In this document: positions 1 to 64,000 of the stretch, piece after piece
How the letters are laid out: each line of letters opens with the position of its first letter
How positions within the stretch are numbered: position 1 is the stretch's first letter
Source of the DNA: Gammaproteobacteria bacterium
GTDB taxonomy: Bacteria > Pseudomonadota > Gammaproteobacteria > Poriferisulfidales > Poriferisulfidaceae
Assembly: GCA_028819565.1 (NCBI GenBank)
Contig: JAPPLD010000006.1
Span: 73,299 to 137,298, forward strand
Direction of reading: 5' to 3'
Length of the DNA: 64,000 bases
Notes under the pieces: model-generated
What the model was told of the DNA's origin: nothing
Databases searched by the model: none
Seen by the model: only the letters and a program-made list of their open reading frames with translations
Made by a program: the position numbers and the translations under genes

Positions 1-1
1 G

Positions 2-556
2 CACCTGCCGGTTCAAAGCGGTTCGGATCGGGTGCTGGCAGCAATGAAGCGCGGCTACACGGCACTGGAATACAAATCCATTATCCGAAAGCTCAAGGCC
101 GCACGTCCGGAGGTGTCCATTTCTTCTGACTTCATCGTCGGGTTTCCCGGAGAGACCGAAGAAGACTTTGACCGTACCTGTCGCTTGGCGGAAGAGGTCG
201 GGTTCGATCAGAGCTTCAGCTTCCTCTACAGCCCGCGCCCCGGCACGCCGGCCGCGGAACTGGACAATGACACGCCGCTGGAAGAAAGAAAGGTCCGGCT
301 GGCGCGGCTCCAGAAGCAACTGGAGGCACAGGGAGCCGAAATCGCAAAGACCTGCCTCAATACGGTTCAGCAAGTTCTGGTGGAAGGCCCTTCGCGCCGC
401 GACCCGACGGAGTTGGCGGGGCGGGCCTCGGATAATCGCGTGATCAACTTCAAGGGTCCTGAAGACCTGATTGGAACGTTTCAACCGGTCCGTGTAACTG
501 AGATGCGGGCTCATTCGCTGCGTGGAGACTGGGCGTCCGACGCCCCACAGAATTGA
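2..556 (+). CDS. miaB: MiaB, tRNA-2-methylthio-N6-dimethylallyladenosine synthase, 3' part
   Basis: Radical-SAM methylthiotransferase that adds the 2-methylthio group to i6A37 of tRNAs reading UNN codons. Only the last 184 residues are in the window; the frame is open to the left edge. The visible part starts with [20 protein letters not shown], the characteristic end of the radical-SAM barrel, followed by [14 protein letters not shown] and the [14 protein letters not shown] segment. The last ~65 residues form the TRAM domain ([11 protein letters not shown], then [11 protein letters not shown]). The N-terminal cluster-binding cysteines lie outside the window. It overlaps the next gene by 4 bases, as in the usual miaB-ybeZ-ybeY-ybeX-lnt arrangement. 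Confidence 0.95.
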
Positions 557-1503
557 GCGCCCAGGCCAGTACCCTGAAATTACTTCTGCAGCCCGCAGAC
601 AACCCGCGCTTGACCAGCCTTTGCGGCCCGCTCAACGCACACCTGCATCAACTGGAGGCACGATTCGACGTCGAAATTCAGCACCGTGGCCATGATTTCC
701 AGTTGCTTGGCGAGGAAGCATCCGTGGCGGCGGCGGCCGGTGCGTTACAGGCTCTATACCGCCAGACGGAACATGCGGAACTTTCGGAGGACAGTGTCAA
801 CCGGTTCCTGCTGACCTCCGGGCATGATGAGGAAGCGGCGTCGGGACAGGTGAAGGATCTGATACTTCGCCATTCGCGCCTGCGCGCTTATGGAGAGAAC
901 CAGGAGAATTATTTGGCGGCCTTACAGGATCACGACTTGGTTTTTGGCGTAGGGCCCGCAGGCACCGGCAAGACCTACCTGGCGATTGCCCAGGCGATCT
1001 ACGCATTGGAACAGGATCTCGTCCAGAAAGTCGTCTTGGTGCGCCCGGTACTGGAAACCGGGGAGCGGCTGGGATTTCTACCCGGTGACCTGACGCAGAA
1101 AATCGATCCCTATTTGCGGCCGATGTATGACGCGCTGGACGAACTGATGGGGCATGACCGAGTGATGCGGCGGATGGAAAGCAATGTCATCGAGATTGCA
1201 CCTCTGGCATACATGCGTGGGCGGACTCTAAAAGATGCATTCGTGATTCTGGACGAGGCACAGAATGCTTCACGTGGACAGATGAAGATGTTTCTGACTC
1301 GACTCGGCTTTGGTTCGCGAACCGTGGTAACTGGTGACTTGACCCAGACCGACCTGCCGTCAGGCGACTGTTCGGGGTTGGAGGAGGCCTTGGAGCTCCT
1401 CGGCGGAATGCCGGGCATTGCGTGTGTGCATTTCACGGAGCATGATGTCGTACGGCATCCGTTGGTGCGGCAGGTCATCAAGGCTTACTCCCGGAAAAAT
1501 TGA
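553..1503 (+). CDS. ybeZ: PhoH-like ATPase (YbeZ)
   Basis: PhoH-family P-loop ATPase that in gammaproteobacteria works with the endoribonuclease YbeY. The Walker A loop [11 protein letters not shown] lies near residue 133 and the Walker B-like VILDEAQN near residue 229; [11 protein letters not shown] follows, as in the family. The N-terminal ~110 residues fit the short KH-like region of YbeZ. The start is taken as the TTG at 553, which overlaps the miaB stop (TTGA); no alternative start fits the family length (316 residues) as well. It is followed by ybeY one base after the stop, so the two are probably translated from one message. Confidence 0.95.
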
Positions 1504-1504
1504 T

Positions 1505-1951
1505 ATGGCCATTCAGGCAGAAGTCCAGCGCGCCCTTTCTTCCTCCGGGGTGCCTTCGGCCGAACGGTTTCAATGCTGGGCGAAGGCCATCGATCACCCG
1601 ACAGAGGTTTCGGCATGCATCCGGGTCGTCGACGAGGCGGAGATGGAACAACTCAACGAGCGTTATCGCGGGAAATCAGGCGCGACCAATGTTTTGGCCT
1701 TCGAGGCGGATCAGGCTGAACGTGAACAGGGTTGTCTGGGTGATGTGGTTATTTGCGCTCCGGAAGTGTTCCGGGAAGCGCGTCAGTATGGACATGCGCC
1801 GGAAGCCAGATTTGCGCACATGACGATCCATGGACTGCTGCATCTTCTGGGTTACGGCCATGATGATGCCGGGACGGCGGCCCGCATGGAGGGGATGGAA
1901 CGCGCCGCAATGGAACGGCTAGGTTATTCGAACCCTTACGAACTGGGATGA
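1505..1951 (+). CDS. ybeY: YbeY endoribonuclease / rRNA maturation factor
   Basis: Single-strand-specific zinc endoribonuclease needed for 16S rRNA 3'-end maturation and ribosome quality control. The signature HGLLHLLGYGHDD near the C-terminus supplies the three metal-binding histidines of the family. The ATG at 1505 gives 148 residues, the normal family length; the open frame continues upstream inside ybeZ, but that part has no YbeY character. The stop overlaps the start of ybeX by 4 bases (ATGA). Confidence 0.95.
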   Translation: MAIQAEVQRALSSSGVPSAERFQCWAKAIDHPTEVSACIRVVDEAEMEQLNERYRGKSGATNVLAFEADQAEREQGCLGDVVICAPEVFREARQYGHAPEARFAHMTIHGLLHLLGYGHDDAGTAARMEGMERAAMERLGYSNPYELG

Positions 1952-2796
1952 ACCTCAAATTTTGGCAGAACCTAGACTCACGCACCCGGCGTTGGGTGTG
2001 GCGAAGGGTTTGGATGCAGCCGAAGACTCAGGACGAAGCGCGGACCTTGATCCGGGAACTCCATTGGAGGGATCTGTTAAGCGAAAGTCTGCGAAATATG
2101 CTTGAGGGAGCCTTCAATATTTCACGATTGCGGGCGTCGGACATCATGATTCCACGTTCGGAGATGAAAGTGATCCAGATTGATGCTTCGCGTGAGGACG
2201 TGATTGAAAGCGTGATCCAGCATGGTCACTCCCGCTACCCGGTGATTGACGACGATCGCGGCGTGGTCGAAGGAATCCTATTGGCTAAAGATGTGCTAAC
2301 CCGGGTAGGGGCTTCGGAGAATCGAGACTTCTCGATCAAGGACATGATGCTGCCACCACACACACTTCCGGAGAGCAAACGGCTCAGTTCGTTGCTGAGG
2401 GATTTTCAGCACAAACGCAGCCACATGGGCATTGTGATCAATGAATACGGGGAGGCGTCGGGCCTGGTGACGATCGAGGATGTCCTAGAGGAGATTGTCG
2501 GTGAAATCGAGGATGAGCACGACCGGGAAATGGAATCGCCGTCGATCCGCGTTGTTGGAGAGGGACACCACGAAGTAAATGCAACCGTGCCGATCGCGGA
2601 CTTTAACCGACACTTCAAATCTTCATTGGATCCGGCGGGACAGGAAACCATCGGAGGGCTTGTGCTGAAGAAGATTGGTTACCTTCCTGCAATTGAGGAA
2701 CAGGTCGAGATCGAAAGATTCGTATTTACAGTGATGAGAGTCTCGGATCGGAGAATCCGTCTGCTAGACGTGTCGCGGGCACCATCCGGGAGATGA
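1948..2796 (+). CDS. ybeX: CorC/YbeX, CBS-domain protein
   Basis: CorC/HlyC-family cytoplasmic protein with two CBS domains (about residues 65-185) and a C-terminal CorC_HlyC domain (about 200-275). The segment MIPRSEMKVI opens the first CBS domain and HKRSHMGIVINEYGEASGLVTIEDVLEEIVGEI is the second, both typical. It lacks the N-terminal membrane DUF21 domain of larger paralogues, so it is the short YbeX form linked in the literature to Mg2+/Co2+ homeostasis and ribosome metabolism. It overlaps ybeY by 4 bases and lies one base before lnt. Confidence 0.93.
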   Translation: MNLKFWQNLDSRTRRWVWRRVWMQPKTQDEARTLIRELHWRDLLSESLRNMLEGAFNISRLRASDIMIPRSEMKVIQIDASREDVIESVIQHGHSRYPVIDDDRGVVEGILLAKDVLTRVGASENRDFSIKDMMLPPHTLPESKRLSSLLRDFQHKRSHMGIVINEYGEASGLVTIEDVLEEIVGEIEDEHDREMESPSIRVVGEGHHEVNATVPIADFNRHFKSSLDPAGQETIGGLVLKKIGYLPAIEEQVEIERFVFTVMRVSDRRIRLLDVSRAPSGR

Positions 2797-2797
2797 C

Positions 2798-4330
2798 GTG
2801 AACGTGTCTGGTCCGCTTAGGTTTTGGCGCGGACTTGGCAGGTTGCCGTGGGGTCATGCCAGTGCCTTGACTGGCGGCATTGTCGCTTCATTCGGATTCG
2901 CCCCATACGCTTTTCGTCCGGCACTCTGGGTCGGATTGATCCTTTTCTTCTGCACGCTTCATTCAGGCACGGTGGCGACGGCCATGAAACGGGGCGGACT
3001 GTTTGGCCTGGGGTATTTCGGTTTCGGAGTCTACTGGGTCTACTACAGTCTCTACCACTACGGCAGCACGCCGCTATGGTTGTCTCTCGCGCTTTCTGCT
3101 CTTTTGGTGATTTATCTGTCCCTGTACCCGATGCTGGCGGCAGGGTTGGTCGCACGCTTGTTGCCGAAGGGCGCAAGACGCCTGACTGGAATGGCCGTGT
3201 TGTTGGCGGGGGTGGAATGGCTGCGCGGGACACTGCTCACCGGATTCCCATGGGCTCTGATTGGGCAGGGCAGTTTGGACAGCCCCTGGGCGGGCTATCT
3301 GCCGTTGCTGGGCGTGTATGGAACCGGGTTGATGCTTCTGCTGGCGGCAGGATGGATGGCGGCATGGCTTCGGCGGCCATTTTCCATGCGGGCGGTTTGG
3401 CTGGGCGCCGCATTACTGATTGTAGGGAGTGGCGAGGCCCTTCGGCACATTTCCTGGAGTACGCCATCTGGCGAATCCATTGAAGTCGCCCTGATTCAGC
3501 CTAATCTGAGCCAAGACGCACGCTGGCGCCTGAAAAACCGGGGCTTGATCAAGGATACTTACTGGGAAATGACACAGCAGGTAGCTGGAACCCCGCTAAT
3601 CATCTGGCCCGAAGCTGCCATTCCGCAGTATTACAGCCAAGTGGAAGATTTTTACGAGAACCTGAAAGCGGAAGTTTTGGATGACGACACAACCTTAATC
3701 GCGGGCGTGTTCTATCGCAAGGAAGATCAATCCGGGCCGTACAACGGGCTGATGAATCACAAAACCGGCCAACGCTACGGGAAACGCCGGTTGGTTCCTT
3801 TTGGGGAGTACTCCCCGCTGGACGATTGGCTGGGCCCGCTGTATGAGCAGATTCACTTTAGGATGCGGGCTCTGGAGCCTTCCGATGACCGCCCCTTGCT
3901 TCAGGTTCGGAGCAGCCCGGTCGGCGTGACGATCTGCTATGAATCGGTCTACCCGTCGATCACCCGTTTGGCTTTTCCAGAAGCGGCCTATCTGGTGAAC
4001 GTGAGCAATGACGCATGGTTTGGGGAAAGCCGAGCACCGTGGCAGCATCTGGAATCCAGTCGCTTGCGTGCGGCGGAAACCGCCCGGGAACTCCTCCGGG
4101 TCGCGAGTACAGGCGTGACTGCGATCATTGACGCAGATGGGACCATCCGCGCTTCTGCCCCTCAATTCGCGACCGCGATCTTGGAAGGTGAAGTGCAGCC
4201 CCGGAAAGGGGTGACACCGTATGTCCAGTTCGGGGAGTGGGCGTTTGTCCTTCTTTTTCTATTGACTCTTATGTTTTGTTTCTATCGACGCGAAATATCA
4301 AGACATTTAACATTCTCAAGGAAACTCTGA
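2798..4330 (+). CDS. lnt: apolipoprotein N-acyltransferase Lnt
   Basis: Inner-membrane enzyme that transfers an acyl chain from phospholipid to the N-terminal cysteine of lipoproteins, the last step before Lol sorting. The first ~210 residues contain several hydrophobic segments; the rest is a periplasmic nitrilase-like domain. The catalytic Glu-Lys-Cys triad is visible as E272 in WPEAAIP, K329 in GKRRLVPFGEY and C380 in TICYESVYP. A final hydrophobic segment (FVLLFLLTLMFCFY) ends the protein. It starts at GTG 2798, one base after the ybeX stop, and its 510 residues match the family. It is the last gene of this plus-strand operon. Confidence 0.95.
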   Translation: MNVSGPLRFWRGLGRLPWGHASALTGGIVASFGFAPYAFRPALWVGLILFFCTLHSGTVATAMKRGGLFGLGYFGFGVYWVYYSLYHYGSTPLWLSLALSALLVIYLSLYPMLAAGLVARLLPKGARRLTGMAVLLAGVEWLRGTLLTGFPWALIGQGSLDSPWAGYLPLLGVYGTGLMLLLAAGWMAAWLRRPFSMRAVWLGAALLIVGSGEALRHISWSTPSGESIEVALIQPNLSQDARWRLKNRGLIKDTYWEMTQQVAGTPLIIWPEAAIPQYYSQVEDFYENLKAEVLDDDTTLIAGVFYRKEDQSGPYNGLMNHKTGQRYGKRRLVPFGEYSPLDDWLGPLYEQIHFRMRALEPSDDRPLLQVRSSPVGVTICYESVYPSITRLAFPEAAYLVNVSNDAWFGESRAPWQHLESSRLRAAETARELLRVASTGVTAIIDADGTIRASAPQFATAILEGEVQPRKGVTPYVQFGEWAFVLLFLLTLMFCFYRREISRHLTFSRKL

Positions 4331-4357
4331 CGCAGCCGGACTGTCTAGCAGGATAAC

Positions 4358-5104
4358 TTACAGGGCGCGGCCATGAGCTAGTGCTAGGCGTGGGCTATCA
4401 GCCAGTGGCAAATCCGGCAATTCGACTTTGGGTTCGCGTAATGATTCCAGCAGTCTCAGGGTTGTTTCCAGGCAGACCGGCTCGGTTCTGGCAGACCGGC
4501 GACACAAAGCACCCCGGAAGCCCAGGTAGTCCGGGCGAGCGGGCAAGAAATACCGCGCGGATTCAGCACTCAGCCGGCCAGCTAGGCCACACAACAACCC
4601 GGTTTCTTTGGTGGCCTGCGTCCAACCCTTTACTTGGGACAAATCCATATGCTGATCCAGCGGCCCGGAATGCTTGTCGGCAGTGTCCAGCATCAGTCCG
4701 GTAAATCCTGCTGTGTGGGCCGGTTCGATCCATTGCATCGGATCGATTTCGGGATTGTCTGCGAACAGCACCGCGACAGCTTGAGTCGGAGCCGTGATAG
4801 CGGTCCGTAGTTCGGGCAATAAGGATTGCTGCGATGCGCAAGAGAATCCGACCTTGACGAAATCAACGCCTTCCAGGGACAGTTGATGAGCCTTGTCTAC
4901 TATGTTTTTGTCGTTTGCAGAGCCGGCGGCGGCGCTCACATGGCGCCGACCTTCGACTTGGTTGACGACTTGACGGACTACCGCAGGGTCTGCTGCGCCC
5001 AATGCACCGCGTTCAGGATCTTTCAGGTCTAGGATTGCGATCGAGGTCCGGAGAAGCAGTTCCGCTTCCTGAGGGTTACGCACACTTCCAAGAATACGGG
5101 TCAT
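4358..5104 (-). CDS. mfnB: (5-formylfuran-3-yl)methyl phosphate synthase-like protein (UPF0264/DUF556, MfnB family)
   Basis: Matches the MfnB/DUF556 family: SIAILDLKDPERGALGA near the N-terminus and GVDFVKVG in the middle carry the lysines expected in this barrel-type enzyme, which builds the furan of methanofuran from glyceraldehyde-3-phosphate. In bacteria the family occurs in methylotrophs that use tetrahydromethanopterin/methylofuran-linked formaldehyde oxidation. ATG 5104 is preferred because it overlaps the upstream stop (ATGA) and gives the family-like start MTRILGSVRN; a longer open frame reaches 5161. It is the third gene of a minus-strand block with a DUF447 protein and a dihydropteroate-synthase-like protein. 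Family assignment is firm; function here is inferred from context. Confidence 0.82.
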   Translation of the reverse strand: MTRILGSVRNPQEAELLLRTSIAILDLKDPERGALGAADPAVVRQVVNQVEGRRHVSAAAGSANDKNIVDKAHQLSLEGVDFVKVGFSCASQQSLLPELRTAITAPTQAVAVLFADNPEIDPMQWIEPAHTAGFTGLMLDTADKHSGPLDQHMDLSQVKGWTQATKETGLLCGLAGRLSAESARYFLPARPDYLGFRGALCRRSARTEPVCLETTLRLLESLREPKVELPDLPLADSPRLALAHGRAL

Positions 5105-5676
5105 GACGCGGCCTCTTTGAGTGCGAAGTGTTCGTGGACTCGTTCCATGAGCCAGTTCCATGCTTCCAATTCAATCTCCCCTGCAGTTTTCTCGATTGCG
5201 ATTTCAAGATATTCGATTTCGCCACGTATTTTCTCATCCGGCAACCGGCTCAGGCGGCTGACTAAGATTGCAAGTTCAATGACGGCCGCCTGCGCCCGGT
5301 TATAGCCTTGGAAAGGAGCATGGGCCGTCTCATGCACGATCTTGCAGGTGAAAGTGGGACGCACCGGGTCGTCATCGAAGTCTTCCACTTCCACTTCCGC
5401 ATGTGACAGACAGTTCGCCAATCGTTGGCAGGGAACGATCTCGGCACTGGTCAAGGGCCAATCATGACGCCCGGTCAAGCATCCAGCGTAGACGCGGATA
5501 TCGTCTGGACGATTTACAACTGCACAGCCCTCACGCTGGAGATTCTCCAAGGTCTGTGAAGGCCGGAATGGCTTAAGCAATAACTTCCGATCCGCACAGT
5601 GTACGCCCATGGGCGCGATGTGCGTCTGATCGTCGGCACCGCGGGTTGTCACGATGCTCTCCAGGATTTTTGGCAT
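5101..5676 (-). CDS. DUF447 domain-containing protein (flavin-reductase-like split barrel)
   Basis: 191 residues resembling DUF447 proteins: IVTTRGADDQTHIAPMGV near the start looks like a flavin-binding split barrel, followed by a conserved segment with RPTFTCKIVHE and a C-terminal helical part (YNRAQAAVIELAILVSRL). In methylotrophs and methanogens this family is found in C1-cofactor (tetrahydromethanopterin/methanofuran) gene sets; its reaction is not known to me. Its start shares one base with the stop of the upstream gene (TGATG) and its stop overlaps mfnB by 4 bases, so the three genes should be translated together. Confidence 0.75.
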   Translation of the reverse strand: MPKILESIVTTRGADDQTHIAPMGVHCADRKLLLKPFRPSQTLENLQREGCAVVNRPDDIRVYAGCLTGRHDWPLTSAEIVPCQRLANCLSHAEVEVEDFDDDPVRPTFTCKIVHETAHAPFQGYNRAQAAVIELAILVSRLSRLPDEKIRGEIEYLEIAIEKTAGEIELEAWNWLMERVHEHFALKEAAS

Positions 5677-7091
5677 CAGGAATCCTTCCTATGTTTGATC
5701 GCGTCTTTATGTTTTTGACGGGTAGGGCCGACTTCCCTGAAAGCCGACAGGTCCTTGGGAGAGGCCGTCACTGCACATCCCCACAGGAAATCTTCGTCCT
5801 GTTCGTAACGTTTGCCAAGCTGCCATGCAATCTGAGCCCGTGTCAGTTCAATGCCCAAATAGAACAAGTGGCCGGGATCGTCGTCCAGGTCCAGATCCGG
5901 ATAGAAGTCGAGCGGATCCGTATGAATCAACTCACCGTCCCGATTGTACAGGTGAACGCCATCTTCGGTAACTTGGATTCGGAAATTGGGGTCTTTCACC
6001 TGGGCAGCAAAGTTGGCGATTTCCTCCGGACTGTAAGGGAATGGATGCCGCTCGTGCAGCATCATCAACTGGTCGTCGATACCCTTTGGGGGAATTCCAT
6101 GAGCTGCTGCGGCCCGCATGATTCTTCGGGCGCGGTCCGCTTCGCGCAATGAAGTCCGGCAGTGTTCGCTGACCTGAGTGGTTAGTGTGTATTGAATTTT
6201 CAGCTCGGAGATCAGGCCGAACAGGAGAGCATTCATCCCAGCCGTATCCGCATGGGTCAGCTCGGTCAGGTTGCCGATGCCCATCATCATCTGAATATCT
6301 GGATAGCGACGGCGAAGTTCGACATACCGGGCGATAGAGTCAGCGCAACCGAAATGGATGGGATCCAGAATCGGATCGGCGATAAACGGTTGGTCTTTCT
6401 CCAAACAGCGTTCAATGCAGGCGTACAGGGACTCAAGGTCCGTGTTGCTGTCGCCAATCAGGATAGGGATGGATTCGACTTCGTTGGCAACCCACAGACT
6501 GTCCGACTTCAGGCTCAGGAGAAAGTCTGCCCCGGCTTGTCCCCCGGTGAGCAGGTCCTGTGTTTCGAGCGAGTCGACGCTCACGACGAAATCTTCCTGC
6601 TTGAGCATTTGCACGGTTTCGGCCAGATGCGGGAATTCCACTCCCGGCAGGCAGCCGACATCGATGATGTCGGCGCCGTCTTTCTGGTAACGGCGGGCCT
6701 CGGCTAGGATTTCGTCCAGACCGAGATTTGGCGCCTCAGTGATTTCGGCGAAGATCCGGACATCGTAGCGGGTTAGATCTTCCGCCATTGCGGCCCGGCC
6801 GAAATAGGTTGGAAGATCCTTGAGTTCATCGGGACCCCGTTCGATCGGCACCCCAAATTGTGCTTCCAGTGGTTCCAGATTCCCGCGCACTCGGCCGGGA
6901 AGCAGGATGCGGTCGATGTCTGGGGGGAGTTCAAGCCGTTTCTGAATCAACTTGGGGGTCATCAGCGCGGCAACGCTCGCGCCGACTTGGCGAATTTCGT
7001 AGTCGAAGTCCGTCGGCTGCATGGATTCCAGCACGCGATGCAGGCTCCGCTCGGCAAGCTTCCCAGTCAAAAACAGGATTTTTTCGGTCAT
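5676..7091 (-). CDS. dihydropteroate synthase-like protein of the C1-cofactor (H4MPT) type
   Basis: About 470 residues. The N-terminus MTEKILFLTGKLAERSLHRVL is characteristic of the dihydropteroate-synthase-related proteins that accompany methanopterin-dependent formaldehyde oxidation. The DHPS-like barrel follows, with GADIIDVGCLPG and FVVSVDSLE. It is longer than FolP (about 280 residues) because of extra N- and C-terminal regions. ATG 7091 is chosen because the family starts here; the frame continues to an ATG at 7121 without a good ribosome-binding site at either position. It is the first gene of the three-gene block, divergent from higBA. Pathway role is inferred from the family and neighbours. 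Confidence 0.78.
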   Translation of the reverse strand: MTEKILFLTGKLAERSLHRVLESMQPTDFDYEIRQVGASVAALMTPKLIQKRLELPPDIDRILLPGRVRGNLEPLEAQFGVPIERGPDELKDLPTYFGRAAMAEDLTRYDVRIFAEITEAPNLGLDEILAEARRYQKDGADIIDVGCLPGVEFPHLAETVQMLKQEDFVVSVDSLETQDLLTGGQAGADFLLSLKSDSLWVANEVESIPILIGDSNTDLESLYACIERCLEKDQPFIADPILDPIHFGCADSIARYVELRRRYPDIQMMMGIGNLTELTHADTAGMNALLFGLISELKIQYTLTTQVSEHCRTSLREADRARRIMRAAAAHGIPPKGIDDQLMMLHERHPFPYSPEEIANFAAQVKDPNFRIQVTEDGVHLYNRDGELIHTDPLDFYPDLDLDDDPGHLFYLGIELTRAQIAWQLGKRYEQDEDFLWGCAVTASPKDLSAFREVGPTRQKHKDAIKHRKDS

Positions 7092-7141
7092 GGATGTGAG
7101 CCTAAATCTCAATTTTAGCAAGGGATTTGTTTGTATTTGGC

Positions 7142-7170
7142 TTGACTATTGTCAATTGACACCATACAAT
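7142..7170 (+). promoter_or_regulatory. higBA promoter with embedded palindromic operator
   Basis: A -35 box TTGACT (7142-7147) and a -10 box TACAAT (7165-7170) are separated by 17 bases. The spacer contains the perfect 12-base palindrome TGTCAATTGACA (7150-7161). The higB start is seven bases after the -10 box, so the message would be almost leaderless. A palindrome between the boxes is what is expected for autorepression by the helix-turn-helix antitoxin HigA. It may also affect the divergent cofactor operon. Confidence 0.65.
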
Positions 7171-7176
7171 AAGTAA

Positions 7177-7455
7177 ATGATCAAGACATTTCGGCATCGT
7201 GGCTTGAAAGAGATTTATGAACAGGGGCATTCTTCGAAAGTGGCACAAAGTCATGTGGCGAAACTTATGCGAATCTTGACCGCATTGGATCAAAGTGGCA
7301 ATCCCGAAGGGATGGATATCCCAGGCTTTCGGTTGCACTGGCTCAAAGGTCGCATGAAAGGTCGTTACTCGGTCTCTGTCTCGGCCAACTGGCGAGTGAT
7401 ATTTCGATTCGAGGAAGGACATGCCTTGGATGTGGACTATCTTGATTACCATTAG
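7177..7455 (+). CDS. higB: HigB-type toxin (RelE superfamily)
   Basis: 92 residues with the HigB pattern: MIKTFRHRGLKEIYEQG at the start, LPGF-like DIPGFRLHWLKG in the middle, and the C-terminal block GRYSVSVSANWRVIFRFEEGHALDVDYLDYH found in ribosome-dependent mRNA interferases of the HigB/YgiU type. The toxin gene precedes the antitoxin by 11 bases, the reversed order typical of hig modules. Transcription would start from the promoter directly upstream. It is probably intact, since no interruption or missing terminal block is seen. Confidence 0.93.
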   Translation: MIKTFRHRGLKEIYEQGHSSKVAQSHVAKLMRILTALDQSGNPEGMDIPGFRLHWLKGRMKGRYSVSVSANWRVIFRFEEGHALDVDYLDYH

Positions 7456-7466
7456 GAGGTATTGAA

Positions 7467-7754
7467 ATGGCAATGAAAAATCCTGTGCATCCCGGTGTCA
7501 TCGTGCGGGAAGAGTGTTTGAAGCCGCTGGGCCTGTCGGTGACCGAGGGTGCCAGTCGGCTGGGGGTTGGGCGCCAGACGCTTTCCAATCTGGTCAACGA
7601 AAAAGCATCCATTTCCATTGAGATGGCTTACCGTCTATCGAAAGCGTTCGGCTCGACTCCTGAAACGTGGCTCGGCATGCAGTTGGCTTTTGATCTCGCC
7701 CAGTCGCGCGATTTGGAGCACAAAATAAACATCGAACGAGTCGTAGCTGCTTAG
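7467..7754 (+). CDS. higA: HigA-type antitoxin, helix-turn-helix
   Basis: 95 residues, XRE-family HigA: MKNPVHPGVIVREECLKPLGLS, then the helix-turn-helix VTEGASRLGVGRQTLSNLVNEKASISIEMAYRLSKAFG and the signature STPETWLGMQLAFDLAQ. It neutralises HigB and presumably represses the operon through the palindrome in the promoter. A good ribosome-binding sequence (AGGAGGT) lies 5' of the ATG at 7467. Confidence 0.94.
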   Translation: MAMKNPVHPGVIVREECLKPLGLSVTEGASRLGVGRQTLSNLVNEKASISIEMAYRLSKAFGSTPETWLGMQLAFDLAQSRDLEHKINIERVVAA

Positions 7755-7868
7755 GCGGAGTACTGCCGCACGGGGTTTACCCGGAGGTCAGGAGCCAAGA
7801 TGTGGCGGGCACGGCTAGAAGCAGTCCTGTAAAATCCGACCTGCGGCTCACCCACCTAAATTTCTAGG

Positions 7869-9635
7869 GTGACTGTAGATTTGACACACTGTTTTTTGAA
7901 CACTCGGCCTCAACCCAAAATCACCCGCAGGAGCGCTTCTCCAGAAGCTCTGGATGCGCTTCAAGCCTTGCCACCGTTGCAACGGAGGGTGTTCGCCCAG
8001 CGCGGAATCACCGATCCGGACGAGCTCGAGTTATCGTTGCGGCGGCTACATTCGGTCAGCGAGTTCCCGGCCTGCATTCAGGCAGCAGAATTGCTGTATT
8101 CCGTGATGCGCGAGGGCGGGTGTATTCTGTTGGTCGGCGATTACGACGCAGATGGTGCAACAGGCGTGGCTGTCGCCATACGCAGCTTGCATGCGATGGG
8201 CTACGAACAGGTGGAATACTTGGTTCCGGACCGTTTTCGGCATGGCTATGGGTTTTGTCTGGAGTTGATGGAGGAAGTCGAGAAACAAAATCCCGCCCTG
8301 ATTGTGACAGTCGACAATGGGATGTCGAGCCAAGCGGCAGTGGTAGAGGCCCGCAAGCGTGACATTCAGGTACTGATCACCGACCATCACCTCCCAAGTG
8401 ATGATTTGCCAGAGGCTGATTGCATCGTCAACCCGAACAGCCCCCCCGACAGTTTTGCAAGCACGGCCCTTGCGGGTGTCGGGGTCATGTTTTACGTGAT
8501 GCTGGCTTTACGCCAGCACTTGGAGAAGGAGGGATGGTTCGCCAAAAAGGGCATCGAAGCGCCCAATATGGCCCAGTTTCTGGATCTGGTGGCGCTGGGC
8601 ACGGTGGCCGATGTCGTGCCGCTGGATCGGAACAACCGAATTCTGGTGGAACATGGGTTGCGGTGCATCCGGCAAGGCCGGGGGGCTCCCGGGATCGTTT
8701 CTCTCCTGCGCTACGGCAGACGTGACCCGAGGCAGGTCAGCAGCACGGATCTGGCATTCGTGGTGGCGCCGCGCATCAATGCAGCCGGGAGAATGGAAGA
8801 TATCGCGATCGGAATCCGGTGCCTCCTCGCGGAGGGCCGTGTCGAAGCCCACGATCTTGCCGAGCAGTTGAATCAGCTCAACACCCGGCGGCGTGATGAG
8901 GAAGGGTCGATGCATGCCGAAGCGTTGCGCGAAGTCGAACAGCTGTCCCTTGAGACCGACAAGGCGATGAGCCTATGCCTTTACCGGTCGAATTGGCACG
9001 AGGGTGTGGTAGGCATCATCGCCTCGCGCATCAAGGAGCGGTGTGGTTTGCCGACCATTGTGTTTGCCCGGAGTCAGGACAACCTTTTGAAAGGATCCGG
9101 GCGCTCGGTTTCGGGCCTGAACCTTCGGGATGCCCTGGTCGATGTGGAGCAAGCGGAGCCAGGGCTGATGCAGCGTTACGGGGGCCATGCGATGGCGGTT
9201 GGATTGACTTTGGAGGAAAGTCGACTGGAGCAATTTCAGGCTCTGCTGGAACAGGCTGTCTCGAAAGCCTTGGGCGGTATGCGGCCAAGTCAGACTATTG
9301 AGACGGATGGCGAACTGGCCAGCGAAGAATTGACGCTTGAAAATGCAGAATTCGCCGTGCTCGGCCATCCTTGGGGGAGGGATTTCCTGCCACCGCTGTT
9401 CGAAGGTGAGTTCGAGGTTCAGGATCGTCGGACTTTCAAGGGTGCTCACACTCGGTTCCATCTCAATCCAATCGGACATCCGGAACGCCGCATCAAGGCC
9501 ATGGCGTTTTCTCACGACCGCTTCGACTGGGATCCGGAGAGTTCCCGGTTCAGGCTGGTGTACGAACTGAGCGTGGATGAATACCAGGGGCACCGATCCT
9601 GCATGCTGAACATCCAACACATCGAATCGCTTTAG
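7869..9635 (+). CDS. recJ: single-stranded-DNA exonuclease RecJ
   Basis: 5'-3' exonuclease of the DHH family acting in RecF-pathway recombination and mismatch repair. Motifs in order: LVGDYDADGATG (motif I), VTVDNGMSS (motif II), the DHH motif in LITDHHLPSDDLPEADCIVNP, then VALGTVADVVPL and, in the DHHA1 domain, SGRSVSGLNLRDAL and RYGGHAMAVGLTL. The C-terminal ~100 residues fit the RecJ OB fold. GTG 7869 gives 588 residues, close to the usual length. Between higA and recJ (7755-7868) there is only a weak TAAAAT box. It lies five bases before nadD. Confidence 0.95.
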   Translation: MTVDLTHCFLNTRPQPKITRRSASPEALDALQALPPLQRRVFAQRGITDPDELELSLRRLHSVSEFPACIQAAELLYSVMREGGCILLVGDYDADGATGVAVAIRSLHAMGYEQVEYLVPDRFRHGYGFCLELMEEVEKQNPALIVTVDNGMSSQAAVVEARKRDIQVLITDHHLPSDDLPEADCIVNPNSPPDSFASTALAGVGVMFYVMLALRQHLEKEGWFAKKGIEAPNMAQFLDLVALGTVADVVPLDRNNRILVEHGLRCIRQGRGAPGIVSLLRYGRRDPRQVSSTDLAFVVAPRINAAGRMEDIAIGIRCLLAEGRVEAHDLAEQLNQLNTRRRDEEGSMHAEALREVEQLSLETDKAMSLCLYRSNWHEGVVGIIASRIKERCGLPTIVFARSQDNLLKGSGRSVSGLNLRDALVDVEQAEPGLMQRYGGHAMAVGLTLEESRLEQFQALLEQAVSKALGGMRPSQTIETDGELASEELTLENAEFAVLGHPWGRDFLPPLFEGEFEVQDRRTFKGAHTRFHLNPIGHPERRIKAMAFSHDRFDWDPESSRFRLVYELSVDEYQGHRSCMLNIQHIESL

Positions 9636-9640
9636 AGCCC

Positions 9641-10258
9641 ATGCGTGGCATTCTCGGCGGAGTGTTCGACCCCATCCATTTCGGGCATTATCGGCCTGTG
9701 CTGGAACTGATGCCGATCCTGGGCCTGACGGAGATTCGCTTGATTCCCTGTGGCCGCCCGGTGCACCGCGTATCGCCGCAGGCTTCTGCGGAGCACCGCT
9801 GGAACATGGTGCGGCTGATTGCGGATGGCGTGAAAATGGTCGCGGATGACCGGGAACTGAAGAGTCCGGAGCCGTCCTATACCTATAACACGCTGTGTTC
9901 CCTAAAGGACGAGGATTCAACTCCTTTATGCCTTCTGGTCGGGGCTGACGCGTTGCAGGGACTCCCGTCCTGGCATCGCGCCGAGGAGTTGATCCAGTTA
10001 TGCCACGTGGCTGCCGTTGCGCGGCCAGGAAGTGAATTGGAGCAGTCTCTGCCAGATTCGTGGAGTTCGCGTTGTACCCGAGACCCCGAAATCCTGCAGC
10101 AATCACCCTGTGGTAGGATTTATCTACACCAAGGGACTTTGTACGATTTTTCGTCCACTCAGATTCGCGATCTCATCCGTGCCGGTACGCCGCCGCGTTA
10201 TTGTGTTCCAGGCCCCGTATGGGCCTACATTCGTCACCATCGCCTGTATTTAGACTAG
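9641..10258 (+). CDS. nadD: nicotinate-nucleotide adenylyltransferase NadD
   Basis: Adenylates nicotinate mononucleotide to deamido-NAD in NAD biosynthesis. It starts with the nucleotidyltransferase signature GGVFDPIHFGH (residues 6-16) and ends with the partner motif DFSSTQIRDLIRAG followed by PVWAYIRHHRLY. The conserved LVGADALQGLPSWHR lies near the middle. Its 205 residues are normal. Immediately followed by rsfS, the frequent nadD-rsfS pairing. Confidence 0.95.
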   Translation: MRGILGGVFDPIHFGHYRPVLELMPILGLTEIRLIPCGRPVHRVSPQASAEHRWNMVRLIADGVKMVADDRELKSPEPSYTYNTLCSLKDEDSTPLCLLVGADALQGLPSWHRAEELIQLCHVAAVARPGSELEQSLPDSWSSRCTRDPEILQQSPCGRIYLHQGTLYDFSSTQIRDLIRAGTPPRYCVPGPVWAYIRHHRLYLD

Positions 10259-10263
10259 GCTGA

Positions 10264-10635
10264 GTGCTGCTGGAGACTGATTTCCGAATGGAAGCCGATG
10301 CACTCAAGCAGTTGGTGATCGATGCATTGGAGGACATGAAAGCCGAAGAGATGGCGGTGCTGGATGTTCGGGACAAGACAACAATAACAATCTACATGGT
10401 CGTCGCAAGCGGGCGTTCCGACCGGCACGTGCGCAGCATCGCGGATCGGATTGTGGAGAGAGTGCGCGAAGCCCGCATGGGCCGGGTTTCCGAAGAAAGC
10501 AGCCGTGATTGGGTCTTGTTGGATGTGGGAGACGTTGTTGTGCACGTCATGCTGCCGGAAACGCGTCAGCTGTATGCTCTGGAGAAACTTTGGTCGGTTC
10601 CGTCGGCTGAAGTGCGCGCCAGCGCGGGTCAATGA
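10264..10635 (+). CDS. rsfS: ribosomal silencing factor RsfS
   Basis: DUF143 family protein that binds ribosomal protein L14 and blocks subunit joining under nutrient limitation. Typical segments are ALKQLVIDALEDMKAEEMAVLDVR, YMVVASGRSDRHVRSIAD and DWVLLDVGDVVVHVM. The GTG at 10264 gives 123 residues; an ATG at 10288 would give 115 and begins closer to the conserved domain, so the exact start is uncertain. The stop overlaps maf by 4 bases. rlmH, the usual next gene in enterics, is not present here. Confidence 0.92.
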   Translation: MLLETDFRMEADALKQLVIDALEDMKAEEMAVLDVRDKTTITIYMVVASGRSDRHVRSIADRIVERVREARMGRVSEESSRDWVLLDVGDVVVHVMLPETRQLYALEKLWSVPSAEVRASAGQ

Positions 10636-11222
10636 GTCGCTTGATTCTGGCTTCGGCTTCGCCGAGGCGGGCCGAGTTACTTCGTATGGCAGGGATCAAT
10701 TTTGAACCACATCCGATTTCGATTGATGAATCGCCCCGTTCGGAGGAAACCGGTGTCGAGTTGGTAGTGCGGCTGGCGCAAAGCAAAGCCGAAGCTTGTC
10801 TGCAGAAACATCCCGAGGCGGTGGTGTTGGCGGCAGATACCGTAGTTTTATGCCGGGGAGAACCCCGGGGCAAGCCCGGGGATTATGAGGATTATGCGGC
10901 GATGATGGAGGCATTCAGCGATGCTTCTCATGATGTGGTCAGCGGTGTCTGCGTCGCTTCGGAAAGTCAACAGAAAGTTTTTCACTGCATGACCACGGTC
11001 GTGTTTGGCCGTCTATCTTCAGCCTGGATCAAGGCGCATTGGGAAAGTGGCGAACCAAAAGACAAGGCAGGGGGTTACGCAGTGCAGGGTCAGGCGGGAA
11101 GCCGGATACGAGAAATTCAGGGCAGTTATACCAATGTGGTCGGGTTGCCGTTGTACGAGACTTGTTCCGCATTGTCGGAATTCGGGATCATCCCGAATCC
11201 AGAGGGACTCCCAGCGCAGTAG
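10632..11222 (+). CDS. maf: Maf family nucleoside triphosphate pyrophosphatase
   Basis: Hydrolyses non-canonical or modified nucleoside triphosphates to monophosphates. The N-terminal signature LILASASPRRAELLRMAGI, the AADTVV motif near residue 68, and DKAGGYAVQGQAGSRIREIQGSYTNVVGLP are all as in Maf/YhdE proteins. 196 residues, the normal length. It overlaps rsfS by 4 bases (ATGA). A maf-rng-yhdP order is common in this class; here yhdP follows but no rng lies between. Confidence 0.93.
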   Translation: MSRLILASASPRRAELLRMAGINFEPHPISIDESPRSEETGVELVVRLAQSKAEACLQKHPEAVVLAADTVVLCRGEPRGKPGDYEDYAAMMEAFSDASHDVVSGVCVASESQQKVFHCMTTVVFGRLSSAWIKAHWESGEPKDKAGGYAVQGQAGSRIREIQGSYTNVVGLPLYETCSALSEFGIIPNPEGLPAQ

Positions 11223-11331
11223 TTTCGTTTCGGTTCTCTATACAATACGGAGGTTTACCGGCCGCCCATACATCCGAGTGCGCCGGAAATCGAGTCTGCG
11301 CACCGAATCAATCAACCCGCCTGCATCATCT

Positions 11332-14300
11332 ATGAACAAATTCGGCGGTTATCTAGGTCTGGCGCTGGTCTCGGTTGTGGGGATATTGGCCCTGATCTCG
11401 ACAGCATTGCGTGTCGTCTTGCTGACACTGGATGATGTTCATCCTTATTTAAGTCACTGGGCTTCCGAAGCCTTCGAAGTGCAGATGGAGATCGGGCAGG
11501 CCGTCAGCGAGTGGCGAGGAGTCTATCCCTCCATCATTCTGGATGACGTAACGGTGAAATTTGATGACGCGAAGGTCGAACATCGTTTCGACCAAGTGGC
11601 ACTCAACCTCGACTTGCTCAAGAGCCTGTTTTCCCTGTCTCTGATCCCGGAGCGAATCTCCGTGAGCGGCGGCGCCATTCGATTGCAACGCCTGCAAGAC
11701 GGGCAGTGGGGGCTGGAAGGGATGCCGATGGGACAACTTGGGCCAAGTTTGGATTTCCCTGTTGATCACATTCACCTGCGGAAGGTCGCGACAGTGTTAT
11801 TCGACCAGAAGACTAACAATCGGCTGGATCTGGGCGAGGTGGATATGGACATGGCTTTCGGTTTGTGGGGTCTCGAAGTATTGGTGCGAAATCGAACGAA
11901 GAAATCAAACGACCTGAGTTTCGAGCTGCAGGCGGAATTCAACTCCATGAACTCAGGAAACGGGATAATCCGGCTTGAACGCATGCGATTGGCACAGTTG
12001 CTGCCCTGGCTTCCGGAGAATGCGCTGCCACTGGCGCAGCGGTTACCGGCAAACGCACGCTTGCAGACCGAAGCGCAATTGGTTTGGGAAACCGATGTTC
12101 CGCAGTTGGCCGGAGTATGGATTGAACTGGAGCAGTCGCATTCTGAAGGAGCAGATTGGCAGAGATTGGCGGCGGCACTCAAATGGAGAACTTTGGAAGA
12201 AGGTTACGCGGTTGCGTTGGAACAACTGGAACTGGATCAGCATGAGGTTGCGGATGGGGTATACATCGAACACGGCGAACAATTCACTCGCGGTTATCTA
12301 ACTTCGCTGGACATCAAACGCGCGAGGCAAGTCGCTGGAGTGGCCGGGTATCGGATGGAGGATTTCCTTCCTGGCAGCATCACATCCGGAACGCTCTCCC
12401 GGTTGGCTGGAGAGATTAATTGGGGAGACCCGCTCCGTTACCGTATCCATGCAGGAATGGAAGGCCTCGAAATTTCGATGCCAGAGCAAGATTTTCAGGT
12501 GACGGGCCTTGATGGCACGGTGGGTGGGTCTGAACAGGGCATCCGCCTCAGCCTGGACTCGAAAAGTCCGACAATTTCCTACGCGCCATGGCATCTGAAC
12601 GAATTTAGGCCTGGTCTGACAAAGTTCCAATTGGATTGGTGGCCAGCCGAAGACTGTTGCGCATTCAGGCTGACAGATCTTCAGATATCGAGCCCCGCCC
12701 TGCAACTCCGTGGCGATGTTTCGGTGGGAGTCGGCGAGTTGCGCAAGCTCTATGCGAATCTCGATATTGGGCACGCGGATTTGGCTACCGTCTCACAGTG
12801 GGTGCCTCCCGGTCTGCTGCTGGAAGCCGATGACCGATGGGTTCGGTCGGCATTCAAGGCGGGTCGCTTGAGCAATGCGCATTTACGCTTGACCGGGCCG
12901 CTGTCGCCCGACATGTTTGCGGCAGCCGGTTCAGAATTAACGCTGGATGGCAGCCTGAATGAGGTCGACCTGGACTATGAACCGGGGTTGCCGATTTTCA
13001 AAGGCATCGATGGGGAGATTTTTCTCGATAAGGCATCGCTGCATTTCATCGTTCGAGAGGCGAAAATCAAGGGGTCGAGCGTCAGCCATGGAGCACTTTG
13101 GATTGATGACCTGGGCCTGATGGATATGCATTCAAGCAGTGTGATGGACGGGCCGGTGAGCGATGTGCCGGAATTTCTTGAGCAAATCGAATGGATGGCG
13201 CCGATGTTCAACCAAGTTCTTAAGTTCGGGGGAAATTCGACACTGGATCTTCAGTTGAATCTCGCACTGGACGAACGCTTGGATCACGAGCCCGTGGTGA
13301 AAGGAGTCCTGAAGCTTTCCGGCAACCAACTCGATATCACAGCCAACGATGTCCGGCTGGATGCAATCAAAGGGAACCTGGAATACGGAAATGAGGCGTT
13401 GACTGGCTCTCTGGATGCCCAGTTTTCGGGGCACCCGGCTCGCATTGGACTGGCGACGGCTTCGACAGGAGACCTACAGATCAAGATGCAAGCGTCTGCA
13501 TCGATTACGGATTACATGCCACGCGAGATTCGACAGACTTTCTCTTGGCTTGAAGGACATTCTGCCTGGAACTTGGAAATGTTGCTTCCCGGTGTAGTAG
13601 AAAAATCCCGCCGGGATCATCTGACCATACTGGCAAGCAGTGACTTTCGCGGAATCACGATTGATCTTCCGGAGCCTCTGGGCAAGATGGCGAAAAGTGA
13701 GCAGCCGATCCAAGTAAAGGCGGACATTGAATTTGATGGAAGGGGGGCCTTCACGGTCGAGTATGTGGATCGGGCGCGCGCATGGATTCAAGTGACTCCT
13801 GGAGGAGAAGTGAGCGGGACCGTGAATCTGGGATCGGAAATGCCGCAACCGCGTTCGGATTCCAAATTAATTTTGACGGGAAGTTTGCCGGAAACCAGTT
13901 TGCAGGACTGGATCGACTGGAGGGAACAGCGCACAGGGCCGGAAGGCCTCTGGCCGAGAATGGAGGGCTTGGAACTGGGTCTTCTGAAAGTCGGCAGCTT
14001 CGAGATTCACGATGCTGAAGTGTCGGCAGAATTCGCCGAGGAATTTGATCGATTTGCCATTGATGCGCCGATCATGCAAGGTGTGGTTGATTTTCCCAAA
14101 GAGGAAGGAAAACGGGCCAGAGGGGCTTTTAACTGGCTACGTTTTTCTGAGTCACACTTGGAAACCGTGGCGGATGTGGAAAGCACGGCCCTCAATCCTC
14201 AAAGCATTCCTCCTCTGGATCTTAAATTTAAATTGCTACAAATCGGGCCCTACGAGATGCACGATGCAACGCTTGTGACATCACCGGGCGACCGACGGCT

Positions 14301-15033
14301 TACGATTGACAAGTTGCAGGCGAAATCCCACGAATTCGATATGAACTTGAGTGGGTATTGGGAGCTGGAGAATGGTAAACATCTTACTTTGCTTGAAGGC
14401 AAGGCACACACGGATGATTTGCATGAGACGCTGAATCATTGGTCGGTAAAGAATCCTTTGCGCAAGGGAGTGATCGATATGGATGTGGCTCTCCAATGGC
14501 CCGGAGCCCCTCAGGACTACGAATTTAAAAACCTTCAGGGCTATATCGATATAAACGGGAAAGATGGACGGATTCGGAATGTGGCTCCAGAATTGGCCCG
14601 CATCTTGGCGTTGCTGAATCTTGAAATGATTTTCAAACGCCTGTCGCTTGATTTTGACGATGTGGTTCGTGGCGGATTCACCTATGAGACTGCAAAGGGA
14701 AAATTCGATTTTCTGCAGGGCCACCTAAACACTAGCGAATTCCGCATTATCGGTCCATCAGCACAGTTCCTGATCATCGGTCGAATCGGAGTCGAGGATG
14801 AAGATTACGATCTGACAGTGGTTGCCACGCCTGAAACCAGCGCGCTACTACCAGTGCTTGGCGCAGTGGGAGGGCCGCTGGGGGTTGCCGGGGTCTATGT
14901 CGGCAATAAGGTGTTGGAGTGGCTTGGCCTTGGCATCGACGATGCGACGGCGGTCACCTACAAGGTCACTGGGCCTTGGTCGGATCCGATCATCGAAGAA
15001 ATCTCGGAGGCCGAGTCAGGCTCAAAAGAATAG
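11332..15033 (+). CDS. yhdP: YhdP family envelope protein (AsmA-like repeat protein)
   Basis: 1233 residues beginning at ATG 11332 with one hydrophobic anchor (YLGLALVSVVGILALISTALRVVLL) and then a long beta-rich periplasmic region. The C-terminus has the AsmA2/YhdP block with GGFTYETAKGKFDFLQGHLNTSEF, FLIIGRIGVEDEDYDLTVVATPETSALLPVLGA and a final YKVTGPWSDPIIEEI. YhdP is one of the bridge-like proteins implicated in phospholipid transfer to the outer membrane. The open frame runs 109 codons upstream inside maf, but the membrane anchor identifies 11332 as the likely start. Its stop is separated by one base from the stop of the convergent rne gene. Confidence 0.9.
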   Translation: MNKFGGYLGLALVSVVGILALISTALRVVLLTLDDVHPYLSHWASEAFEVQMEIGQAVSEWRGVYPSIILDDVTVKFDDAKVEHRFDQVALNLDLLKSLFSLSLIPERISVSGGAIRLQRLQDGQWGLEGMPMGQLGPSLDFPVDHIHLRKVATVLFDQKTNNRLDLGEVDMDMAFGLWGLEVLVRNRTKKSNDLSFELQAEFNSMNSGNGIIRLERMRLAQLLPWLPENALPLAQRLPANARLQTEAQLVWETDVPQLAGVWIELEQSHSEGADWQRLAAALKWRTLEEGYAVALEQLELDQHEVADGVYIEHGEQFTRGYLTSLDIKRARQVAGVAGYRMEDFLPGSITSGTLSRLAGEINWGDPLRYRIHAGMEGLEISMPEQDFQVTGLDGTVGGSEQGIRLSLDSKSPTISYAPWHLNEFRPGLTKFQLDWWPAEDCCAFRLTDLQISSPALQLRGDVSVGVGELRKLYANLDIGHADLATVSQWVPPGLLLEADDRWVRSAFKAGRLSNAHLRLTGPLSPDMFAAAGSELTLDGSLNEVDLDYEPGLPIFKGIDGEIFLDKASLHFIVREAKIKGSSVSHGALWIDDLGLMDMHSSSVMDGPVSDVPEFLEQIEWMAPMFNQVLKFGGNSTLDLQLNLALDERLDHEPVVKGVLKLSGNQLDITANDVRLDAIKGNLEYGNEALTGSLDAQFSGHPARIGLATASTGDLQIKMQASASITDYMPREIRQTFSWLEGHSAWNLEMLLPGVVEKSRRDHLTILASSDFRGITIDLPEPLGKMAKSEQPIQVKADIEFDGRGAFTVEYVDRARAWIQVTPGGEVSGTVNLGSEMPQPRSDSKLILTGSLPETSLQDWIDWREQRTGPEGLWPRMEGLELGLLKVGSFEIHDAEVSAEFAEEFDRFAIDAPIMQGVVDFPKEEGKRARGAFNWLRFSESHLETVADVESTALNPQSIPPLDLKFKLLQIGPYEMHDATLVTSPGDRRLTIDKLQAKSHEFDMNLSGYWELENGKHLTLLEGKAHTDDLHETLNHWSVKNPLRKGVIDMDVALQWPGAPQDYEFKNLQGYIDINGKDGRIRNVAPELARILALLNLEMIFKRLSLDFDDVVRGGFTYETAKGKFDFLQGHLNTSEFRIIGPSAQFLIIGRIGVEDEDYDLTVVATPETSALLPVLGAVGGPLGVAGVYVGNKVLEWLGLGIDDATAVTYKVTGPWSDPIIEEISEAESGSKE

Positions 15034-15034
15034 A

Positions 15035-17062
15035 TCAGTCTCCGGCAGGGGGTGTCCCCGCAGGAGGGGGTGACGACACTTTGGGGGCGGCTGAAGACTT
15101 TGCTTCAGACTTGGGTGCTCCCTGAGGCGGCGTGCCGCCGTTGGAACCAGTGTTGGCAGACTCGGCCGTGGTGGCGCGTCTACGGTTGCGTCCCCCTCTG
15201 CGGCCGCGCCGGCGCCGGCGCGGTTGGCCGCTACCCTGCCCGGAATTGTCGCCACCGGCACGTTGTTCGCGTTGCGCCTGTTGGCCAGTTCCGCGGCGTC
15301 GCCGAGAGCGGCGTCGCCGGCGATCCGATTCGGATTGCCTGGATCTTTCCGAGGAGCTCGGTTCCGTTTTCGTTTCTACGGGAAGTGGGGCGCTGGGACT
15401 CGAGAACAAGTTGAAAAACCGACGAAGACCATGCGCAAGACCTTTGCCGTTCGGAGAGTCGGTGATATGTTCCGCCACATCAATGACCGGACGCTCTCGG
15501 CGTCTGCGCTGACTTGAGGCAGGTTTAGTGGTGCGGGATTTTTCCGTCTCGACCGGTTTGTGAACCATCGAAGATTGGTAATCGAAATGGCGAGATGCCT
15601 CTGGGTCACCTTCCCGATAGCGGTGAACGCGGTAATGTGGGGTTTCCAGCCCTGGGGTTGGAAGCAAACGAACGTGGGGGCCATGCCGCTGAGTAATTTT
15701 CTCGATGCTGTCGCGCTTCTCGTTGAGCAGGTAGGCAGTAACTTCTATGGGAAGTTCTGTAACTACTATTCCCGTGTTCTCCTTCATCGCTTCTTCTTCG
15801 ATCAGGCGGAGAATGGCGAGAGACAGGGACTGGATGGTTCGGATCGTGCCATGGCCATCGCAGCGGGGACAGGTTATCTGGGTGAATTCCCCGAGAGCTG
15901 GGCGCAGCCGCTGCCTGGACAATTCTAAAAGCCCGAAACGGGAAATGCGGCCGATCTGGACTCGTGCCCGATCTAGTCGAGTGCGTTCCCGGAATTCGTT
16001 CTCTACTTTTTTCTGGTTAGAGGAGCTGACCATATCAATGAAATCAATCACGATCAGGCCGCCAAGGTCGCGTAGCCGCAATTGGCGTGCAATTTCTCTG
16101 GCTGCTTCCAGGTTCGTGTTCAGAGCGGTGGTTTCGATGTCGCCGCTTTTGGTGGCGCGTGCCGAATTAATGTCAATCGAAACCAGCGCTTCGGTATGGT
16201 CGATTGCAATTGTGCCGCCAGACGGCAGATCGACCATACGATCATGCGCGGACTCGATCTGACTCTCGATCTGGTAGTGACTGAACAGAGGAACGGTTTC
16301 TTGATACAGCTTGATGTTCTTTAGGTATTGCGGAGCCATTCGCTCGACGAACTTGCAGGCTTCCCTGTGAGTCTCTTCGTCATCAATTAAGACTTCGCCG
16401 ATATCGTCACGGAGGTTGTCCCGCAACGCACGGACAACGGCATCATTGTCGCTGTAGATGAGGAAGGGCGCGGACTTTTTGGCGGCTTCCTGAATCGCTT
16501 TCCAAAGCCGAACCTGATTGTCGAGATCCCACTGAAGCTCCTCAATGCTGTGACCGATGCCAGCGGTTCGGATGATGACTCCGGCTCCCTCAACCGGAGT
16601 GAGCTGGGAGGCGAGCTTTTGGAGTTCGTCGCGATCTTCGCCTTCGATTTGCCTTGAGATTCCACTGGCGCGCGAGTTGTTCGGCGTCAGCACCAAGTAG
16701 CGGCCGGGCAGGCTGGGATACGTGGTCAGCGCAGCACCCTTGTTGCCACGCTCGTCCTGGGAAACCTGGACGATCAATTCCTGGCCGTTATTTACGGCCT
16801 CGCGGATCGAAGCCGCATTTCGGCTCTTGAAGTAATTCGGGGCGATTTCCCGAAATGGGAGAAATCCGTGGCGCGGTGCGCCGTAATCCACAAATGCCGC
16901 TTCAAGACTAGGCTCGATGCGAACGATTTTTGCTTTGTAGATATTCGATTTCTTTTGCTTGTTCCCCGTTAGTTCAATGTCGAGATCGTACAGCTCTTGG
17001 CCATCGACCATGGCCACGCGCAGTTCTTCCTGCTGCGTGGCGTTTACAAGAATTCGTTTCAT
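15035..17062 (-). CDS. rne: ribonuclease E
   Basis: Endoribonuclease of mRNA decay and rRNA/tRNA processing. The start [21 protein letters not shown] followed by LYDLDIE is the RNase E rather than RNase G version. An S1 domain is seen around residues 36-125 ([20 protein letters not shown]), then the catalytic DNase-I-like region with IDINSARAT and the Zn-link [10 protein letters not shown]. The C-terminus is only about 170 residues, with Arg-rich stretches ([10 protein letters not shown] and [10 protein letters not shown]) that should bind RNA and a Pro/Ser/Ala tail. At 675 residues it is much shorter than the E. coli protein (1061), so the degradosome scaffold is reduced. Confidence 0.94.
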
Positions 17063-17661
17063 GATAATCCTTCAACGGTTGCAGAACACCCGCCATGCAG
17101 TCGAGAGCATCGAGCCATGCGGCGCGCGCATCAAGATGTGATTCGCAGATACTTGGATTCATATCTCTTGTTCGCGGATAGCGCTCATGCAGGGCAGGTG
17201 GCAAAAAGTCTTTCGGTTAGTCCCGGTTTGCGGTGATAGTTGATAACACTCACGGAGACTTCTTGCTGTGACTCGTTCAAGAGGCCCAGATTCCCGGCGC
17301 AGGTGCGCTTCGGTCCGTGACCTCAATGTCCACAGTATACAACAGATGGTTCTTGAATTGTTTCGGTAACATGGGGCAACCTTTCAATGGAATAGATTGA
17401 CTTTCTTCACAAGACATTGAAATATAAAATATTTGTAGACTCAATGAAGCTGTGGAAAGCCAGCATGCATGGCCGTCATTACTAGTTTTCCACCACTCAC
17501 GATCAGATGGCACGATTATGGCCAGAACAGGCGACTAACTTGCTTCATACGCTCGCGCCATTGAGCGGTGTTAATTCCAACGGGGGCATTATTCAGCTAT
17601 TCTTGGTTTTTTCTGACACAGTCATACGATAAAATGCGCAAAGTGGCCCTCACGCTTTTTC
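17063..17661. other. 599-base divergent intergenic region between rne and the cysteine-cluster gene
   Basis: No supported gene is seen. Most of it would be the 5' leader and promoter of rne on the minus strand; long autoregulatory leaders of rne are known in enterics. The middle (about 17390-17450) is AT-rich. A probable promoter for the plus-strand gene lies at 17603-17630. I could not derive a convincing conserved leader hairpin by eye. Confidence 0.5.
17603..17630 (+). promoter_or_regulatory. putative promoter of the cysteine-cluster gene
   Basis: TTGGTT (17603-17608) and TACGAT (17625-17630) are spaced by 16 bases, 31 bases before the start at 17662. The match is moderate; an alternative -10 TAAAAT lies at 17630-17635 with worse spacing. 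Confidence 0.4.
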
Positions 17662-18555
17662 ATGAGTTCTCTCGCGAAGTCTGCAAAGCCTCCCCAGGTT
17701 TCTCCCATCCAGCCGGTGGAGTTGAATCTCGACAGTGTTTTTCAGTTCCGTTGTCACAAAGATATCGCCTGTTTCAATGCATGTTGCCGAAACATTGATC
17801 TGCAGCTTACCCCGTACGACATCCTGCGACTGAAAAACCGTTTGGGTCTGACTTCCAGCGAATTCGTCGCACGTTACACCGTGCCGTTCGAGATGGATGC
17901 CCATGGCATGCCAGGGCTGAAAATGACGACTAAACCGGGCACCTCGGAATGCATCCACTTGACTGAGGAAGGGTGCAGTGTCTATGAAGACCGCCCGGCT
18001 GCCTGCCGCTATTACGCCTTGGGCAATGTCGCGGTGCGGAAAAAAGATGCCGGAGAAATTGAGGATGCTTACTTTGTCGTACGTGAAGCACATTGTCTGG
18101 GGCATGAAGAGCCACACGAGCAGACTGTAGCGGAATATCGGATTGGGCAGGGCTTGGACAAGTACGACGAGATGAATAATCACTGGCGCAAGTTGATTCT
18201 TAAAAAGCGTTCAGCGGGCCCCACGGTGGGCTCTCCGTCGGAACGGAGCCTGCAACTGTTCGACATGTGCAGTTATGACTTGGACGGTTTCCGCGAATTT
18301 ATACAGAATTCGAAATTCAAGGAAATTGTGGATCTGCCACCGGAGCAGGAACAGGAACTGATGGACAATGACGAGAGTTTGCTCAAGTTTGCCATGAGTT
18401 TTCTGGAGCAGGTGCTGTTCGGCGTCAGTTCGGTGAAAGTAAGACCCGGTGCTCGGGAGGAACGGATCAGGGAACGCCAGGCAGTTTGGGCTCAGCGTCG
18501 GCAGCAACAGGTCGCGAAGCACAAGGAAGATCTCCAGCAGCAGTATGGGGAGTAA
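17662..18555 (+). CDS. YkgJ family cysteine cluster protein
   Basis: 297 residues. The conserved cysteine cluster is visible as FRCHKDIACFNACC near residues 30-42, then GTSECIHLTEEGCSVYEDRPAACRYYALG. This CxxxxxCxxxCC...C...C...C pattern is the YkgJ (formerly UPF0153) signature and suggests metal, possibly Fe-S or zinc, binding. The C-terminal half is helical and charged, with no recognised domain. The molecular function of the family is unknown to me. It overlaps the phosphodiesterase gene by 11 bases. Confidence 0.85.
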   Translation: MSSLAKSAKPPQVSPIQPVELNLDSVFQFRCHKDIACFNACCRNIDLQLTPYDILRLKNRLGLTSSEFVARYTVPFEMDAHGMPGLKMTTKPGTSECIHLTEEGCSVYEDRPAACRYYALGNVAVRKKDAGEIEDAYFVVREAHCLGHEEPHEQTVAEYRIGQGLDKYDEMNNHWRKLILKKRSAGPTVGSPSERSLQLFDMCSYDLDGFREFIQNSKFKEIVDLPPEQEQELMDNDESLLKFAMSFLEQVLFGVSSVKVRPGAREERIRERQAVWAQRRQQQVAKHKEDLQQQYGE

Positions 18556-19117
18556 AACTCAGGTCGAACCTCGATCCGAGGAGATGGCGTCGGAAGTCCC
18601 TCGTCGCGAAGTCAGAATCGGGGTGTTGTCGGATACGCACGGGTGGATCGACCCGAACATCCAGGAAATCTTGGCTGGTGCCGACTGCATCGTACACGCG
18701 GGTGATGTGCTGGGGGCATCGGTGCTCCATGCTCTTGAGGGATTGGTGGGGCAAAAGCAGGTCGTGGCTGTGGCGGGCAATAACGATATCGGGGGCAAGG
18801 CTTCCAATGGAGATGATTTGCCAACCGTGGCCGAGGTTCGGCTTCCGGGAGGGACACTAGTCGTAACGCACGGCGATCAGTTCGGTGCGGCTCCAGCGCA
18901 TGAGAGATTGAGGGAAGCATGGCCGGAAGCTCGGGTTATTGTCTACGGGCATACGCACAGGCTGGTTTGTGATCAGGAAACTCTTCCTTGGGTATTGAAT
19001 CCTGGCGCGGCTGGCCGAACCCGGGTCCACGATGGGCCTTCCTGCCTGATGTTGACAATTAATGGAGAAGGCTGGACAGTAGAAGCGCACCAGTTCAAAC
19101 CGTCCGGCGGAGGCTGA
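18545..19117 (+). CDS. YfcE/MJ0936 family metallophosphoesterase
   Basis: Calcineurin-like phosphodiesterase of the small YfcE/MJ0936 family. Metal-binding motifs in order: GVLSDTHG, HAGDVLG, AVAGNND, VVTHGDQFG and VYGHTHRLV, followed by the family ending LNPGAAGRTR. The substrate is unknown; family members hydrolyse artificial phosphodiesters. ATG 18545 gives 190 residues; ATG 18584 directly after a GAGGAG sequence is a possible alternative. It ends two bases before cfa. Confidence 0.88.
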   Translation: MGSKTQVEPRSEEMASEVPRREVRIGVLSDTHGWIDPNIQEILAGADCIVHAGDVLGASVLHALEGLVGQKQVVAVAGNNDIGGKASNGDDLPTVAEVRLPGGTLVVTHGDQFGAAPAHERLREAWPEARVIVYGHTHRLVCDQETLPWVLNPGAAGRTRVHDGPSCLMLTINGEGWTVEAHQFKPSGGG

Positions 19118-19119
19118 AC

Positions 19120-20238
19120 ATGTCCGTTGCGAGGAAATGGGCTTTGAAGATTCTGGCAACTGCCGGGATCGAGGAGAACGGCCCCCAGCCTTGGGATATC
19201 CAAGTGCGCAACCCCAATCTCTACTGGCGAATCCTGGCGCAGGGCTCGCTTGGCCTCGGTGAATCCTATATGGATGGTTGGTGGGATTGCGAGGCATTGG
19301 ATGAATTTTTTGCCCGGGTGCTGGGTTCCGGCTTGGATCATCAGGTAACTGGGCTCAATAAAATCATGGTCCGTGGACTTTCACGGCTCCTGAACATGCA
19401 AAACCGTGCCCGATCCAAGCAGGTCGCCCGGCAACACTACGACGTGGGGAACGATTTCTACAGCAAGATGCTGGGTCAAACGATGATGTATTCCTGTGGC
19501 TACTGGCGCCGAGCTGAAACCCTAAATGAGGCCCAGGAGGCGAAATTGGAGTTGATTGCCTGCAAGCTGGAACTTCAGCCGAATACTCGGGTCTTGGATA
19601 TCGGGTGCGGATGGGGCGGTGCGTGCCGGTTCTTCGCCGAACGCTATGGCGTGGAGGTGACCGGGGTGACCTTGTCGGGGGAGCAGGCCAGTCTTGCACG
19701 CGAGCATTGCGAGGGGCATGCCGTCCAGATTCTCCAGCAGGACTATCGGGATCTGCCGTCAAGCGAAACGTTCGACGCAATCTATTCGATCGGAATGTTT
19801 GAGCATGTTGGCTACAAAAATTACCGGACCTTCATGCGCAAAGCGCATGAACTGCTGCCATCCGGAGGCCGGTTCCTCCTCCATACTATTGGCCGCAATG
19901 ATACGGGAGTCAGCACCGATCCCTGGATTAACCGGTACATCTTCCCGCACGGTGTGGTGCCCTCGGTCCGGCAAATCGGAGAATCCATCGAGAACCTGTT
20001 CGTGATGGAGGATTGGCATGCGTTCGGTCGGGATTACGACCGTACCCTGATGGCATGGCGGGCCAATTTCGAATCCGCATGGGAATCCCTTCGCGAGCGA
20101 TACGATGAACGGTTTTTCCGCATGTGGCGGTATTATCTGAGCTGTTGCGCAGGTTCTTTTCGGGCGCGACAGAACCAGTTGTGGCAGATTTTGTTGGTGA
20201 AAGACGGTTTGAAAGTCGATCCGCCGGCTTGCCGCTGA
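19120..20238 (+). CDS. cfa: cyclopropane-fatty-acyl-phospholipid synthase
   Basis: SAM-dependent enzyme that converts the double bond of membrane phospholipid acyl chains to a cyclopropane ring. Conserved features: ESYMDGWWDCEALDEFFARVL at the N-terminus, RQHYDVGNDFYSKMLGQTMMYSCGYWR, the SAM-binding VLDIGCGWGG near residue 160, and IGMFEHVGYKNYRTFM. The C-terminal RANFE and QNQLWQILLVK segments are also typical. 372 residues, full length. It is the last gene of the plus-strand run starting at 17662. Confidence 0.95.
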   Translation: MSVARKWALKILATAGIEENGPQPWDIQVRNPNLYWRILAQGSLGLGESYMDGWWDCEALDEFFARVLGSGLDHQVTGLNKIMVRGLSRLLNMQNRARSKQVARQHYDVGNDFYSKMLGQTMMYSCGYWRRAETLNEAQEAKLELIACKLELQPNTRVLDIGCGWGGACRFFAERYGVEVTGVTLSGEQASLAREHCEGHAVQILQQDYRDLPSSETFDAIYSIGMFEHVGYKNYRTFMRKAHELLPSGGRFLLHTIGRNDTGVSTDPWINRYIFPHGVVPSVRQIGESIENLFVMEDWHAFGRDYDRTLMAWRANFESAWESLRERYDERFFRMWRYYLSCCAGSFRARQNQLWQILLVKDGLKVDPPACR

Positions 20239-20262
20239 GGCACGCAGTTACTTTTTGACGAT

Positions 20263-20290
20263 CCTGCGAAGCCTGAAGTGCAAACGCAGG
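20263..20290. terminator. weak hairpin between cfa and the small membrane ORF
   Basis: CCTGCG (20263-20268) and CGCAGG (20285-20290) can pair over a 16-base loop; TCTTTT follows on the plus strand at about 20297-20302. It lies between convergent genes and could terminate cfa transcription, but the loop is long and the T run is displaced. Confidence 0.3.
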
Positions 20291-20305
20291 TCGAGGTCTT
20301 TTAGG

Positions 20306-20407
20306 CTAGCAGAGCACGATGCTGACAACCAACGCGAGTCCTGCACCGCAGAGACCGGCGGCCATCATCATGAAAACAATGTCGGTACGGTTGATTTCGA
20401 TTTTCAT
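20306..20407 (-). CDS. 33-residue single-span membrane peptide downstream of lipA
   Basis: Small ORF on the minus strand, beginning MKIEINRTDIVFMMM and ending GLALVVSIVLC. A short charged head is followed by about 22 hydrophobic residues, enough for one membrane span. The start ATG (20407) follows AAGGGAAAACCGCC, which gives a plausible but distant ribosome-binding site. It sits 58 bases after the lipA stop on the same strand and would be the last gene of the mrdA-lipA transcript. I do not recognise a family. The composition is protein-like, but with no homology search the call rests only on reading-frame character. Confidence 0.5.
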   Translation of the reverse strand: MKIEINRTDIVFMMMAAGLCGAGLALVVSIVLC

Positions 20408-20465
20408 GGCGGTTTTCCCTTGCGCGACAAATTATAGTCAAGTCGAACTTCCTTCCGCAACAAGT

Positions 20466-21425
20466 TCAGGCCGTACCCACCCGCTGTCCTAGGATTCCCG
20501 CCGCCTGCCGGTCCGCATGGTAGGAGGAACGCACCAAGGGTCCGCTGGCCACTTCCAGAAATCCGAGCCGCTTGGCCTCGTCACCCAGCGCGTCGAACTC
20601 CTCCGGTGGTACGTAGCGTCGAACCGGGAGGTGGTGCTGGGTCGGTTGCAGGTACTGCCCCAGGGTTAGCATCTGGCAGCCGTGGTCCAACAGGTCCTGC
20701 ATGACGGCCAGAACCTGTTGCGGAGTCTCGCCGAGGCCCAGCATCAGGCCTGATTTGGTTGGGATGCCCGGATGGGCATGGCCAAATTGTTGCAGTAGTT
20801 TCAAGGAGTGGAGGTAGTCGGCCCCCGGGCGTGCGGCACGGTATAACTGCGGAACGGTTTCGAGGTTATGGTTGAACACGTCCGGAACCCCGGCACTTAA
20901 TTCCTCCAGCGCTCGATCAAGCCGGCCGCGGAAGTCAGGAACCAGGATCTCTACGCGGATGCCGGGACTCTGCGTGCGGACCGCTCGAACGCATTCCGCG
21001 AAATGCCGGGCACCGCCGTCGTACAGATCGTCCCGATCCACCGAGGTGATAACCACGTAGCGCAGATCCAGCTCTGAAACGGTTTCCGCCAAGCGCTTTG
21101 GCTCATCGGCATCCACCGGAAGCGGTCGCCCGTGGGCCACGTCACAGAAAGGGCAACGTCGCGTGCAGAGGTCACCGAGGATCATGAACGTAGCAGTGCC
21201 GTGTCCAAAGCATTCCGGCAAGTTCGGGCAGGAGGCTTCCTCGCAGACAGTGTGCAGGGACTGCAGGCGCAAAAGTTCGCGCATCTGCCGAACTTGGGGG
21301 GCATGCCGTAGGCGGATGCGCAACCAAGGCGGTTTGCGCAGGACCGGGCCATCAAAGGACGGTTTGATTGGAATGCGCGAGAGCTTTTGCTCCGTCGTCT
21401 GCTTGATGCCGGGCGGGAGGCTCAT
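20466..21425 (-). CDS. lipA: lipoyl synthase LipA
   Basis: Radical-SAM enzyme that inserts two sulfurs into protein-bound octanoyl groups. The auxiliary cluster motif [12 protein letters not shown] and the radical-SAM motif [13 protein letters not shown] are both present, followed by [13 protein letters not shown] and the C-terminal [11 protein letters not shown] with the conserved serine. 319 residues, normal. Its start overlaps the lipB stop by 4 bases. Confidence 0.96.
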
Positions 21426-22051
21426 GCGTAAACCTGGTCCGGGTACAGGGTGTGCAGCAGGTGCGGTAGGAATTTCTGGGCGGTCTCGTCAACACTCCAG
21501 TCCACTCCGCATTCCTGCAGACTCGTGGCTTCGAGTTTCGGGTTGCCGCAGATGTCGATTTGGCGGAACAGGCTTAGATCCGGATGGACATTCAGTGCTA
21601 ATCCGTGGGAGCTTTGAGCACGGCTGATCCGCAAGCCGATGGACATGATCTTCTTTCCTTCCACATACACCCCGGGCATGCCATTTTTCCGACAGGCGGG
21701 CGTTTGGACTTCCTCCAACAGAGCCAAGACTGCGCTTTCCAGCCGTTCTACCAGTGTGCGAACTCCGAGGCGCATCCGGCGCAGATCCAGCAAGGTGTAG
21801 ACGATCAATTGGCCGGGCATGTGGCAGGTCACTTGGCCGCCGCGGCTGCTGCGGACTACCGGCAATGGGCACTGGGGGTGGATGTGAGAGGGGTCGGCGC
21901 CAACCCCGAGGGTCAGGACGCTCGGATGCTGCAGCAACCAGATCTCGTCGGCGCTGTTCTCATCCCTTCTTTCGGTTTGTTGGCGCATGGCCTCGGCGCA
22001 GGGCTCGTAGTCGTACAAGTCCCAGCGCCGGATTCGAGGTGCAGGAATCAT
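21422..22051 (-). CDS. lipB: octanoyltransferase LipB
   Basis: Transfers octanoyl from acyl carrier protein to lipoyl domains. Motifs: [12 protein letters not shown], then [24 protein letters not shown] with the substrate-binding RGGxxTxHxPGQ, and [24 protein letters not shown] containing the catalytic lysine. The usual [14 protein letters not shown] follows. 209 residues. Overlaps dat upstream and lipA downstream by 4 bases each, so translation is probably coupled. Confidence 0.95.
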
Positions 22052-22884
22052 GGTGCGTTGCAGAATTCGCTGTACCAGTTGCGGACACGTTGCGTGACCG
22101 GGCCGATGGTTCCGTCGCCCACCGGGCTGCCGTCAAGTTCGACCACGGGCATTACGCCGCGGGTGGAACCGGTGACCCAAACTTCTTCAGCGCGACGCAG
22201 TTCATCGACGCGCAACAGGCCTTCTTGATATTCCATCCCGTTCTCGCGCATCAACTTCAGCGTCAGTTTCCGAGTAACACCGGGCAGGATTCGGGGACTC
22301 AGCGCGGGCGTTCGGACTTGTCCGTCCACTACGGCAAAGACATTGCTGGTCGCGCCTTCCATCACTTCTTCCCCCCGATGCAGGATGGCTTCTCCCGCCT
22401 CTTGGTCTACTGCAGCCTGCGTCGCGAAAACGGTTTCCAGCAGCATGAGGGACTTGATGTGGCAGCGCCCCCAGCGTTGGTCTTCGCGGGTGATGGCGGA
22501 GATGGAATCGGGTCTTGCAGGCAGGGGTTGCGCCATGGCGAAAACAGTGGGCGAGCCGTCCAGAAATTGCTTTCGAAAAGGTGCCCCATCGGGAATAACG
22601 CCGCGCGTGATCTGGAAGTACACGAAGCACTCGTCGGGACTCTGTTCGATCAGGCGGGCGCAGATTTCCCGCCAGGTGGATTTCTCCGGTGCATTGTTGA
22701 TGTGGACTGCAGCCAAGCTGTTTTTCAGGCGTTCTAGGTGGTCATCCAGGCAGCGCGGGCGCCTGCAGTAGACAGGCATCAACTCATAGACGCCGTCGGC
22801 AAACAGGAAGCCGTGATCCATGATCGGGATCGTAAGTCCCTCAAGAGGGCGGTATTCGCCGTTGTAGTAGGCAGGAATCGACAT
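22048..22884 (-). CDS. dat: D-amino-acid aminotransferase (PLP fold class IV)
   Basis: Pyridoxal-phosphate enzyme interconverting D-amino acids and 2-oxo acids; in this position it could supply or recycle D-alanine/D-glutamate for peptidoglycan. Typical segments are YYNGEYRPLEGLTIPIMDHGFLFADGVYE, the PLP lysine in HIKSLMLLETVFA, and EVMEGATSNVFAVVDG. 278 residues. It stands between dacA and lipB, where enterics have ybeD; no ybeD-like gene is seen. The 169 bases upstream hold only a 17-codon ORF. Confidence 0.9.
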   Translation of the reverse strand: MSIPAYYNGEYRPLEGLTIPIMDHGFLFADGVYELMPVYCRRPRCLDDHLERLKNSLAAVHINNAPEKSTWREICARLIEQSPDECFVYFQITRGVIPDGAPFRKQFLDGSPTVFAMAQPLPARPDSISAITREDQRWGRCHIKSLMLLETVFATQAAVDQEAGEAILHRGEEVMEGATSNVFAVVDGQVRTPALSPRILPGVTRKLTLKLMRENGMEYQEGLLRVDELRRAEEVWVTGSTRGVMPVVELDGSPVGDGTIGPVTQRVRNWYSEFCNAP

Positions 22885-23053
22885 GCCAACTTATGAGGTC
22901 GAATCGTCGTGATGATTCCGTCTTGGCAATTTCATGTAGTCCATACCAATGTCTCCCGACCCGGGATTCCTATTATGGAACCGGTGGATGGCATTCCGCA
23001 AGGGGTGCTGCCGGGGTTCCAGGCACGAACCCGGACGGCGGGTCAATGCGCGA

Positions 23054-24187
23054 TCAGTTAATTAATCGCCGCAGCCGGTGCCAGAGCCGGGTGAAAAAGC
23101 CGACCTGCGGCACATCGGCTAGAACTACGGCCGGCATCTGAGCCAGGATCCGGTTTTCATGGCGTACGGTAATTCGGCCAACCGGCTGCCCCTTCGCAAG
23201 CGGTGCTTCCACCTCCGGCTCCAGATGATAGGTGGTTTCCAGTTCTTCATATGCCGCGACTGGCAAGGTCATCACCATATCCTCGGCCAATCCCACTGGC
23301 ACCTGCTCGGTTTCCGCAAACCATACCGGGATTTCTGTCAATGGGCTCATGCCGGCATGAATCGCCCGCGTACGGAAGAAACGAAATCCCCAGTTCAGCA
23401 AGGCCCGGCTGTCGCGCACTCGAGCCCGCCCGGTTTTGGCACCGAGGACAACCGAAACCAGCCGCATGTCGTCCAAATCCGGGCGTGCGGCGCTTGCAGC
23501 TAGGCAATACTGTGCTGCCTCGGTGAAACCGGTCTTAATGCCGTCCACCGTGGGATCCAATTTCAGAAGACGGTTGCGATTGGGTTGCTTGATGCCATTC
23601 CAAGTGTATTCCTGTTCCCGGAACATTGCGTAGAGTTCAGGAAACTCGTTGATCATGGCGGCGGAAAGAATGGCGATATCGCGCGCCGACATGTAGTGGT
23701 CCGACCCGCCAAGCCCGGATGAATCAATAAAACGGCTCTTATTCATGCCCAAGCGTTCGGCCTCCGCATTCATCATGTTGGCAAATGACTCTTCACTGCC
23801 AGCGATATGTTCCGCGAGCGCGATGCTGGCATCGTTGCCAGACTGCACGATGACGCCGCGCAGCAAGTCGATGACCGGGACTTGGCTATTGACTTCCACA
23901 AACATCCGGGAGCCGATCGCCCTGCGCGCCTTGCGGCTGATCGTCACCAGGTCCTGTTCCTTGATCAGGCCGTCTCCCAGGGCCTGAAAGGCCAGGTACG
24001 TGGTCATGATTTTCGTCAGGCTGGCTGGCTCGACCGGCTGGTCGGCATTGGCCTCGGCCAGGACCTCGCCGGTTCGTGTGTCCATCAGGATGTAACTGGG
24101 CGCACTCAGTGAGGGGGCGGGTGGGGTCGGCAGTTCGGCCCAGGCCGGGCCGGCCAGCAACAGCGTGGCGAGGATCAGACGAATCAT
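23054..24187 (-). CDS. dacA: D-alanyl-D-alanine carboxypeptidase (PBP5/6 type)
   Basis: Low-molecular-weight penicillin-binding protein trimming pentapeptides in the periplasm. A signal peptide (MIRLILATLLLAGPAWA) is followed by the active-site SLTK (S56-K59), the SGN motif in VQSGNDASIALAEH, and KTG in DGIKTGFTEAAQYC. The last ~20 residues (FFTRLWHRLRRLIN) form the amphipathic membrane-anchor helix of PBP5. The start overlaps the rlpA stop by 4 bases. 377 residues, typical. Confidence 0.95.
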   Translation of the reverse strand: MIRLILATLLLAGPAWAELPTPPAPSLSAPSYILMDTRTGEVLAEANADQPVEPASLTKIMTTYLAFQALGDGLIKEQDLVTISRKARRAIGSRMFVEVNSQVPVIDLLRGVIVQSGNDASIALAEHIAGSEESFANMMNAEAERLGMNKSRFIDSSGLGGSDHYMSARDIAILSAAMINEFPELYAMFREQEYTWNGIKQPNRNRLLKLDPTVDGIKTGFTEAAQYCLAASAARPDLDDMRLVSVVLGAKTGRARVRDSRALLNWGFRFFRTRAIHAGMSPLTEIPVWFAETEQVPVGLAEDMVMTLPVAAYEELETTYHLEPEVEAPLAKGQPVGRITVRHENRILAQMPAVVLADVPQVGFFTRLWHRLRRLIN

Positions 24188-24939
24188 TGTTTTCTTATGG
24201 GTTTCCAGTGGGGAATGTTGACTGGGGTGTATTCAGTAATGCCGAGAGCTTCGAGTTTCGCGATGGCTTGGTCAAGTTTGGCACTGTCATCGAACGGACC
24301 CTGCAGGACCCGGTGCAGTGTCATGTCCCGCTTCCGGGTTCGGACGGAAAGCCGGACCAGTCCTTGGCGGCGCAATTTTTGCACAAAAGCCTCCGCGTTG
24401 CTCCGGATCGCGAAAGCGCCAAGTTGCAGGAACTGGTGTTCGGCGGTTTGGGGTGCCGTACTGGGACCGCGGATGGCGCGCACCTCGACCGGAGCCAGTC
24501 CCTCGTCAACAATTCCCAGAGCCAAGGCAGCCTGACGGGACAGATCGATGATGCGACCCTCCTTGAAGGGGCCTCGATCGTTCACGCGGACGGTGATGGA
24601 ATGGCCGGTTTCAAGGTGAGTGACCTCGACCCAGGTGGATAGGGGCAGGGTCTTGTGTGCGGCGCTGACTTGGTGCATATCGAAAACCTCGCCGCTGGAA
24701 GTTTTCCGGCCGTGAAACTTCGATCCGTACCAGGAAGCCAGTCCGCGTTCGACATAGCCCTCGGCCGAATCCAGCACGTGATAGCGAACGCCGAGGGCGA
24801 CGTAGCTGGAGGAAGTGCCAGAGCGGCTTTCAGGCTCCGAGTCGCCGAAAGTTTCGGCGACGTAGTCGTAGACACTACATCCACTGCCAGCCAAGGCCAA
24901 GGCCAGCAGCCAGACAGTGCGATCAGAGCCCCGGAGCAT
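24184..24939 (-). CDS. rlpA: septal ring lytic transglycosylase / lipoprotein RlpA
   Basis: Outer-membrane lipoprotein that cleaves naked glycan strands at the septum. The lipobox LAGSGC is near residue 20. The double-psi beta-barrel domain contains GLASWYGSKFHGRKTSSGEVFDM, TWVEVTHLETGHSITVRVNDRGPFKEGRIIDLS with the catalytic Asp region. A SPOR-type domain (FLQLGAFAIRSNAEAFVQKL) is at the C-terminus. 251 residues. It overlaps the mltB 3' end by 17 bases and dacA by 4. Confidence 0.94.
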   Translation of the reverse strand: MLRGSDRTVWLLALALAGSGCSVYDYVAETFGDSEPESRSGTSSSYVALGVRYHVLDSAEGYVERGLASWYGSKFHGRKTSSGEVFDMHQVSAAHKTLPLSTWVEVTHLETGHSITVRVNDRGPFKEGRIIDLSRQAALALGIVDEGLAPVEVRAIRGPSTAPQTAEHQFLQLGAFAIRSNAEAFVQKLRRQGLVRLSVRTRKRDMTLHRVLQGPFDDSAKLDQAIAKLEALGITEYTPVNIPHWKPIRKQ

Positions 24940-25900
24940 TCTTCAGGGCTTGGCTCAACTGGTGGATCATCAGCGCGTACAGGGCGCTGTGGTTGTAACG
25001 CGTGATTACGTAAAAGTTGTGATAGCCGACCCAATATTCGGGCGATTTGGAGTTCTCGAACCTATGTACGGCCACCGGTTCGGCGGTCGGGTTCTGCAGC
25101 ATAATTCCGGATGCGGCCAACCGTTCCGACGGGATGTCCGGAAGCAGGGCCTTACTCAGCGGGACCTGATCGGGGTTTTCGGGATGAATCAGTTCCGCGA
25201 CCGGTTCGTCCGGGTGCCAGTGGTGCTTCTTGAAGTAGTTTGCGATGCTGAAGATGATGTCGGCGGGGCTATCCCACAGGTCGCGCCGTCCGTCCTGATC
25301 GCCGTCGACGGCGAAATGCCGGTAGCTGCTGGGAATGAACTGGGCCTGCCCGAGCGCACCGGCCCATGAGCCGCGCAGATCCTGGATGTCCAGCCCGGCT
25401 TCGCGTTCCAGCAGGAACAACTGCTCCAACTGCTGGCGGAAGAATTCTCCACGAGGCGAGTAGTCAAACCCCAAAGTCACCAAGGTGTCCAGCACCGGGT
25501 GCGCTCCGGTATTGCGTCCGAAGTTGGATTCGGCCGCAATAATGGCAGTAATCACTTCGGGCGGCACTTGGTAAGCACGCTCCGCTTCCCTGAGCAGATC
25601 GGCATGTTTCCTGAGATAGGTGCGCCCCCGGTTAATACGGTCGCTGGTGAGGAAGATATTCCGGTACCAGTGCCAGGGCTTGGATTCGGCGGGGCGTTGA
25701 GCACTGGCGATGACTTGGGCTTGGCGCTGGCACTCCGCAATCAGTTTGTGGATGCGTTCGGAGGATAGGCCGTGTTCATTCGCGACTTGTTCGGCCCAGG
25801 CGCGGACCTCGGGGCGTTCAATGTACGGGACGGGGCTTTCGTTTGCGAGGACACAGCCCGGCAGAAGGCACAGCAAAAGCCAGCGATTTCTGAATATCAT
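24923..25900 (-). CDS. mltB: lytic murein transglycosylase B
   Basis: Peptidoglycan lytic transglycosylase. The start ATG 25900 follows GAGGAACCTGC, a good ribosome-binding site, and gives a signal/lipoprotein-like N-terminus (MIFRNRWLLLCLLPGC). The SLT domain contains VITAIIAAESNFGRNTGAHPVLDTL with the catalytic Glu, then GSWAGALGQAQFIPSSY and DGDQDGRRDLWDSPADIIFSIANYF. 325 residues. The longer open frame to 26158 runs inside rodA and is rejected. It lies 14 bases after rodA. Confidence 0.94.
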   Translation of the reverse strand: MIFRNRWLLLCLLPGCVLANESPVPYIERPEVRAWAEQVANEHGLSSERIHKLIAECQRQAQVIASAQRPAESKPWHWYRNIFLTSDRINRGRTYLRKHADLLREAERAYQVPPEVITAIIAAESNFGRNTGAHPVLDTLVTLGFDYSPRGEFFRQQLEQLFLLEREAGLDIQDLRGSWAGALGQAQFIPSSYRHFAVDGDQDGRRDLWDSPADIIFSIANYFKKHHWHPDEPVAELIHPENPDQVPLSKALLPDIPSERLAASGIMLQNPTAEPVAVHRFENSKSPEYWVGYHNFYVITRYNHSALYALMIHQLSQALKNAPGL

Positions 25901-25914
25901 GCAGGTTCCTCGCT

Positions 25915-27021
25915 TTATTTGTGACGCGCGTGGGCGTAATGCCGGACCGCCATCATCATACCGAATGCGGCCAGAGTGCTGATCATGGCGCTTCCCCCAT
26001 AGCTTAGCAAAGGCAGCGGCGACCCGGTCACGGGGGCATAGCCGATGGTCATCGCGATGTTGATCAGGACATGCAAAAGCAGGGACAGGCCGAGCCCGCC
26101 GATCAGCAACTGGCTGAATCGGTCCGGTCCGGCCCGGCTCAGAGCGACCACTCGCCACAGAATCGCCAGGTACAGGACGATTAGCAGGGCGACCCCGATC
26201 AGACCGAATTCCTCGGCGTAGACGGAAAAGATGAAATCAGTCGAGTGCTCCGGCAGGAAATCAAACTGTGCCTGGGTACTTTGGGTCCAGCCTTTGCCGG
26301 AGAGGCCGCCGGAGCCGACGGCGATCTTGGACTGAATGACGTTGTAGCCGCTGCCGAGCGGGTCGGTCTCCGGATTGAAGAAGATCCGAATCCGGTCTTT
26401 CTGGTATTCGCGCAAGGCGTACTGCCACACGAACGGCAGGCTAATGCCGGACAGTGCCCCCAGGCCGAAAATCCATCGTCTTGAGATTCCGGCTAGCAGG
26501 ATAACCGAGACCCCGATCGCGGAGACCAAAAGCGCCGTCCCTAGGTCCGGCTGGATCGCAACCAGCCAAGTCGCGAGGGCCACCAGCCCCAAGGCCAAGC
26601 TGACGCGGAGAGTGGACAGGGGTGGCAGGGAGGGCCCTAGGATATAGGCCACGATCATGGGGATGGTGAGTTTGAGTAGCTCGGACGGTTGGAGGGCAAT
26701 CGGGCCATACGACAACCAGCGCTGGGCGGTGCTGCCGCTGCCATAGAACACGACGGCTACCAGCAGCAGCAGGTTGAGCAGGAACAAGGCAGGGGCCCAT
26801 CGCCTCAGGTGTCGAGGGGTAATGTGCGCCATGGCCAGAAGCGCGAGCAGGCCGATCCCGATTCGAATGGCATGCTGCTGGGTCGCTTGAAGACTCATGT
26901 CGTTGGCGCTGTATTGAATTGTCAGGCTAAGTGCCAGGACCGCCAGGAGCAATGCCATCAAAGTACGGTCCAGTGGCTCCACAAGTCTGGACACGGCAGA
27001 GGTGTAAAAATGCTGCGCCAT
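25915..27021 (-). CDS. rodA: rod-shape-determining peptidoglycan glycosyltransferase RodA
   Basis: SEDS-family polymerase of the elongasome, partner of PBP2. About ten hydrophobic segments are seen. Family signatures: WLSYGPIALQPSELLKL, AIQPDLGTALL, QSKIAVGSGGLSGKGWTQSTQAQFDFLPEHSTDFIFSVYAEEFG and the final GSPLPLLSYGGSAMIS. The ATG 27021 shares a base with the mrdA stop (TGATG); a GTG three bases earlier is possible. 368 residues. Confidence 0.96.
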   Translation of the reverse strand: MAQHFYTSAVSRLVEPLDRTLMALLLAVLALSLTIQYSANDMSLQATQQHAIRIGIGLLALLAMAHITPRHLRRWAPALFLLNLLLLVAVVFYGSGSTAQRWLSYGPIALQPSELLKLTIPMIVAYILGPSLPPLSTLRVSLALGLVALATWLVAIQPDLGTALLVSAIGVSVILLAGISRRWIFGLGALSGISLPFVWQYALREYQKDRIRIFFNPETDPLGSGYNVIQSKIAVGSGGLSGKGWTQSTQAQFDFLPEHSTDFIFSVYAEEFGLIGVALLIVLYLAILWRVVALSRAGPDRFSQLLIGGLGLSLLLHVLINIAMTIGYAPVTGSPLPLLSYGGSAMISTLAAFGMMMAVRHYAHARHK

Positions 27022-28856
27022 CACAGGGCTCTCAGGAGGTAGGCGTCCAGGACTTGGCGGGCGATGGGCGCGGCCATGGTGGAACCATGACCCCCGTGCT
27101 CGACAATGACCGCAAGAGCGATTTCCGGCGCTTCGACGGGAGCGAAAGCGATGAACAGGGAATGGTCGCGAATATGTTCGGGAAGGTCCTCGGAATCAGG
27201 GCGTTTTTCACCGTAGTTAATGACCTGTGCGGTTCCGGTCTTGCCTGCGATGCGATACGCCGCATCCAGTCCAGAGCGCCGGGCGGTTCCGTTCTCGGCG
27301 TGGACCACATCCACCATAGCGTCCGTGACCAGGTCCCACCAGGCCGGATTGGAGAGCGTCACGCGCCCGAGTTCTTCCGGCGGGCTCTCGATGATTTCTC
27401 CATCCTGTTCGTAGGCGCGCAGCAGGCGCGGTTTCATGCGGATGCCGCGGGTCGCCAGCGCCGCGGTCGCGGTGGCGAGTTGCAGAGGAGTCAGCAGCAG
27501 GTACCCTTGACCAATGCCCATGATGACGGTTTCACCCGGATACCAGGGTTGCCCGTACATCTTTTGTTTCCACGTTTCATTGGGAAGCAGCCCGGGACGT
27601 TCCCCGGGCAAGTCGAGTTGCTGGGTCTGGCCAAGTCCGAATTGCGCCAGGAAAGGTTCTAGCGCCTCGATTCCCATGCGGTAGGCCAGCGAATAAAAAT
27701 AAACATCGCAGGATTGGGTGATCGAAGAACTGACCGTGACCCAGCCGTGGCCTTCGTCCTTCCAATCACGGAAGGGGCGACGATAGTTCGGAATCTTGAA
27801 TTGAGGGGCAGCGAAAAATTGTTTGTCTGGAATGGCGTGACCCGACTCTAGCCCGGCGAGGGCGACAAAGGGCTTGATGGTGGAGCCCGGTGCATACTGT
27901 CCCTGGATGGCACGATTGAGCAGCGGATTTTTCGCGTCCCGGATCAAGTTCTGGTAGTCGTTGGGATCAATGCTATGCCCGAACACGTCCGGGTCGAAAC
28001 TGGGTGTGCTGACCAATGCCAGAATATCGCCAGTTGAGGGTTCAATGGCAACGATTGCGCCCTCCAATCCGGCCATGGCGTCGCTTGCCACCCGCTGCAG
28101 GTCGGCATCCAGCGTAAGAACCAGGTTGTTGCCAGGGGTGGGTGCCTTGCGGTCATGCACCATCAAGGAACGGCCCTGTGCATTGACTTCAGCTTGTTGC
28201 AGGCCGGGGGTCCCGAGCAGAAGAGATTCATACTGATGCTCGATCCCGGCCCGGCCGATCCTCCGGGTTCCCCGGTAACGGTATAAATCAATACGCTCCC
28301 GGTCTCTTTTGCTGATGCTGGCCAGGTGGCCGAGTACATGAGCTGTCGATTCGCCGTACGTGTAGCGGCGTGCGGCGTAGGCTTCCAGGTAAACGCTCGG
28401 TAGTTGATGCAACTGCACAGCGACGCGCGCAATCGTCTCTTCCGATAAATCGATCTTGAGCGGAGTCGCTTCAAATTTACTGCTGTGCCCGCGCTGCTGA
28501 AATCGCTGGACTTCCCGGTCATGGATGTCGGCCAGCTCCCGCAACTTCGAAATCGTGGCATCCAGATCGTCAACCTGGGAAGGAATCAGGCTCAAGCTGT
28601 ATGCGACACTGTTATCCGCAAGCAGAGTGCCATGGCGATCGAAAATCAGACCGCGTGAAGGAGGCAGGGGAATCTGACGCAGGTGGTTTTCCGTTGACAA
28701 TGCGGTGAAGTGCTCAGTGTGAATCGTCTGCATCCAGCCGATCCGCAGTAGTAACAGCAACAACAACAAGCTTCCGAAGCCGACCAGCAGGCGTAACCGC
28801 CGGTGGGTCTGGGCAACACTGCGGTGAAGATCGCCTTTCTGGGTGGCGGGGGTCAT
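27021..28856 (-). CDS. mrdA: penicillin-binding protein 2
   Basis: Transpeptidase of the elongasome. One N-terminal membrane segment (LLVGFGSLLLLLLLLRIGWM), a pedestal domain with LPPSRGLIFDRHGTLLADN, and the transpeptidase motifs: SxxK in YAPGSTIKPFVALAGLE, SxN-region SITQSCDVYFYSLAYRMG, and KTG in IAGKTGTAQVINYGE. The 611 residues match the family. It is the first gene of the mrdA-rodA-mltB-rlpA-dacA-dat-lipB-lipA run and starts two bases after the upstream protease gene, so a promoter may lie inside or before that gene. Confidence 0.96.
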   Translation of the reverse strand: MTPATQKGDLHRSVAQTHRRLRLLVGFGSLLLLLLLLRIGWMQTIHTEHFTALSTENHLRQIPLPPSRGLIFDRHGTLLADNSVAYSLSLIPSQVDDLDATISKLRELADIHDREVQRFQQRGHSSKFEATPLKIDLSEETIARVAVQLHQLPSVYLEAYAARRYTYGESTAHVLGHLASISKRDRERIDLYRYRGTRRIGRAGIEHQYESLLLGTPGLQQAEVNAQGRSLMVHDRKAPTPGNNLVLTLDADLQRVASDAMAGLEGAIVAIEPSTGDILALVSTPSFDPDVFGHSIDPNDYQNLIRDAKNPLLNRAIQGQYAPGSTIKPFVALAGLESGHAIPDKQFFAAPQFKIPNYRRPFRDWKDEGHGWVTVSSSITQSCDVYFYSLAYRMGIEALEPFLAQFGLGQTQQLDLPGERPGLLPNETWKQKMYGQPWYPGETVIMGIGQGYLLLTPLQLATATAALATRGIRMKPRLLRAYEQDGEIIESPPEELGRVTLSNPAWWDLVTDAMVDVVHAENGTARRSGLDAAYRIAGKTGTAQVINYGEKRPDSEDLPEHIRDHSLFIAFAPVEAPEIALAVIVEHGGHGSTMAAPIARQVLDAYLLRAL

Positions 28857-28858
28857 GG

Positions 28859-30208
28859 TCAGGGCAACAAAATGAACTGGCTGCGTGTCCCGCGCTGGAC
28901 CTGAAGCAGCACTTTAGCGGAATCCCGGTCAATGGTGGCGCGGACATCCTCCACGCTTTTCACGGGACGGCGGTTGACGGAGCGCAACCGGTCGCCGGCA
29001 CGAATCCCGGCTTGCGTGGCAGGATAACCGGGCTCGGCCTTGACGATTTCGACGAACGTCGTCCCGGCATCTCGCTGGGTCGACAGCGTCAGCCCGGCCA
29101 TGGCCGAGTGGAGATTGGCTCCGTCGATGCGCAGGGTTGTGGTCGCCGCGCCGACAGTTACGGTCTCGCGGCCGCGGAGCAGTTCAATTTCCACTTCTCG
29201 GCCAGCACGCAATAGGCCCAGCACATTGCGCATGTCCTTGACATCACGGATCTCTTCTCCATCAATGCGCACCAGAATGTCTCCCGGGACAATTCCAGCC
29301 TGTTCGGCCGGTGACCCTTCCACCACTTCGGTGATGACGACGCCCTCAGTCTGTTTGAGGCCGAATGCTTCCGCCAGTTCCGGGGTCATGGCTTGGGCCT
29401 GTACCCCTAGTTGGCCGCGCTGTACTTGGCCGAATTCGGTTAGTTGGTTGGCTACCTGGAGCACCATATGGATGGGGATCGCGAAACCGATCCCGATATT
29501 GCCGCCGGACCGGCTCAGGATCGCGGTATTGATGCCGACCAGTTCACCCCGCAAGTTCACTAGGGCGCCGCCGGAATTTCCGGGGTTGATAGAGGCGTCG
29601 GTCTGGATGAAGTCCTCGTAGCCGTAGTTGTCGAATACGCCGCTACGACCCAGCGCGCTGACGATCCCGGAAGTGACGGTCTGACCCAAGCCGAAAGGGT
29701 TGCCGATCGCCACGACGAAATCTCCGACTCGGAGTTGCTCGGAATCGGCGAATGGCAGGCTGGTCAGGTCCTCGGCCTCGACACGCAGCATGGCCACGTC
29801 CGTTTCGCTGTCCGAGCCGATCAATTCGGCCTTGACTTCACGCCCATCGCTCAGGGCCACCGTGATGTCATCCGCTCGCGCAATCAGGTGATGGTTGGTG
29901 ACGACATGGCCTTTCTCCGCATCCAGGATCACGCCGGTGCCGAGGCCTCGTCGCACCCGTTTCCGAGTCTGTTGACCGGGCAGGCCGAAAAAATGCTGGA
30001 AAAAAGGGTCTCGGAACAGCGGGCCCGTGCGCACCACCTCTTCGTGGGCAGTGGAAATATTGACAACCGCCGGCACGGTTTTTTCGAGCATCGGGGCCAG
30101 CGAAGGCAGCGAATCCTTGCTGCCTTCCCAAGGGAACGCCGCCCAGGCGGGCAGGGCGAGGATGGCTGCAAGTGGGAGTATGGGCGCGATGCGAGACAGA
30201 GAAGGCAT
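28859..30208 (-). CDS. degQ: HtrA/Deg-type periplasmic serine endoprotease
   Basis: Do-family trypsin-like protease with a signal peptide (residues 1-23), a catalytic domain and two PDZ domains. The triad regions are VVTNHHLIARADDI (His), DSETDVAMLRVE (Asp) and INPGNSGGALVNLRGELVGINTAI (Ser). The first PDZ has GVVITEVVEGSPAEQAGIVPGDILVRIDG, the second GYPATQAGIRAGDRLRSVN. The symbol is by family resemblance; DegP, DegQ and MucD cannot be separated by eye. A TATACT box lies just upstream of the ATG (about 30218-30223), too close for a normal leader. Confidence 0.88.
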   Translation of the reverse strand: MPSLSRIAPILPLAAILALPAWAAFPWEGSKDSLPSLAPMLEKTVPAVVNISTAHEEVVRTGPLFRDPFFQHFFGLPGQQTRKRVRRGLGTGVILDAEKGHVVTNHHLIARADDITVALSDGREVKAELIGSDSETDVAMLRVEAEDLTSLPFADSEQLRVGDFVVAIGNPFGLGQTVTSGIVSALGRSGVFDNYGYEDFIQTDASINPGNSGGALVNLRGELVGINTAILSRSGGNIGIGFAIPIHMVLQVANQLTEFGQVQRGQLGVQAQAMTPELAEAFGLKQTEGVVITEVVEGSPAEQAGIVPGDILVRIDGEEIRDVKDMRNVLGLLRAGREVEIELLRGRETVTVGAATTTLRIDGANLHSAMAGLTLSTQRDAGTTFVEIVKAEPGYPATQAGIRAGDRLRSVNRRPVKSVEDVRATIDRDSAKVLLQVQRGTRSQFILLP

Positions 30209-30345
30209 GATTCGGAAAGTATACCCCGTTCGGATGGCTTTCGTCTTGTTATTTGGTCGGTTTGAGGGGGCCGACCTGGACAGGAATCATGGCGGTATCA
30301 GGCTGTTTCAGGATTTCAGATGCGGTCATTGATCGACCGCAAATC

Positions 30346-30436
<91 letters not shown>

Positions 30437-30456
30437 GGGATTCCTCCGGCGGAAGT

Positions 30457-30789
30457 CTAGGCTTTCTGGATGTCGCCCGTTCCCGCCATCGGGGGCAGAT
30501 ACGTGACGTTTCCTTCGGCCTTGCGGATTTCGCCGGTTCCCGCTTTTTCCACCTCGTCGATGCGCATGACCGAGTGCATCGGGATATAGGTCCGGGGGAC
30601 GGACTCAAATTCGGCCTTCAGCCGCTCTTCACTCGGGTCGACCACCACTTTCGCCTTCTCGCCGAAAATGATCCCTTCGATGACGATGAAGCCATACAGG
30701 TCGGAGGAGTAAACGTGCTCCGCATAGATCTCGTAGATTTCCCCGTTGGAGAAGAAGATCACTTTGTAGATCGGCTCTGGCTCTTGCAT
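30457..30789 (-). CDS. DUF1820 family protein
   Basis: 110 residues. The N-terminal EPIYKVIFFSNGEIYEIYAEHVYSSDLYGFIVIEGIIFGE followed by DPSEERLKAEFESVPRTYIPMHSVMRIDEVEK is characteristic of DUF1820, a small cytoplasmic family conserved in gammaproteobacteria with no known function. A strong extended -10 box precedes it. tRNA-Ser follows directly. No signal peptide or membrane segment is seen. Confidence 0.87.
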   Translation of the reverse strand: MQEPEPIYKVIFFSNGEIYEIYAEHVYSSDLYGFIVIEGIIFGEKAKVVVDPSEERLKAEFESVPRTYIPMHSVMRIDEVEKAGTGEIRKAEGNVTYLPPMAGTGDIQKA

Positions 30790-30815
30790 GACACTACCGT
30801 GATCGAAGAATACTA

Positions 30816-30824
30816 ATTATAGCA
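30816..30824 (-). promoter_or_regulatory. extended -10 promoter of the DUF1820/tRNA-Ser unit
   Basis: On the minus strand the sequence TGCTATAAT (30824 to 30816) is a perfect extended -10 element. Transcription would start about 18 bases before the ATG at 30789. No good -35 box is visible, as is common with extended -10 promoters. It overlaps the end of the icd region. Confidence 0.55.
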
Positions 30825-30833
30825 AGACCGCCG

Positions 30834-32177
<1,344 letters not shown>

Positions 32178-32200
32178 GGCGTACCTTGGGCCAAGGGCCG

Positions 32201-33520
32201 TCAGAACTGCTCTTCTTCAGTGGACCCGGTCAGTGCCGTGACGGAAGACTGTCCGCCCTGGATGACGGTGGTCACGTCATCGAAGTAGCCGGCTCCGACT
32301 TCCTGCTGGTGGCTGACGAACGTGTAGCCCCGGTCTGCCGAAGCGAACTCCGGCTCCTGGACTTTCTCCACGTAGTGTTTCATGCCTTCCTCGCCCGCGT
32401 AGTCGTAGGCGAGGTCAAACATGTTGTACCACATGCTGTGAATGCCGGCCAGAGTGATGAACTGGTACTTGTAGCCCATCGCCGACAGCTCGCGCTGGAA
32501 CTTGGCGATGGTTGCATCGTCCAGGTTTTTCCGCCAGTTGAAGGAGGGGGAGCAGTTGTAAGCCAGCAACTGATTTGGGTATTCCTTACGCAGGGCATCC
32601 GCGAACGCCTTGGCGAATTCCAGATCCGGCGTGCCAGTCTCGCACCAGACCAGGTCCGCATAAGGAGCGTACGCCAAGCCGCGCGAGATGGCCTGGTCCA
32701 GGCCGTTGCGCACGCGGTAGAAACCTTCAGAGGTCCGCTCGCCGGTCAGGAAGGGCTTGTCGTTCTCGTCGAAGTCGGAGGTCACGAGATTGGCGGCTTC
32801 CGCATCAGTGCGCGCCAGTACCACGGTAGGGACGCCCATGACGTCGGCGGCCAACCGGGCCGCGACCAGTTTCTGGACGGCTTCCTGGGTCGGCACCAGC
32901 ACTTTCCCGCCCATGTGTCCGCACTTCTTGACGGCAGCCAACTGGTCCTCGTAGTGGACCCCTGCGGCACCGTTGTTGATCATGTTTTTCATCAGCTCGA
33001 AGGCGTTGAGCACGCCGCCGAACCCGGCCTCGGCATCCGCCACGATCGGGGCGAAATAGTCGACAAATTCCTCATCGCCGGGATTGACGCCGCGCGACCA
33101 CTGGATCTCGTCCGCACGCTTGAACGCGTTGTTGATTCGGCGCACTACGGTCGGCACCGAATCGTAGGCGTACAGGGACTGATCCGGATACATGGTCTCG
33201 GATGTGTTGGCGTCAGCGGCAACCTGCCAGCCGGACAGATAGATGGCCTCGATGCCGGCCTTGACCTGCTGTACCGCCTGGCCGCCGGTCAGGGCGCCGA
33301 GGCAGTTGACATAGCCTTTGCGTGCCTCACCGTTGACCAGACGCCAGAGCTTCTCGGCGCCTTCTGTCGCGTTGGTGTTGGCGGGCACACGCGAACCGCG
33401 CAGGCGTACAACATCTTCCGCTGTGTAGCCGCGACGCACGTCGCTCCACCGGGGGTTGGTATCCCAGTCTTTTTGCAGGGCTTCAATCTGTTTTTCTCGA
33501 TCCACTTGAGAGGTCCTCAT
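32201..33520 (-). CDS. aceA: isocitrate lyase
   Basis: Cleaves isocitrate to glyoxylate and succinate. The catalytic signature [16 protein letters not shown] is near residue 200; [33 protein letters not shown] and [15 protein letters not shown] are further typical blocks. 439 residues, the short bacterial form. In a methylotroph this enzyme could serve glyoxylate regeneration for the serine cycle; in any bacterium it supports growth on C2 compounds. The gene precedes icd in one transcription direction. No malate synthase lies nearby. Confidence 0.96.
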
Positions 33521-33751
33521 CTCATTGGTTAGGGCAACCTCACCCGGCGCGACGCGAAATCGGGCGCCGGAAAAAGGCTAACTTTACAATTTTAACAGAA
33601 ATGGGGTTTCTCTATTTTCGGGCATACCGGGTCAACAAGCTCGCCGTGATATAGTGGCGAATACTGCCTCCGCTAAAGTCTACACTTTCGCGTGCTCCGT
33701 GATCACGGGTTTCATTTGAAAATTTCGCCATGTGCCGGATGGTAGTGGATC
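33521..33751. other. aceA leader and divergent promoter region
   Basis: This 231-base region separates aceA (minus) from the restriction-modification gene (plus). An inverted repeat CCGGCGC (33544-33550) / GCGCCGG (33564-33570) lies in the aceA leader and could form a hairpin or bind a regulator. On the minus strand a TAAAAT box lies about 50 bases further up, without a clear -35. No gene is seen. Confidence 0.4.
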
Positions 33752-36700
33752 ATGCCTAACCTAACGCCAAAGCAGATTGCTGCAGGCAAGTGGCTTCTCA
33801 AGCAGTCCGCTGGTTACCCGGAGGACTTCATTCGCAAGCGCATAGGCGACCTTTTGGGGAGTCTCGACATCGATTATGAAATCAGCTATCCCACGGAATC
33901 TGGGCCAGCGGATATATACCTGCCTCGTCGTAGGACAGTCATCGAAACGAAGGCGCTTGGCTTGGCCGATGACCCGGACAAGCCCCAATCAAGAAAGAAC
34001 AAGGAGTCGCCAAAGGAACAACTTGAGCGGTATCTTCGCGCCGAAATTTCTCGAGAACTTAAATCCGCGCCGCCTGATGGGGGCGAGAGTAGACCGTGGA
34101 CAGGCATCCTGACCGACGGAAGAATCTGGCATGTTTGGCGCTATGCGCATGAGGAGAACGCGGTCGGAGTCACGGTGGAGGCGGCGTACAGCCCGCCTGC
34201 TCCCTCAGCGCTAATCGACCGCTTAAAGCACATTCTCTCGGGGAAACTTGTAGGCAAGCCATGGATTCCCGCGGATCCGCGTCCGATTTTCGAGCCCCGC
34301 CTAGAGCAATTGCGGAAGTTGTACGAAAGCCTGCCCAAGCGGGCTGAAAGAGCGACGGAGACCAAGAGGCGTCTTTGGCTGGAAATGCTGCGTACGTCGA
34401 GTATGGAGCCGGACAGCGAAGCGGCGCGGCAACGATTGTTCGTCGCGCATTCTTTTCTGGTTGCGCTTGCCCGGGGTGTGATTCATGCTCTGGCAAATCC
34501 CGGAGAGGAACCGAATACGGAAACCGTGCTGGGAGATGGGTTTGTCGCCTGGATTGTCGAGACAGTCAAGGGAAAGCAGTGGGCGAAAAGCTTTCTTGGG
34601 GAGATACAGGGATACGATTGGCGCCGCCGACCAGGGGACGTATTGCGTCCGCTCTACGAACAATTCGTCGACGAACGGGATCGCAAGGCGTTTGGCGAAT
34701 TCTATACGCCGGACTGGCTCGCCGAGCTTCTCGTCAGGGAGGTTTGTGACGACTCTTGGTGTGAAACTGCAGTGACGAAGGCGCTGGCGGCGCGCCATCA
34801 GAGCGCCGATTTGGAAGGTGCGGGCGTTTTGGACCCGACATGTGGATCGGGGACGTTCCTATATCATGCGGCAAAGCGAATATTGGCATCTCCCGCCTTG
34901 GCAGATCTCGCAAATTCAGACAAAGCGTCGATAGTCTGCTCTTTGGTGCATGGGATTGATGTACATCCCGTTGCGGCCGAGATTGCTCGCGCCACCCTGC
35001 TGCGCGCCTTGCCCACAGAGCCTCCGCATGGGGAATCGGACCTACGTGTCCATGAGGGGGATGCTCTGCTAATCCACGCAGACGACGAGAACTCGCTCTT
35101 CCGGCCGACGAATGGGGAAATCCGCATTTCAACCCCTAGAGGGGCGGAAGTGCTCCTACCTCGGTCCTTTGTCGAACGATCTGATTTCTCGGATAACCTC
35201 CGACGGCTTGTGCTTTCGGCAGAGGATGGTCGCTCCGTACCGCCGGATATTCTGGCCGTTGTCCCGAGTTCGGATCGGGACGCAATGCGGGAATGCCATC
35301 AGCGGTTTGTGGAGATCATCAAGGACGAAGGTGATTCGGTCTGGACTTGGTACATTCGCAACACCACGGGCCCGCATCGGCTTTCCGAAAAAAAAATTGA
35401 CCGCATTGTCGCCAACCCTCCGTGGGTGAAAATGGCGCATGTCCAGGCACAGGGCCGAAAGCGAGCGATCGAGAAGTTTGCAGCTAGTCTGAACATAAAC
35501 CTTTGGGCTGGCGGCAAGTATGCACCACACTTCGATATTGCGCAGTTGTTCATCAAGCGGACCCGCCAGTTGTATCTGGCCGACCCTCAAAGCGATCCGG
35601 CTGCGTGGCTTGTCAAAAAGGCAGCACTCAAGTCGGGCAACTGGGAAAAATTCCGTCAATGGCACAGTACGGTATGCAAGCAAACGATTGATCTGGAGGC
35701 ACTCAAGCCTTTTGGCGGCGGCGACGCCCGCCGGTGCTGTGCTCTGTTCGATGCTCGCGCTTCGAGCCTGAAGTCTCGACAAAAGCAACTCATGGGATTG
35801 ATCAAGGGAGAGTTGCCGTCCCCGCATGCGAGTCTGGACGACATCCGCGAACGCTTGACGTTCAAGGCTGTTCTTCCCCCCGTTCCCTGTGCGGCATCCG
35901 AATATATCGATGGAAAGGGGAACATCCTTTTCAGTCAAGGCGCCACGATCACTCCCAAGGTGCTAGTGGTCTTGGACAAGGTCGACAAGAGCGATAACCG
36001 CAAGCAATGCCGCGTCACCACAAAGTGCTCCTCACATCCACCTTGGTCGGGGGTTGATCCACAAACAGGAATCGTGCCGCGTGGATGGATTCGAGGTGTA
36101 ATTGCCTCGACCATAGCATTGCCATTCGCTGTCTCTCCGGCGGGTGTGCATCAGGCCTTGATCCCCACGAATAAAAACAGGAGTCTTGACAAATCCGCCG
36201 CCAAGAATTCCGCATTCTGGGAGTCCCTGAATGAAATCTATGAGGAAAATAAGGGGGCAGGCACCCACACGCCTGGCAGTCTGATATCCCGGATAGATTA
36301 TGGCTCCACGTTGAGTGTCCAATTGAATCTTTCCGGTAGGTCAAAGGCTATGGTCGTATATCCATCTTCCGGAGATATCATGCGGGCGTGTCGCATCCAG
36401 CCGGGAAGAGCGATTGTGGATGCCTCGCTGTACTATTTTGTTGCCTCCAGCGCATCCGAGGCCGCCTACTTGGTTGCCTTGATGAATGCTCCCTGCCTAG
36501 CTGACGCTTTTGCGCAGTCCCGTGAGAGCGGGCGCGACTTCCACCTGCATCCTTGGCGCAAGATCCCGATCTGCAGATATGACGGACGGATTTCCGCACA
36601 TGTCGAACTCGCAAAACTTGCAGTTCAAGCCGAACGCATGGTTGAGAAGTGGCTTCACAGCCCTTACAATCCATCGGATCGGTTGGGTCAAGTGGGATTG

Positions 36701-36799
36701 TCGCAACGACTGCGGGGCTTTTTGCGGGCCGAAGGCGTGTTTGCACGCATAGACCGACTCGCGCGAAAAATCCTCCCGGATCAGGCACGCCGCGACTGA
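33752..36799 (+). CDS. type IIG-like restriction-modification fusion (nuclease plus N6-adenine methyltransferase)
   Basis: 1015 residues in one chain. The N-terminus has a PD-(D/E)xK nuclease pattern: D54 in GPADIYL and E65/K67 in TVIETKALG. Residues ~300-330 include the helical linker with FGEFYTPDWLAELLV. Methyltransferase motif I is VLDPTCGSGTFLYHAAKRIL (about 358-377) and motif IV is IVANPPW (about 550-556), the NPPW form of N6-adenine methylases. The last ~350 residues are probably the target-recognition domain. This order matches Eco57I-type enzymes that cut and methylate with one protein. No other subunit flanks it. It sits between aceA and a tRNA operon, a likely insertion spot. Confidence 0.82.
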   Translation: MPNLTPKQIAAGKWLLKQSAGYPEDFIRKRIGDLLGSLDIDYEISYPTESGPADIYLPRRRTVIETKALGLADDPDKPQSRKNKESPKEQLERYLRAEISRELKSAPPDGGESRPWTGILTDGRIWHVWRYAHEENAVGVTVEAAYSPPAPSALIDRLKHILSGKLVGKPWIPADPRPIFEPRLEQLRKLYESLPKRAERATETKRRLWLEMLRTSSMEPDSEAARQRLFVAHSFLVALARGVIHALANPGEEPNTETVLGDGFVAWIVETVKGKQWAKSFLGEIQGYDWRRRPGDVLRPLYEQFVDERDRKAFGEFYTPDWLAELLVREVCDDSWCETAVTKALAARHQSADLEGAGVLDPTCGSGTFLYHAAKRILASPALADLANSDKASIVCSLVHGIDVHPVAAEIARATLLRALPTEPPHGESDLRVHEGDALLIHADDENSLFRPTNGEIRISTPRGAEVLLPRSFVERSDFSDNLRRLVLSAEDGRSVPPDILAVVPSSDRDAMRECHQRFVEIIKDEGDSVWTWYIRNTTGPHRLSEKKIDRIVANPPWVKMAHVQAQGRKRAIEKFAASLNINLWAGGKYAPHFDIAQLFIKRTRQLYLADPQSDPAAWLVKKAALKSGNWEKFRQWHSTVCKQTIDLEALKPFGGGDARRCCALFDARASSLKSRQKQLMGLIKGELPSPHASLDDIRERLTFKAVLPPVPCAASEYIDGKGNILFSQGATITPKVLVVLDKVDKSDNRKQCRVTTKCSSHPPWSGVDPQTGIVPRGWIRGVIASTIALPFAVSPAGVHQALIPTNKNRSLDKSAAKNSAFWESLNEIYEENKGAGTHTPGSLISRIDYGSTLSVQLNLSGRSKAMVVYPSSGDIMRACRIQPGRAIVDASLYYFVASSASEAAYLVALMNAPCLADAFAQSRESGRDFHLHPWRKIPICRYDGRISAHVELAKLAVQAERMVEKWLHSPYNPSDRLGQVGLSQRLRGFLRAEGVFARIDRLARKILPDQARRD

Positions 36800-36859
36800 C
36801 TTTCGAAAATGGCGCCCACTTGGGCTTGGGCGCAAGATATAGTAAACCCGTGTATCAAT

Positions 36860-36888
36860 TTGACAGCCCCGGGTGGGGGTGCGACAAT
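36860..36888 (+). promoter_or_regulatory. promoter of the Gly-Cys-Leu tRNA operon
   Basis: A consensus -35 TTGACA (36860-36865), a 17-base spacer and GACAAT (36883-36888) lie 13 bases before the first tRNA. The discriminator after the -10 box is GC-rich (TCTGCCGCTCGG), consistent with stringent control of stable RNA promoters. Confidence 0.75.
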
Positions 36889-36901
36889 TCTGCCGCTCGG
36901 A

Positions 36902-36977
36902 GCGGGAATAGCTCAGTTGGTAGAGCGTAACCTTGCCAAGGTTAAGGTCGCCGGTTCGAACCCGGTTTCCCGCTCCA
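36902..36977 (+). tRNA. tRNA-Gly(GCC)
   Basis: Acceptor GCGGGAA pairs with TTCCCGC, the D-arm is AGCTCAGTTGGTAGAGC, the anticodon stem-loop AACCTTGCCAAGGTT carries GCC, and the TpsiC arm contains GGTTCGAACC. Discriminator T and an encoded CCA end the gene. It corresponds to glyW of the enteric glyW-cysT-leuZ operon. Confidence 0.97.
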
Positions 36978-37016
36978 GTTCCCACCGCGGTTTGATTGCC
37001 GGGTCAGGGCAGCAGG

Positions 37017-37090
37017 GGCTGAGTGGCAGAGTGGTTATGCAGCGGCCTGCAAAGCCGTGGACGCCGGTTCGATTCCGACCTCAGCCTCCA
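37017..37090 (+). tRNA. tRNA-Cys(GCA)
   Basis: Acceptor GGCTGAG pairs with CTCAGCC, the anticodon loop CTGCAAA contains GCA, and the TpsiC arm reads GGTTCGATTCC. Discriminator T and an encoded CCA are present. It is 39 bases after tRNA-Gly and corresponds to cysT. Confidence 0.97.
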
Positions 37091-37125
37091 ACTTCTTTCT
37101 CTTATTGCACTATGATAGGTGCGCT

Positions 37126-37427
37126 GCGGGCGTGGCGGAACCGGTAGACGCTGCGGACTTGAGGCCATTGAGTGCTCTTCGGGAAACCGGGGATGCAGAA
37201 CTGCTCAAATTCGGGGAACCCTGTGAAATGGCGATCCCGAGCCAAGCCCGGGAGAGAACTCCCGGGAAGGTGTAGAGACTAGACGGGCAGCGCCTAAGGC
37301 TGGACGGCTAAGGCGAAGGGATAGTCCGGACCACAAACGCCGCACAGCGGCGGCGGCGAAAGCCGTAGCTGGTGCGAAAATCCGCTGGGCTTTGCCCGTG
37401 GGGGTTCGAATCCCTCCGCCCGCACCA
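37126..37427 (+). tRNA. tRNA-Leu(UAA), interrupted by a group I intron
   Basis: Exon 1 is 37126-37160 and exon 2 is 37377-37427. Joined, they give an 86-nt leucine tRNA: acceptor GCGGGCG with CGCCCGC, anticodon stem GCGGA/TCCGC around the loop CTTAAAA (anticodon TAA), a class II variable arm (TGGGCTTTGCCCGT), the TpsiC arm GGTTCGAATCC, discriminator A and CCA. The interruption falls between the first and second anticodon bases, the position of the intron in cyanobacterial and plastid tRNA-Leu(UAA). Without splicing the gene gives no functional tRNA. It corresponds to leuZ in the enteric operon. Confidence 0.94.
37161..37376 (+). ncRNA. group I self-splicing intron (IC3-like) in tRNA-Leu(UAA)
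   Basis: 216 nt. The conserved R element GGTGTAGAGACTAGACGG is at 37269-37286, with GACTA (37277-37281) pairing TAGTC (37322-37326) to make P7, the guanosine-binding helix. The 5' exon ends ACTT and can pair with the internal guide GAGT (37170-37173), placing a U-G wobble at the splice site. An 8-bp hairpin with an AGAA loop is at 37247-37266. The last intron base is G (37376), the omega-G. The layout and core sequences resemble the small Azoarcus tRNA-Ile and cyanobacterial tRNA-Leu introns. It is too short for a homing endonuclease, and none is seen. Splicing itself is inferred. Confidence 0.93.
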
Positions 37428-37521
37428 TATCCCCCCGAAAACCTCATGAAAACAGGCCTTTCTGCTATACTCTGCCGACTCAAGAGGGCTGGAAGCGAAC
37501 GGAAATTTCGTCGCTAACGCC

Positions 37522-38442
37522 ATGATTCGCAATATTTTTACGAGCCGCCCGAACTTCATGATCCTGCAGGCGGGTGTTGCCCTGGCCCTGTTCGCCGGCT
37601 TGCTGTACTGGCAAAGGGCGATCCTGATTGAAGTCTACTGGGGACCTTTGGCGACGCAACTCGGCATGGTCGTCAATGGCGTCATTGGGGTGTTGCTCCT
37701 GGTGGCGCTGGCCCGGGTCTTCTACCTGTTGTTCGCCTACACTCGCGAAGGTCGCGCCATTGCCCTGTTCGAGGAGCAGGTGGATTTCGGCCTGACCGAG
37801 GCTGGCATCGAAAACCTCTCCGAATCCCTGATCGTGCAGCGTTACCGCGTCCTGCAGCAAGGCCAGTCGGAATTGGAGCGCCCCCAGCAGGCGGCCCTGT
37901 CGGCCATCCTACTGAACCAGGAGATGACGCGTCTCGGCCTGATCCGCTTGATACAGAGCCTGCTGATCCTGCTCGGCGTATTCGGGACGGTCGCATCGTT
38001 GTCCTTGGCCCTGATGGGGGCTTCTGACCTGCTGTCCTTCCCGCAGAACGGGGGTGGCATCAGCCTGGTGGTCCACGGGATGGCCACCGCGCTCTCCACC
38101 ACGATGACCGCCATTGCAGCCTATCTGGTGCTGACGCTCATCTTTTCCCGGCTGGTGGCGAGCCAGTCCAGTGTATGCCAGCAGATTGAGTTGTTGACCC
38201 TGCGTCGGTTGCTGCCGCTGGTGTCACGCGAAGGTGGAAACTTGGCTCATACCCTGGCACTCAGGTTGAAAGATCTGAATGGAGTGGCCATCGCCTTGGC
38301 AGAGGTCCAGGATCGCCTGACTCCCCACCTTGAGGCCATGCGCCACGAAAGACACGTACAGAACGAGCACAGTAAAAAATTGATGGAAGCGCTGCAAAGC
38401 ATTGACAAGACCCTGAGGAAGGGCTTCCGGTTGGACCAGTAA
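37522..38442 (+). CDS. MotA/TolQ/ExbB-family proton-channel-like protein
   Basis: 306 residues with about four hydrophobic segments: ~14-31, ~45-72, ~140-165 and ~182-208. Between the second and third is a cytoplasmic stretch. The later region LLILLGVFGTVASLSLALMG followed by GISLVVHGMATALSTTMTAIAAYLVLTLIFSRL is the MotA/TolQ/ExbB core (GxxGTVxG-like plus the A-L-xTTxxGL-like helix). The last ~90 residues are a helical cytoplasmic tail. The gene directly precedes a MotB/ExbD/ZorB-like partner by five bases, so the two probably form an ion-driven stator complex. It resembles ZorA-type proteins only in general layout; its tail is far shorter. Confidence 0.75.
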   Translation: MIRNIFTSRPNFMILQAGVALALFAGLLYWQRAILIEVYWGPLATQLGMVVNGVIGVLLLVALARVFYLLFAYTREGRAIALFEEQVDFGLTEAGIENLSESLIVQRYRVLQQGQSELERPQQAALSAILLNQEMTRLGLIRLIQSLLILLGVFGTVASLSLALMGASDLLSFPQNGGGISLVVHGMATALSTTMTAIAAYLVLTLIFSRLVASQSSVCQQIELLTLRRLLPLVSREGGNLAHTLALRLKDLNGVAIALAEVQDRLTPHLEAMRHERHVQNEHSKKLMEALQSIDKTLRKGFRLDQ

Positions 38443-38447
38443 GGACC

Positions 38448-39347
38448 ATGATCGGCGGCCAATCCTCGTTTCCTGACTACGCCTCCCATCTCTCCTCGAT
38501 CAACGAGGAGAACTTCTGGCCATCCTTCACCGACATCATGATGGTCGTGGTCATCGTGTTCCTGCTATCCAGCACGGTCGCCGTACTGCACAACTGGGAC
38601 CTGTCCAGACAGGTTCAGGAAACGGCTGCGCTTGAGCAGAAGGCCAGGGAAAGGGCGGAAGATCTGAACCTGCGCCGCATGCTGCTCCAACTTGAGTTGG
38701 AGGAGATGCAGGGCCGCATGGAGAAGACCCGTGGGGCACTGGAGGCCAAGACCGGCCAACTGGAGAAGCGGGAGGAAGATCTGGCTGGCGCACAGGGTGC
38801 ATTGGCCGAGCAGCAGATGCAGTTGATGGACATGCAGGAGGAGTATGCGCGCGTACGGGCGGAGATGAAGATGAGCGAGGACGTGAGCGTGGAGCGCGAG
38901 CAGGAATTGCTCGAAGTGCAGCAGCAGTTGGAAAAGATGCGAGAGGAAAGCGTGCTGCATGAGCAGATGTACGTCGAGGTCGAGAAACAGCAGCGGCAGA
39001 CCCGGGAGGAACTGGAACTCCTGCAGAAGGAGTACGAGGAGATGGGCGAGAAATACGCGGCACTGTCCAAACCGGCCCGTAGTCCCATGGGCAAGGTGGT
39101 GGCCGCTGTTCGCTACCGGAAGGTGGACGGGCAGCCGTCATTCATGCTGAAGCTTCCGGATGCCCAGCAATTCGAGTCCACCGGCCGGGAGGAAATGCAT
39201 CAGGCTCTGTCGCGACTCAAGGAGGAACACGGAGATGAGCTGTTCGTCCGGATCGTGATCCCGATGGACAGCAATCTGACCTATCAGGAAGGCTGGGAGT
39301 TTTCGTTGGACTTGCTGAGGCGCTACGACTACTACTACGCGGATTGA
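38448..39347 (+). CDS. coiled-coil stator partner (MotB/ExbD/ZorB-like N-terminus)
   Basis: 299 residues. A short cytoplasmic head leads to one membrane span, NFWPSFTDIMMVVVIVFLLSS, in which D29 is in the position of the proton-carrying aspartate of MotB, ExbD and ZorB. Residues ~55-205 are a long coiled coil rich in Glu, Gln, Arg and Leu. The last ~85 residues form a globular domain with LFVRIVIPMDSNLTYQEGWEFSL, somewhat like an ExbD/TolR periplasmic domain. I see no OmpA-type peptidoglycan-binding motif. The function is unknown; it would couple ion flow through the upstream channel to a periplasmic partner. Confidence 0.65.
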   Translation: MIGGQSSFPDYASHLSSINEENFWPSFTDIMMVVVIVFLLSSTVAVLHNWDLSRQVQETAALEQKARERAEDLNLRRMLLQLELEEMQGRMEKTRGALEAKTGQLEKREEDLAGAQGALAEQQMQLMDMQEEYARVRAEMKMSEDVSVEREQELLEVQQQLEKMREESVLHEQMYVEVEKQQRQTREELELLQKEYEEMGEKYAALSKPARSPMGKVVAAVRYRKVDGQPSFMLKLPDAQQFESTGREEMHQALSRLKEEHGDELFVRIVIPMDSNLTYQEGWEFSLDLLRRYDYYYAD

Positions 39348-39385
39348 GAGAGAATGCTCGATTATGTGCAGCAACCGAAATCCGC

Positions 39386-39415
39386 TTGAAACGGCAGGGG
39401 CAAGCCCCATATTAA
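39386..39415 (+). promoter_or_regulatory. putative promoter of the ABC cassette with a palindromic spacer
   Basis: TTGAAA (39386-39391) and TATTAA (39410-39415) are spaced by 18 bases in the 117-base gap before the ABC ATPase gene. The spacer contains the perfect 12-base inverted repeat GGGGCAAGCCCC (39397-39408), a possible operator or hairpin. A GAGGAA sequence precedes the ATG at 39465. Confidence 0.45.
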
Positions 39416-39464
39416 TCGACAACACCTGAACTCCCGTACACGATAAGAAAAGAGGAACGCTCAC

Positions 39465-40391
39465 ATGTCCGGGTCTGTTGTGGTTGAAAACCTGGTCAAG
39501 GTCTATGGTGACCTGCATGCCGTGGACGACCTGAGCTTTGAAGTCGGGTCCGGTGAGGTGTTGGGTTTTCTCGGACCGAACGGTGCCGGAAAGTCCACGA
39601 CCATGAAAATCATCACCGGCTTCCTGCCGCCGACTTCAGGCCGCGTGACGGTTTGCGGGCATCCGGTCGAGACACAGCCGGAAGCAGCCAAGAGATGCCT
39701 GGGCTACCTGCCGGAGGGGGCGCCGGCATACAGCGAGATGACGCCGTGGCAATTCCTGAATTTCGTGGCGGACATCCGCCGGCCCAAAGATCGTCGGGGG
39801 CGACTGGACTGGGTCATCGGGCAGTTGGGACTGGAACCCGTGCTGCACCGCCCGGTCGACACCCTGTCAAAAGGATACCGCCGCCGGGTCGGCTTGGCGC
39901 AGTCCATGCTGCACGACCCGCGCGTATTGATCATGGACGAGCCGACCGACGGACTGGATCCGAACCAGAAACGCCAAGTACGCGACTTCATCAATGAGAT
40001 GGCGAAGGACAAGACCATCATCATCTCGACGCACATTCTCGAGGAGGTCGAGGCCATCTGCACGCGGGCCATCATTGTTTCTGCCGGCAAGGTTCTGGTC
40101 GACGAAACTCCCGAGGAGTTGCGCCGCCGTTCCCGGTACTGCAATGCCGTCACGGTCCAGGCAGAATTGACGGAATCGGTGCGCGCCGCGCTCGGCGAAC
40201 TCGAAGACGTCGCGGTCGTGGAGCCGGAGCGTAACCAGGGCTTGACCTTGATCCCCCGGCCTGGTTGCACGCTGGAAAACGCGGTTCGCGATGTCCTGCT
40301 GCGGCACAACCTGAAGGAAGTCCCGTTGCACATCCAGGCCGGGCGGCTGGACGACGTGTTCCATACCTTGACTCATAACGTCCATGAATAA
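39465..40391 (+). CDS. ABC transporter ATP-binding protein (GldA-like)
   Basis: 308 residues. Walker A is GPNGAGKSTTMKI near residue 40, the Q-loop region YLPEGAPAYSEMT, the signature LSKGYRRRVGLAQSMLHDP, Walker B VLIMDEPTDGLDPNQ and the H-loop IISTHILEEVEAI. The last ~80 residues are a C-terminal extension as in drug/gliding-type exporters. It overlaps the permease gene by 8 bases. With the next three genes it makes a GldA/GldF/GldG plus DUF4340 cassette, known by family names but without an assigned substrate in proteobacteria. Confidence 0.9.
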   Translation: MSGSVVVENLVKVYGDLHAVDDLSFEVGSGEVLGFLGPNGAGKSTTMKIITGFLPPTSGRVTVCGHPVETQPEAAKRCLGYLPEGAPAYSEMTPWQFLNFVADIRRPKDRRGRLDWVIGQLGLEPVLHRPVDTLSKGYRRRVGLAQSMLHDPRVLIMDEPTDGLDPNQKRQVRDFINEMAKDKTIIISTHILEEVEAICTRAIIVSAGKVLVDETPEELRRRSRYCNAVTVQAELTESVRAALGELEDVAVVEPERNQGLTLIPRPGCTLENAVRDVLLRHNLKEVPLHIQAGRLDDVFHTLTHNVHE

Positions 40392-41118
40392 CCTAGTAGC
40401 GATTCTGCGGCGGGAACTGGCGGGCTATTTCCAGACGCCGGTCGCCTATGTCTTCATCATGATCTTCCTCCTGCTGTCCGGGACGCTGAGCTTCTACCTG
40501 GGAAATTTCTACGAGCGCGAGCAGGCGGACCTGGGCGCATTCTTCACATTCCATCCTTGGCTGTACTTGTTCCTGGTCCCGGCCATCTCCATGCGCCTGT
40601 GGGCGGAGGAGCGAAAGACCGGCAGCATCGAGTTGCTGATGACGCTCCCGGTGACCGTATCGCAGGCGGTTCTTGGGAAGTTTCTGGCAGCTTGGATCTT
40701 CACCGGCATCGCGTTGTTCCTGACGTTCCCGATTTGGCTCACAGTCAACTACCTGGGCGATCCGGACAACGGGATCATCTTGGGCGCCTATCTGGGTAGT
40801 TTCCTGATGGCAGGCGGGTTCATGGCCATCGGCGCTTGCATTTCCGCGACCACGCGAAATCAGGTTGTGGCATTCATCCTCAGCCTGGTGACTTGCTTCC
40901 TTTTCCTGCTGAGTGGCTTCCCGCTGGTATTGGATTTCTTCCAGTTGTGGCTTCCGCAGCCGGTCGTCGATGCCATCGCATCGCTTAGCTTCCTGACTCA
41001 CTTCTCCTCGATCAACAAGGGCGTAATCGACCTGCGGGATCTGTCCTACTTTGTGATTCTGATCTCGGTCTGGCTGTACGCGAACATGATCGTGGTCCGG
41101 GCCCGCAAGGCAGCATGA
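40384..41118 (+). CDS. ABC transporter permease (GldF-like, ABC-2 type)
   Basis: 244 residues with about six membrane segments. VAILRRELAGYFQTPVAYVFIMIFLLLSGTLSFYLGNF near the start, SMRLWAEERKTGSIELLMTLPVTVSQAVLGKFLAAW in the middle, and LSFLTHFSSINKGVIDLRDLSYFV near the end are typical of the ABC-2 permeases related to gliding protein GldF and NosY. It is overlapped by 8 bases by the ATPase gene and by 4 bases with the next gene. Confidence 0.9.
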   Translation: MNNLVAILRRELAGYFQTPVAYVFIMIFLLLSGTLSFYLGNFYEREQADLGAFFTFHPWLYLFLVPAISMRLWAEERKTGSIELLMTLPVTVSQAVLGKFLAAWIFTGIALFLTFPIWLTVNYLGDPDNGIILGAYLGSFLMAGGFMAIGACISATTRNQVVAFILSLVTCFLFLLSGFPLVLDFFQLWLPQPVVDAIASLSFLTHFSSINKGVIDLRDLSYFVILISVWLYANMIVVRARKAA

Positions 41119-42998
41119 ACGGCTCGAATAGAAAGACCTATACGGCGGCAGGACTCGGCCTGCTGGCCGTACTGTTTGTCTCCTCCATCATGTTGAGCAA
41201 TCTGGCCTTGGACAACATGCGGCTGGATCTGACCGAACAGAAGCTCTACACCATGAGCGAGGGCACCCTGAAAGTAATCGACAGCATCCAGCAGCCGATT
41301 AACCTGTACTTGTTCTTCTCGGATCGGGTCAGCGCGGAGAATGCCCCCCTGCGCAACTACGCACGGCGGGTTCGGGAACTGTTGGAAGAGTATATGTATT
41401 ACTCGGACGGTCGGTTGATTCTGCACGTGATCGATCCGGCACCGTATTCGGAAGAGGAGGACCGGGCGACGGAGTTCAACCTGCAATCGCTCCCAATGCC
41501 AGGCGGCGACAAGTTGTATTTCGGCCTGGTTGGCACGAACGTGGTGGATGATGTTGAGATCATCGAATTCTTCCAGCCGGACCGCGAAGCTTTCCTTGAA
41601 TACGACATCAGCCAGCTGATTTATGCCCTGACGAATCCGGCGAAACCCGTAGTAGGAGTCCTTACCGGCCTGCAGGTGTTCGGCGGGTTTGACTTGGCAA
41701 GCCAGCGATCCACGCCCCAGTGGGCGATACTCGATCATATCGAACGGCTGTTCGAGGCCCGCCAGATCGATGTTGAGGCCGGGGTAATCGACCCGGATAT
41801 CCGGATCCTGATGCTGATCCATCCGAAGGACCTGTCCGAGAAAATGCTGTATGCGGTGGACCAGTTCCTGATGCGCGGGGGCCGATTGATGCTGTTCGCC
41901 GATCCGTATGCGGACAAGGATCCCATGTTCCAAGATGCCAGCAATCCTCCGGATTCAGGCGGGATTCAGGCTTCCGATATCGACCGGTTGCTGGATGCGT
42001 GGGGACTTGAGATCAACATGGATGCGATCGTGGCCGACCGGGCCTTGGCTTTGCCGGTGCAAAGTCCGAATGTCCAGCGGCCGGTTCGCCATGTCTCGTT
42101 CATCGGACTCGACGAAGAAGGAATCAACAAGGACAACCTGATCTCCGCCCAACTGTCCCGGGTAACGTTCGCGTTCGCGGGCCAGATCAAGAAGACGGAC
42201 GTGTTCCAGGGTGAATTCGAGCCGCTCTTGTACACGTCGGAGGACTCCGGCGAAATTCCAAAGCCACGCTACCGACACCTTCCCGACCCGACTGCCTTGC
42301 TGGAGTGGTTCGAACCCGGAGACACCCCCCTGACGCTGGCTGCTTGGGTGCGGCTGCGGCCGGGCAGCATGTTCCCGGGGGGTCCGCCTGAGGATGCGGT
42401 ACCGCCCGCGGATGGCCATCTGGCTGAGGCGCGGGAGGTGGTCGATGCGATCGTGGTTGCGGATGCCGACATGCTGTCGGATACCTTGTGGGCGCGGGTG
42501 CAGAACTTTTTCGGGCAGCGGATCGTACAGGCCTGGGCCAGCAACGGCGATTTCATTGTCAACGCACTGGAGAGCTTGGCTGGCAGTGGTGACCTGATCG
42601 GCTTGCGGGGCCGTTCCGAATTCGCGCGACCATTTCATGTAGTCGAACAACTACGGCGACAGGCGGAGCAACGGTTCCATGCCGAGGAGGAAGAACTCCA
42701 GCAGCGGTTGCAGGAGGCGGAGGAGAGCATCAGCCGGATCCAGCAATTGAGACAGGAAGGGGAGCAGAGCCTGTTGACGGAGCAGCAGCGTGCTGAAATC
42801 GAGGCTTTCCAGCAAGAGCGGTTACGGGTGCGCCGTGAGCTGCGCTCGGTTCGACACGAACTGGACCGGGATATCGAACATCTCGGCTTCGTTCTGCGTC
42901 TGATCAATATCTGGCTGGTTCCAGTCTTGGTCACGATGGCTGCAGTCGGCCTATGGCTATTCCAGCGTCGGCGCCGTTCCCGGAGGGTGACCTCATGA
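41115..42998 (+). CDS. GldG family ABC transport protein with coiled coil
   Basis: 627 residues. An N-terminal membrane segment (AAGLGLLAVLFVSSIMLSNLAL) is followed by RLDLTEQKLYTMSEGTLKVIDSIQQPINLYLFFSD, the GldG-family signature, and an extracytoplasmic domain with PVVGVLTGLQVFGGF and LMRGGRLMLFADPYAD. Residues ~510-595 form a Glu/Gln/Arg-rich coiled coil, and a final membrane span (WLVPVLVTMAAVGLWLF) ends in Arg-rich RRRRRSRR-like sequence. Its stop overlaps the next start (ATGA). The family is required for gliding in Bacteroidetes; its role here is not known. Confidence 0.86.
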   Translation: MNGSNRKTYTAAGLGLLAVLFVSSIMLSNLALDNMRLDLTEQKLYTMSEGTLKVIDSIQQPINLYLFFSDRVSAENAPLRNYARRVRELLEEYMYYSDGRLILHVIDPAPYSEEEDRATEFNLQSLPMPGGDKLYFGLVGTNVVDDVEIIEFFQPDREAFLEYDISQLIYALTNPAKPVVGVLTGLQVFGGFDLASQRSTPQWAILDHIERLFEARQIDVEAGVIDPDIRILMLIHPKDLSEKMLYAVDQFLMRGGRLMLFADPYADKDPMFQDASNPPDSGGIQASDIDRLLDAWGLEINMDAIVADRALALPVQSPNVQRPVRHVSFIGLDEEGINKDNLISAQLSRVTFAFAGQIKKTDVFQGEFEPLLYTSEDSGEIPKPRYRHLPDPTALLEWFEPGDTPLTLAAWVRLRPGSMFPGGPPEDAVPPADGHLAEAREVVDAIVVADADMLSDTLWARVQNFFGQRIVQAWASNGDFIVNALESLAGSGDLIGLRGRSEFARPFHVVEQLRRQAEQRFHAEEEELQQRLQEAEESISRIQQLRQEGEQSLLTEQQRAEIEAFQQERLRVRRELRSVRHELDRDIEHLGFVLRLINIWLVPVLVTMAAVGLWLFQRRRRSRRVTS

Positions 42999-44008
42999 AC
43001 CGGCGCGAACTGAGCACCTTGGCGATCCTGACTGGGATCGTGTTGCTCTTGACTGCCGCGATGTACAACATTCGCCACCAGTCCGGCGACCAGGAATACA
43101 TCGGAAGCTTGTGGCTTGAAAATCTCGACATCAACTCCGTAACCCGCATCGACGTCACCGGACCGGGGAATATGCCGCAGGTCACCCTGGAACGCCGCCC
43201 GGAAGGATGGGGAGTGGTGCAGCGCCAGCACTATCCTGCGAATGTAGGCACCATCCGCAGCCTGTTGCTGGATTTGTCGGAAGCGAAACTGCTTGAGCGC
43301 AAGACCCGTAATCCGGCGCAACATGCCCAGTTGGGCTTGGGCGGAATCGAACGGCTCGAGGCAAAAGGGCAGCAGATCACGCTTCATTCAGCGGAAGGTG
43401 CTCAATCGGTTCGCATTGGCGCGACCCCGGATGGACGTAGCGCCACTTATGCACGAAATTCCGACGACGATCAGGGCTGGCTTGTGGATCGGACGTTCAC
43501 GATTCCAAGCGAACCACGACGCTGGCTCGACCCAGAACTGCTGGATATCGGAATGGAGCAGATACGCCGGATGGAAGTCGTGCATCCGGATGGAGAAAGG
43601 ATCGAAGGGCAACGTGCGGAAGAAGTCGCGGACGTGAAATTCACTGTGCTCAACCTTCCCGAGGGCGCGATGCTGAAAAACGAATATGCGCTCAATCGCA
43701 TGGCTAGCGCCATCACCAGCCTGTCGCTGGAGGATGTCATGCCGGCATCCCAGGCCGAGGTTCACCTGGAAGACGCAGCCCGGGCCCGGTACGAGTTCTA
43801 TCAAGGCTACAGTCTGGAAGTGCGCTTGTTCCCAGTGGATGTGGAACGGTATGCACGCTTCACTGTGCACTTGGGAGAGGACATGAGCGATGAGGATCGT
43901 ACACGGGCGAGCATGCTTGCCCGGCACCTTGAGGACTGGGCGTTCCGAATCCCGTCCTTCGCCCATGACAGCATGGCACTACGCTGGGTTGACATCCTGG
44001 AGGAATAA
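42995..44008 (+). CDS. DUF4340 domain-containing protein
   Basis: 337 residues. The N-terminus MNRRELSTLAILTGIVLLLTAAMYNI is a membrane anchor, followed by repeated segments such as ITRIDVTGPGNMPQVTLERRPEGWGVVQR and LGLGGIERLEAKGQQITLHSAEG that belong to DUF4340, a beta-rich extracytoplasmic domain that regularly follows GldG-like genes. The start is ATG 42995, overlapping the previous stop. It is the last gene of the cassette. The substrate or partner is unknown. Confidence 0.85.
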   Translation: MNRRELSTLAILTGIVLLLTAAMYNIRHQSGDQEYIGSLWLENLDINSVTRIDVTGPGNMPQVTLERRPEGWGVVQRQHYPANVGTIRSLLLDLSEAKLLERKTRNPAQHAQLGLGGIERLEAKGQQITLHSAEGAQSVRIGATPDGRSATYARNSDDDQGWLVDRTFTIPSEPRRWLDPELLDIGMEQIRRMEVVHPDGERIEGQRAEEVADVKFTVLNLPEGAMLKNEYALNRMASAITSLSLEDVMPASQAEVHLEDAARARYEFYQGYSLEVRLFPVDVERYARFTVHLGEDMSDEDRTRASMLARHLEDWAFRIPSFAHDSMALRWVDILEE

Positions 44009-44374
44009 AACTGCGGGCATCGCCGTGGAGCCCGGATCACTTCCCGTGTTAAAATTTTCGGCGCCCAGTTCCCTGATGAAGCCATTCGGAGGAATGGACG
44101 ATGTCACGGACGGGCATACTGAAAACAGGCCCACCTGCCGCCTTATCTAGGCCCACCTCCCTCCGCTTTCTTCCGAGGGAACCCAACTCTATATCGCGAA
44201 TCGCTTCTCTGATTCGTGGCATTCAAAAAAATTTTGTTTCAATCACTTTCCCTCCGAAAGTGAGTTTGTGCTGCGCCGGTGTGACGGGGCAACAGTTTTC
44301 CAGTCTTCCTAGCGCAAAACACCTCGGCGTGTCCGCGACCTTCGTCCTCGCCCCTACTGTCTGTCCGGGTGGAA
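44009..44374. other. 366-base intergenic region after the ABC cassette
   Basis: No convincing gene is seen; the short open frames lack ribosome-binding sites and coding character. A hairpin with an 8-bp stem TCACTTTC/GAAAGTGA and a 5-base loop is at 44244-44264. It is preceded by a run of A then T (44226-44237) and could end transcription of the cassette or of a minus-strand message, but the T run is misplaced for a classical terminator. Confidence 0.4.
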
Positions 44375-44575
44375 ATGATCTATCGAAGAAGAAAAAATGA
44401 TTCTGTCTGGCATTTCTGCACGAATTGCCGGCACTGGCCGATGATCGGCGGCTTCATCGAGTACGTAGGCAAGCCGGAGCGCGGGAAATTCTGCAAGGAC
44501 TGCCATGACAAATACGCAAACGGGGAATGCCCCACGCAAAAGCTCCCGCGAGTCGTCCCTAACCCTCAACGCTGA
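44375..44575 (+). CDS. small zinc-ribbon-like protein
   Basis: 66 residues starting at ATG 44375 (a GTG six bases earlier is possible). Two CxxC pairs are visible: FCTNCRHWP near residues 14-22 and KFCKDCHDKYANGEC, which together suggest one zinc-binding knuckle. The rest is basic. No close family is recognised. It stands alone between the ABC cassette and trxB, which is on the opposite strand and ends 28 bases later. Confidence 0.6.
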   Translation: MIYRRRKNDSVWHFCTNCRHWPMIGGFIEYVGKPERGKFCKDCHDKYANGECPTQKLPRVVPNPQR

Positions 44576-44603
44576 AGAGTTCGGGCAGGGCTATACCCAC
44601 TAT

Positions 44604-45626
<1,023 letters not shown>

Positions 45627-45631
45627 TTATT

Positions 45632-47935
45632 TTGAAGAAAAAAACCCCCAAGCGCCCCAAGCAACAGGATTCGCAGCCGCCCCGCATGTCTCCAGTCTTT
45701 CGCGAGGGCGCGTTGCTCGTCTTTACGGCCTTGGCCGTCTACCTGCTGGTCGCACTGATCACCTATCACCCGGACGACCCGAGTTGGTTCGACACCGGGG
45801 ACGGGGACATCCGGAACGCAGCCGGAAAGGTGGGTGCAATCGTGGCCGACCTATTACTGTATTTATTGGGTTACATCGCGTATCTGGTTCCCTTCATGCT
45901 GGGGTACCACGGCTGGCTTCTATACAGCCAGCGAGCCATCCCAGGGGATGCGAAGAAGCCCGGTTGGGGCTTGGCCGCGTTGCGTTGGGGTGGATTTTTC
46001 ACGACGTTGATGGCGGCCTGTTCCCTGATCGGCATCTACCTGCTGGCGCCGGCTTTGCCAACTGGAAGTGGGGGATTGGTTGGAAAGGGGGTTGCGGGCG
46101 GGTTCGTTGCGGCGTTTAGTGAGGTGGGCGCAACGGTGTTACTGCTCGCGCTGCTGTTCGTCGGCACCACCCTGTGGACAAGTTTTTCGTGGCTGAAAGC
46201 CGTGGATCTCACCGGCAAATTCGCTTGGGACGCGGGGTCTGCCACCATTGCAGGGATTCGGCGTATTCAGGAATATTTCTCCGGGCATCGAGATCGCCAG
46301 CAACGGGAAGAAAAACGGAAGCGGACAAAGGAGAAAAGGGCGTCCAAGAGCCCCACCCGGATCGAACCCAAGATTCAAATCGAGGCCGATGCCAAGAGAC
46401 AAGCGAAAGAAAAGCAGATTTCTCTGCTGCCCGCTAGCGGCACTAAGGAGTTGCCGCCGCTCGATCTGTTGGATGAACCCATGGAAGGGAGCATGGGATA
46501 TTCTGAGGAAACTCTCAGTAATATGTCGAAACAGATTGAAATTAAAATGGAAGAATTCAAGGTCGATGTCACGGTAGTAGCCGTGACACCCGGTCCGATC
46601 GTGACTCGTTTCGACTTGGAGCCGGCTCCGGGAGTGCGAGGCAGCAAGATCAGCAGTTATGCGAAAGATTTGGCGCGTTCGCTGTCCGTGGTCAGCGTCC
46701 GCGTGGAAGAAGTGGTCGAGGGGAAATCGGTGATCGGCTTGGAAGTGCCGAACGAGGACCGCGAAATGGTGATGGCCAGCGAGATCCTGCGGTCGGCCGC
46801 ATTCAGCCAATCCCCGTCCTTGCTGACTCTGGCGCTTGGCAAGAGCATCAACGGCGAACCGGTGGTCTGCGATCTGGCGAGCATGCCGCACCTCCTGGTG
46901 GCCGGGACAACCGGTTCCGGCAAGTCGGTGGCGATCAACGCCATGATCTTGAGCCTGCTGTACAAGGCCTTGCCGAAGGACCTGCGGTTGATTCTGATCG
47001 ATCCGAAGATGCTGGAACTCGCCATTTATGAAGGCATTCCTAATTTGCTGACCCCGGTGGTCACCAACATGGGGCAGGCGGCCCGGGCCCTGTTGTGGTG
47101 CGTAGGCCAGATGGAGCGACGCTATACGGTCATGTCAAGGCTGGGCGTGCGCAACTTGAACGGTTACAACCGAAAGATCGAAGAAGCGGCCAAGAACAAG
47201 GAACCCATCCCGGATCCAACATACGAGAGCCTTGGCGAGGAGGACGAGGCGCCACCGTTGGAACACCTGCCTCATATCGTGGTCGTGATTGATGAATTCG
47301 CGGACATGATGATGGTTGCCGGGAAAAAGGTCGAGGATTACATCATCCGCCTGGCACAGAAGGCCCGTGCTGCCGGTATCCATCTGATTCTCGCCACGCA
47401 GCGCCCGACGCGAGAAGTGATCACCGGCCTGATCAAATCGAATATCCCCGCCCGCATCTCTTTCCGGGTTGCCTCGCAGATTGATTCGCGCACGATTCTG
47501 GATCAAGGTGGAGCAGAGCAACTGCTGGGGCATGGAGACATGCTGTTCCTGGATTCGGGAGAGACGCTGCCCAAGCGAGTCCATGGTGCATTCATTTCGG
47601 ACGATGAGGTTCGTCAGGTTGCCAAATACCTGCGCGAGCACGGCGGCGAACCCGACTATCTAGAAGAAGTAACACAAGAAGAAACTACCGTCTCAATTCC
47701 CGGGCTGACCGAGGAAAACGATGAGGAGGGCACGGAAGATCCGCTGTATCAAGCGGCTGTGGAAATTGTGCGCCGGGATCGGAAAGCCTCCGTCTCGTAC
47801 CTGCAGCGACGCCTCAAGGTCGGCTACAACCGTGCGGCCCGGATGATCGAGGAAATGGAGGCCGCGGAGATTGTCGGTGCAGTGCAGCCGGGGGGTGCCC
47901 GCGAGGTGCTTCTGCCTCCGCCTGATGAATCGTGA
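45632..47935 (+). CDS. ftsK: DNA translocase FtsK
   Basis: Division-septum DNA pump. The N-terminal ~170 residues contain four membrane segments; a short charged linker follows (much shorter than in E. coli). The alpha-beta motor domain has VEVPNEDREMVMASEIL and the Walker A VAGTTGSGKSVAINAMILSLLYK, and DEFADMMMVAGKKVEDYIIRLAQKARAAGIHLILATQRP. The C-terminal ~65 residues (YQAAVEIVRRDRKASVSYLQ) are the gamma winged helix. The TTG at 45632 (first residues KKKTPKRPK after the initiator) is preferred to the TTG at 45596, giving 767 residues. lolA and rarA follow without gaps. Confidence 0.93.
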   Translation: MKKKTPKRPKQQDSQPPRMSPVFREGALLVFTALAVYLLVALITYHPDDPSWFDTGDGDIRNAAGKVGAIVADLLLYLLGYIAYLVPFMLGYHGWLLYSQRAIPGDAKKPGWGLAALRWGGFFTTLMAACSLIGIYLLAPALPTGSGGLVGKGVAGGFVAAFSEVGATVLLLALLFVGTTLWTSFSWLKAVDLTGKFAWDAGSATIAGIRRIQEYFSGHRDRQQREEKRKRTKEKRASKSPTRIEPKIQIEADAKRQAKEKQISLLPASGTKELPPLDLLDEPMEGSMGYSEETLSNMSKQIEIKMEEFKVDVTVVAVTPGPIVTRFDLEPAPGVRGSKISSYAKDLARSLSVVSVRVEEVVEGKSVIGLEVPNEDREMVMASEILRSAAFSQSPSLLTLALGKSINGEPVVCDLASMPHLLVAGTTGSGKSVAINAMILSLLYKALPKDLRLILIDPKMLELAIYEGIPNLLTPVVTNMGQAARALLWCVGQMERRYTVMSRLGVRNLNGYNRKIEEAAKNKEPIPDPTYESLGEEDEAPPLEHLPHIVVVIDEFADMMMVAGKKVEDYIIRLAQKARAAGIHLILATQRPTREVITGLIKSNIPARISFRVASQIDSRTILDQGGAEQLLGHGDMLFLDSGETLPKRVHGAFISDDEVRQVAKYLREHGGEPDYLEEVTQEETTVSIPGLTEENDEEGTEDPLYQAAVEIVRRDRKASVSYLQRRLKVGYNRAARMIEEMEAAEIVGAVQPGGAREVLLPPPDES

Positions 47936-48573
47936 TGGCGTCTCCGGCAGTCCGATCCCTGGCTTTTATCGGTCTGCTCGGACTGGTTGCAATTCAGGAT
48001 GTGCCGGCGACTCCGGAAAGTGAGCTTGAGCGGTTTTTCGAACAGACTCAATCCCTGACGGCGTTTTTCCAGCAGGAAGTCTGGTCGGCGGACGGGGAAC
48101 TCCTATCCTCCGGACATGGTGACATGAGCCTGTTGCGCCCGAATTTTATGCGCTGGAATTACCGGGAGCCCGAACCCCTGATTCTGGTTTCCGATGGCGT
48201 CAATTTCTGGTCTTATGATCCGATTCTTGAGCAGGCGACCGTCGCGCGGGTGGAAGATGCTCTAAACGATACGCCGCTTTCGGCTTTGCTGGGCTCGCGG
48301 GTCTTGGAGGATCTGTTCACGGTCAAGCGCACCCAGCACCAGGACGGGATCGATTGGGTTGTGTTGCAGTCTCAGGCAGGTGCTGCACGGCCAGTTGAGC
48401 TTTTGATCGGTTTGCGTTCGGGCACGCTGGAACGCTTGCATTTCGTCGATCAGTTCGGGCAGGAAGTACAGGTCCGGTTCGAACAGGTGCAGGTGAATCC
48501 TCCCCTGCAGCCGGAATCCTTTTCCTACCAGCCGCCACGAGGTACGGATATTCTTGGCACGCCGACCCAATGA
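47935..48573 (+). CDS. lolA: outer-membrane lipoprotein carrier protein LolA
   Basis: Periplasmic chaperone taking lipoproteins from LolCDE to LolB. The N-terminal hydrophobic stretch (SLAFIGLLGLVAIQDVPA) serves as signal peptide, then LERFFEQTQSLTAFFQQEVWSADGELLSSGHGDMSLLRPNFMRWNYREPEPLILVSDGVNFWSYDPILEQATV, the typical LolA beginning. 212 residues. The ATG at 47935 is used; a GTG at 47932 is possible. Its start overlaps the ftsK stop and its stop overlaps rarA by 4 bases, the usual ftsK-lolA-rarA order. Confidence 0.94.
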   Translation: MASPAVRSLAFIGLLGLVAIQDVPATPESELERFFEQTQSLTAFFQQEVWSADGELLSSGHGDMSLLRPNFMRWNYREPEPLILVSDGVNFWSYDPILEQATVARVEDALNDTPLSALLGSRVLEDLFTVKRTQHQDGIDWVVLQSQAGAARPVELLIGLRSGTLERLHFVDQFGQEVQVRFEQVQVNPPLQPESFSYQPPRGTDILGTPTQ

Positions 48574-49898
48574 GTGAACTGTTCGATTCGAGAAAAGAAT
48601 TCCGCCCATTGGCGGACCGGATGCGTCCACGGAGTCTGGAGGAATTTGTCGGGCAACAGCACCTGCTTGCAGAAGGGCTGCCTCTGCGGCAGGCAGTCGA
48701 GGCCGGGAAACTTCACTCCATGGTGTTCTGGGGGCCTCCGGGCACGGGCAAGACCACGCTGGCGAAACTGATTAGCCGATATGCCGAGGCCCGGTTCGTC
48801 AGCCTTTCGGCCGTACTGGCTGGAGTCAAGGAAATCCGCGAGGCGATCGCGGAAGCCCGGTTGGCTCAGGATCGCGATCAGCAGGCCACCGCACTGTTCA
48901 TCGATGAGGTCCATCGCCTCAACAAGGCGCAGCAAGACGTGTTTTTGCCGCATGTCGAGGATGGGACGATCTACCTGCTCGGCGCAACAACGGAGAACCC
49001 TTCGTTCGAACTCAACAATGCATTGCTGTCCCGTGTCCGTGTCTATGTCCTGAAAATGCTCGAGAAAGAAGATCTGGCGCAATTGCTTGAGTGGGCGCTG
49101 ACGGACGAAGAGCGGGGCGCGGGCGCACGCCCGGCCACATTGGAAGACGATGCGCGCGACTTGATGATTCAGGTGGCGGATGGCGACGCACGTATTTTGC
49201 TTAATCTGTTGGAGATCGGCTTGGATCTTGCGCCGGAGCAGGAGGGAAAGAAAGTCATCGATGCGGCGATCATGCAGCAGGTCGCAGGGCAGGGCACTCG
49301 GCGTTTCGACAAAGGGGGAGAGTACTTTTACGATCAGATATCTGCGCTTCACAAGTCGGTGCGAGGATCCGATCCGGATGCCGCCCTGTACTGGCTATGC
49401 CGCATGCTGGACGGGGGCTGTGACCCTCGATATATCGCCCGGCGCGTGGTGCGGATGGCAAGCGAGGACATTGGAAACGCCGCCCCACAAGCACTCAACC
49501 TGTGCCTGTCTGCCTGGCAGGCCTATGAGCGATTGGGTTCTCCCGAAGGAGAATTGGCCATCGCATCGGCAGTCGCCTATCTGGCTTGTTCACCTAAAAG
49601 CAATGCGGTATACACGGCTTACAAGGCAGCGATGGAACAGGCCAAGAAATCGGGCACTTTGGAAGTCCCGATGCATTTGCGCAATGCCCCGACCCAGTTG
49701 ATGAAGGATCTGGGTTATGGGAAAGACTATCAATACGCACACAACCACGAGGGCGGGTACGTGACCGATGAAGTCTATCTGCCCGAGTCCTTGCAAGGCA
49801 TGTCGTTCTATTTCCCCGTCGACCGGGGCCACGAGAAGGCAATCGGGGAGTGGCTGCAGAAGATCCGGGAAAGTGCGCGCAGGCGTTCGGCCAATTGA
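48570..49898 (+). CDS. rarA: replication-associated recombination protein RarA (MgsA)
   Basis: AAA+ clamp-loader-like ATPase acting at stalled forks. RPRSLEEFVGQQHLL, the Walker A GPPGTGKTTLAK near residue 54, FIDEVHRLNKAQQDVFLPHVEDG (Walker B), and GATTENPSFELNNALLSRV (sensor 1) are all clear, followed by the C-terminal SALHKSVRGSDPDAALYWLCRMLDGG and the helical tail ending near YFPVDRGHEKAIGEWL. 442 residues. No serS follows, which is its frequent neighbour. Confidence 0.96.
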   Translation: MSELFDSRKEFRPLADRMRPRSLEEFVGQQHLLAEGLPLRQAVEAGKLHSMVFWGPPGTGKTTLAKLISRYAEARFVSLSAVLAGVKEIREAIAEARLAQDRDQQATALFIDEVHRLNKAQQDVFLPHVEDGTIYLLGATTENPSFELNNALLSRVRVYVLKMLEKEDLAQLLEWALTDEERGAGARPATLEDDARDLMIQVADGDARILLNLLEIGLDLAPEQEGKKVIDAAIMQQVAGQGTRRFDKGGEYFYDQISALHKSVRGSDPDAALYWLCRMLDGGCDPRYIARRVVRMASEDIGNAAPQALNLCLSAWQAYERLGSPEGELAIASAVAYLACSPKSNAVYTAYKAAMEQAKKSGTLEVPMHLRNAPTQLMKDLGYGKDYQYAHNHEGGYVTDEVYLPESLQGMSFYFPVDRGHEKAIGEWLQKIRESARRRSAN

Positions 49899-49902
49899 GG
49901 GC

Positions 49903-49926
49903 GCCCGGAAGCGGAAGCATCCGGGC
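49903..49926. terminator. hairpin between rarA and the rhodanese gene
   Basis: GCCCGGA (49903-49909) pairs with TCCGGGC (49920-49926); inside, GC-GGAA-GC makes a small capped stem. The genes on either side converge, so it could end transcription from both. No T run follows on the plus strand. Confidence 0.4.
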
Positions 49927-49942
49927 CTTGGTAGAATCGAGA

Positions 49943-50356
49943 TCAGTCGCTGGTTTCTGGCGTGAAAGGATCCACGGGATTGCCGGCTTCAACCCAGGCC
50001 CTGAATCCCCCGGCCATATGCTTGACGTTTTCGAAGCCCATCTGCTTGAGCGTGTTGGCGGCCAGTGCCGAGCGGCCGCTGGTCCCGCAATACAGGATCA
50101 GGTTCTCGGCTTGAGCGAAGATCGGCAGATGCTTCGGCGAAGACGGGTCGGCATAGAATTCCAGCATGCCGCGCGAGGCGTGGTGCGCGCCAGGCACCGT
50201 GCCGCTTTGAACCAGTTCATTCTGGTCGCGCACGTCGATGACGACGACGCCAGGCTCGTTCAGGGCCTGAGCGACAGCCGCGGCGGAGACTTCGTCGACT
50301 TGGTCGACGGCCTCGGACAGCATTTCCTTGAATCCTCGCTTGATTTGTACAGGCAT
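49943..50356 (-). CDS. rhodanese-like sulfurtransferase
   Basis: 137 residues, single rhodanese domain. VVVIDVRDQNELVQSGTVPGAHHASRGMLEF is the typical first half, and the catalytic cysteine lies in LILYCGTSGRSALAANTLKQMGFENVKHMAGGFRAWVEAGNPV. The active-site loop CGTSGR fits the single-domain class whose substrates are uncertain. In a sulfur-oxidising cell it could move sulfane sulfur, but nothing near it proves this. It is convergent with rarA. Confidence 0.9.
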   Translation of the reverse strand: MPVQIKRGFKEMLSEAVDQVDEVSAAAVAQALNEPGVVVIDVRDQNELVQSGTVPGAHHASRGMLEFYADPSSPKHLPIFAQAENLILYCGTSGRSALAANTLKQMGFENVKHMAGGFRAWVEAGNPVDPFTPETSD

Positions 50357-50488
50357 GGTTTTATCCCGAAGGCCGTGAACGACTATCGTAACGCATTGTG
50401 TTGCAATTCCTATACTGGAAAAGCGAAGGAGGGGAGGCTGAGATTAACTTATGGTAGAATTATTATAAATTTCTACCCCTACCTATTA
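50357..50488. promoter_or_regulatory. vapBC upstream region left of the tnpB element
   Basis: This 132-base stretch holds the original promoter area of vapBC. An AT-rich block has TAGAAT (50455-50460) and TATAAA (50464-50469). Without the inserted element, the TATAAA box would lie about 25 bases before the vapB start. No convincing -35 box is seen. Confidence 0.4.
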
Positions 50489-50496
50489 ATCCGATG
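50489..50496. repeat. left 8-bp direct repeat of the tnpB element
   Basis: ATCCGATG, repeated exactly at 51832-51839 on the other side of the element. This is the expected result of an 8-bp target-site duplication. Confidence 0.7.
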
Positions 50497-50519
50497 GGGA
50501 CTTATAAAGGAAAGTTGAC
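50497..50519 (+). repeat. left terminal inverted repeat
   Basis: Begins GGGACTTATAAAGGAAAG. It matches the reverse complement of the right end at 20 of 23 positions (mismatches at positions 5, 6 and 22). Confidence 0.78.
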
Positions 50520-50548
50520 AAGATAGTCTTCTCGAAGACAATCCACTT

Positions 50549-51826
50549 ATGAAAGTCCACCGCACCGTCCGCTACCGTCTTCATCCGGGTTCTGCCAGAA
50601 AGAACCAGCAACTGCACGGCACTGCTGGCGCTTGCCGGTTCGTCTGGAACCACATGGTCGGGAAGCTCAGGGACGACTATGACTATTACGGTGAATGCAA
50701 CTTCCATTACATGTCGACGAAAGCCATCCCCACGCAGGGATTGGGTCGGACTTTCACGATCCTGAGACGATACAGCTACCCATGGTTGCAGGACTATTCT
50801 GCGTATATCGTCAAGAGTTCGCTGCAGCCCATCGAGAGGACTTACAAGGCGTTCTTCAAGGACTTGGGAACAGGCGGGAAGTTGAACCGCAAGCCGCCGC
50901 GGTTTCACGGAAAGTGGACAATTACGCCTTCGTTTCCGATCAATTACATGTCGGCAAAGGTATCGGGCGACAGCCTGTACGTGCAGAAGGTCGGCTGGAT
51001 GAAACTGGACGGCAACAATCCGTACCCGGACGGCCAGTTCAAGTCCGGCACGGTCAAGTACGAATGTGGCAAGTGGTACGCCTACCTAGTGTACGAAGTC
51101 GAGGCACAGGCCTGCCTTCCCCATTCCATCAAGGCAGTGGGCATTGATCGGAACATCGCCGATGGCCGATTGGTGGTGCTGTCGGATGGCACGAAGCACG
51201 GTGGCCCCGACTTGGAACGCAAGGTGGCGCGTCGCAAGCGATACCAGCGCAAAATGGCACGACAGGTGAAAGGGAGCAACCGCAGGAAGGTTACAAAGGT
51301 GCGGTTGCAGAAAGCGTTTCAGGAGGAACGCTTCGCCCGGTTGAACTGGGCGCATCACGTCAGCAAAGGCATTGCCTCTGAGTACGATGTCGCCTATGTG
51401 GAGAAACTGAACATCCGGGGCATGACGAGGTCGGCCAAAGGCACGAGAGAGAAACCCGGTAAGCACGTGAAATCGAAATCCGGTCTGAACCGGCAGATCC
51501 TGACCAGCGCATGGGGAACATTAGAGTTGTGCCTGAATTACAAGATGGACGTGTGCAGCGTACCTCCGGCGTACACCAGCCAGACCTGCCACCAGTGCGG
51601 ACACGTCGACAAGGACAGCAGGAAGCAAACAGACTTCAAGTGCACCGCTTGCGGGCACGCAGACGATGCGGACGTGAACGCCGCATTGAACGTTTTGGCC
51701 TTCGGGAATGGGGCGGCTGGACGTGGAGGTGGCGACACCGGCGGGGCACCCTGCCACAGTCGGCCTAGGAAGCGTCAAGAAATAGGGAGACGAAGCAGAG
51801 AACTCTCTGCCAACTTTCCTTTATAG
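50549..51826 (+). CDS. tnpB: TnpB (RNA-guided nuclease of the IS200/IS605 OrfB family)
   Basis: 425 residues. The RuvC-like catalytic residues are all present: D200 in VGIDRNIADG, E285 in VAYVEKLNIRGM and D375 in DADVNAALNVL. The zinc ribbon has C347/C350 (CHQC) and C365/C368 (CTAC). The N-terminus MKVHRTVRYRLHP and the arginine-rich region before residue 260 are typical. TnpB proteins cut DNA guided by an RNA made from the right end of their element. The stop codon lies inside the right inverted repeat. The DED set suggests an active nuclease; activity is inferred. Confidence 0.92.
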   Translation: MKVHRTVRYRLHPGSARKNQQLHGTAGACRFVWNHMVGKLRDDYDYYGECNFHYMSTKAIPTQGLGRTFTILRRYSYPWLQDYSAYIVKSSLQPIERTYKAFFKDLGTGGKLNRKPPRFHGKWTITPSFPINYMSAKVSGDSLYVQKVGWMKLDGNNPYPDGQFKSGTVKYECGKWYAYLVYEVEAQACLPHSIKAVGIDRNIADGRLVVLSDGTKHGGPDLERKVARRKRYQRKMARQVKGSNRRKVTKVRLQKAFQEERFARLNWAHHVSKGIASEYDVAYVEKLNIRGMTRSAKGTREKPGKHVKSKSGLNRQILTSAWGTLELCLNYKMDVCSVPPAYTSQTCHQCGHVDKDSRKQTDFKCTACGHADDADVNAALNVLAFGNGAAGRGGGDTGGAPCHSRPRKRQEIGRRSRELSANFPL

Positions 51827-51831
51827 TTCCC
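51809..51831 (-). repeat. right terminal inverted repeat
   Basis: Read on the minus strand it begins GGGAACTATAAAGGAAAG. The tnpB stop lies within it. Confidence 0.78.
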
Positions 51832-51839
51832 ATCCGATG
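51832..51839. repeat. right 8-bp direct repeat, containing the vapB start codon
   Basis: ATCCGATG, identical to 50489-50496. The final ATG (51837-51839) is the vapB start. Confidence 0.7.
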
Positions 51840-52094
51840 AGCCTCAATATCAAGAATGAGGAAACTTGCCAACTTGTGGATGAGTTGGCCGAGTTGATTG
51901 GAGAGACCAAAACCGGCGCAATCACTGTTGCGTTGAAGGAACGTCTCGAGCGAGAGAAGAAACTTGCGAACAGGGACGTCCTAGCCCGGCATCTGTGCGA
52001 AATAGGACGGAGTTGCGCCAAACTGATGGGGCCGGGACCTTCCTCTACGGAGCATGGTGATTTTCTCTACGATGAGAAGGGGTTGCCTAAGTGA
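51837..52094 (+). CDS. vapB: VapB-type antitoxin (PSK family)
   Basis: 85 residues. MSLNIKNEETCQLVDELAELIGETKTGAITVALKERLERE is the ribbon-helix-helix/PSK-type antitoxin N-terminus that binds DNA and VapC. The start codon is unusual in that it lies inside the direct repeat made by the adjacent element, so the native leader has been replaced by the end of the tnpB element. No ribosome-binding sequence is visible before it on either side of the insertion. The stop overlaps vapC by 4 bases. Confidence 0.9.
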   Translation: MSLNIKNEETCQLVDELAELIGETKTGAITVALKERLEREKKLANRDVLARHLCEIGRSCAKLMGPGPSSTEHGDFLYDEKGLPK

Positions 52095-52501
52095 TTATTG
52101 ATGCTTCGGCCATTCTCGCAGTGCTTTTGGATGAGCCGGATGCAAGAACGTATGCAGACGAAATTTCCGGAGCCTGGCCGCGGCGTATGTCGGTGATCGG
52201 GTTTCTTGAGACGGCGATTGTGACCGAGAGCCGGGGAGGGGCGGATGCCGGAATCAAGTTTGATGCCTTTCTGGCCGATGCTTCAATAGAAATTGTCCCG
52301 GTGTCGTTGGATCAGGCATATGCCGCCCGCGATGCCTGGCGGCGTTTTGGCAAGGGTCGACACCCGACACGTCTGAATTTCGGAGACTGTTTTGCATACG
52401 CGCTGGCAAAAACGAGCGGTGAACCCCTACTGTTCAAGGGCGGAGATTTTCCTCGAACTGATATTGAAACGGTTGCGTTTGAGCCGGATTCTGCGCCGTA
52501 A
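52091..52501 (+). CDS. vapC: VapC-type PIN-domain toxin
   Basis: 136 residues. PIN-domain acidic residues are visible as D4 (MIIDASAIL), E40 (GFLETAIV) and D99 (NFGDCFAYALA), the usual metal-binding set of a VapC ribonuclease, with LFKGGDFPRTD near the end. The start is GTG 52091, overlapping the vapB stop. It appears intact. With the promoter displaced by the tnpB element, expression may depend on transcription through tnpB. Confidence 0.93.
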   Translation: MIIDASAILAVLLDEPDARTYADEISGAWPRRMSVIGFLETAIVTESRGGADAGIKFDAFLADASIEIVPVSLDQAYAARDAWRRFGKGRHPTRLNFGDCFAYALAKTSGEPLLFKGGDFPRTDIETVAFEPDSAP

Positions 52502-52625
52502 ATTGTCTGTACCGTATGCGGAAAGAAGGCTGGAATACTGACATCTTTCTGGCTTTCAAATGCTTATACTAGTCTCAAATAGATTGTAGCCTGCAGGGAC
52601 TCAACCTGCCGATTCGGCCCAAACA

Positions 52626-53699
52626 ATGACAGCAACTTCTCCTCTGGAACTCCCTCTGGGTTCGCTGGTTGTGGACGTGTCGGGGAAGGAACTGGAACCC
52701 GAAGACCGGGAGATTCTTGCCCATCCTTTGGTAGGGGGCTTGATTTTGTTCGCGCGGAACTACGAATCTCCCGAGCAACTCGAGGAATTGATCCGGCAGA
52801 TTCATCAGATCCGGACGCCGGGTCTGGCGGTCTGCGTGGATCAGGAAGGCGGGACAGTCCAGCGTTTCCGGAAAGGGTTTACGCGCCTGCCGCCCGCCCA
52901 GGCACTCGGCAAGCTGTACCGTCGGGACCGGGAGCATGCCTACCGGGCCTGTACGTTGATGGGCTGGCTGATGGCGGCCGAATTACGGGCGGTCGGCGTG
53001 GACATCTCGTTCGCCCCCGTGGTGGACCTGAACTGGGGAACCAGCGAGGTCATCGGCGGGCGAGCCTTCCACCGGAATCCGTACACCATTTCCGAACTGG
53101 CTTCCCGCTACATTGCCGGCATGCACCAGGCCGGAATGAAATCGGTCATCAAGCATTTCCCGGGGCACGGGCACGTGCACGAGGATTCGCACAAGGACAT
53201 GCCGGTCGACAAGCGCGGTTTTCAGGAGATCCAGGGTGAGGATCTGGTTCCATTCGAACACTTGGGGTCGGCCTACGGTGAAGGAGTGATGACGGCTCAC
53301 ATCATCTTCCCGGAGGTGGACGAGGTTCCGGTCACTTTCTCGCACAAATGGCTGCGGCACATCTTGCGTGGCCAGATGAGTTTTCCTGGGGTGGTGTTCA
53401 GTGATGATCTGAATATGCACGCAGCCCACTTGCACGAAGACATCGAGTCCCGGGTACGGGCAGCGTTTCAGGCGGGCTGTGATGTGGCGCTGCTGTGCAA
53501 TAATCGCCCGGCAGTCAACGAAGTGCTGGATCACTTGAAGGAACACCATGATCCGGTGGCCAGCCTGCGCCTGTTCCGGATGCGTGGTGCCCCGGAAGCC
53601 GAATCGCTTGAGGGTTTGCACCAATTGCCGATGTGGAAAGAAGCGGTGGAATTGGCGGCTCGTTATGCTGAAGAGGACGAATTGGAGTTGAATCTATGA
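52626..53699 (+). CDS. nagZ: beta-N-acetylhexosaminidase NagZ
   Basis: Cytoplasmic glycoside hydrolase family 3 enzyme removing GlcNAc from anhydro-muropeptides in cell-wall recycling. Typical are PLVGGLILFARNYES, VDQEGGTVQRFRKGFTRLP, the loop KHFPGHGHVHEDSHKDMP with the His of the catalytic Asp-His pair, and VVFSDDLNMHAAH with the nucleophile Asp. 357 residues. Overlaps mscS by 4 bases. A TATACT box lies at about 52565 upstream. Confidence 0.95.
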   Translation: MTATSPLELPLGSLVVDVSGKELEPEDREILAHPLVGGLILFARNYESPEQLEELIRQIHQIRTPGLAVCVDQEGGTVQRFRKGFTRLPPAQALGKLYRRDREHAYRACTLMGWLMAAELRAVGVDISFAPVVDLNWGTSEVIGGRAFHRNPYTISELASRYIAGMHQAGMKSVIKHFPGHGHVHEDSHKDMPVDKRGFQEIQGEDLVPFEHLGSAYGEGVMTAHIIFPEVDEVPVTFSHKWLRHILRGQMSFPGVVFSDDLNMHAAHLHEDIESRVRAAFQAGCDVALLCNNRPAVNEVLDHLKEHHDPVASLRLFRMRGAPEAESLEGLHQLPMWKEAVELAARYAEEDELELNL

Positions 53700-54769
53700 T
53701 CGAACAGTGGCTTGAGATCGGTCAGACGCACCTGGGACAAGAAGGGCTGTCTCAAGTGCTCCTGTTGTTAGCCGGGGCGCTGATGGCCAGCTTTATCGGA
53801 CGCTGGCTTCTGCGCGTTCTGCAACGTGGCGCGCAACGCACGACCAACTTCATGGATGACGCCGTGCTGAGTTCGGCATCCAAGCCCGTGCAGGCTCTGA
53901 TCTGGTTCATCGCGCTGACGCTGATCATTCAATTGTTGCTGGGAGAGTCCTCTTTCGCGTCCTGGCTGCCGAAGATCCAGAGAGCAGGGGTCTTCCTGAT
54001 CCTAGGCTGGTTCCTGTTTTCGCTCATCCGTGACTACAGCGCCGAAGCGCGCCAGCGAGCCCGAGCCAAAGACAAAGAACTGGACGAGGATCTGCATCTG
54101 GCAGTCGCCCGGACCCTGCAGGCCGCCATCGTCGTGCTTGTCGGCATGGGCCTGCTGCAGACCTTCGGCGTGAGTATCGTGGGCCTCCTTACGTTCAGCG
54201 GGGTCGGAGGCTTGGTCGTGGGATTGGCGGCCAAGGACATGCTGGGGAATTTCTTTGGCGGTTTGATGCTGCACATGGATCGTCCGTTCAAGGCCGGCGA
54301 CTGGATTCGCTCCCCGGACCGCAATATCGAGGGAACTGTCGAAAGAATCGGATGGCGCCAAACCCTGATCCGGACACATTCGAAAAATGCCTTGTATATC
54401 CCGAACGGAATGTTCCTGACCATCGTGATCGAAAATCCGAGCCGGATGTCCCACCGGATGATCAAGGAAGTTATCGGGCTCCGCTACGACGACTTGGGAA
54501 AGATGAAGACGATCGTCGACGAAGTGCAGGTGTTGCTAGAGGGGTCGCCGGACGTTGACCAAGGAATGCCGGTGTTGGCTCGTTTCGATATGTTCAACGA
54601 ATCCTCGGTGGATTTTTTCATCCAGTGCTACACCCCCGAGGTTCATCGTGCGGAATACACCCGGATCAAGCAGAATCTCCTGCTCGCGGCGGCGGAAATT
54701 GTGGAACGGCACGGTGCCGAGATTGCGTTCCCGACGAGAACGCTGCACATGCAGTCACAGTCCGGCTGA
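53696..54769 (+). CDS. small-conductance mechanosensitive channel (MscS family)
   Basis: 357 residues. Three membrane segments are seen in the first ~180 residues; the pore helix LLTFSGVGGLVVGLAAKDMLGNFFGGLMLHMDRPFKAGDWI is the MscS TM3 with its following beta domain entry. The beta domain (EGTVERIGWRQTLIRTHSKNALYIPN) and the C-terminal alpha/beta domain ending YTPEVHRAEYTRIKQNLLL are normal. It protects against osmotic downshock. Translationally coupled to nagZ. Confidence 0.9.
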   Translation: MIEQWLEIGQTHLGQEGLSQVLLLLAGALMASFIGRWLLRVLQRGAQRTTNFMDDAVLSSASKPVQALIWFIALTLIIQLLLGESSFASWLPKIQRAGVFLILGWFLFSLIRDYSAEARQRARAKDKELDEDLHLAVARTLQAAIVVLVGMGLLQTFGVSIVGLLTFSGVGGLVVGLAAKDMLGNFFGGLMLHMDRPFKAGDWIRSPDRNIEGTVERIGWRQTLIRTHSKNALYIPNGMFLTIVIENPSRMSHRMIKEVIGLRYDDLGKMKTIVDEVQVLLEGSPDVDQGMPVLARFDMFNESSVDFFIQCYTPEVHRAEYTRIKQNLLLAAAEIVERHGAEIAFPTRTLHMQSQSG

Positions 54770-54780
54770 GGCCGGAAGAA

Positions 54781-55503
54781 TCAACGCGCCGAACTGGCAG
54801 CGCGGATAGTTCGACTCGCCTCGAGATCGAGTGGATCCTCTTCGACTGGCGTGACTTGTGCAAGAACCCCGAGCAAGGGGTGATCTAGGTAGTTGAGGTC
54901 GCCGGGACGGAGCTTGCGGTTGACCTGGAGTAGCAGGCCGTCTGATCCAGCGGATTCTCCGTCGGGGTCCGAGGTTGCGGCGGGGTAGTGATACAGCAGA
55001 CTCAGATCGATTTGCAAAAACTGTTCCTCGGACAGTCGCAGGCTTCCGTCCAGTACCGGGGCATTCGGGGATGCCTCTGATAACGCTTTTCCGTTGGTTA
55101 GGCGGACCGGGTGGGCTTCATCCGGGAGCGAGGCCGGCTGCTGCCAGGCGGCGTGGTGGAGGATCCGGTATTGCCCGGATTTTTCCAGTCGGATCCGTTC
55201 CCCCACCATGGGTTGTCGGAGTTCGTTGAGACGCAGGTATCCGCTCAGGCATTCCGCAACTTCTTCTTCAGACAGGAAGCGTCGTATAAATTCAGCTCCC
55301 GACCGTGCAGGAAGGCAGAAATACTGGCGAAAATCTACCGCCTGGTCCAGCTCTAGGTCGGGAATTGATTCGAAATGCCGGACCTGATCCGTGGATTCGG
55401 CGGGTTGCGTGAATATGAGGATTTCCACGCGATAAAGATCCTCAGCCCAACCTGCGACAGGCAGGAGCGCGAAAGCCAGGAACCAGATGGAAAATTTCTT
55501 CAT
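54781..55503 (-). CDS. csiV: CsiV family peptidoglycan-binding protein
   Basis: 240 residues with a signal peptide (MKKFSIWFLAFALLPVAGWA). The start of the mature part, EDLYRVEILIFTQPAESTDQ, and the later YRILHHAAWQQP are the CsiV features; this protein supports the LpoA/PBP1A system and D-amino-acid growth in Vibrio. It typically lies directly downstream of mfd, as here (4-base overlap). Proof of the LpoA link in this organism is not available from this window. Confidence 0.82.
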   Translation of the reverse strand: MKKFSIWFLAFALLPVAGWAEDLYRVEILIFTQPAESTDQVRHFESIPDLELDQAVDFRQYFCLPARSGAEFIRRFLSEEEVAECLSGYLRLNELRQPMVGERIRLEKSGQYRILHHAAWQQPASLPDEAHPVRLTNGKALSEASPNAPVLDGSLRLSEEQFLQIDLSLLYHYPAATSDPDGESAGSDGLLLQVNRKLRPGDLNYLDHPLLGVLAQVTPVEEDPLDLEASRTIRAASSAR

Positions 55504-58500
55504 GCGGCCTCCCGGGTCCCGATGCAGTGCGTCAGGTCGCGGATGGCATGGATCCGGTCCTCTAGGGTCGGCATGTCCAGTTCGAAGTGAAGGCGCATCT
55601 TGTTGTCTAAGCGGTAGCGGTGGGACGAGTCCTCGATGATCCGGACGACGGATTCCGGCTCCGGGCCGGGATCGCCGAACGTGATTCGGCCTTCGTGCCG
55701 GGTCAACTGTATTTTACGGAGAAATTCAAATGTCGTAATCTCCAGCTTCAGGCGGGTGATGGCGAACAGGTTGGCGACTGCCTGCGGCAGCGTCCCAAAA
55801 CGGTCCACCATCTCGACCTGCAGGTCGTCGAGTTCCGCTTCGGAAGTCGCACCGGCAATCCGCTTGTACAGCGTGAGCCGAAGATAGACGTCGGGGAGGT
55901 AGTCATCTGGAATCAACGCCTGCAGACCTAGGTCGATCTCAGGCCCGTGCTCGAGTGGCTTGTCGATCTCAGGTAGCGCCCCTTTCTTCAGGGTGTCTAC
56001 CGCGCGCTGCAGCAGGCGGTGGTATAGCGCGAATCCGATCTGCTGGATCTGGCCGCTCTGTTCTTCACCCAGCAGTTCGCCAGCGCCACGAATTTCAAGA
56101 TCTTGAGTCGCCAGCATGAAGCCGGAACCAAGTTCCTCCATGGCTTCGATGGCTTCGATCCGTTTCTTCGCGTCAGGCGTCATGGTTTGCAGGGGCGGGC
56201 AAGTCAGATAGGCGTAGGCGAGGTGGTGCGAGCGCCCGACCCGGCCGCGCAGTTGGTGCAACTGGGCCAGCCCGAAATGGTCCGCGCGATTGATGATGAT
56301 GGTATTGGCAGTCGGGATGTCAATACCGTTCTCGATAATCGTGGTGCAAACCAAGATGTTGAATCGCTGACGGTAAAAGTCACGCATGACGGCTTCCAGT
56401 TCACGCTCCCGCATCTGTCCGTGCGCAACTCGCACTTCGGCCTCTGGAACGACCTGCTGCATCATTTCAGCGGCTTGATCGATCGAAGCAGTCCGGTTGT
56501 GCAGAACATAAATCTGTCCGCCCCGTTTCAGTTCACGCAGACATGCCTCCCGGATCTGCTGCTGGTTCCATTGGGTGACGTAAGTCTTGATCGCATGCCG
56601 ATGGGCGGGAGCGGTAGCGATGATCGAAAGATCCCGAAGACCGGACAGCGACATGTTCAGGGTGCGGGGGATCGGAGTGGCGGTTAGGGTCAGCAGGTTG
56701 GTCCGGGCCCGTAGCGCCTTCAACTTTTCCTTGTGGCGCACGCCAAAGCGCTGCTCTTCATCAATGATGACCAGCCCGAGATTATGGAATTTCACGTCGT
56801 CCTGCAGCAGCCGGTGCGTGCCGATGATGATGTCCAGTTTTCCCTCGACGAGATCGGCCAGAATGCCGGCCTGTTCCCGGGCAGTCCGGAAGCGGGAGAT
56901 CGCCTCGATCCGGACAGGCCAATCGGCAAACCGATCACGAAAAGTCTTGCCGTGCTGCTGGGCAAGCAGGGTGGTCGGAGTCAGGACGGCAACTTGGAAG
57001 CCGTTGAAGACAGCGGCGAAAGCGGCTCGCATCCCGACCTCGGTCTTTCCGAAGCCGACATCGCCGCAGACAATCCGATCCATGGGCAAATCGCTTTCTA
57101 GGCCTTCCAAGACCTCGCGGATGGCTTGCGCTTGGTCCGGGGTTTCGTCGAAAGGGAAGGCCGCTTCGAATTTCGGGTAATCCGACGGGATATTGAGGGT
57201 GCACCCGCCCTGTGCATTGCGACGGGCTTGAACCTCCAGCAACTCGGCCGCTGCATCATAGGCGCGTTTCGCAGCCCTGTGCTTGATTTTCTGCCATTGA
57301 TCCCCGCCCAGAGAATGCAGGGGCGCGTCTTCCGGATCCGCGCCGCTGTAGCGGGTGATCCGATGCAACTCCATAATCGGCACATACAGCCGGTCCGTGT
57401 CGGCGTACTGGATGAGCAGGAACTCCTGTTCGATCCCGTCGATTTCCAACTTGCGCAGCCCTTGGTAGCGACCGACGCCATAGTCTTCATGAACTACTGG
57501 ACTGTCGTGCTTGAGGTTGGCAAGCTCGGACAGGATGGCTTTGGGATCTCTTCGGCTCCGCTGACGGTGTTGCTGGGGGGTGCGGTCCGGGAACAGATGA
57601 GACTCGGGGATGATCGCGATCTCGTCCTCGGGAAGCTCGAAACCCTCTTCAATGTCCGCGACCGCCAGCGCCAAGTCCGGCCCTTGCCGAAGGAAGTCTT
57701 CCCAACTTTCCACGGGCTTGACCTGGATATTCAGGGCTCCCAGGCGCTCCTTCAACTGCTCGCGCCGTCCCGGAGAGTGGGTCGTGAACAGGATTCTCCG
57801 TGAAGAGGAGGACAGGAATTGGCGCAGGGCACGGGCGGGGGCCTTATCCTGCGGCCGTACCTTAAGTTCCGGGAGCGCGCGTGAGGCGTAGTTGAAGGCA
57901 GTTTCCTCTGACTGTTTCTCGTGTTCAAAACGGTTGAGATCCAGTCGCGGGTAGTCTGCCAGGGCTTCTTGGAATTCGGATTCGCTCAGGTACAGCATTG
58001 AAACCGGCAAAGGCGGGTGCTCAACGTCATGGAGCCGACTTTCGCAACGGGTCTCGATCTCGCTCAGGGCTTGGGCTGCGGCATCGTCCACGTCTTTCCA
58101 GCACACAACGGTGGTTTCAGCGGGAAGGTAATCGAAAAGGCTGGCTGTTCCCTCGAAGAACAGGGGCAGGTAGTATTCGATGCCGACTGGGACGATCGCG
58201 TCGCTGATATCCCGGTAGATGGGACTTTGCGACGGGTCAATGTCAAATGCCCTGCGAAAATTCTTCCGAAACCGCTCGATGGTCTCTGAATCAAGCGGAA
58301 ACTCTCGTGCCGGAAGGATATCCAGATGTTCGATCCGGTCGGTCGAGGTCTGATGTTCGGGATCGAACATGCGGATGGAGTCGATGCAGTCGTCGAGGAA
58401 GTCGAGTCGGCATGGAGACTCGGATCCCATTGGAAAGAGGTCAAGCAGCGACCCGCGCACGGCGAACTCTCCCGGAGCCACGACCTGGGAGCAGTTCTGG

Positions 58501-58970
58501 TAACCAGCCGAGTCCAGGCGCTGGCGCAACTGTTCGATTTCGATTTTGCCGCCGGTGGAAAGGGTGGTCGTTTGGCGGTGGACATGATCGGGCGGACACA
58601 AGCGTTGCAGCAAAGTGGAGGCGGATGTGATCAGCAGGCTGTTTGCCTTTCGGGTTTGAAGACGGTGGAGTGTCCGTAGGCGCTGAGAGATGATCTCGCT
58701 ATGCGGCGAGGTCAGGTCATAGGGCAGGGTCTCCCAGTCAGGAAACGACAACAAAAGGTCTGTCTGCGGGCCGAGGAAGAATCGACATTCAACTTCCAGC
58801 GCGACTTGGGCGGCGATGTCGGGAGCGACGACTAGGGTGAGCCCAGAGTTCCAGCGGGCGAGCTCGGAAATGGCCAAGGCGCGGGCCGCGCCATACAGTT
58901 GTCCACAACCTAGGCGAGAGCCGGCGGCAGGAAGTGGAGGGAAATCAAGCACGAGAAAGGGGGAAGACAA
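55500..58970 (-). CDS. mfd: transcription-repair coupling factor Mfd
   Basis: 1156 residues. It removes stalled RNA polymerase and recruits UvrA. Domains in order: the UvrB-like N-terminal domain, the RNA-polymerase-interaction domain (SPVVHEDYGVGRYQGLRKLEIDG), the RecG-like helicase with GDVGFGKTEVGMRAAF (Walker A), IIDEEQRFGVRHKEKLK (DEEQ) and VDIPTANTIIINRADHFGLAQLHQLRGRVGRSHHLAYAYL, and the C-terminal TRCF domain. The frame begins at a TTG (58970) placed in the T run of a terminator-like hairpin; GTG 58952 is an alternative start. Confidence 0.94.
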   Translation of the reverse strand: MSSPFLVLDFPPLPAAGSRLGCGQLYGAARALAISELARWNSGLTLVVAPDIAAQVALEVECRFFLGPQTDLLLSFPDWETLPYDLTSPHSEIISQRLRTLHRLQTRKANSLLITSASTLLQRLCPPDHVHRQTTTLSTGGKIEIEQLRQRLDSAGYQNCSQVVAPGEFAVRGSLLDLFPMGSESPCRLDFLDDCIDSIRMFDPEHQTSTDRIEHLDILPAREFPLDSETIERFRKNFRRAFDIDPSQSPIYRDISDAIVPVGIEYYLPLFFEGTASLFDYLPAETTVVCWKDVDDAAAQALSEIETRCESRLHDVEHPPLPVSMLYLSESEFQEALADYPRLDLNRFEHEKQSEETAFNYASRALPELKVRPQDKAPARALRQFLSSSSRRILFTTHSPGRREQLKERLGALNIQVKPVESWEDFLRQGPDLALAVADIEEGFELPEDEIAIIPESHLFPDRTPQQHRQRSRRDPKAILSELANLKHDSPVVHEDYGVGRYQGLRKLEIDGIEQEFLLIQYADTDRLYVPIMELHRITRYSGADPEDAPLHSLGGDQWQKIKHRAAKRAYDAAAELLEVQARRNAQGGCTLNIPSDYPKFEAAFPFDETPDQAQAIREVLEGLESDLPMDRIVCGDVGFGKTEVGMRAAFAAVFNGFQVAVLTPTTLLAQQHGKTFRDRFADWPVRIEAISRFRTAREQAGILADLVEGKLDIIIGTHRLLQDDVKFHNLGLVIIDEEQRFGVRHKEKLKALRARTNLLTLTATPIPRTLNMSLSGLRDLSIIATAPAHRHAIKTYVTQWNQQQIREACLRELKRGGQIYVLHNRTASIDQAAEMMQQVVPEAEVRVAHGQMRERELEAVMRDFYRQRFNILVCTTIIENGIDIPTANTIIINRADHFGLAQLHQLRGRVGRSHHLAYAYLTCPPLQTMTPDAKKRIEAIEAMEELGSGFMLATQDLEIRGAGELLGEEQSGQIQQIGFALYHRLLQRAVDTLKKGALPEIDKPLEHGPEIDLGLQALIPDDYLPDVYLRLTLYKRIAGATSEAELDDLQVEMVDRFGTLPQAVANLFAITRLKLEITTFEFLRKIQLTRHEGRITFGDPGPEPESVVRIIEDSSHRYRLDNKMRLHFELDMPTLEDRIHAIRDLTHCIGTREAA

Positions 58971-58973
58971 AAA

Positions 58974-58994
58974 CGGGGGCCACTAAGGCCCCCG
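58974..58994 (-). terminator. rho-independent terminator of fccB
   Basis: CGGGGGCC and GGCCCCCG form an 8-bp GC-rich stem with a 5-base loop; on the minus strand TTTTTG follows at 58973-58968. It lies 35 bases past the fccB stop. The T run overlaps the first codon assigned to mfd. Confidence 0.75.
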
Positions 58995-59029
58995 CGTTTT
59001 GAGGTTTGGCGGGTTCCGCCCTGACAGGG

Positions 59030-60316
59030 TCAGGCGAACATGTCTGCCACGATGTTGTTGTACCAGCTGTACGCATACTGAACCTCGCGGGCCAGCATCT
59101 CGTCCGAAGCGTCCGATGGCGTCAAGCCTCCGGCCACCTTGGCGACTTTGCTCTTGTCTTCCGCCAAGCGGTAAACCGCCGCAACCGAAATGCCGTAATC
59201 CGGTGCAATCAGGCTGTAGCAGGTATTGACATAGGACGGCGTGCCCGGTTCCTCGTCAGCCAGCATGGCGACGACCGCTGCCGCACAGACCTTCCCTTCG
59301 GAATTGGCCGCATATCCGGATTTCGGCAGTCCCGTGGCGATGCTGGCATCACCGATGACGTGCACGCCTGGCACCAGTTTCGACTCGAAGGTGTCAAGAT
59401 GGACCGGGCACCAGCCGGAGTCGTCGGTTAGTCCGGCCGCTTGCGCGATCTGTCCAGCACTTTGCGGCGGGATGACGTTGATCACCGCACCTTCGTGAGT
59501 GTCGCCGAATTCGGTGGTTACCGTCATGTCGGCGGTATTGACCTCAGCGATGCCCTCGGCAGTGTCGGTGCCGGAGACCCATTCGATCATGCCGTCGTAA
59601 CGGCGCTCCCAGCCCTGCGTGAACAGGCCCATCTTCGAGAACTTGTCCTTGGCGTCAAGCACCAGAATCTTCGAATTCGGTTTGTTCTCCTTGAAGTAAT
59701 GGGCGACCTGGCAGACTCGTTCGTAGGGCCCGGGAGGGCAGCGGAACGGGTTGCCGGGTGGGCAGATGATGAAAGTGCCGCCGTCTTCCATGGCCTCAAG
59801 CTGGCTGCGCAGCAGCGCCGTTTGCGGGCCGGCCTTCCAGGCGTGGGGCATGGCTTCGGCTGCCGCCATGTCGTAACCTTCGATCGCATCCCACTTCAGG
59901 TCGATGCCGGGGCTGACGACGAGCCGGTCGTACGGGAAGCTGTCCCCGCCCTCGGTCGTGACGGTGCGCGCATCGGTGTCCACTCCCGTAGCCTTGGAAT
60001 GCACCACTTGGATGCCGTGGTTTGCCAAGCCCTCGTATCCGTGGCGGATAGTCGAGATGTCCCTGTCGCCTCCGATGACCTCGTTGCTCATGAAGCAGGT
60101 GTAATAGTGATCGTTGGCTTCGATCAGGGTGACGTTAATTCCGGAATCCGCCAGTTTGATGTGCTTGGCTGCAACCGCGCCAGCAGCACCACCGCCAATC
60201 ACCACCACATTCTTGTTGCCGCCGAGGGCAAGCTGGGGGAAACTCATCCCGATCGTGCCTACGGCCGCAATGCCGCCGGTCGCTTTCAGGAAGCCGCGTC
60301 TTGTCAGGGTTGTCAT
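59030..60316 (-). CDS. fccB: flavocytochrome c sulfide dehydrogenase, flavoprotein subunit
   Basis: 428 residues. A Tat signal ([13 protein letters not shown]) precedes the FAD-binding [21 protein letters not shown]. Further family parts are [37 protein letters not shown] with cysteines of the redox site region, and [31 protein letters not shown]. The last ~70 residues are the FCSD-specific domain. The protein oxidises sulfide in the periplasm and passes electrons to its cytochrome partner. ATG 60316 follows a strong GGAGGAGT ribosome-binding site; the longer frame to 60409 lies within fccA. The terminator follows its stop. Confidence 0.93.
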
Positions 60317-60335
60317 GATCTTTACTCCTCCGCGA

Positions 60336-61013
60336 TTACTGCTGGCTGGCGTAGTAGTTGATGAGGGCCGCGAGGCCGTCTTCGCCCTCGGTCTCCATGA
60401 CTTCTTCAAGTCGGGATTTCATCTTCTTCGGCATTCCTCGTGCACCGCCGTGGAAGTCGGCGAGGCTGTAGTGCAGGTAATGCTTCCATTGCCCTGCGAG
60501 CGGGACCATGTCGTCGACAGTGGATCGTCCGCCTTCCTCGTGGCATTTCTCGCAATTGTCCGAATGCAGGGCCTCACCCTTGCTCGCAAGTTCCGCGTCG
60601 AATTCCTGGGTTGCCAAGGCGATGGACTTGTCGGCGAAATAGTGGGCCATGGCCTTGATCTCAGCCAAGGTGTAGCCGGAGGCGAGCCGGTCCATGATCG
60701 TGCCGTGCCGGGCGAAGATCTCCACGTCTTCAAGTTCGGGGTCGGATGCGGCTTCTGCTTCGGCCGCGTCCAGGTCCTGGCCGTGCTTGTAGGAAAGCAT
60801 GGCGCCGATGAAGTAAACCGCCGGAAGTCCCGCCAGGGAAGGTATCGCCGGGCCGACGCTGGCTCCGGCCGGGCCATGGCAGGCTACGCACGCGCCGGTC
60901 AGCATCTCGATCGATGCTATCGGTGCTCCGCCTCCATGTTCGTCCGCATGCAAGGCTGGTGGCAGCACAAGGGCGCTGGCTAGAAGGGCTAGGGAAATAA
61001 ATCGCGAATGCAT
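60336..61013 (-). CDS. fccA: flavocytochrome c sulfide dehydrogenase, diheme cytochrome subunit
   Basis: 225 residues with a signal peptide (ending LHADEHGG). Two c-type heme motifs are present: CVACH near residue 42 and CEKCH near residue 155, with [13 protein letters not shown] and AHYFADKSI between them, as in two-domain class I cytochromes c4-like. It should accept electrons from fccB, 19 bases downstream, and pass them to the respiratory chain. AGGAGGAG precedes the ATG. Confidence 0.92.
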
Positions 61014-61406
61014 TGAATCTCCTCCTGCAAAGGTCTAGGGACACCCCGTTACTGCATTTCGGGCAAGTATCCTAACACAAGAGCAAGGGGGCAGTTTATG
61101 AACTTAGAGATCAATATTAGAGTCATGATTTTGAGCTCGCCTGGGCATCATGGCTATAGCCTTTATAGGCACATCCATACTATAAAATGCAACCGCACAT
61201 GGGGTATTCGTCGCGCATGGAAACCTAGGTAGATCAGCAGGTTTGCCATCTGCTGTTTCATAGCCTAGAAATGGAATCTCTCCTAGCGCGGGGTTTAAAT
61301 CACGCACGAAAATTTTGGGAAATATGTGAACTCTAAAAGTGACAAAATTTTGTTACCACAACCGATGAAAATCGTGATCTCCAACTGACTGACAGAGAAT
61401 TGATCA
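61014..61406. other. 393-base region at the boundary to AT-rich DNA
   Basis: The first ~70 bases are the fccA leader. From about 61080 the sequence becomes clearly AT-richer than the preceding 60 kb. A 67-codon open frame lies on the minus strand at 61104-61307, ending MPRRAQNHDSNIDL; it contains a segment with two cysteines (FPCATNTPCAVAF) but no recognised domain or ribosome-binding site. I do not call it a gene. Confidence 0.35.
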
Positions 61407-62351
61407 ATGGATATTGGTGACTTATATTACGTGATAGTAGAAATCGAGGAATGGGTAGGTTATGGCTTTCTATACATTATTGCTCCGCTAGTAGCATTGG
61501 TTGTAGGGAAGCCTTATCTGGAAAAGGTTTTCAAGGGGTGGAGAAATAAGTGGCGAGGTGCGCTGTTAGAACATAGAAGAGAGCAAGAAAGAATCAAGGA
61601 GTTGGTTCGGAAGGCTGAGTCTTTGGAAAATACTAAAGAGCAAGAATCAGCTCAAAAAGAATTGTCCGATATGGCACGAATCAACCTTGTCGAAATACGA
61701 GCAAGTTTGGCTTTAACGGTCGTATGGTTAGCGGTATTTAGCTTAATATTGGCAGTAGCGGATGTAGGGTTAGATAGAGTGCATGAAGACATAAGGGAAA
61801 GTTATGAAAAATTTCTTTCTGATTGGGATTCACGATTAGATTTTTTATTACGCTTCAAAATTAAAGAAAGGCCTGAACTGAACATCGATTTTGATCGATT
61901 GAGAAAGGGAAGTCGCAAAGATCTGACAGAAAAAAAGAAGGAAACAATACGACGGACTAATGAACAGGAAGAACAGATGCGGGCAAGCATGGTTGAGGCA
62001 AGACAGCTTGCAGATAGGTGGTATTGCCAGATAAAGGTAAACGAATACATGATTAATAAACGATATGCGGGGTACGGGGAAGACGCTGTGGTTATGGGCA
62101 TATCACGAAATTTCCAGCTCTGTATGCTAGAAAGAGGGTGGCAGATATATCCTTGTCTGGATGAAGACAAGAGTGCAGAAGAATGTATAAAACTGCCATA
62201 TCTTGAGCTCCCATGTGTGGGTGAGTTGCGAGAATGGCTAGAGAAAAGTAGGGAACAAAGACTAGCGGTGCCGTGTAACCAAGGAGCGACCATCTGGAAT
62301 TGGAAAAAACACCAAGAAGTGTTGCATGGCCGACTTAGATTATTTGAATAA
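61407..62351 (+). CDS. two-span membrane protein of unknown function
   Basis: 314 residues. A hydrophobic segment at ~18-36 (YGFLYIIAPLVALVVGK) is followed by a charged cytoplasmic helix, then a second span at ~96-117 (LALTVVWLAVFSLILAVADVG). The rest is a soluble domain with a charged helical part and a Cys-containing end (WYCQIKVNEYMINKRYAGYG, LCMLERGWQIYPC, LELPCVGEL). I do not recognise a family. The codon use and AT-richness differ from the core genes, suggesting transfer. ATG 61407 has a GAGAATTGATCA context with only a weak ribosome-binding sequence. Confidence 0.65.
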   Translation: MDIGDLYYVIVEIEEWVGYGFLYIIAPLVALVVGKPYLEKVFKGWRNKWRGALLEHRREQERIKELVRKAESLENTKEQESAQKELSDMARINLVEIRASLALTVVWLAVFSLILAVADVGLDRVHEDIRESYEKFLSDWDSRLDFLLRFKIKERPELNIDFDRLRKGSRKDLTEKKKETIRRTNEQEEQMRASMVEARQLADRWYCQIKVNEYMINKRYAGYGEDAVVMGISRNFQLCMLERGWQIYPCLDEDKSAEECIKLPYLELPCVGELREWLEKSREQRLAVPCNQGATIWNWKKHQEVLHGRLRLFE

Positions 62352-62415
62352 CCAATCGAAAATAGGGCAAAGTTGTCTCGCCTTGTTGCCGTGCGAAACT
62401 GGCCAAAAATTTAGG

Positions 62416-63589
62416 CTATTGAAACCTTTCCTTTTCTCTACGACATGCCTCCAAGATGTTCCGAGCGTCAGCATAGGATTCTGCCACTGCACCATCATAT
62501 TGCCCATGTAGATAGTTTTCGAACAAGATGCCTGCTTCCTTGTTGCCACTAAAAAAACTTACCAGCAGTTCGTGGCAATACACCTCAAGTTTCATATATT
62601 CTTCTTCGTCCAATTCACCGAATGCCAGTTCACTTCCAATTTTTTTGTGGACTTTTTTATATCTTCGAACGATTGCGGCAGCTTCTCTTTTACTGATTTT
62701 CGGAGGGTCGAAGATAAACCGATCTTTGATTTCATAGCCACCTGTAGATGAGAAAGCTACCGTCTTGCTCTCGAAAGGAAAGTAATGTGCCTTCTCATGG
62801 AAGTGGAGGGGCACGTACTTCACTATCTCAATGTGGTCATCAGAAACATTAATTTGAATTTCTTCGCAAGCACTGTAGAACAATTGCACATTCTCGCCAA
62901 TTAGTTCTATATTTACTTCAGACAAGAAAATCTCGCCATCGAACTTATCTACATAACCAGAGTAACAAATCACATGGATATCACGTAACACGACATGACG
63001 GGGTGGATACCATTCACCAACTTCCCCATAAAAACGAATTGTGTCGTTGAGCACATCCTCTAGTTTCGTGGCAGCCATTCTCTTTAGTTCGTCAACAGCG
63101 CCAACATTGCTCGTATCTTTCCCCCAGTCTTCTTCTCTTATTTGTCTAGTCTGGCTACCCAATCGGACGAAACCACGCCCTTTTTGAATTCTAGAGATGT
63201 TTTTTTTTAAATTTGCAAAAGTTTTCATCCCCGGATATGGTCAGTAGCCCTAAGAATTGTTTGTGCTCATCCTTTTTCTGTAGTTCGTGGAAAACGACGT
63301 TTTCATACAAAATCCTAGGAGGGTTATCCAAATGTTCAAAAACTAGGTCTTGAAAGGTTGAGTCATCCTTGTATTCAACCCCTTTGTAATTAAATGTTTC
63401 GTCTTCTACGCCAAATATAAGAAAAGAGTCATTACTCGGATTTGAGTTTGACAGTGCACAAATATGTTTTAACAATTTGGCTTTTTGGTCAGTATTGGAC
63501 AGGCATATCATTTCTTTGACATCAAAGTAAGTATTCTCTGAAAAATTCTTAGAGAGAATGAGTTCGATGAGCTTTCTTTTATTTACCAT
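62416..63589 (-). pseudogene. AlbA_2/Schlafen-type protein, frameshifted
   Basis: Two overlapping minus-strand frames that join as one protein. Part 1 (63589 to 63191, 132 codons) has an AlbA_2-like DNA-binding start: ENTYFDVKEMICLSNTDQKAKLLKHICALSNSNPSNDSFLIFGVED. Part 2 (the frame 63228 to 62416) continues LKKNISRIQKGRGFVRLGSQTRQI, which normally ends this domain, then ~230 residues of unknown fold. The break is at the A9 run at 63200-63208 (minus strand). Dropping one A joins ENFCKFKK to NISRIQKG. It may be a real mutation, a base-calling error, or slippage at the A run. Confidence 0.7.
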
Positions 63590-63726
63590 TTGTCAAAATT
63601 TCAGGTAAGAGCAACTAGCGCGCGGAAGGATGGTTGAGTGTCTCTGTTAAGGCATCCATTCAACCAATATCTGGCTTCTCCCAGAAGTGTCCAAATGAGT
63701 GTGGCAAGAGCCCCAATTCTAGAATT

Positions 63727-64000
63727 TTAGATAGGCTGGAGTTTAATCCGAAGTGCTTTTTCAAAATCCTTGCGTTTTACAGTTTGTGCGGCTAACAATT
63801 TTTTATTTGATTCTTCTAGGGACAATACTTCCCAGTGTGCCGCTTCAAGTTGATAGTTTTCAGAAATCTCTGGTACTAGCCAGATAATATCTCCTTCATT
63901 TAAATCATGAGAAGGTTCATGACTTGAACCTCCAATTGCTTCAAAAAAGGGCATATCTACAGCGACAGCCAATTTAGTGCCCCAGCGGCGGAGAGTAGGT
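63727..64000 (-). CDS. hypothetical protein, truncated by the window edge
   Basis: The minus-strand frame from the stop at 63727 is open to the right edge, about 90 codons visible. The end reads VLSLEESNKKLLAAQTVKRKDFEKALRIKLQPI, and upstream are TLRRWGTKLAVAV and GDIIWLVPE. TLRRWGTKLAVAV resembles the first strand of AbrB/MazE-type antitoxins, but the context is too short to say more. If translation starts inside the window, TTG 63972 would give 81 residues. Confidence 0.4.
   Translation of the reverse strand, partial: PTLRRWGTKLAVAVDMPFFEAIGGSSHEPSHDLNEGDIIWLVPEISENYQLEAAHWEVLSLEESNKKLLAAQTVKRKDFEKALRIKLQPI

Follow-up and report, generated by a model that had tools for sequence, protein, structure and literature searches.

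The tRNA-Leu(UAA) group I intron of cyanobacteria and plastids sits between U34 and A35. A tRNA-Leu(UAA) group I intron was also reportedly found in a deep-subsurface gammaproteobacterial isolate, in work of Vepritskiy and co-workers that appeared in 2002 (J Bacteriol 184:1481), and crystal structures exist for the IC3 intron of the Azoarcus tRNA-Ile(CAU) gene. In a 2014 review, cyanobacteria, alphaproteobacteria and betaproteobacteria are listed as the bacteria with group I introns in their tRNA genes (PMC4033280), and introns of the IC3 subgroup are said to be without P5(a-d) (PMC11835236). In cyanobacteria, the transfer of an entire tRNA-Leu locus with its intron offers a precedent, as far as the work can be judged from its mention as a reference in PMC3984707 (Rudi et al. 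2002).

The locus described here lies in the window, i.e. the whole stretch of 64,000 nucleotides that was analyzed, and belongs to a sponge-associated bacterium of the genus Candidatus Porisulfidus, a gammaproteobacterial sulfur oxidiser that serves as outgroup to the SUP05 sulfur oxidisers (PMC9123188). The window contains a Gly-Cys-Leu tRNA cluster, and all the features located below are on the + strand. The first two genes, tRNA-Gly(GCC) (36902-36977) and tRNA-Cys(GCA) (37017-37090), were identified by ARAGORN and by Rfam, with respectively 71.4 and 60.7 bits. The third, tRNA-Leu(UAA) (37126-37427), was revealed by ARAGORN in intron mode as 'gactt-Intron-aaaat', with an intron of 216 nt and a mature tRNA of 86 nt. 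Exon 1 (37126-37160) carries the acceptor strand GCGGGCG and ends with U34, the intron occupies 37161-37376, and exon 2 (37377-37427) starts with A35 and encodes the CCA end. These boundaries are identical, to the base, to those proposed in an earlier note on this DNA. The split gene was missed by ARAGORN without introns and by the Rfam tRNA model at its gathering score, and tRNAscan-SE 2.0 was not built to find group I introns in bacterial tRNAs (PMC8450103). Essential tRNA genes are in this way overlooked by standard annotation when they are split.

The Rfam Intron_gpI model (RF00028) gave a match of 39.7 bits at 37151-37339, with E = 1e-8 for the 551 bases searched. The default scan of the whole window was silent because this score is under the gathering score of 50. 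The low score is a point against the assignment, and the gathering score is a curation threshold and not a structural feature; the failure of default tools to see the split gene and its intron is a sensitivity limit, not counter-evidence. A structure from P1 to P10 was written from the window sequence and compared with an alignment of 44 Leu(UAA) introns (five belong to the genus, 36 came out of a motif scan of genomes, and two plasmid types and one huge phage complete the set), covariation being counted on the 43 distinct ones. In P1, the exon bases ACTT (37157-37160) are paired with the guide GAGT (37170-37173) as had been proposed, and the U-G pair at the 5' splice site is present in 43/43 distinct sequences. 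P10, of 2 bp, joins UU (37168-37169) to AA (37377-37378) and aligns the 3' splice site, with 95% of its cells paired. P2 (37176-37182 with 37187-37193) is closed by a GAAA loop and shows changes on both sides in all seven pairs, while P3 (37201-37206 with 37285-37290) is 100% paired, with such changes in four of six. Covariation also supports P4 (37211-37215 with 37236-37240) and a short P5 (37220-37221 with 37230-37231) without P5abc. P6 (37241-37243 with 37269-37271) is prolonged by P6a (37247-37254 with 37259-37266; both-side changes in 7/8 pairs). The R element announced by the earlier note is placed at 37269-37286, and P7, the guanosine-binding helix that crosses P3, was found exactly where it had been predicted (37277-37281 with 37322-37326) and is 100% paired. 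In P8 (37291-37295 with 37311-37315; inner extension 37298-37301 with 37306-37309) the outer pairs covary; weak pairs are the fifth and, in the inner extension, the first. P9 (37330-37333 with 37370-37373) and P9a (37338-37343 with 37347-37352) both covary, as does P9b (37354-37357 with 37362-37365), a hairpin with a GAAA loop inside P9. The last base of the intron is the expected terminal G (37376).

Over the whole structure, 94.8% of the pair cells hold standard pairs, versus 82.5% in shuffled alignments and at most 46% when the partners are slid by one to three columns. Both-side changes are seen in 42 of the 65 pairs among the 43 distinct introns, and the covariation score of 0.310 is to be compared with 0.104 for shuffled and at most 0.066 for slid alignments, none of 500 shuffles being as good. 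Chance pairing is excluded, since covariation exceeds both controls. Most of the alignment rows were picked because they match 20 bases spanning the R element exactly, and the invariance of P6 and P7 is therefore partly a selection artefact. In two of the rows that were not picked by this motif, the last P7 pair changes from A-U to G-C (enterobacterial plasmid) or to U-A (phage). A minimum free energy fold of the whole precursor was also computed; it did not recover the pseudoknotted fold (z = -2.6) and the comparative structure was preferred.

The intron thus displays the P3-P8 and P4-P6 domains with P7 crossing P3, all helices covarying, together with the splice-site U-G (37160 with 37170) and a G as final base, which are hallmarks of group I. 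Its length of 216 nt, the short-loop P5 devoid of P5abc and its position between U34 and A35 of the anticodon loop are those of subgroup IC3, and the two GAAA loops (P2 and P9b) and the missing P5abc fit this type. These data support the assignment, already made from the sequence, to a small Azoarcus-like (IC3) group I type inside the UAA anticodon. Six-frame translations of the 216-nt intron did not contain any endonuclease-sized open reading frame, the mark of an endonuclease-bearing mobile intron.

Compared with the described systems, the window intron has in common with its cyanobacterial and plastid counterpart the insertion site, the group I nature and the IC3-like core. It resembles the Azoarcus intron in core architecture, in the R element and in the GAAA loops of P2 and P9, whereas the host tRNA, the site and the P1 and P10 sequences are different. 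The intron of the deep-subsurface isolate reportedly agrees with that of the window in gene, intron class and bacterial class. The closest likeness was found in alphaproteobacterial tRNA-Leu(UAA) genes (for example Hoeflea, L048; Beijerinckiaceae, L122; Sphingobium, L113), in which site and helices are the same, length and sequence are similar and the acceptor stem is mostly of the window's type, whereas the lineage and the neighboring genes differ. To our knowledge, these alphaproteobacterial introns have not been described separately. The intron kind itself is already known, and the new information resides in the donor-type exons.

The earlier note linked the site to cyanobacteria and plastids, but a restriction to these was not borne out when GTDB species genomes were scanned for the 20-base R motif. 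Among at least 120 loci with this motif, at least 43 are Leu(UAA) introns at the same site. Most of their hosts are alphaproteobacteria; the others include some beta- and gammaproteobacteria (Carnimonas), acidobacteria and one Bacteroidia MAG. Plasmids and phages also bear introns at this site. The label 'cyanobacterial' is hence wrong for the tRNA-Leu(UAA) intron site.

The origin of the gene was examined through its exons. In intron-bearing alphaproteobacterial genes, the acceptor strand is GCGGGCG in 17/29 cases and GCGGACG in 10 more. In a phylum sample, the gene starts with GCC in 57 of the 58 same-class genomes listed, versus GCGGGCG in the window gene; GCGG(G/A)C starts were found in genomes outside the class, GCGG(G/A)CG opens the gene in 5/5 intron-bearing genomes outside the class, and exon 1 of one intron-free genome outside the class (G475) is one base off that of the window. 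A class-wide search for alpha-type acceptors returned as UAA genes only those of the window's genus; the remaining genes, leading into GATTT, look like Leu(UAG) when read from their sequence. The exons that best match those of the window are from alphaproteobacterial intron-bearing genes (identity 0.85-0.87), against 0.72-0.74 for the sister families. In the two other families of the order the Leu(UAA) gene is intron-free, and in one sister family (L345) an intron-free Leu gene stands in the same Gly-Cys-Leu arrangement, behind a tRNA-Cys of gamma type that is nearly identical to that of the window. The window acceptor differs from the GCCCGGG of the sister families at three pairs, and the T arm and the variable arm differ as well. 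Since the exons are of alphaproteobacterial type and the sisters are intron-free in the same operon, the data argue for the arrival of a whole gene that replaced the resident one in place. A replacement as one event, from a donor of alphaproteobacterial type, is probable on these grounds, and the lateral acquisition suggested by the earlier note is thereby retained. The capacity of tRNA acceptor stems to change by compensatory substitution can be held against the exon argument. In Carnimonas (L068), a GCGGGCG acceptor and an intron are also found near Gly and Cys tRNA genes, perhaps as a second whole-gene event of this kind.

The main competitor is the entry of the intron alone into a resident gamma gene, by reverse splicing or by homing with an endonuclease from elsewhere, the likeness of the exons being then a coincidence or the product of a short co-conversion. 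The position of the split gene in the resident Gly-Cys-Leu operon would suit such a move, as would its anticodon arm, which is like that of some intron-free gamma genes, such as L326, which is 0.84 identical to the exons of the window. The acceptor, T arm and variable arm are nevertheless unlike those of the sisters, the acceptor matches the intron-bearing alphaproteobacterial type, and the intron is devoid of an endonuclease frame, so that we consider this route unlikely. Since donor and recipient can be told apart by their exons, this locus allows a distinction between replacement of the whole gene and homing of the intron.

The second option of the earlier note, the re-targeting of an Azoarcus-type tRNA-Ile(CAU) intron to tRNA-Leu(UAA) in a gammaproteobacterium, was not supported. 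IC3 introns in tRNAs for Arg(CCU) and in those with a CAU anticodon do have this core. However, among the non-cyanobacterial introns compared, those most identical to the window intron come from alphaproteobacteria or acidobacteria, where many already occupy Leu(UAA) and others sit in other tRNA genes; CAU-anticodon hosts are absent (0/35) from the best 35 introns listed. Moreover, the site labels cluster on the intron tree, CAU needing four changes and Arg-CCU two. The tree is poorly resolved (126 columns, 14/181 branches starred), has too few columns for the donor to be named by phylogeny, and was used solely for this clustering. Re-targeting is very improbable.

Vertical descent from an ancient ancestor common with cyanobacteria, followed by loss in nearly all gammaproteobacteria, would account for the identity of the site with that of the cyanobacterial and plastid intron, which is held to be ancient (PMC4033280; PMC4476775). 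It is hard to reconcile with exons that are not of gamma type, with the intron-free sister families and with the class sample, in which Leu(UAA) is intron-free in 290/370 genomes and the split pattern occurs in at least three, from two genera, and we give it hardly any credit. The three genomes are a lower bound because the pattern misses some, for instance G051. The GTDB class Gammaproteobacteria includes the former betaproteobacteria. Group I introns were detected by the RF00028 search in at least 53/370 genomes of the class, again a lower bound since the search filters missed the window's own intron, and the introns with the highest scores mostly lie at sites other than Leu(UAA).

The need for the gene was assessed in the genome (1.8 Mb, 96.67% complete). 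A second tRNA-Leu(UAA) was not found among the 43 other Rfam tRNA hits. The other tRNA-Leu genes have the anticodons CAA, CAG, GAG and UAG, and one partial hit at a contig end reads, from its sequence, as tRNA-Val(GAC). Four UUA codons occur in eleven large open reading frames, two of them in that of isocitrate dehydrogenase. As the split gene is the sole Leu(UAA) gene found and UUA codons are used, it should be essential and would have to splice. It is kept with 96-99% identity in four other genomes of the genus (G001-G004; two genus members are L131, OY288106.1, and L152, MRSX01000001.1), in which the neighboring MotA/ExbB-like protein is only 74-96% identical; no copy was found in a fifth relative whose genome is 76% complete. 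The core pairs are all intact, and the base changes among the five genomes preserve the pairing of P6a and P8. The gene might instead be a decayed copy that no longer splices, UUA being read by another tRNA whose gene could have been missed in the incomplete assembly. The lack of a second Leu(UAA) gene among the hits, the intact core and this conservation in five genomes speak against such a copy, which we find scarcely credible. Just upstream of the tRNA cluster, the window encodes a DNA methylase of type IIG-like restriction-modification (33752-36799; N6_Mtase, with weak Eco57I/MmeI matches), which stands in the same place in G003 and is absent within 1.5 kb upstream in G001, G002 and G004.

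We conclude that, very probably, a group I ribozyme splits the sole Leu(UAA) gene found in this genome and the whole split gene has replaced the resident one. Splicing activity is predicted from the sequence with high confidence. The precursor would be transcribed, presumably together with tRNA-Gly and tRNA-Cys, and the intron would then fold; a guanosine bound in P7 would attack 3' of U34, at the U-G pair of P1, and the freed U34 would attack after the last intron G, aligned by P10, the joined exons giving a normal 86-nt tRNA-Leu able to read UUA. The ancestor of the genus would have received the split gene in one piece, from a donor of alphaproteobacterial type, and this gene would have displaced the intron-free resident of the Gly-Cys-Leu operon. 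How endonuclease-free introns pass between lineages is unsettled. As a tentative proposal, which we regard as somewhat more doubtful than plausible, endonuclease-free tRNA group I introns might owe their spread mainly to whole tRNA genes that contain them, are carried by phages, plasmids and other mobile segments, and then replace resident tRNA genes. If so, the Porisulfidus locus would be a case caught in a resident tRNA operon, with both foreign exons and intron.

Split tRNA-Leu(UAA) genes are also present on plasmids. In pCTX-M3 (NC_004464.2, L319:3958-4256) and in LR890263.1 (L320:2962-3258), an unannotated copy lies beside an AAA-ATPase gene and aac(3)-IId, a neighborhood that was read in these two records only. 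Its site is that of the window gene, its intron is 73-74% identical and its acceptor is GCGGACG; it is located on mobile resistance segments, whereas the window gene is in a resident operon. The plasmid gene was matched in 1,280 of 72,556 plasmid records (1,257 over at least 80% of the gene), whose hosts are many Enterobacterales, Acinetobacter and others. Of 5,426 complete E. coli genomes, 635 carry it, and 589 of the 670 places are on plasmids. Perhaps this gene points to the chromosomal origin of the aac(3)-II segment. The plasmid intron closest to that of the window (79.6%) is the 204-nt tRNA-Leu(UAA) intron of a Bradyrhizobium plasmid (CP094621.1, L321:2958-3248), near trb conjugation genes. 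Although all phage introns known by 2014 were in protein genes (review PMC3984707), split tRNA-Leu(UAA) genes were detected in a 735-kb phage (LR756501.1, L318), in two IMG/VR contigs with respectively tail and lysozyme genes (L195) and rIIA/rIIB (L179), and in about 40 further viral contigs. Plasmids and phages are possible vehicles for such genes, and no link to the gene of the window was seen.

Introns in other genes were encountered as well. tRNA genes with group I introns occur in many gammaproteobacterial genomes (L288-L315), and a recurrent site, in a tRNA read as Gln(CTG) by ARAGORN with the exons gactc/tgaat, was found in at least 11 loci. The gammaproteobacterial genome G026 has two introns of the window's type (L006:557-872 and L019); the host tRNA of the L006 intron is read as Leu(CAA), and since its exon 1 has C as last base, a C-G pair would replace U-G at the splice site. 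In Gordonia phage Daredevil, an unannotated tRNA gene that resembles Lys(UUU) and contains an intron of 238 nt (L316:2379-2690) lies near the integrase gene. In Pelagibacter phage HTVC120P, an IC3-like intron core (L317:2463-2655) separates two coding sequences, both annotated as capsid protein; these are probably parts of a single capsid gene interrupted by a group I intron.

What the first reader, a model, noticed from the sequence alone, without database searches (positions are those of the whole stretch)
50489..51839. TnpB element with 23-bp inverted repeats and 8-bp target duplication
Seen: 50497-50519 and 51809-51831 are inverted repeats (20 of 23 identical), flanked by the exact direct repeat ATCCGATG. 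tnpB with intact DED residues is the only gene inside. Known: IS200/IS605 and IS607 elements do not have such ends and leave no target duplication; 8-bp duplications are typical of several DDE transposase families (for example ISL3, IS66, IS1595). Inference: a guide-RNA nuclease has been captured by, or has become, a non-autonomous TIR element mobilised in trans.
Basis: partly seen in the sequence, partly recalled or inferred. Interest (0 to 1): 0.8.

Follow-up and report, generated by a model that had tools for sequence, protein, structure and literature searches.

The report
TnpB nuclease riding IS1595-type transposon ends
In a bacterial MAG whose named relatives in its genus are gammaproteobacterial (one a sponge symbiont), the RNA-guided DNA cutter TnpB, normally tied to a different kind of jumping gene, sits alone between the end sequences of IS1595 inverted-repeat transposons and has by all genomic signs moved as their cargo, a bacterial counterpart of what was so far described for eukaryotic Fanzor nucleases.

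Summary
Window 50497-51831 is a 1,335-bp element with 23-bp terminal inverted repeats (20/23) and an exact 8-bp duplication (ATCCGATG); tnpB is the only gene. A same-genus genome has the uninterrupted site with one ATCCGATG, so this is a real insertion. It is not a one-off: eleven other intact tnpB copies compared in the genus have the same architecture (ends GGGAATTAT...), several with exact 8-bp duplications. Complete IS1595-family transposons (DDE transposase) in the same genomes have such ends and 8-bp duplications; for the commonest tnpB end type the match is exact. No Y1 TnpA was found in six genus genomes. TnpB is under purifying selection (dN/dS 0.10-0.17), and an RNA-like 3' core is conserved at nucleotide level. 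The tnpB+RNA module occurs between three end variants, and the right inverted repeat folds into a terminal hairpin where ordinary TnpBs carry theirs. Best reading: TnpB captured by IS1595-type ends, mobilised in trans, with the end built into its guide RNA (the last step inferred). An autonomous partner with exactly the window's end variant was not found. New variant of a known kind.

The parts
50489..50496 (.). left copy of the 8-bp target duplication ATCCGATG
   Evidence: sequence; single copy at the empty site in G001
50497..50519 (+). left terminal inverted repeat GGGACTTATAAAGGAAAGTTGAC (end variant B)
   Evidence: variant-B ends also present in G005
50515..50543 (+). candidate tnpB promoter: TTGACA (50515-50520, overlapping the left repeat), 17-bp spacer, ACAATC (50538-50543)
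   Evidence: read directly from the sequence; inference, not tested
50549..51826 (+). tnpB, 425 aa, RuvC D200/E285/D375 and zinc finger intact; stop codon lies inside the right repeat
   Evidence: dN/dS 0.10-0.17
51695..51778 (+). predicted omegaRNA core TTGGCCTTC...GAAGCGTCAA, overlapping the 3' end of tnpB
   Evidence: near-invariant in 10 copies; closing stem and inner hairpins predicted; dS drops from 0.6-1.5 to 0.04-0.24 over 51695-51786
51786..51819 (+). right-end hairpin whose 3' arm is the inner half of the right inverted repeat
   Evidence: MFE -13.8 kcal/mol, z -3.1; analogous hairpins with other sequences in other copies
51809..51831 (-). right terminal inverted repeat GGGAACTATAAAGGAAAGTTGGC
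51832..51839 (.). right copy of the 8-bp target duplication ATCCGATG (its ATG is the start codon of the downstream vapB-like gene)

Best explanation
The feature is a non-autonomous transposon of IS1595 type that carries only tnpB. A TnpB nuclease gene with its overlapping omegaRNA (from the ATG at 50549 to about 51786) lies between two IS1595-type ends. It is moved in trans by a DDE transposase of the IS1595 family, which acts at the GGGAAYTAT... tips and makes an 8-bp target duplication. TnpB is kept because it is active: it most likely processes an omegaRNA that runs through the right inverted repeat into the flanking DNA. The repeat forms the scaffold's last hairpin (where ordinary TnpBs have their own end hairpin), and the guide comes from the target duplication and/or flank. 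TnpB would then cut the empty donor or allelic site and restore or spread the element by repair. Shown: the insertion, duplication, empty site, sibling family, autonomous IS1595 transposons with the same kind of ends, no detectable Y1 TnpA in the genus, purifying selection on the protein and nucleotide-level conservation of the RNA core. Inferred: trans-mobilisation, the RNA boundary and guide source, and the benefit.
For: Exact duplication and uninterrupted site in a sister genome. Sibling tnpB copies: homology to the window stops at the tnpB start codon and at about 51786, and outside it each sibling has IS1595-type ends; exact duplications at C24 (ATGCGTTT), G002:C2 (CAATATAC) and C31 (GTATATTA, read), 6-7 of 8 at two more. 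Autonomous partner: the IS1595 transposon at G000:C2:12089-14768 has a 37-bp TIR GGGAATTATGTAGCAAAATCTGCAAGCGCAGGTTTCA, duplication GGCCATTT and a transposase with PF12762 (E 1e-46) / NF033547 (E 3e-59); its outer 25 bp equal the siblings' ends. Six more IS1595 transposons of the genus have identical or related ends and exact 8-bp duplications. PF01797 Y1 TnpA: 0 of 6 genomes, positive in 5 of 14 controls. A second TnpB lineage of the genome (C31:103262, 43% aa identity) also has such ends and an exact duplication GTATTGGA. dN/dS 0.10-0.17 and a strong drop of dS over the RNA core. Right-end but not left-end hairpins. Precedent: eukaryotic Fanzor1/Fanzor2* in TIR transposons take TIR and TSD into the reRNA scaffold (PMC10711439).
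Against: No IS1595 transposon with exactly the window's end variant (TATAAAGGAAAGTTGGC) was found; the closest in the same genome (G000:C31) agrees at 17 of 23 positions by eye. Variant-B ends are known otherwise only from the fragmented genome G005 without a visible transposase. The more distant genome G200 has TnpBs with GGGAATTAT-type ends but no detectable IS1595 transposase (87% complete, 110 contigs). Some copies (G003:C89, G003:C19, G001:C25) show no clear duplication. The right-end hairpin is weak by z-score in end type A (-0.9 to -1.5), and some IS1595 ends also fold. Left flanks share no obvious TAM-like motif by eye, which the flank-guide model would need. The genomes examined are mostly MAGs.
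Confidence: 0.85

Rival explanations
1. Same non-autonomous IS1595-type element, but the omegaRNA scaffold ends at the conserved ...GAAGCGTCAA(GAAAT), so the guide is element-internal and constant per end variant; TnpB would then target a fixed sequence (for example IS1595 ends or tnpB-less elements), acting as a homing or weapon-like device rather than on the donor site.
For: The near-invariant core ends there and the sequence after it is nearly constant among type-A copies. The tnpB module is found between different ends, and G001:C25 has a type-C-like left and type-A right end, as gene conversion would give.
Against: No match to the would-be guides outside tnpB elements in about 560 kb of fetched DNA (not a whole-genome search). 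The sequence after the core is self-complementary, poor for a guide, and keeps a hairpin while its letters change.
Confidence: 0.25
2. TnpB is inert hitch-hiking cargo on a MITE-like IS1595 derivative, with no functional RNA.
For: Non-autonomous derivatives with random cargo are common for DDE elements (general knowledge).
Against: All 12 genus copies compared have open frames without stops in the module at 10-27% nucleotide divergence; dN/dS 0.10-0.17 and low dS over the RNA core; catalytic residues intact.
Confidence: 0.08
3. An ordinary IS200/IS605 (IS1341) or IS607 TnpB element that happens to lie between fortuitous repeats, or was inserted into a pre-existing IS1595 MITE.
For: TnpB-only IS1341 elements are common. 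The protein is a TnpB.
Against: The empty site lacks both ends, so the repeats came in with tnpB; the same kind of ends on siblings; no Y1 TnpA in the genus; ordinary TnpBs are only about 30-34% identical in the plasmid and phage collections, and three examined have no comparable TIR plus duplication. An old insertion into a MITE as the origin of the family is not excluded.
Confidence: 0.04

Closest known systems
IS1595 family insertion sequences/transposons (ISXO2-like DDE transposase)
   Same: GGG-starting inverted repeats and 8-bp (7-9 bp in IS1016 elements), often AT-rich target duplications (PMC12561309); end type A is letter-identical over 25 bp to an autonomous IS1595 transposon of the same genome; relatives here also carry passenger genes (an N6/N4 methyltransferase-HNH gene)
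   Different: no transposase gene inside; the cargo is tnpB with an RNA core that pairs up to the right end
IS1341-type (TnpB-only) elements of the IS200/IS605 family
   Same: single tnpB gene; RNA-like 3' end overlapping the gene; a terminal hairpin at the right end
   Different: TIRs and 8-bp duplication, which that family lacks (PMC3119063); no Y1 TnpA in the genus; the end hairpin ...GGGGAGGATGTCAA of the plasmid examples is replaced by one made with the IS1595 repeat
Eukaryotic Fanzor1 / Fanzor2* in TIR DNA transposons
   Same: a TnpB-like nuclease captured by TIR/TSD transposons, non-autonomous elements with only the nuclease gene (SfAV), and TIR/TSD taken into the reRNA scaffold (PMC10711439, PMC3627910)
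   Different: bacterial; ordinary short TnpB rather than Fanzor; IS1595-type ends; RNA boundary only predicted here

Membership tests
IS1595-type mobile element (non-autonomous) | terminal inverted repeats of IS1595 type | tested here: met
   23-bp TIR starting GGGA; autonomous IS1595 elements of the genus start GGGAAYTAT/GGGGATTAT. The exact window variant was not found on an autonomous element.
IS1595-type mobile element (non-autonomous) | 8-bp target duplication | tested here: met
   ATCCGATG twice; single copy at the empty site
IS1595-type mobile element (non-autonomous) | DDE IS1595 transposase available in the same genome | tested here: met
   PF12762/NF033547 at C2, C16 and C31 of G000
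IS1595-type mobile element (non-autonomous) | that transposase recognises these very ends | not testable with these tools
   type A ends identical to an autonomous element; window variant only similar
IS200/IS605 (incl. IS1341) element | Y1 HUH TnpA in the element or in trans | tested here: not met
   PF01797 absent from 6 of 6 genus genomes
IS200/IS605 (incl. IS1341) element | no TIR and no target duplication | tested here: not met
   TIR and duplication present
IS607 element | serine recombinase TnpA; no TIR or duplication | tested here: not met
   only tnpB between the ends; TIR and duplication present. Serine recombinases elsewhere in the genome not searched.
TnpB RNA-guided nuclease | OrfB/TNB domains with RuvC DED and zinc finger | tested here: met
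TnpB RNA-guided nuclease | omegaRNA transcribed from the 3' end with a guide reaching beyond the scaffold | tested here: inconclusive
   conserved, structured core predicted; no Rfam match; RNA not observed
Fanzor | membership of the Fanzor/IS607-TnpB clade with alternative glutamate position | not tested
   the window protein scores better with the IS200 TnpB model (150 bits) than the IS607 one (82 bits), both below their cut-offs; no tree made

The most novel reading that the evidence does not exclude
A bacterial TnpB lineage has switched from its HUH/serine transposases to DDE IS1595 transposons: the right inverted repeat is part of the omegaRNA scaffold and is rewritten together with its pairing arm each time the element changes ends, so the same nuclease module passes between transposon ends and keeps taking its guide from each new flank.
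Probability: 0.45. Interest if true: 0.88.

Novelty: new variant of a known kind. Interest (0 to 1): 0.74.

Why it matters
In prokaryotes TnpB has been described with IS200/IS605 and IS607 transposases; a 2013 study of the family used its confinement to these as an argument about its role (PMC3627910), and whether TnpB-only elements are autonomous is called unclear (PMC9956272). Here is a bacterial lineage that moves, by all genomic signs, on DDE-transposon ends, with an empty site and autonomous partners at hand. It gives a compact bacterial system in which to test how a TnpB guide RNA adapts when its transposon ends are replaced, which so far was studied in Fanzors and IS607. No earlier report of TnpB in IS1595-type elements was found in the open papers searched, but subscription papers and ISfinder were not searchable.

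Tried and rejected
Chance repeats: rejected by the empty site and siblings. Copies that end elsewhere: siblings have homology only from 50549 to about 51786 with the window, which first looked like a refutation, but their own flanks are IS1595-type ends. The 22 viral contigs with the 16-mer CTATAAAGGAAAGTTG were not examined; by my rough estimate about 20 are expected by chance. G000:C29 'TTATAAAGAAAAGTTG' lies in an unrelated gene region and was not followed further. Variant-B ends in G005: four single ends next to ordinary genes, no transposase seen. Constant-guide targets: none in the DNA held. Rfam: no match. IS1595 transposase in G200: none. TIR mapping for the IS1595 genes of G001:C30, G002:C18, G003:C27 and G003:C34 gave no convincing ends.

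Full report
Observation. The element at 50497-51831 is as described: inverted repeats 20/23, flanking ATCCGATG on both sides, tnpB (50549-51826) the only gene. The genome is a 1.8-Mb assembly in 31 contigs; named relatives of its genus among the loci are COS4_bin_16 (JAPOXW, 'Gammaproteobacteria bacterium') and 'Candidatus Porisulfidus sp. TsSOB' (MRSX, sponge).

Empty site. Joining the flanks with one ATCCGATG gives a sequence that G001 contig C3 matches from end to end (1,158 of 1,158 bp, 90%); at the junction the alignment has no gap and one ATCCGATG. This shows an insertion of 1,335 bp with an 8-bp duplication. It lies between a palindromic operator-like sequence and the start codon of a vapB-like gene.

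Siblings. The window's tnpB has several relatives in the same genome and more in sister genomes (73-90% nucleotide identity among the 12 compared). Their similarity to the window covers the module from the ATG to about 51786 and not the ends. But nearly all have ends of the same kind: type A GGGAATTATGTAGCAAAATCYGCAA (nine copies), type C GGGAATTATGTAGATAACTTGACAG (G001:C19), and one mixed copy (G001:C25, left C-like, right A). Exact duplications: ATGCGTTT and CAATATAC and GTATATTA (C31, read by eye); near: ATTGAACT/ATTGGGCT and ACAATCGC/ACAGTCGC. In a tree of the module, the B and C copies fall among A copies, so ends appear to have been exchanged, though with only one B and one C copy the tree is a weak test. 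A more distant TnpB of the same genome (C31:103262) also has such ends and an exact duplication GTATTGGA (read by eye), and so, with less clear duplications, do C26 and the roughly 50%-identical TnpBs of genome G200.

Partner. The type-A end led to a 2,680-bp transposon at G000:C2:12089-14768 with a 37-bp perfect TIR, duplication GGCCATTT, an IS1595-family DDE transposase and a methyltransferase-HNH passenger gene. G001 has another type-A IS1595 transposon (duplication TCTTGTTA), G002 one with ends close to type C, and four more have other GGGAAYTAT/GGGGATTAT variants, all with exact 8-bp duplications. IS1595-family elements are known for 8-bp duplications (PMC12561309). No Y1 TnpA was detected in the genus. 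Thus the ends, duplications and available transposase all point to IS1595; that the transposase acts in trans on these ends is inference. For the window's own end variant no autonomous element was found; its ends recur singly in G005.

Protein and RNA. RuvC D200, E285, D375 are in place. Over the tnpB body dN/dS against the window is 0.10-0.17; over 51695-51786 dS falls to 0.04-0.24 and dN is no longer below dS in most pairs, as expected if the nucleotides themselves are constrained. This stretch is almost invariant and folds into a closed domain TTGGCCTTC...GAAGCGTCAA; because it hardly varies there is little covariation to test it. Between it and the tip, each end variant has an arm that pairs with the inner half of the right inverted repeat: window MFE -13.8 (z -3.1), type C -18.4 (z -6.0), G002:C19 -13.7 (z -3.1), other type A about -10 (z about -1); left ends do not go below -5.7. 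Three plasmid TnpBs of the ordinary kind end with a hairpin followed by GGATGTCAA or a similar tail. So the inverted repeat sits where the ordinary end hairpin would be. In Fanzor1 and Fanzor2* elements TIR and TSD are part of the reRNA scaffold (PMC10711439). By analogy the guide would begin at or after the duplication. This is the least certain step (about 0.45-0.5); a fixed internal guide is the main rival.

Literature. TnpB in bacteria is described with IS200/IS605, IS607 and TnpB-only IS1341 elements (PMC3627910, PMC9956272, PMC3119063). The searches for TnpB with IS1595, DDE transposases or TIRs in bacteria found no such case, within an open-access library only.

Verdict. Observation confirmed; interpretation supported and extended to a family. 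New variant of a known kind: capture of a TnpB-type nuclease by a TIR transposon, here in bacteria and on IS1595-type ends.

Noticed in passing
50453-50477 and 51837-52501: The insertion separates a vapBC-like toxin-antitoxin pair (51837-52094, 52091-52501; named from sequence impression, not searched) from an upstream palindrome GGTAGAATTATTATAAATTTCTACC that is identical in the uninterrupted G001 locus, probably its operator.
   Followed up: partly
L066 2255-3454 (G000:C2): The IS1595 transposon carries an N6/N4 DNA methyltransferase joined to an HNH domain as passenger; the HNH part gives weak hits to IscB/Cas9 models, below cut-offs.
   Followed up: no
L067, L068, L069, L070: At least five further, divergent TnpBs in the same genome; C31b and C26 have IS1595-like ends, C6b (L070, record about 30200-31400, minus strand) has a different long hairpin end that was not resolved.
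   Followed up: partly
L108 2830-3081, L110 60-300: Two G005 elements with variant-B ends share about 50 bp inside the end and appear to encode the C-terminus ...VDRKGKPTIKEV of an unidentified small protein.
   Followed up: no
L141 (G000:C16) 3736-5957: Another IS1595 transposon (TIR GGGAATTATATATAAAAGTAACG, duplication AAAAAGAA) with a 177-aa passenger ORF of unknown family.
   Followed up: no
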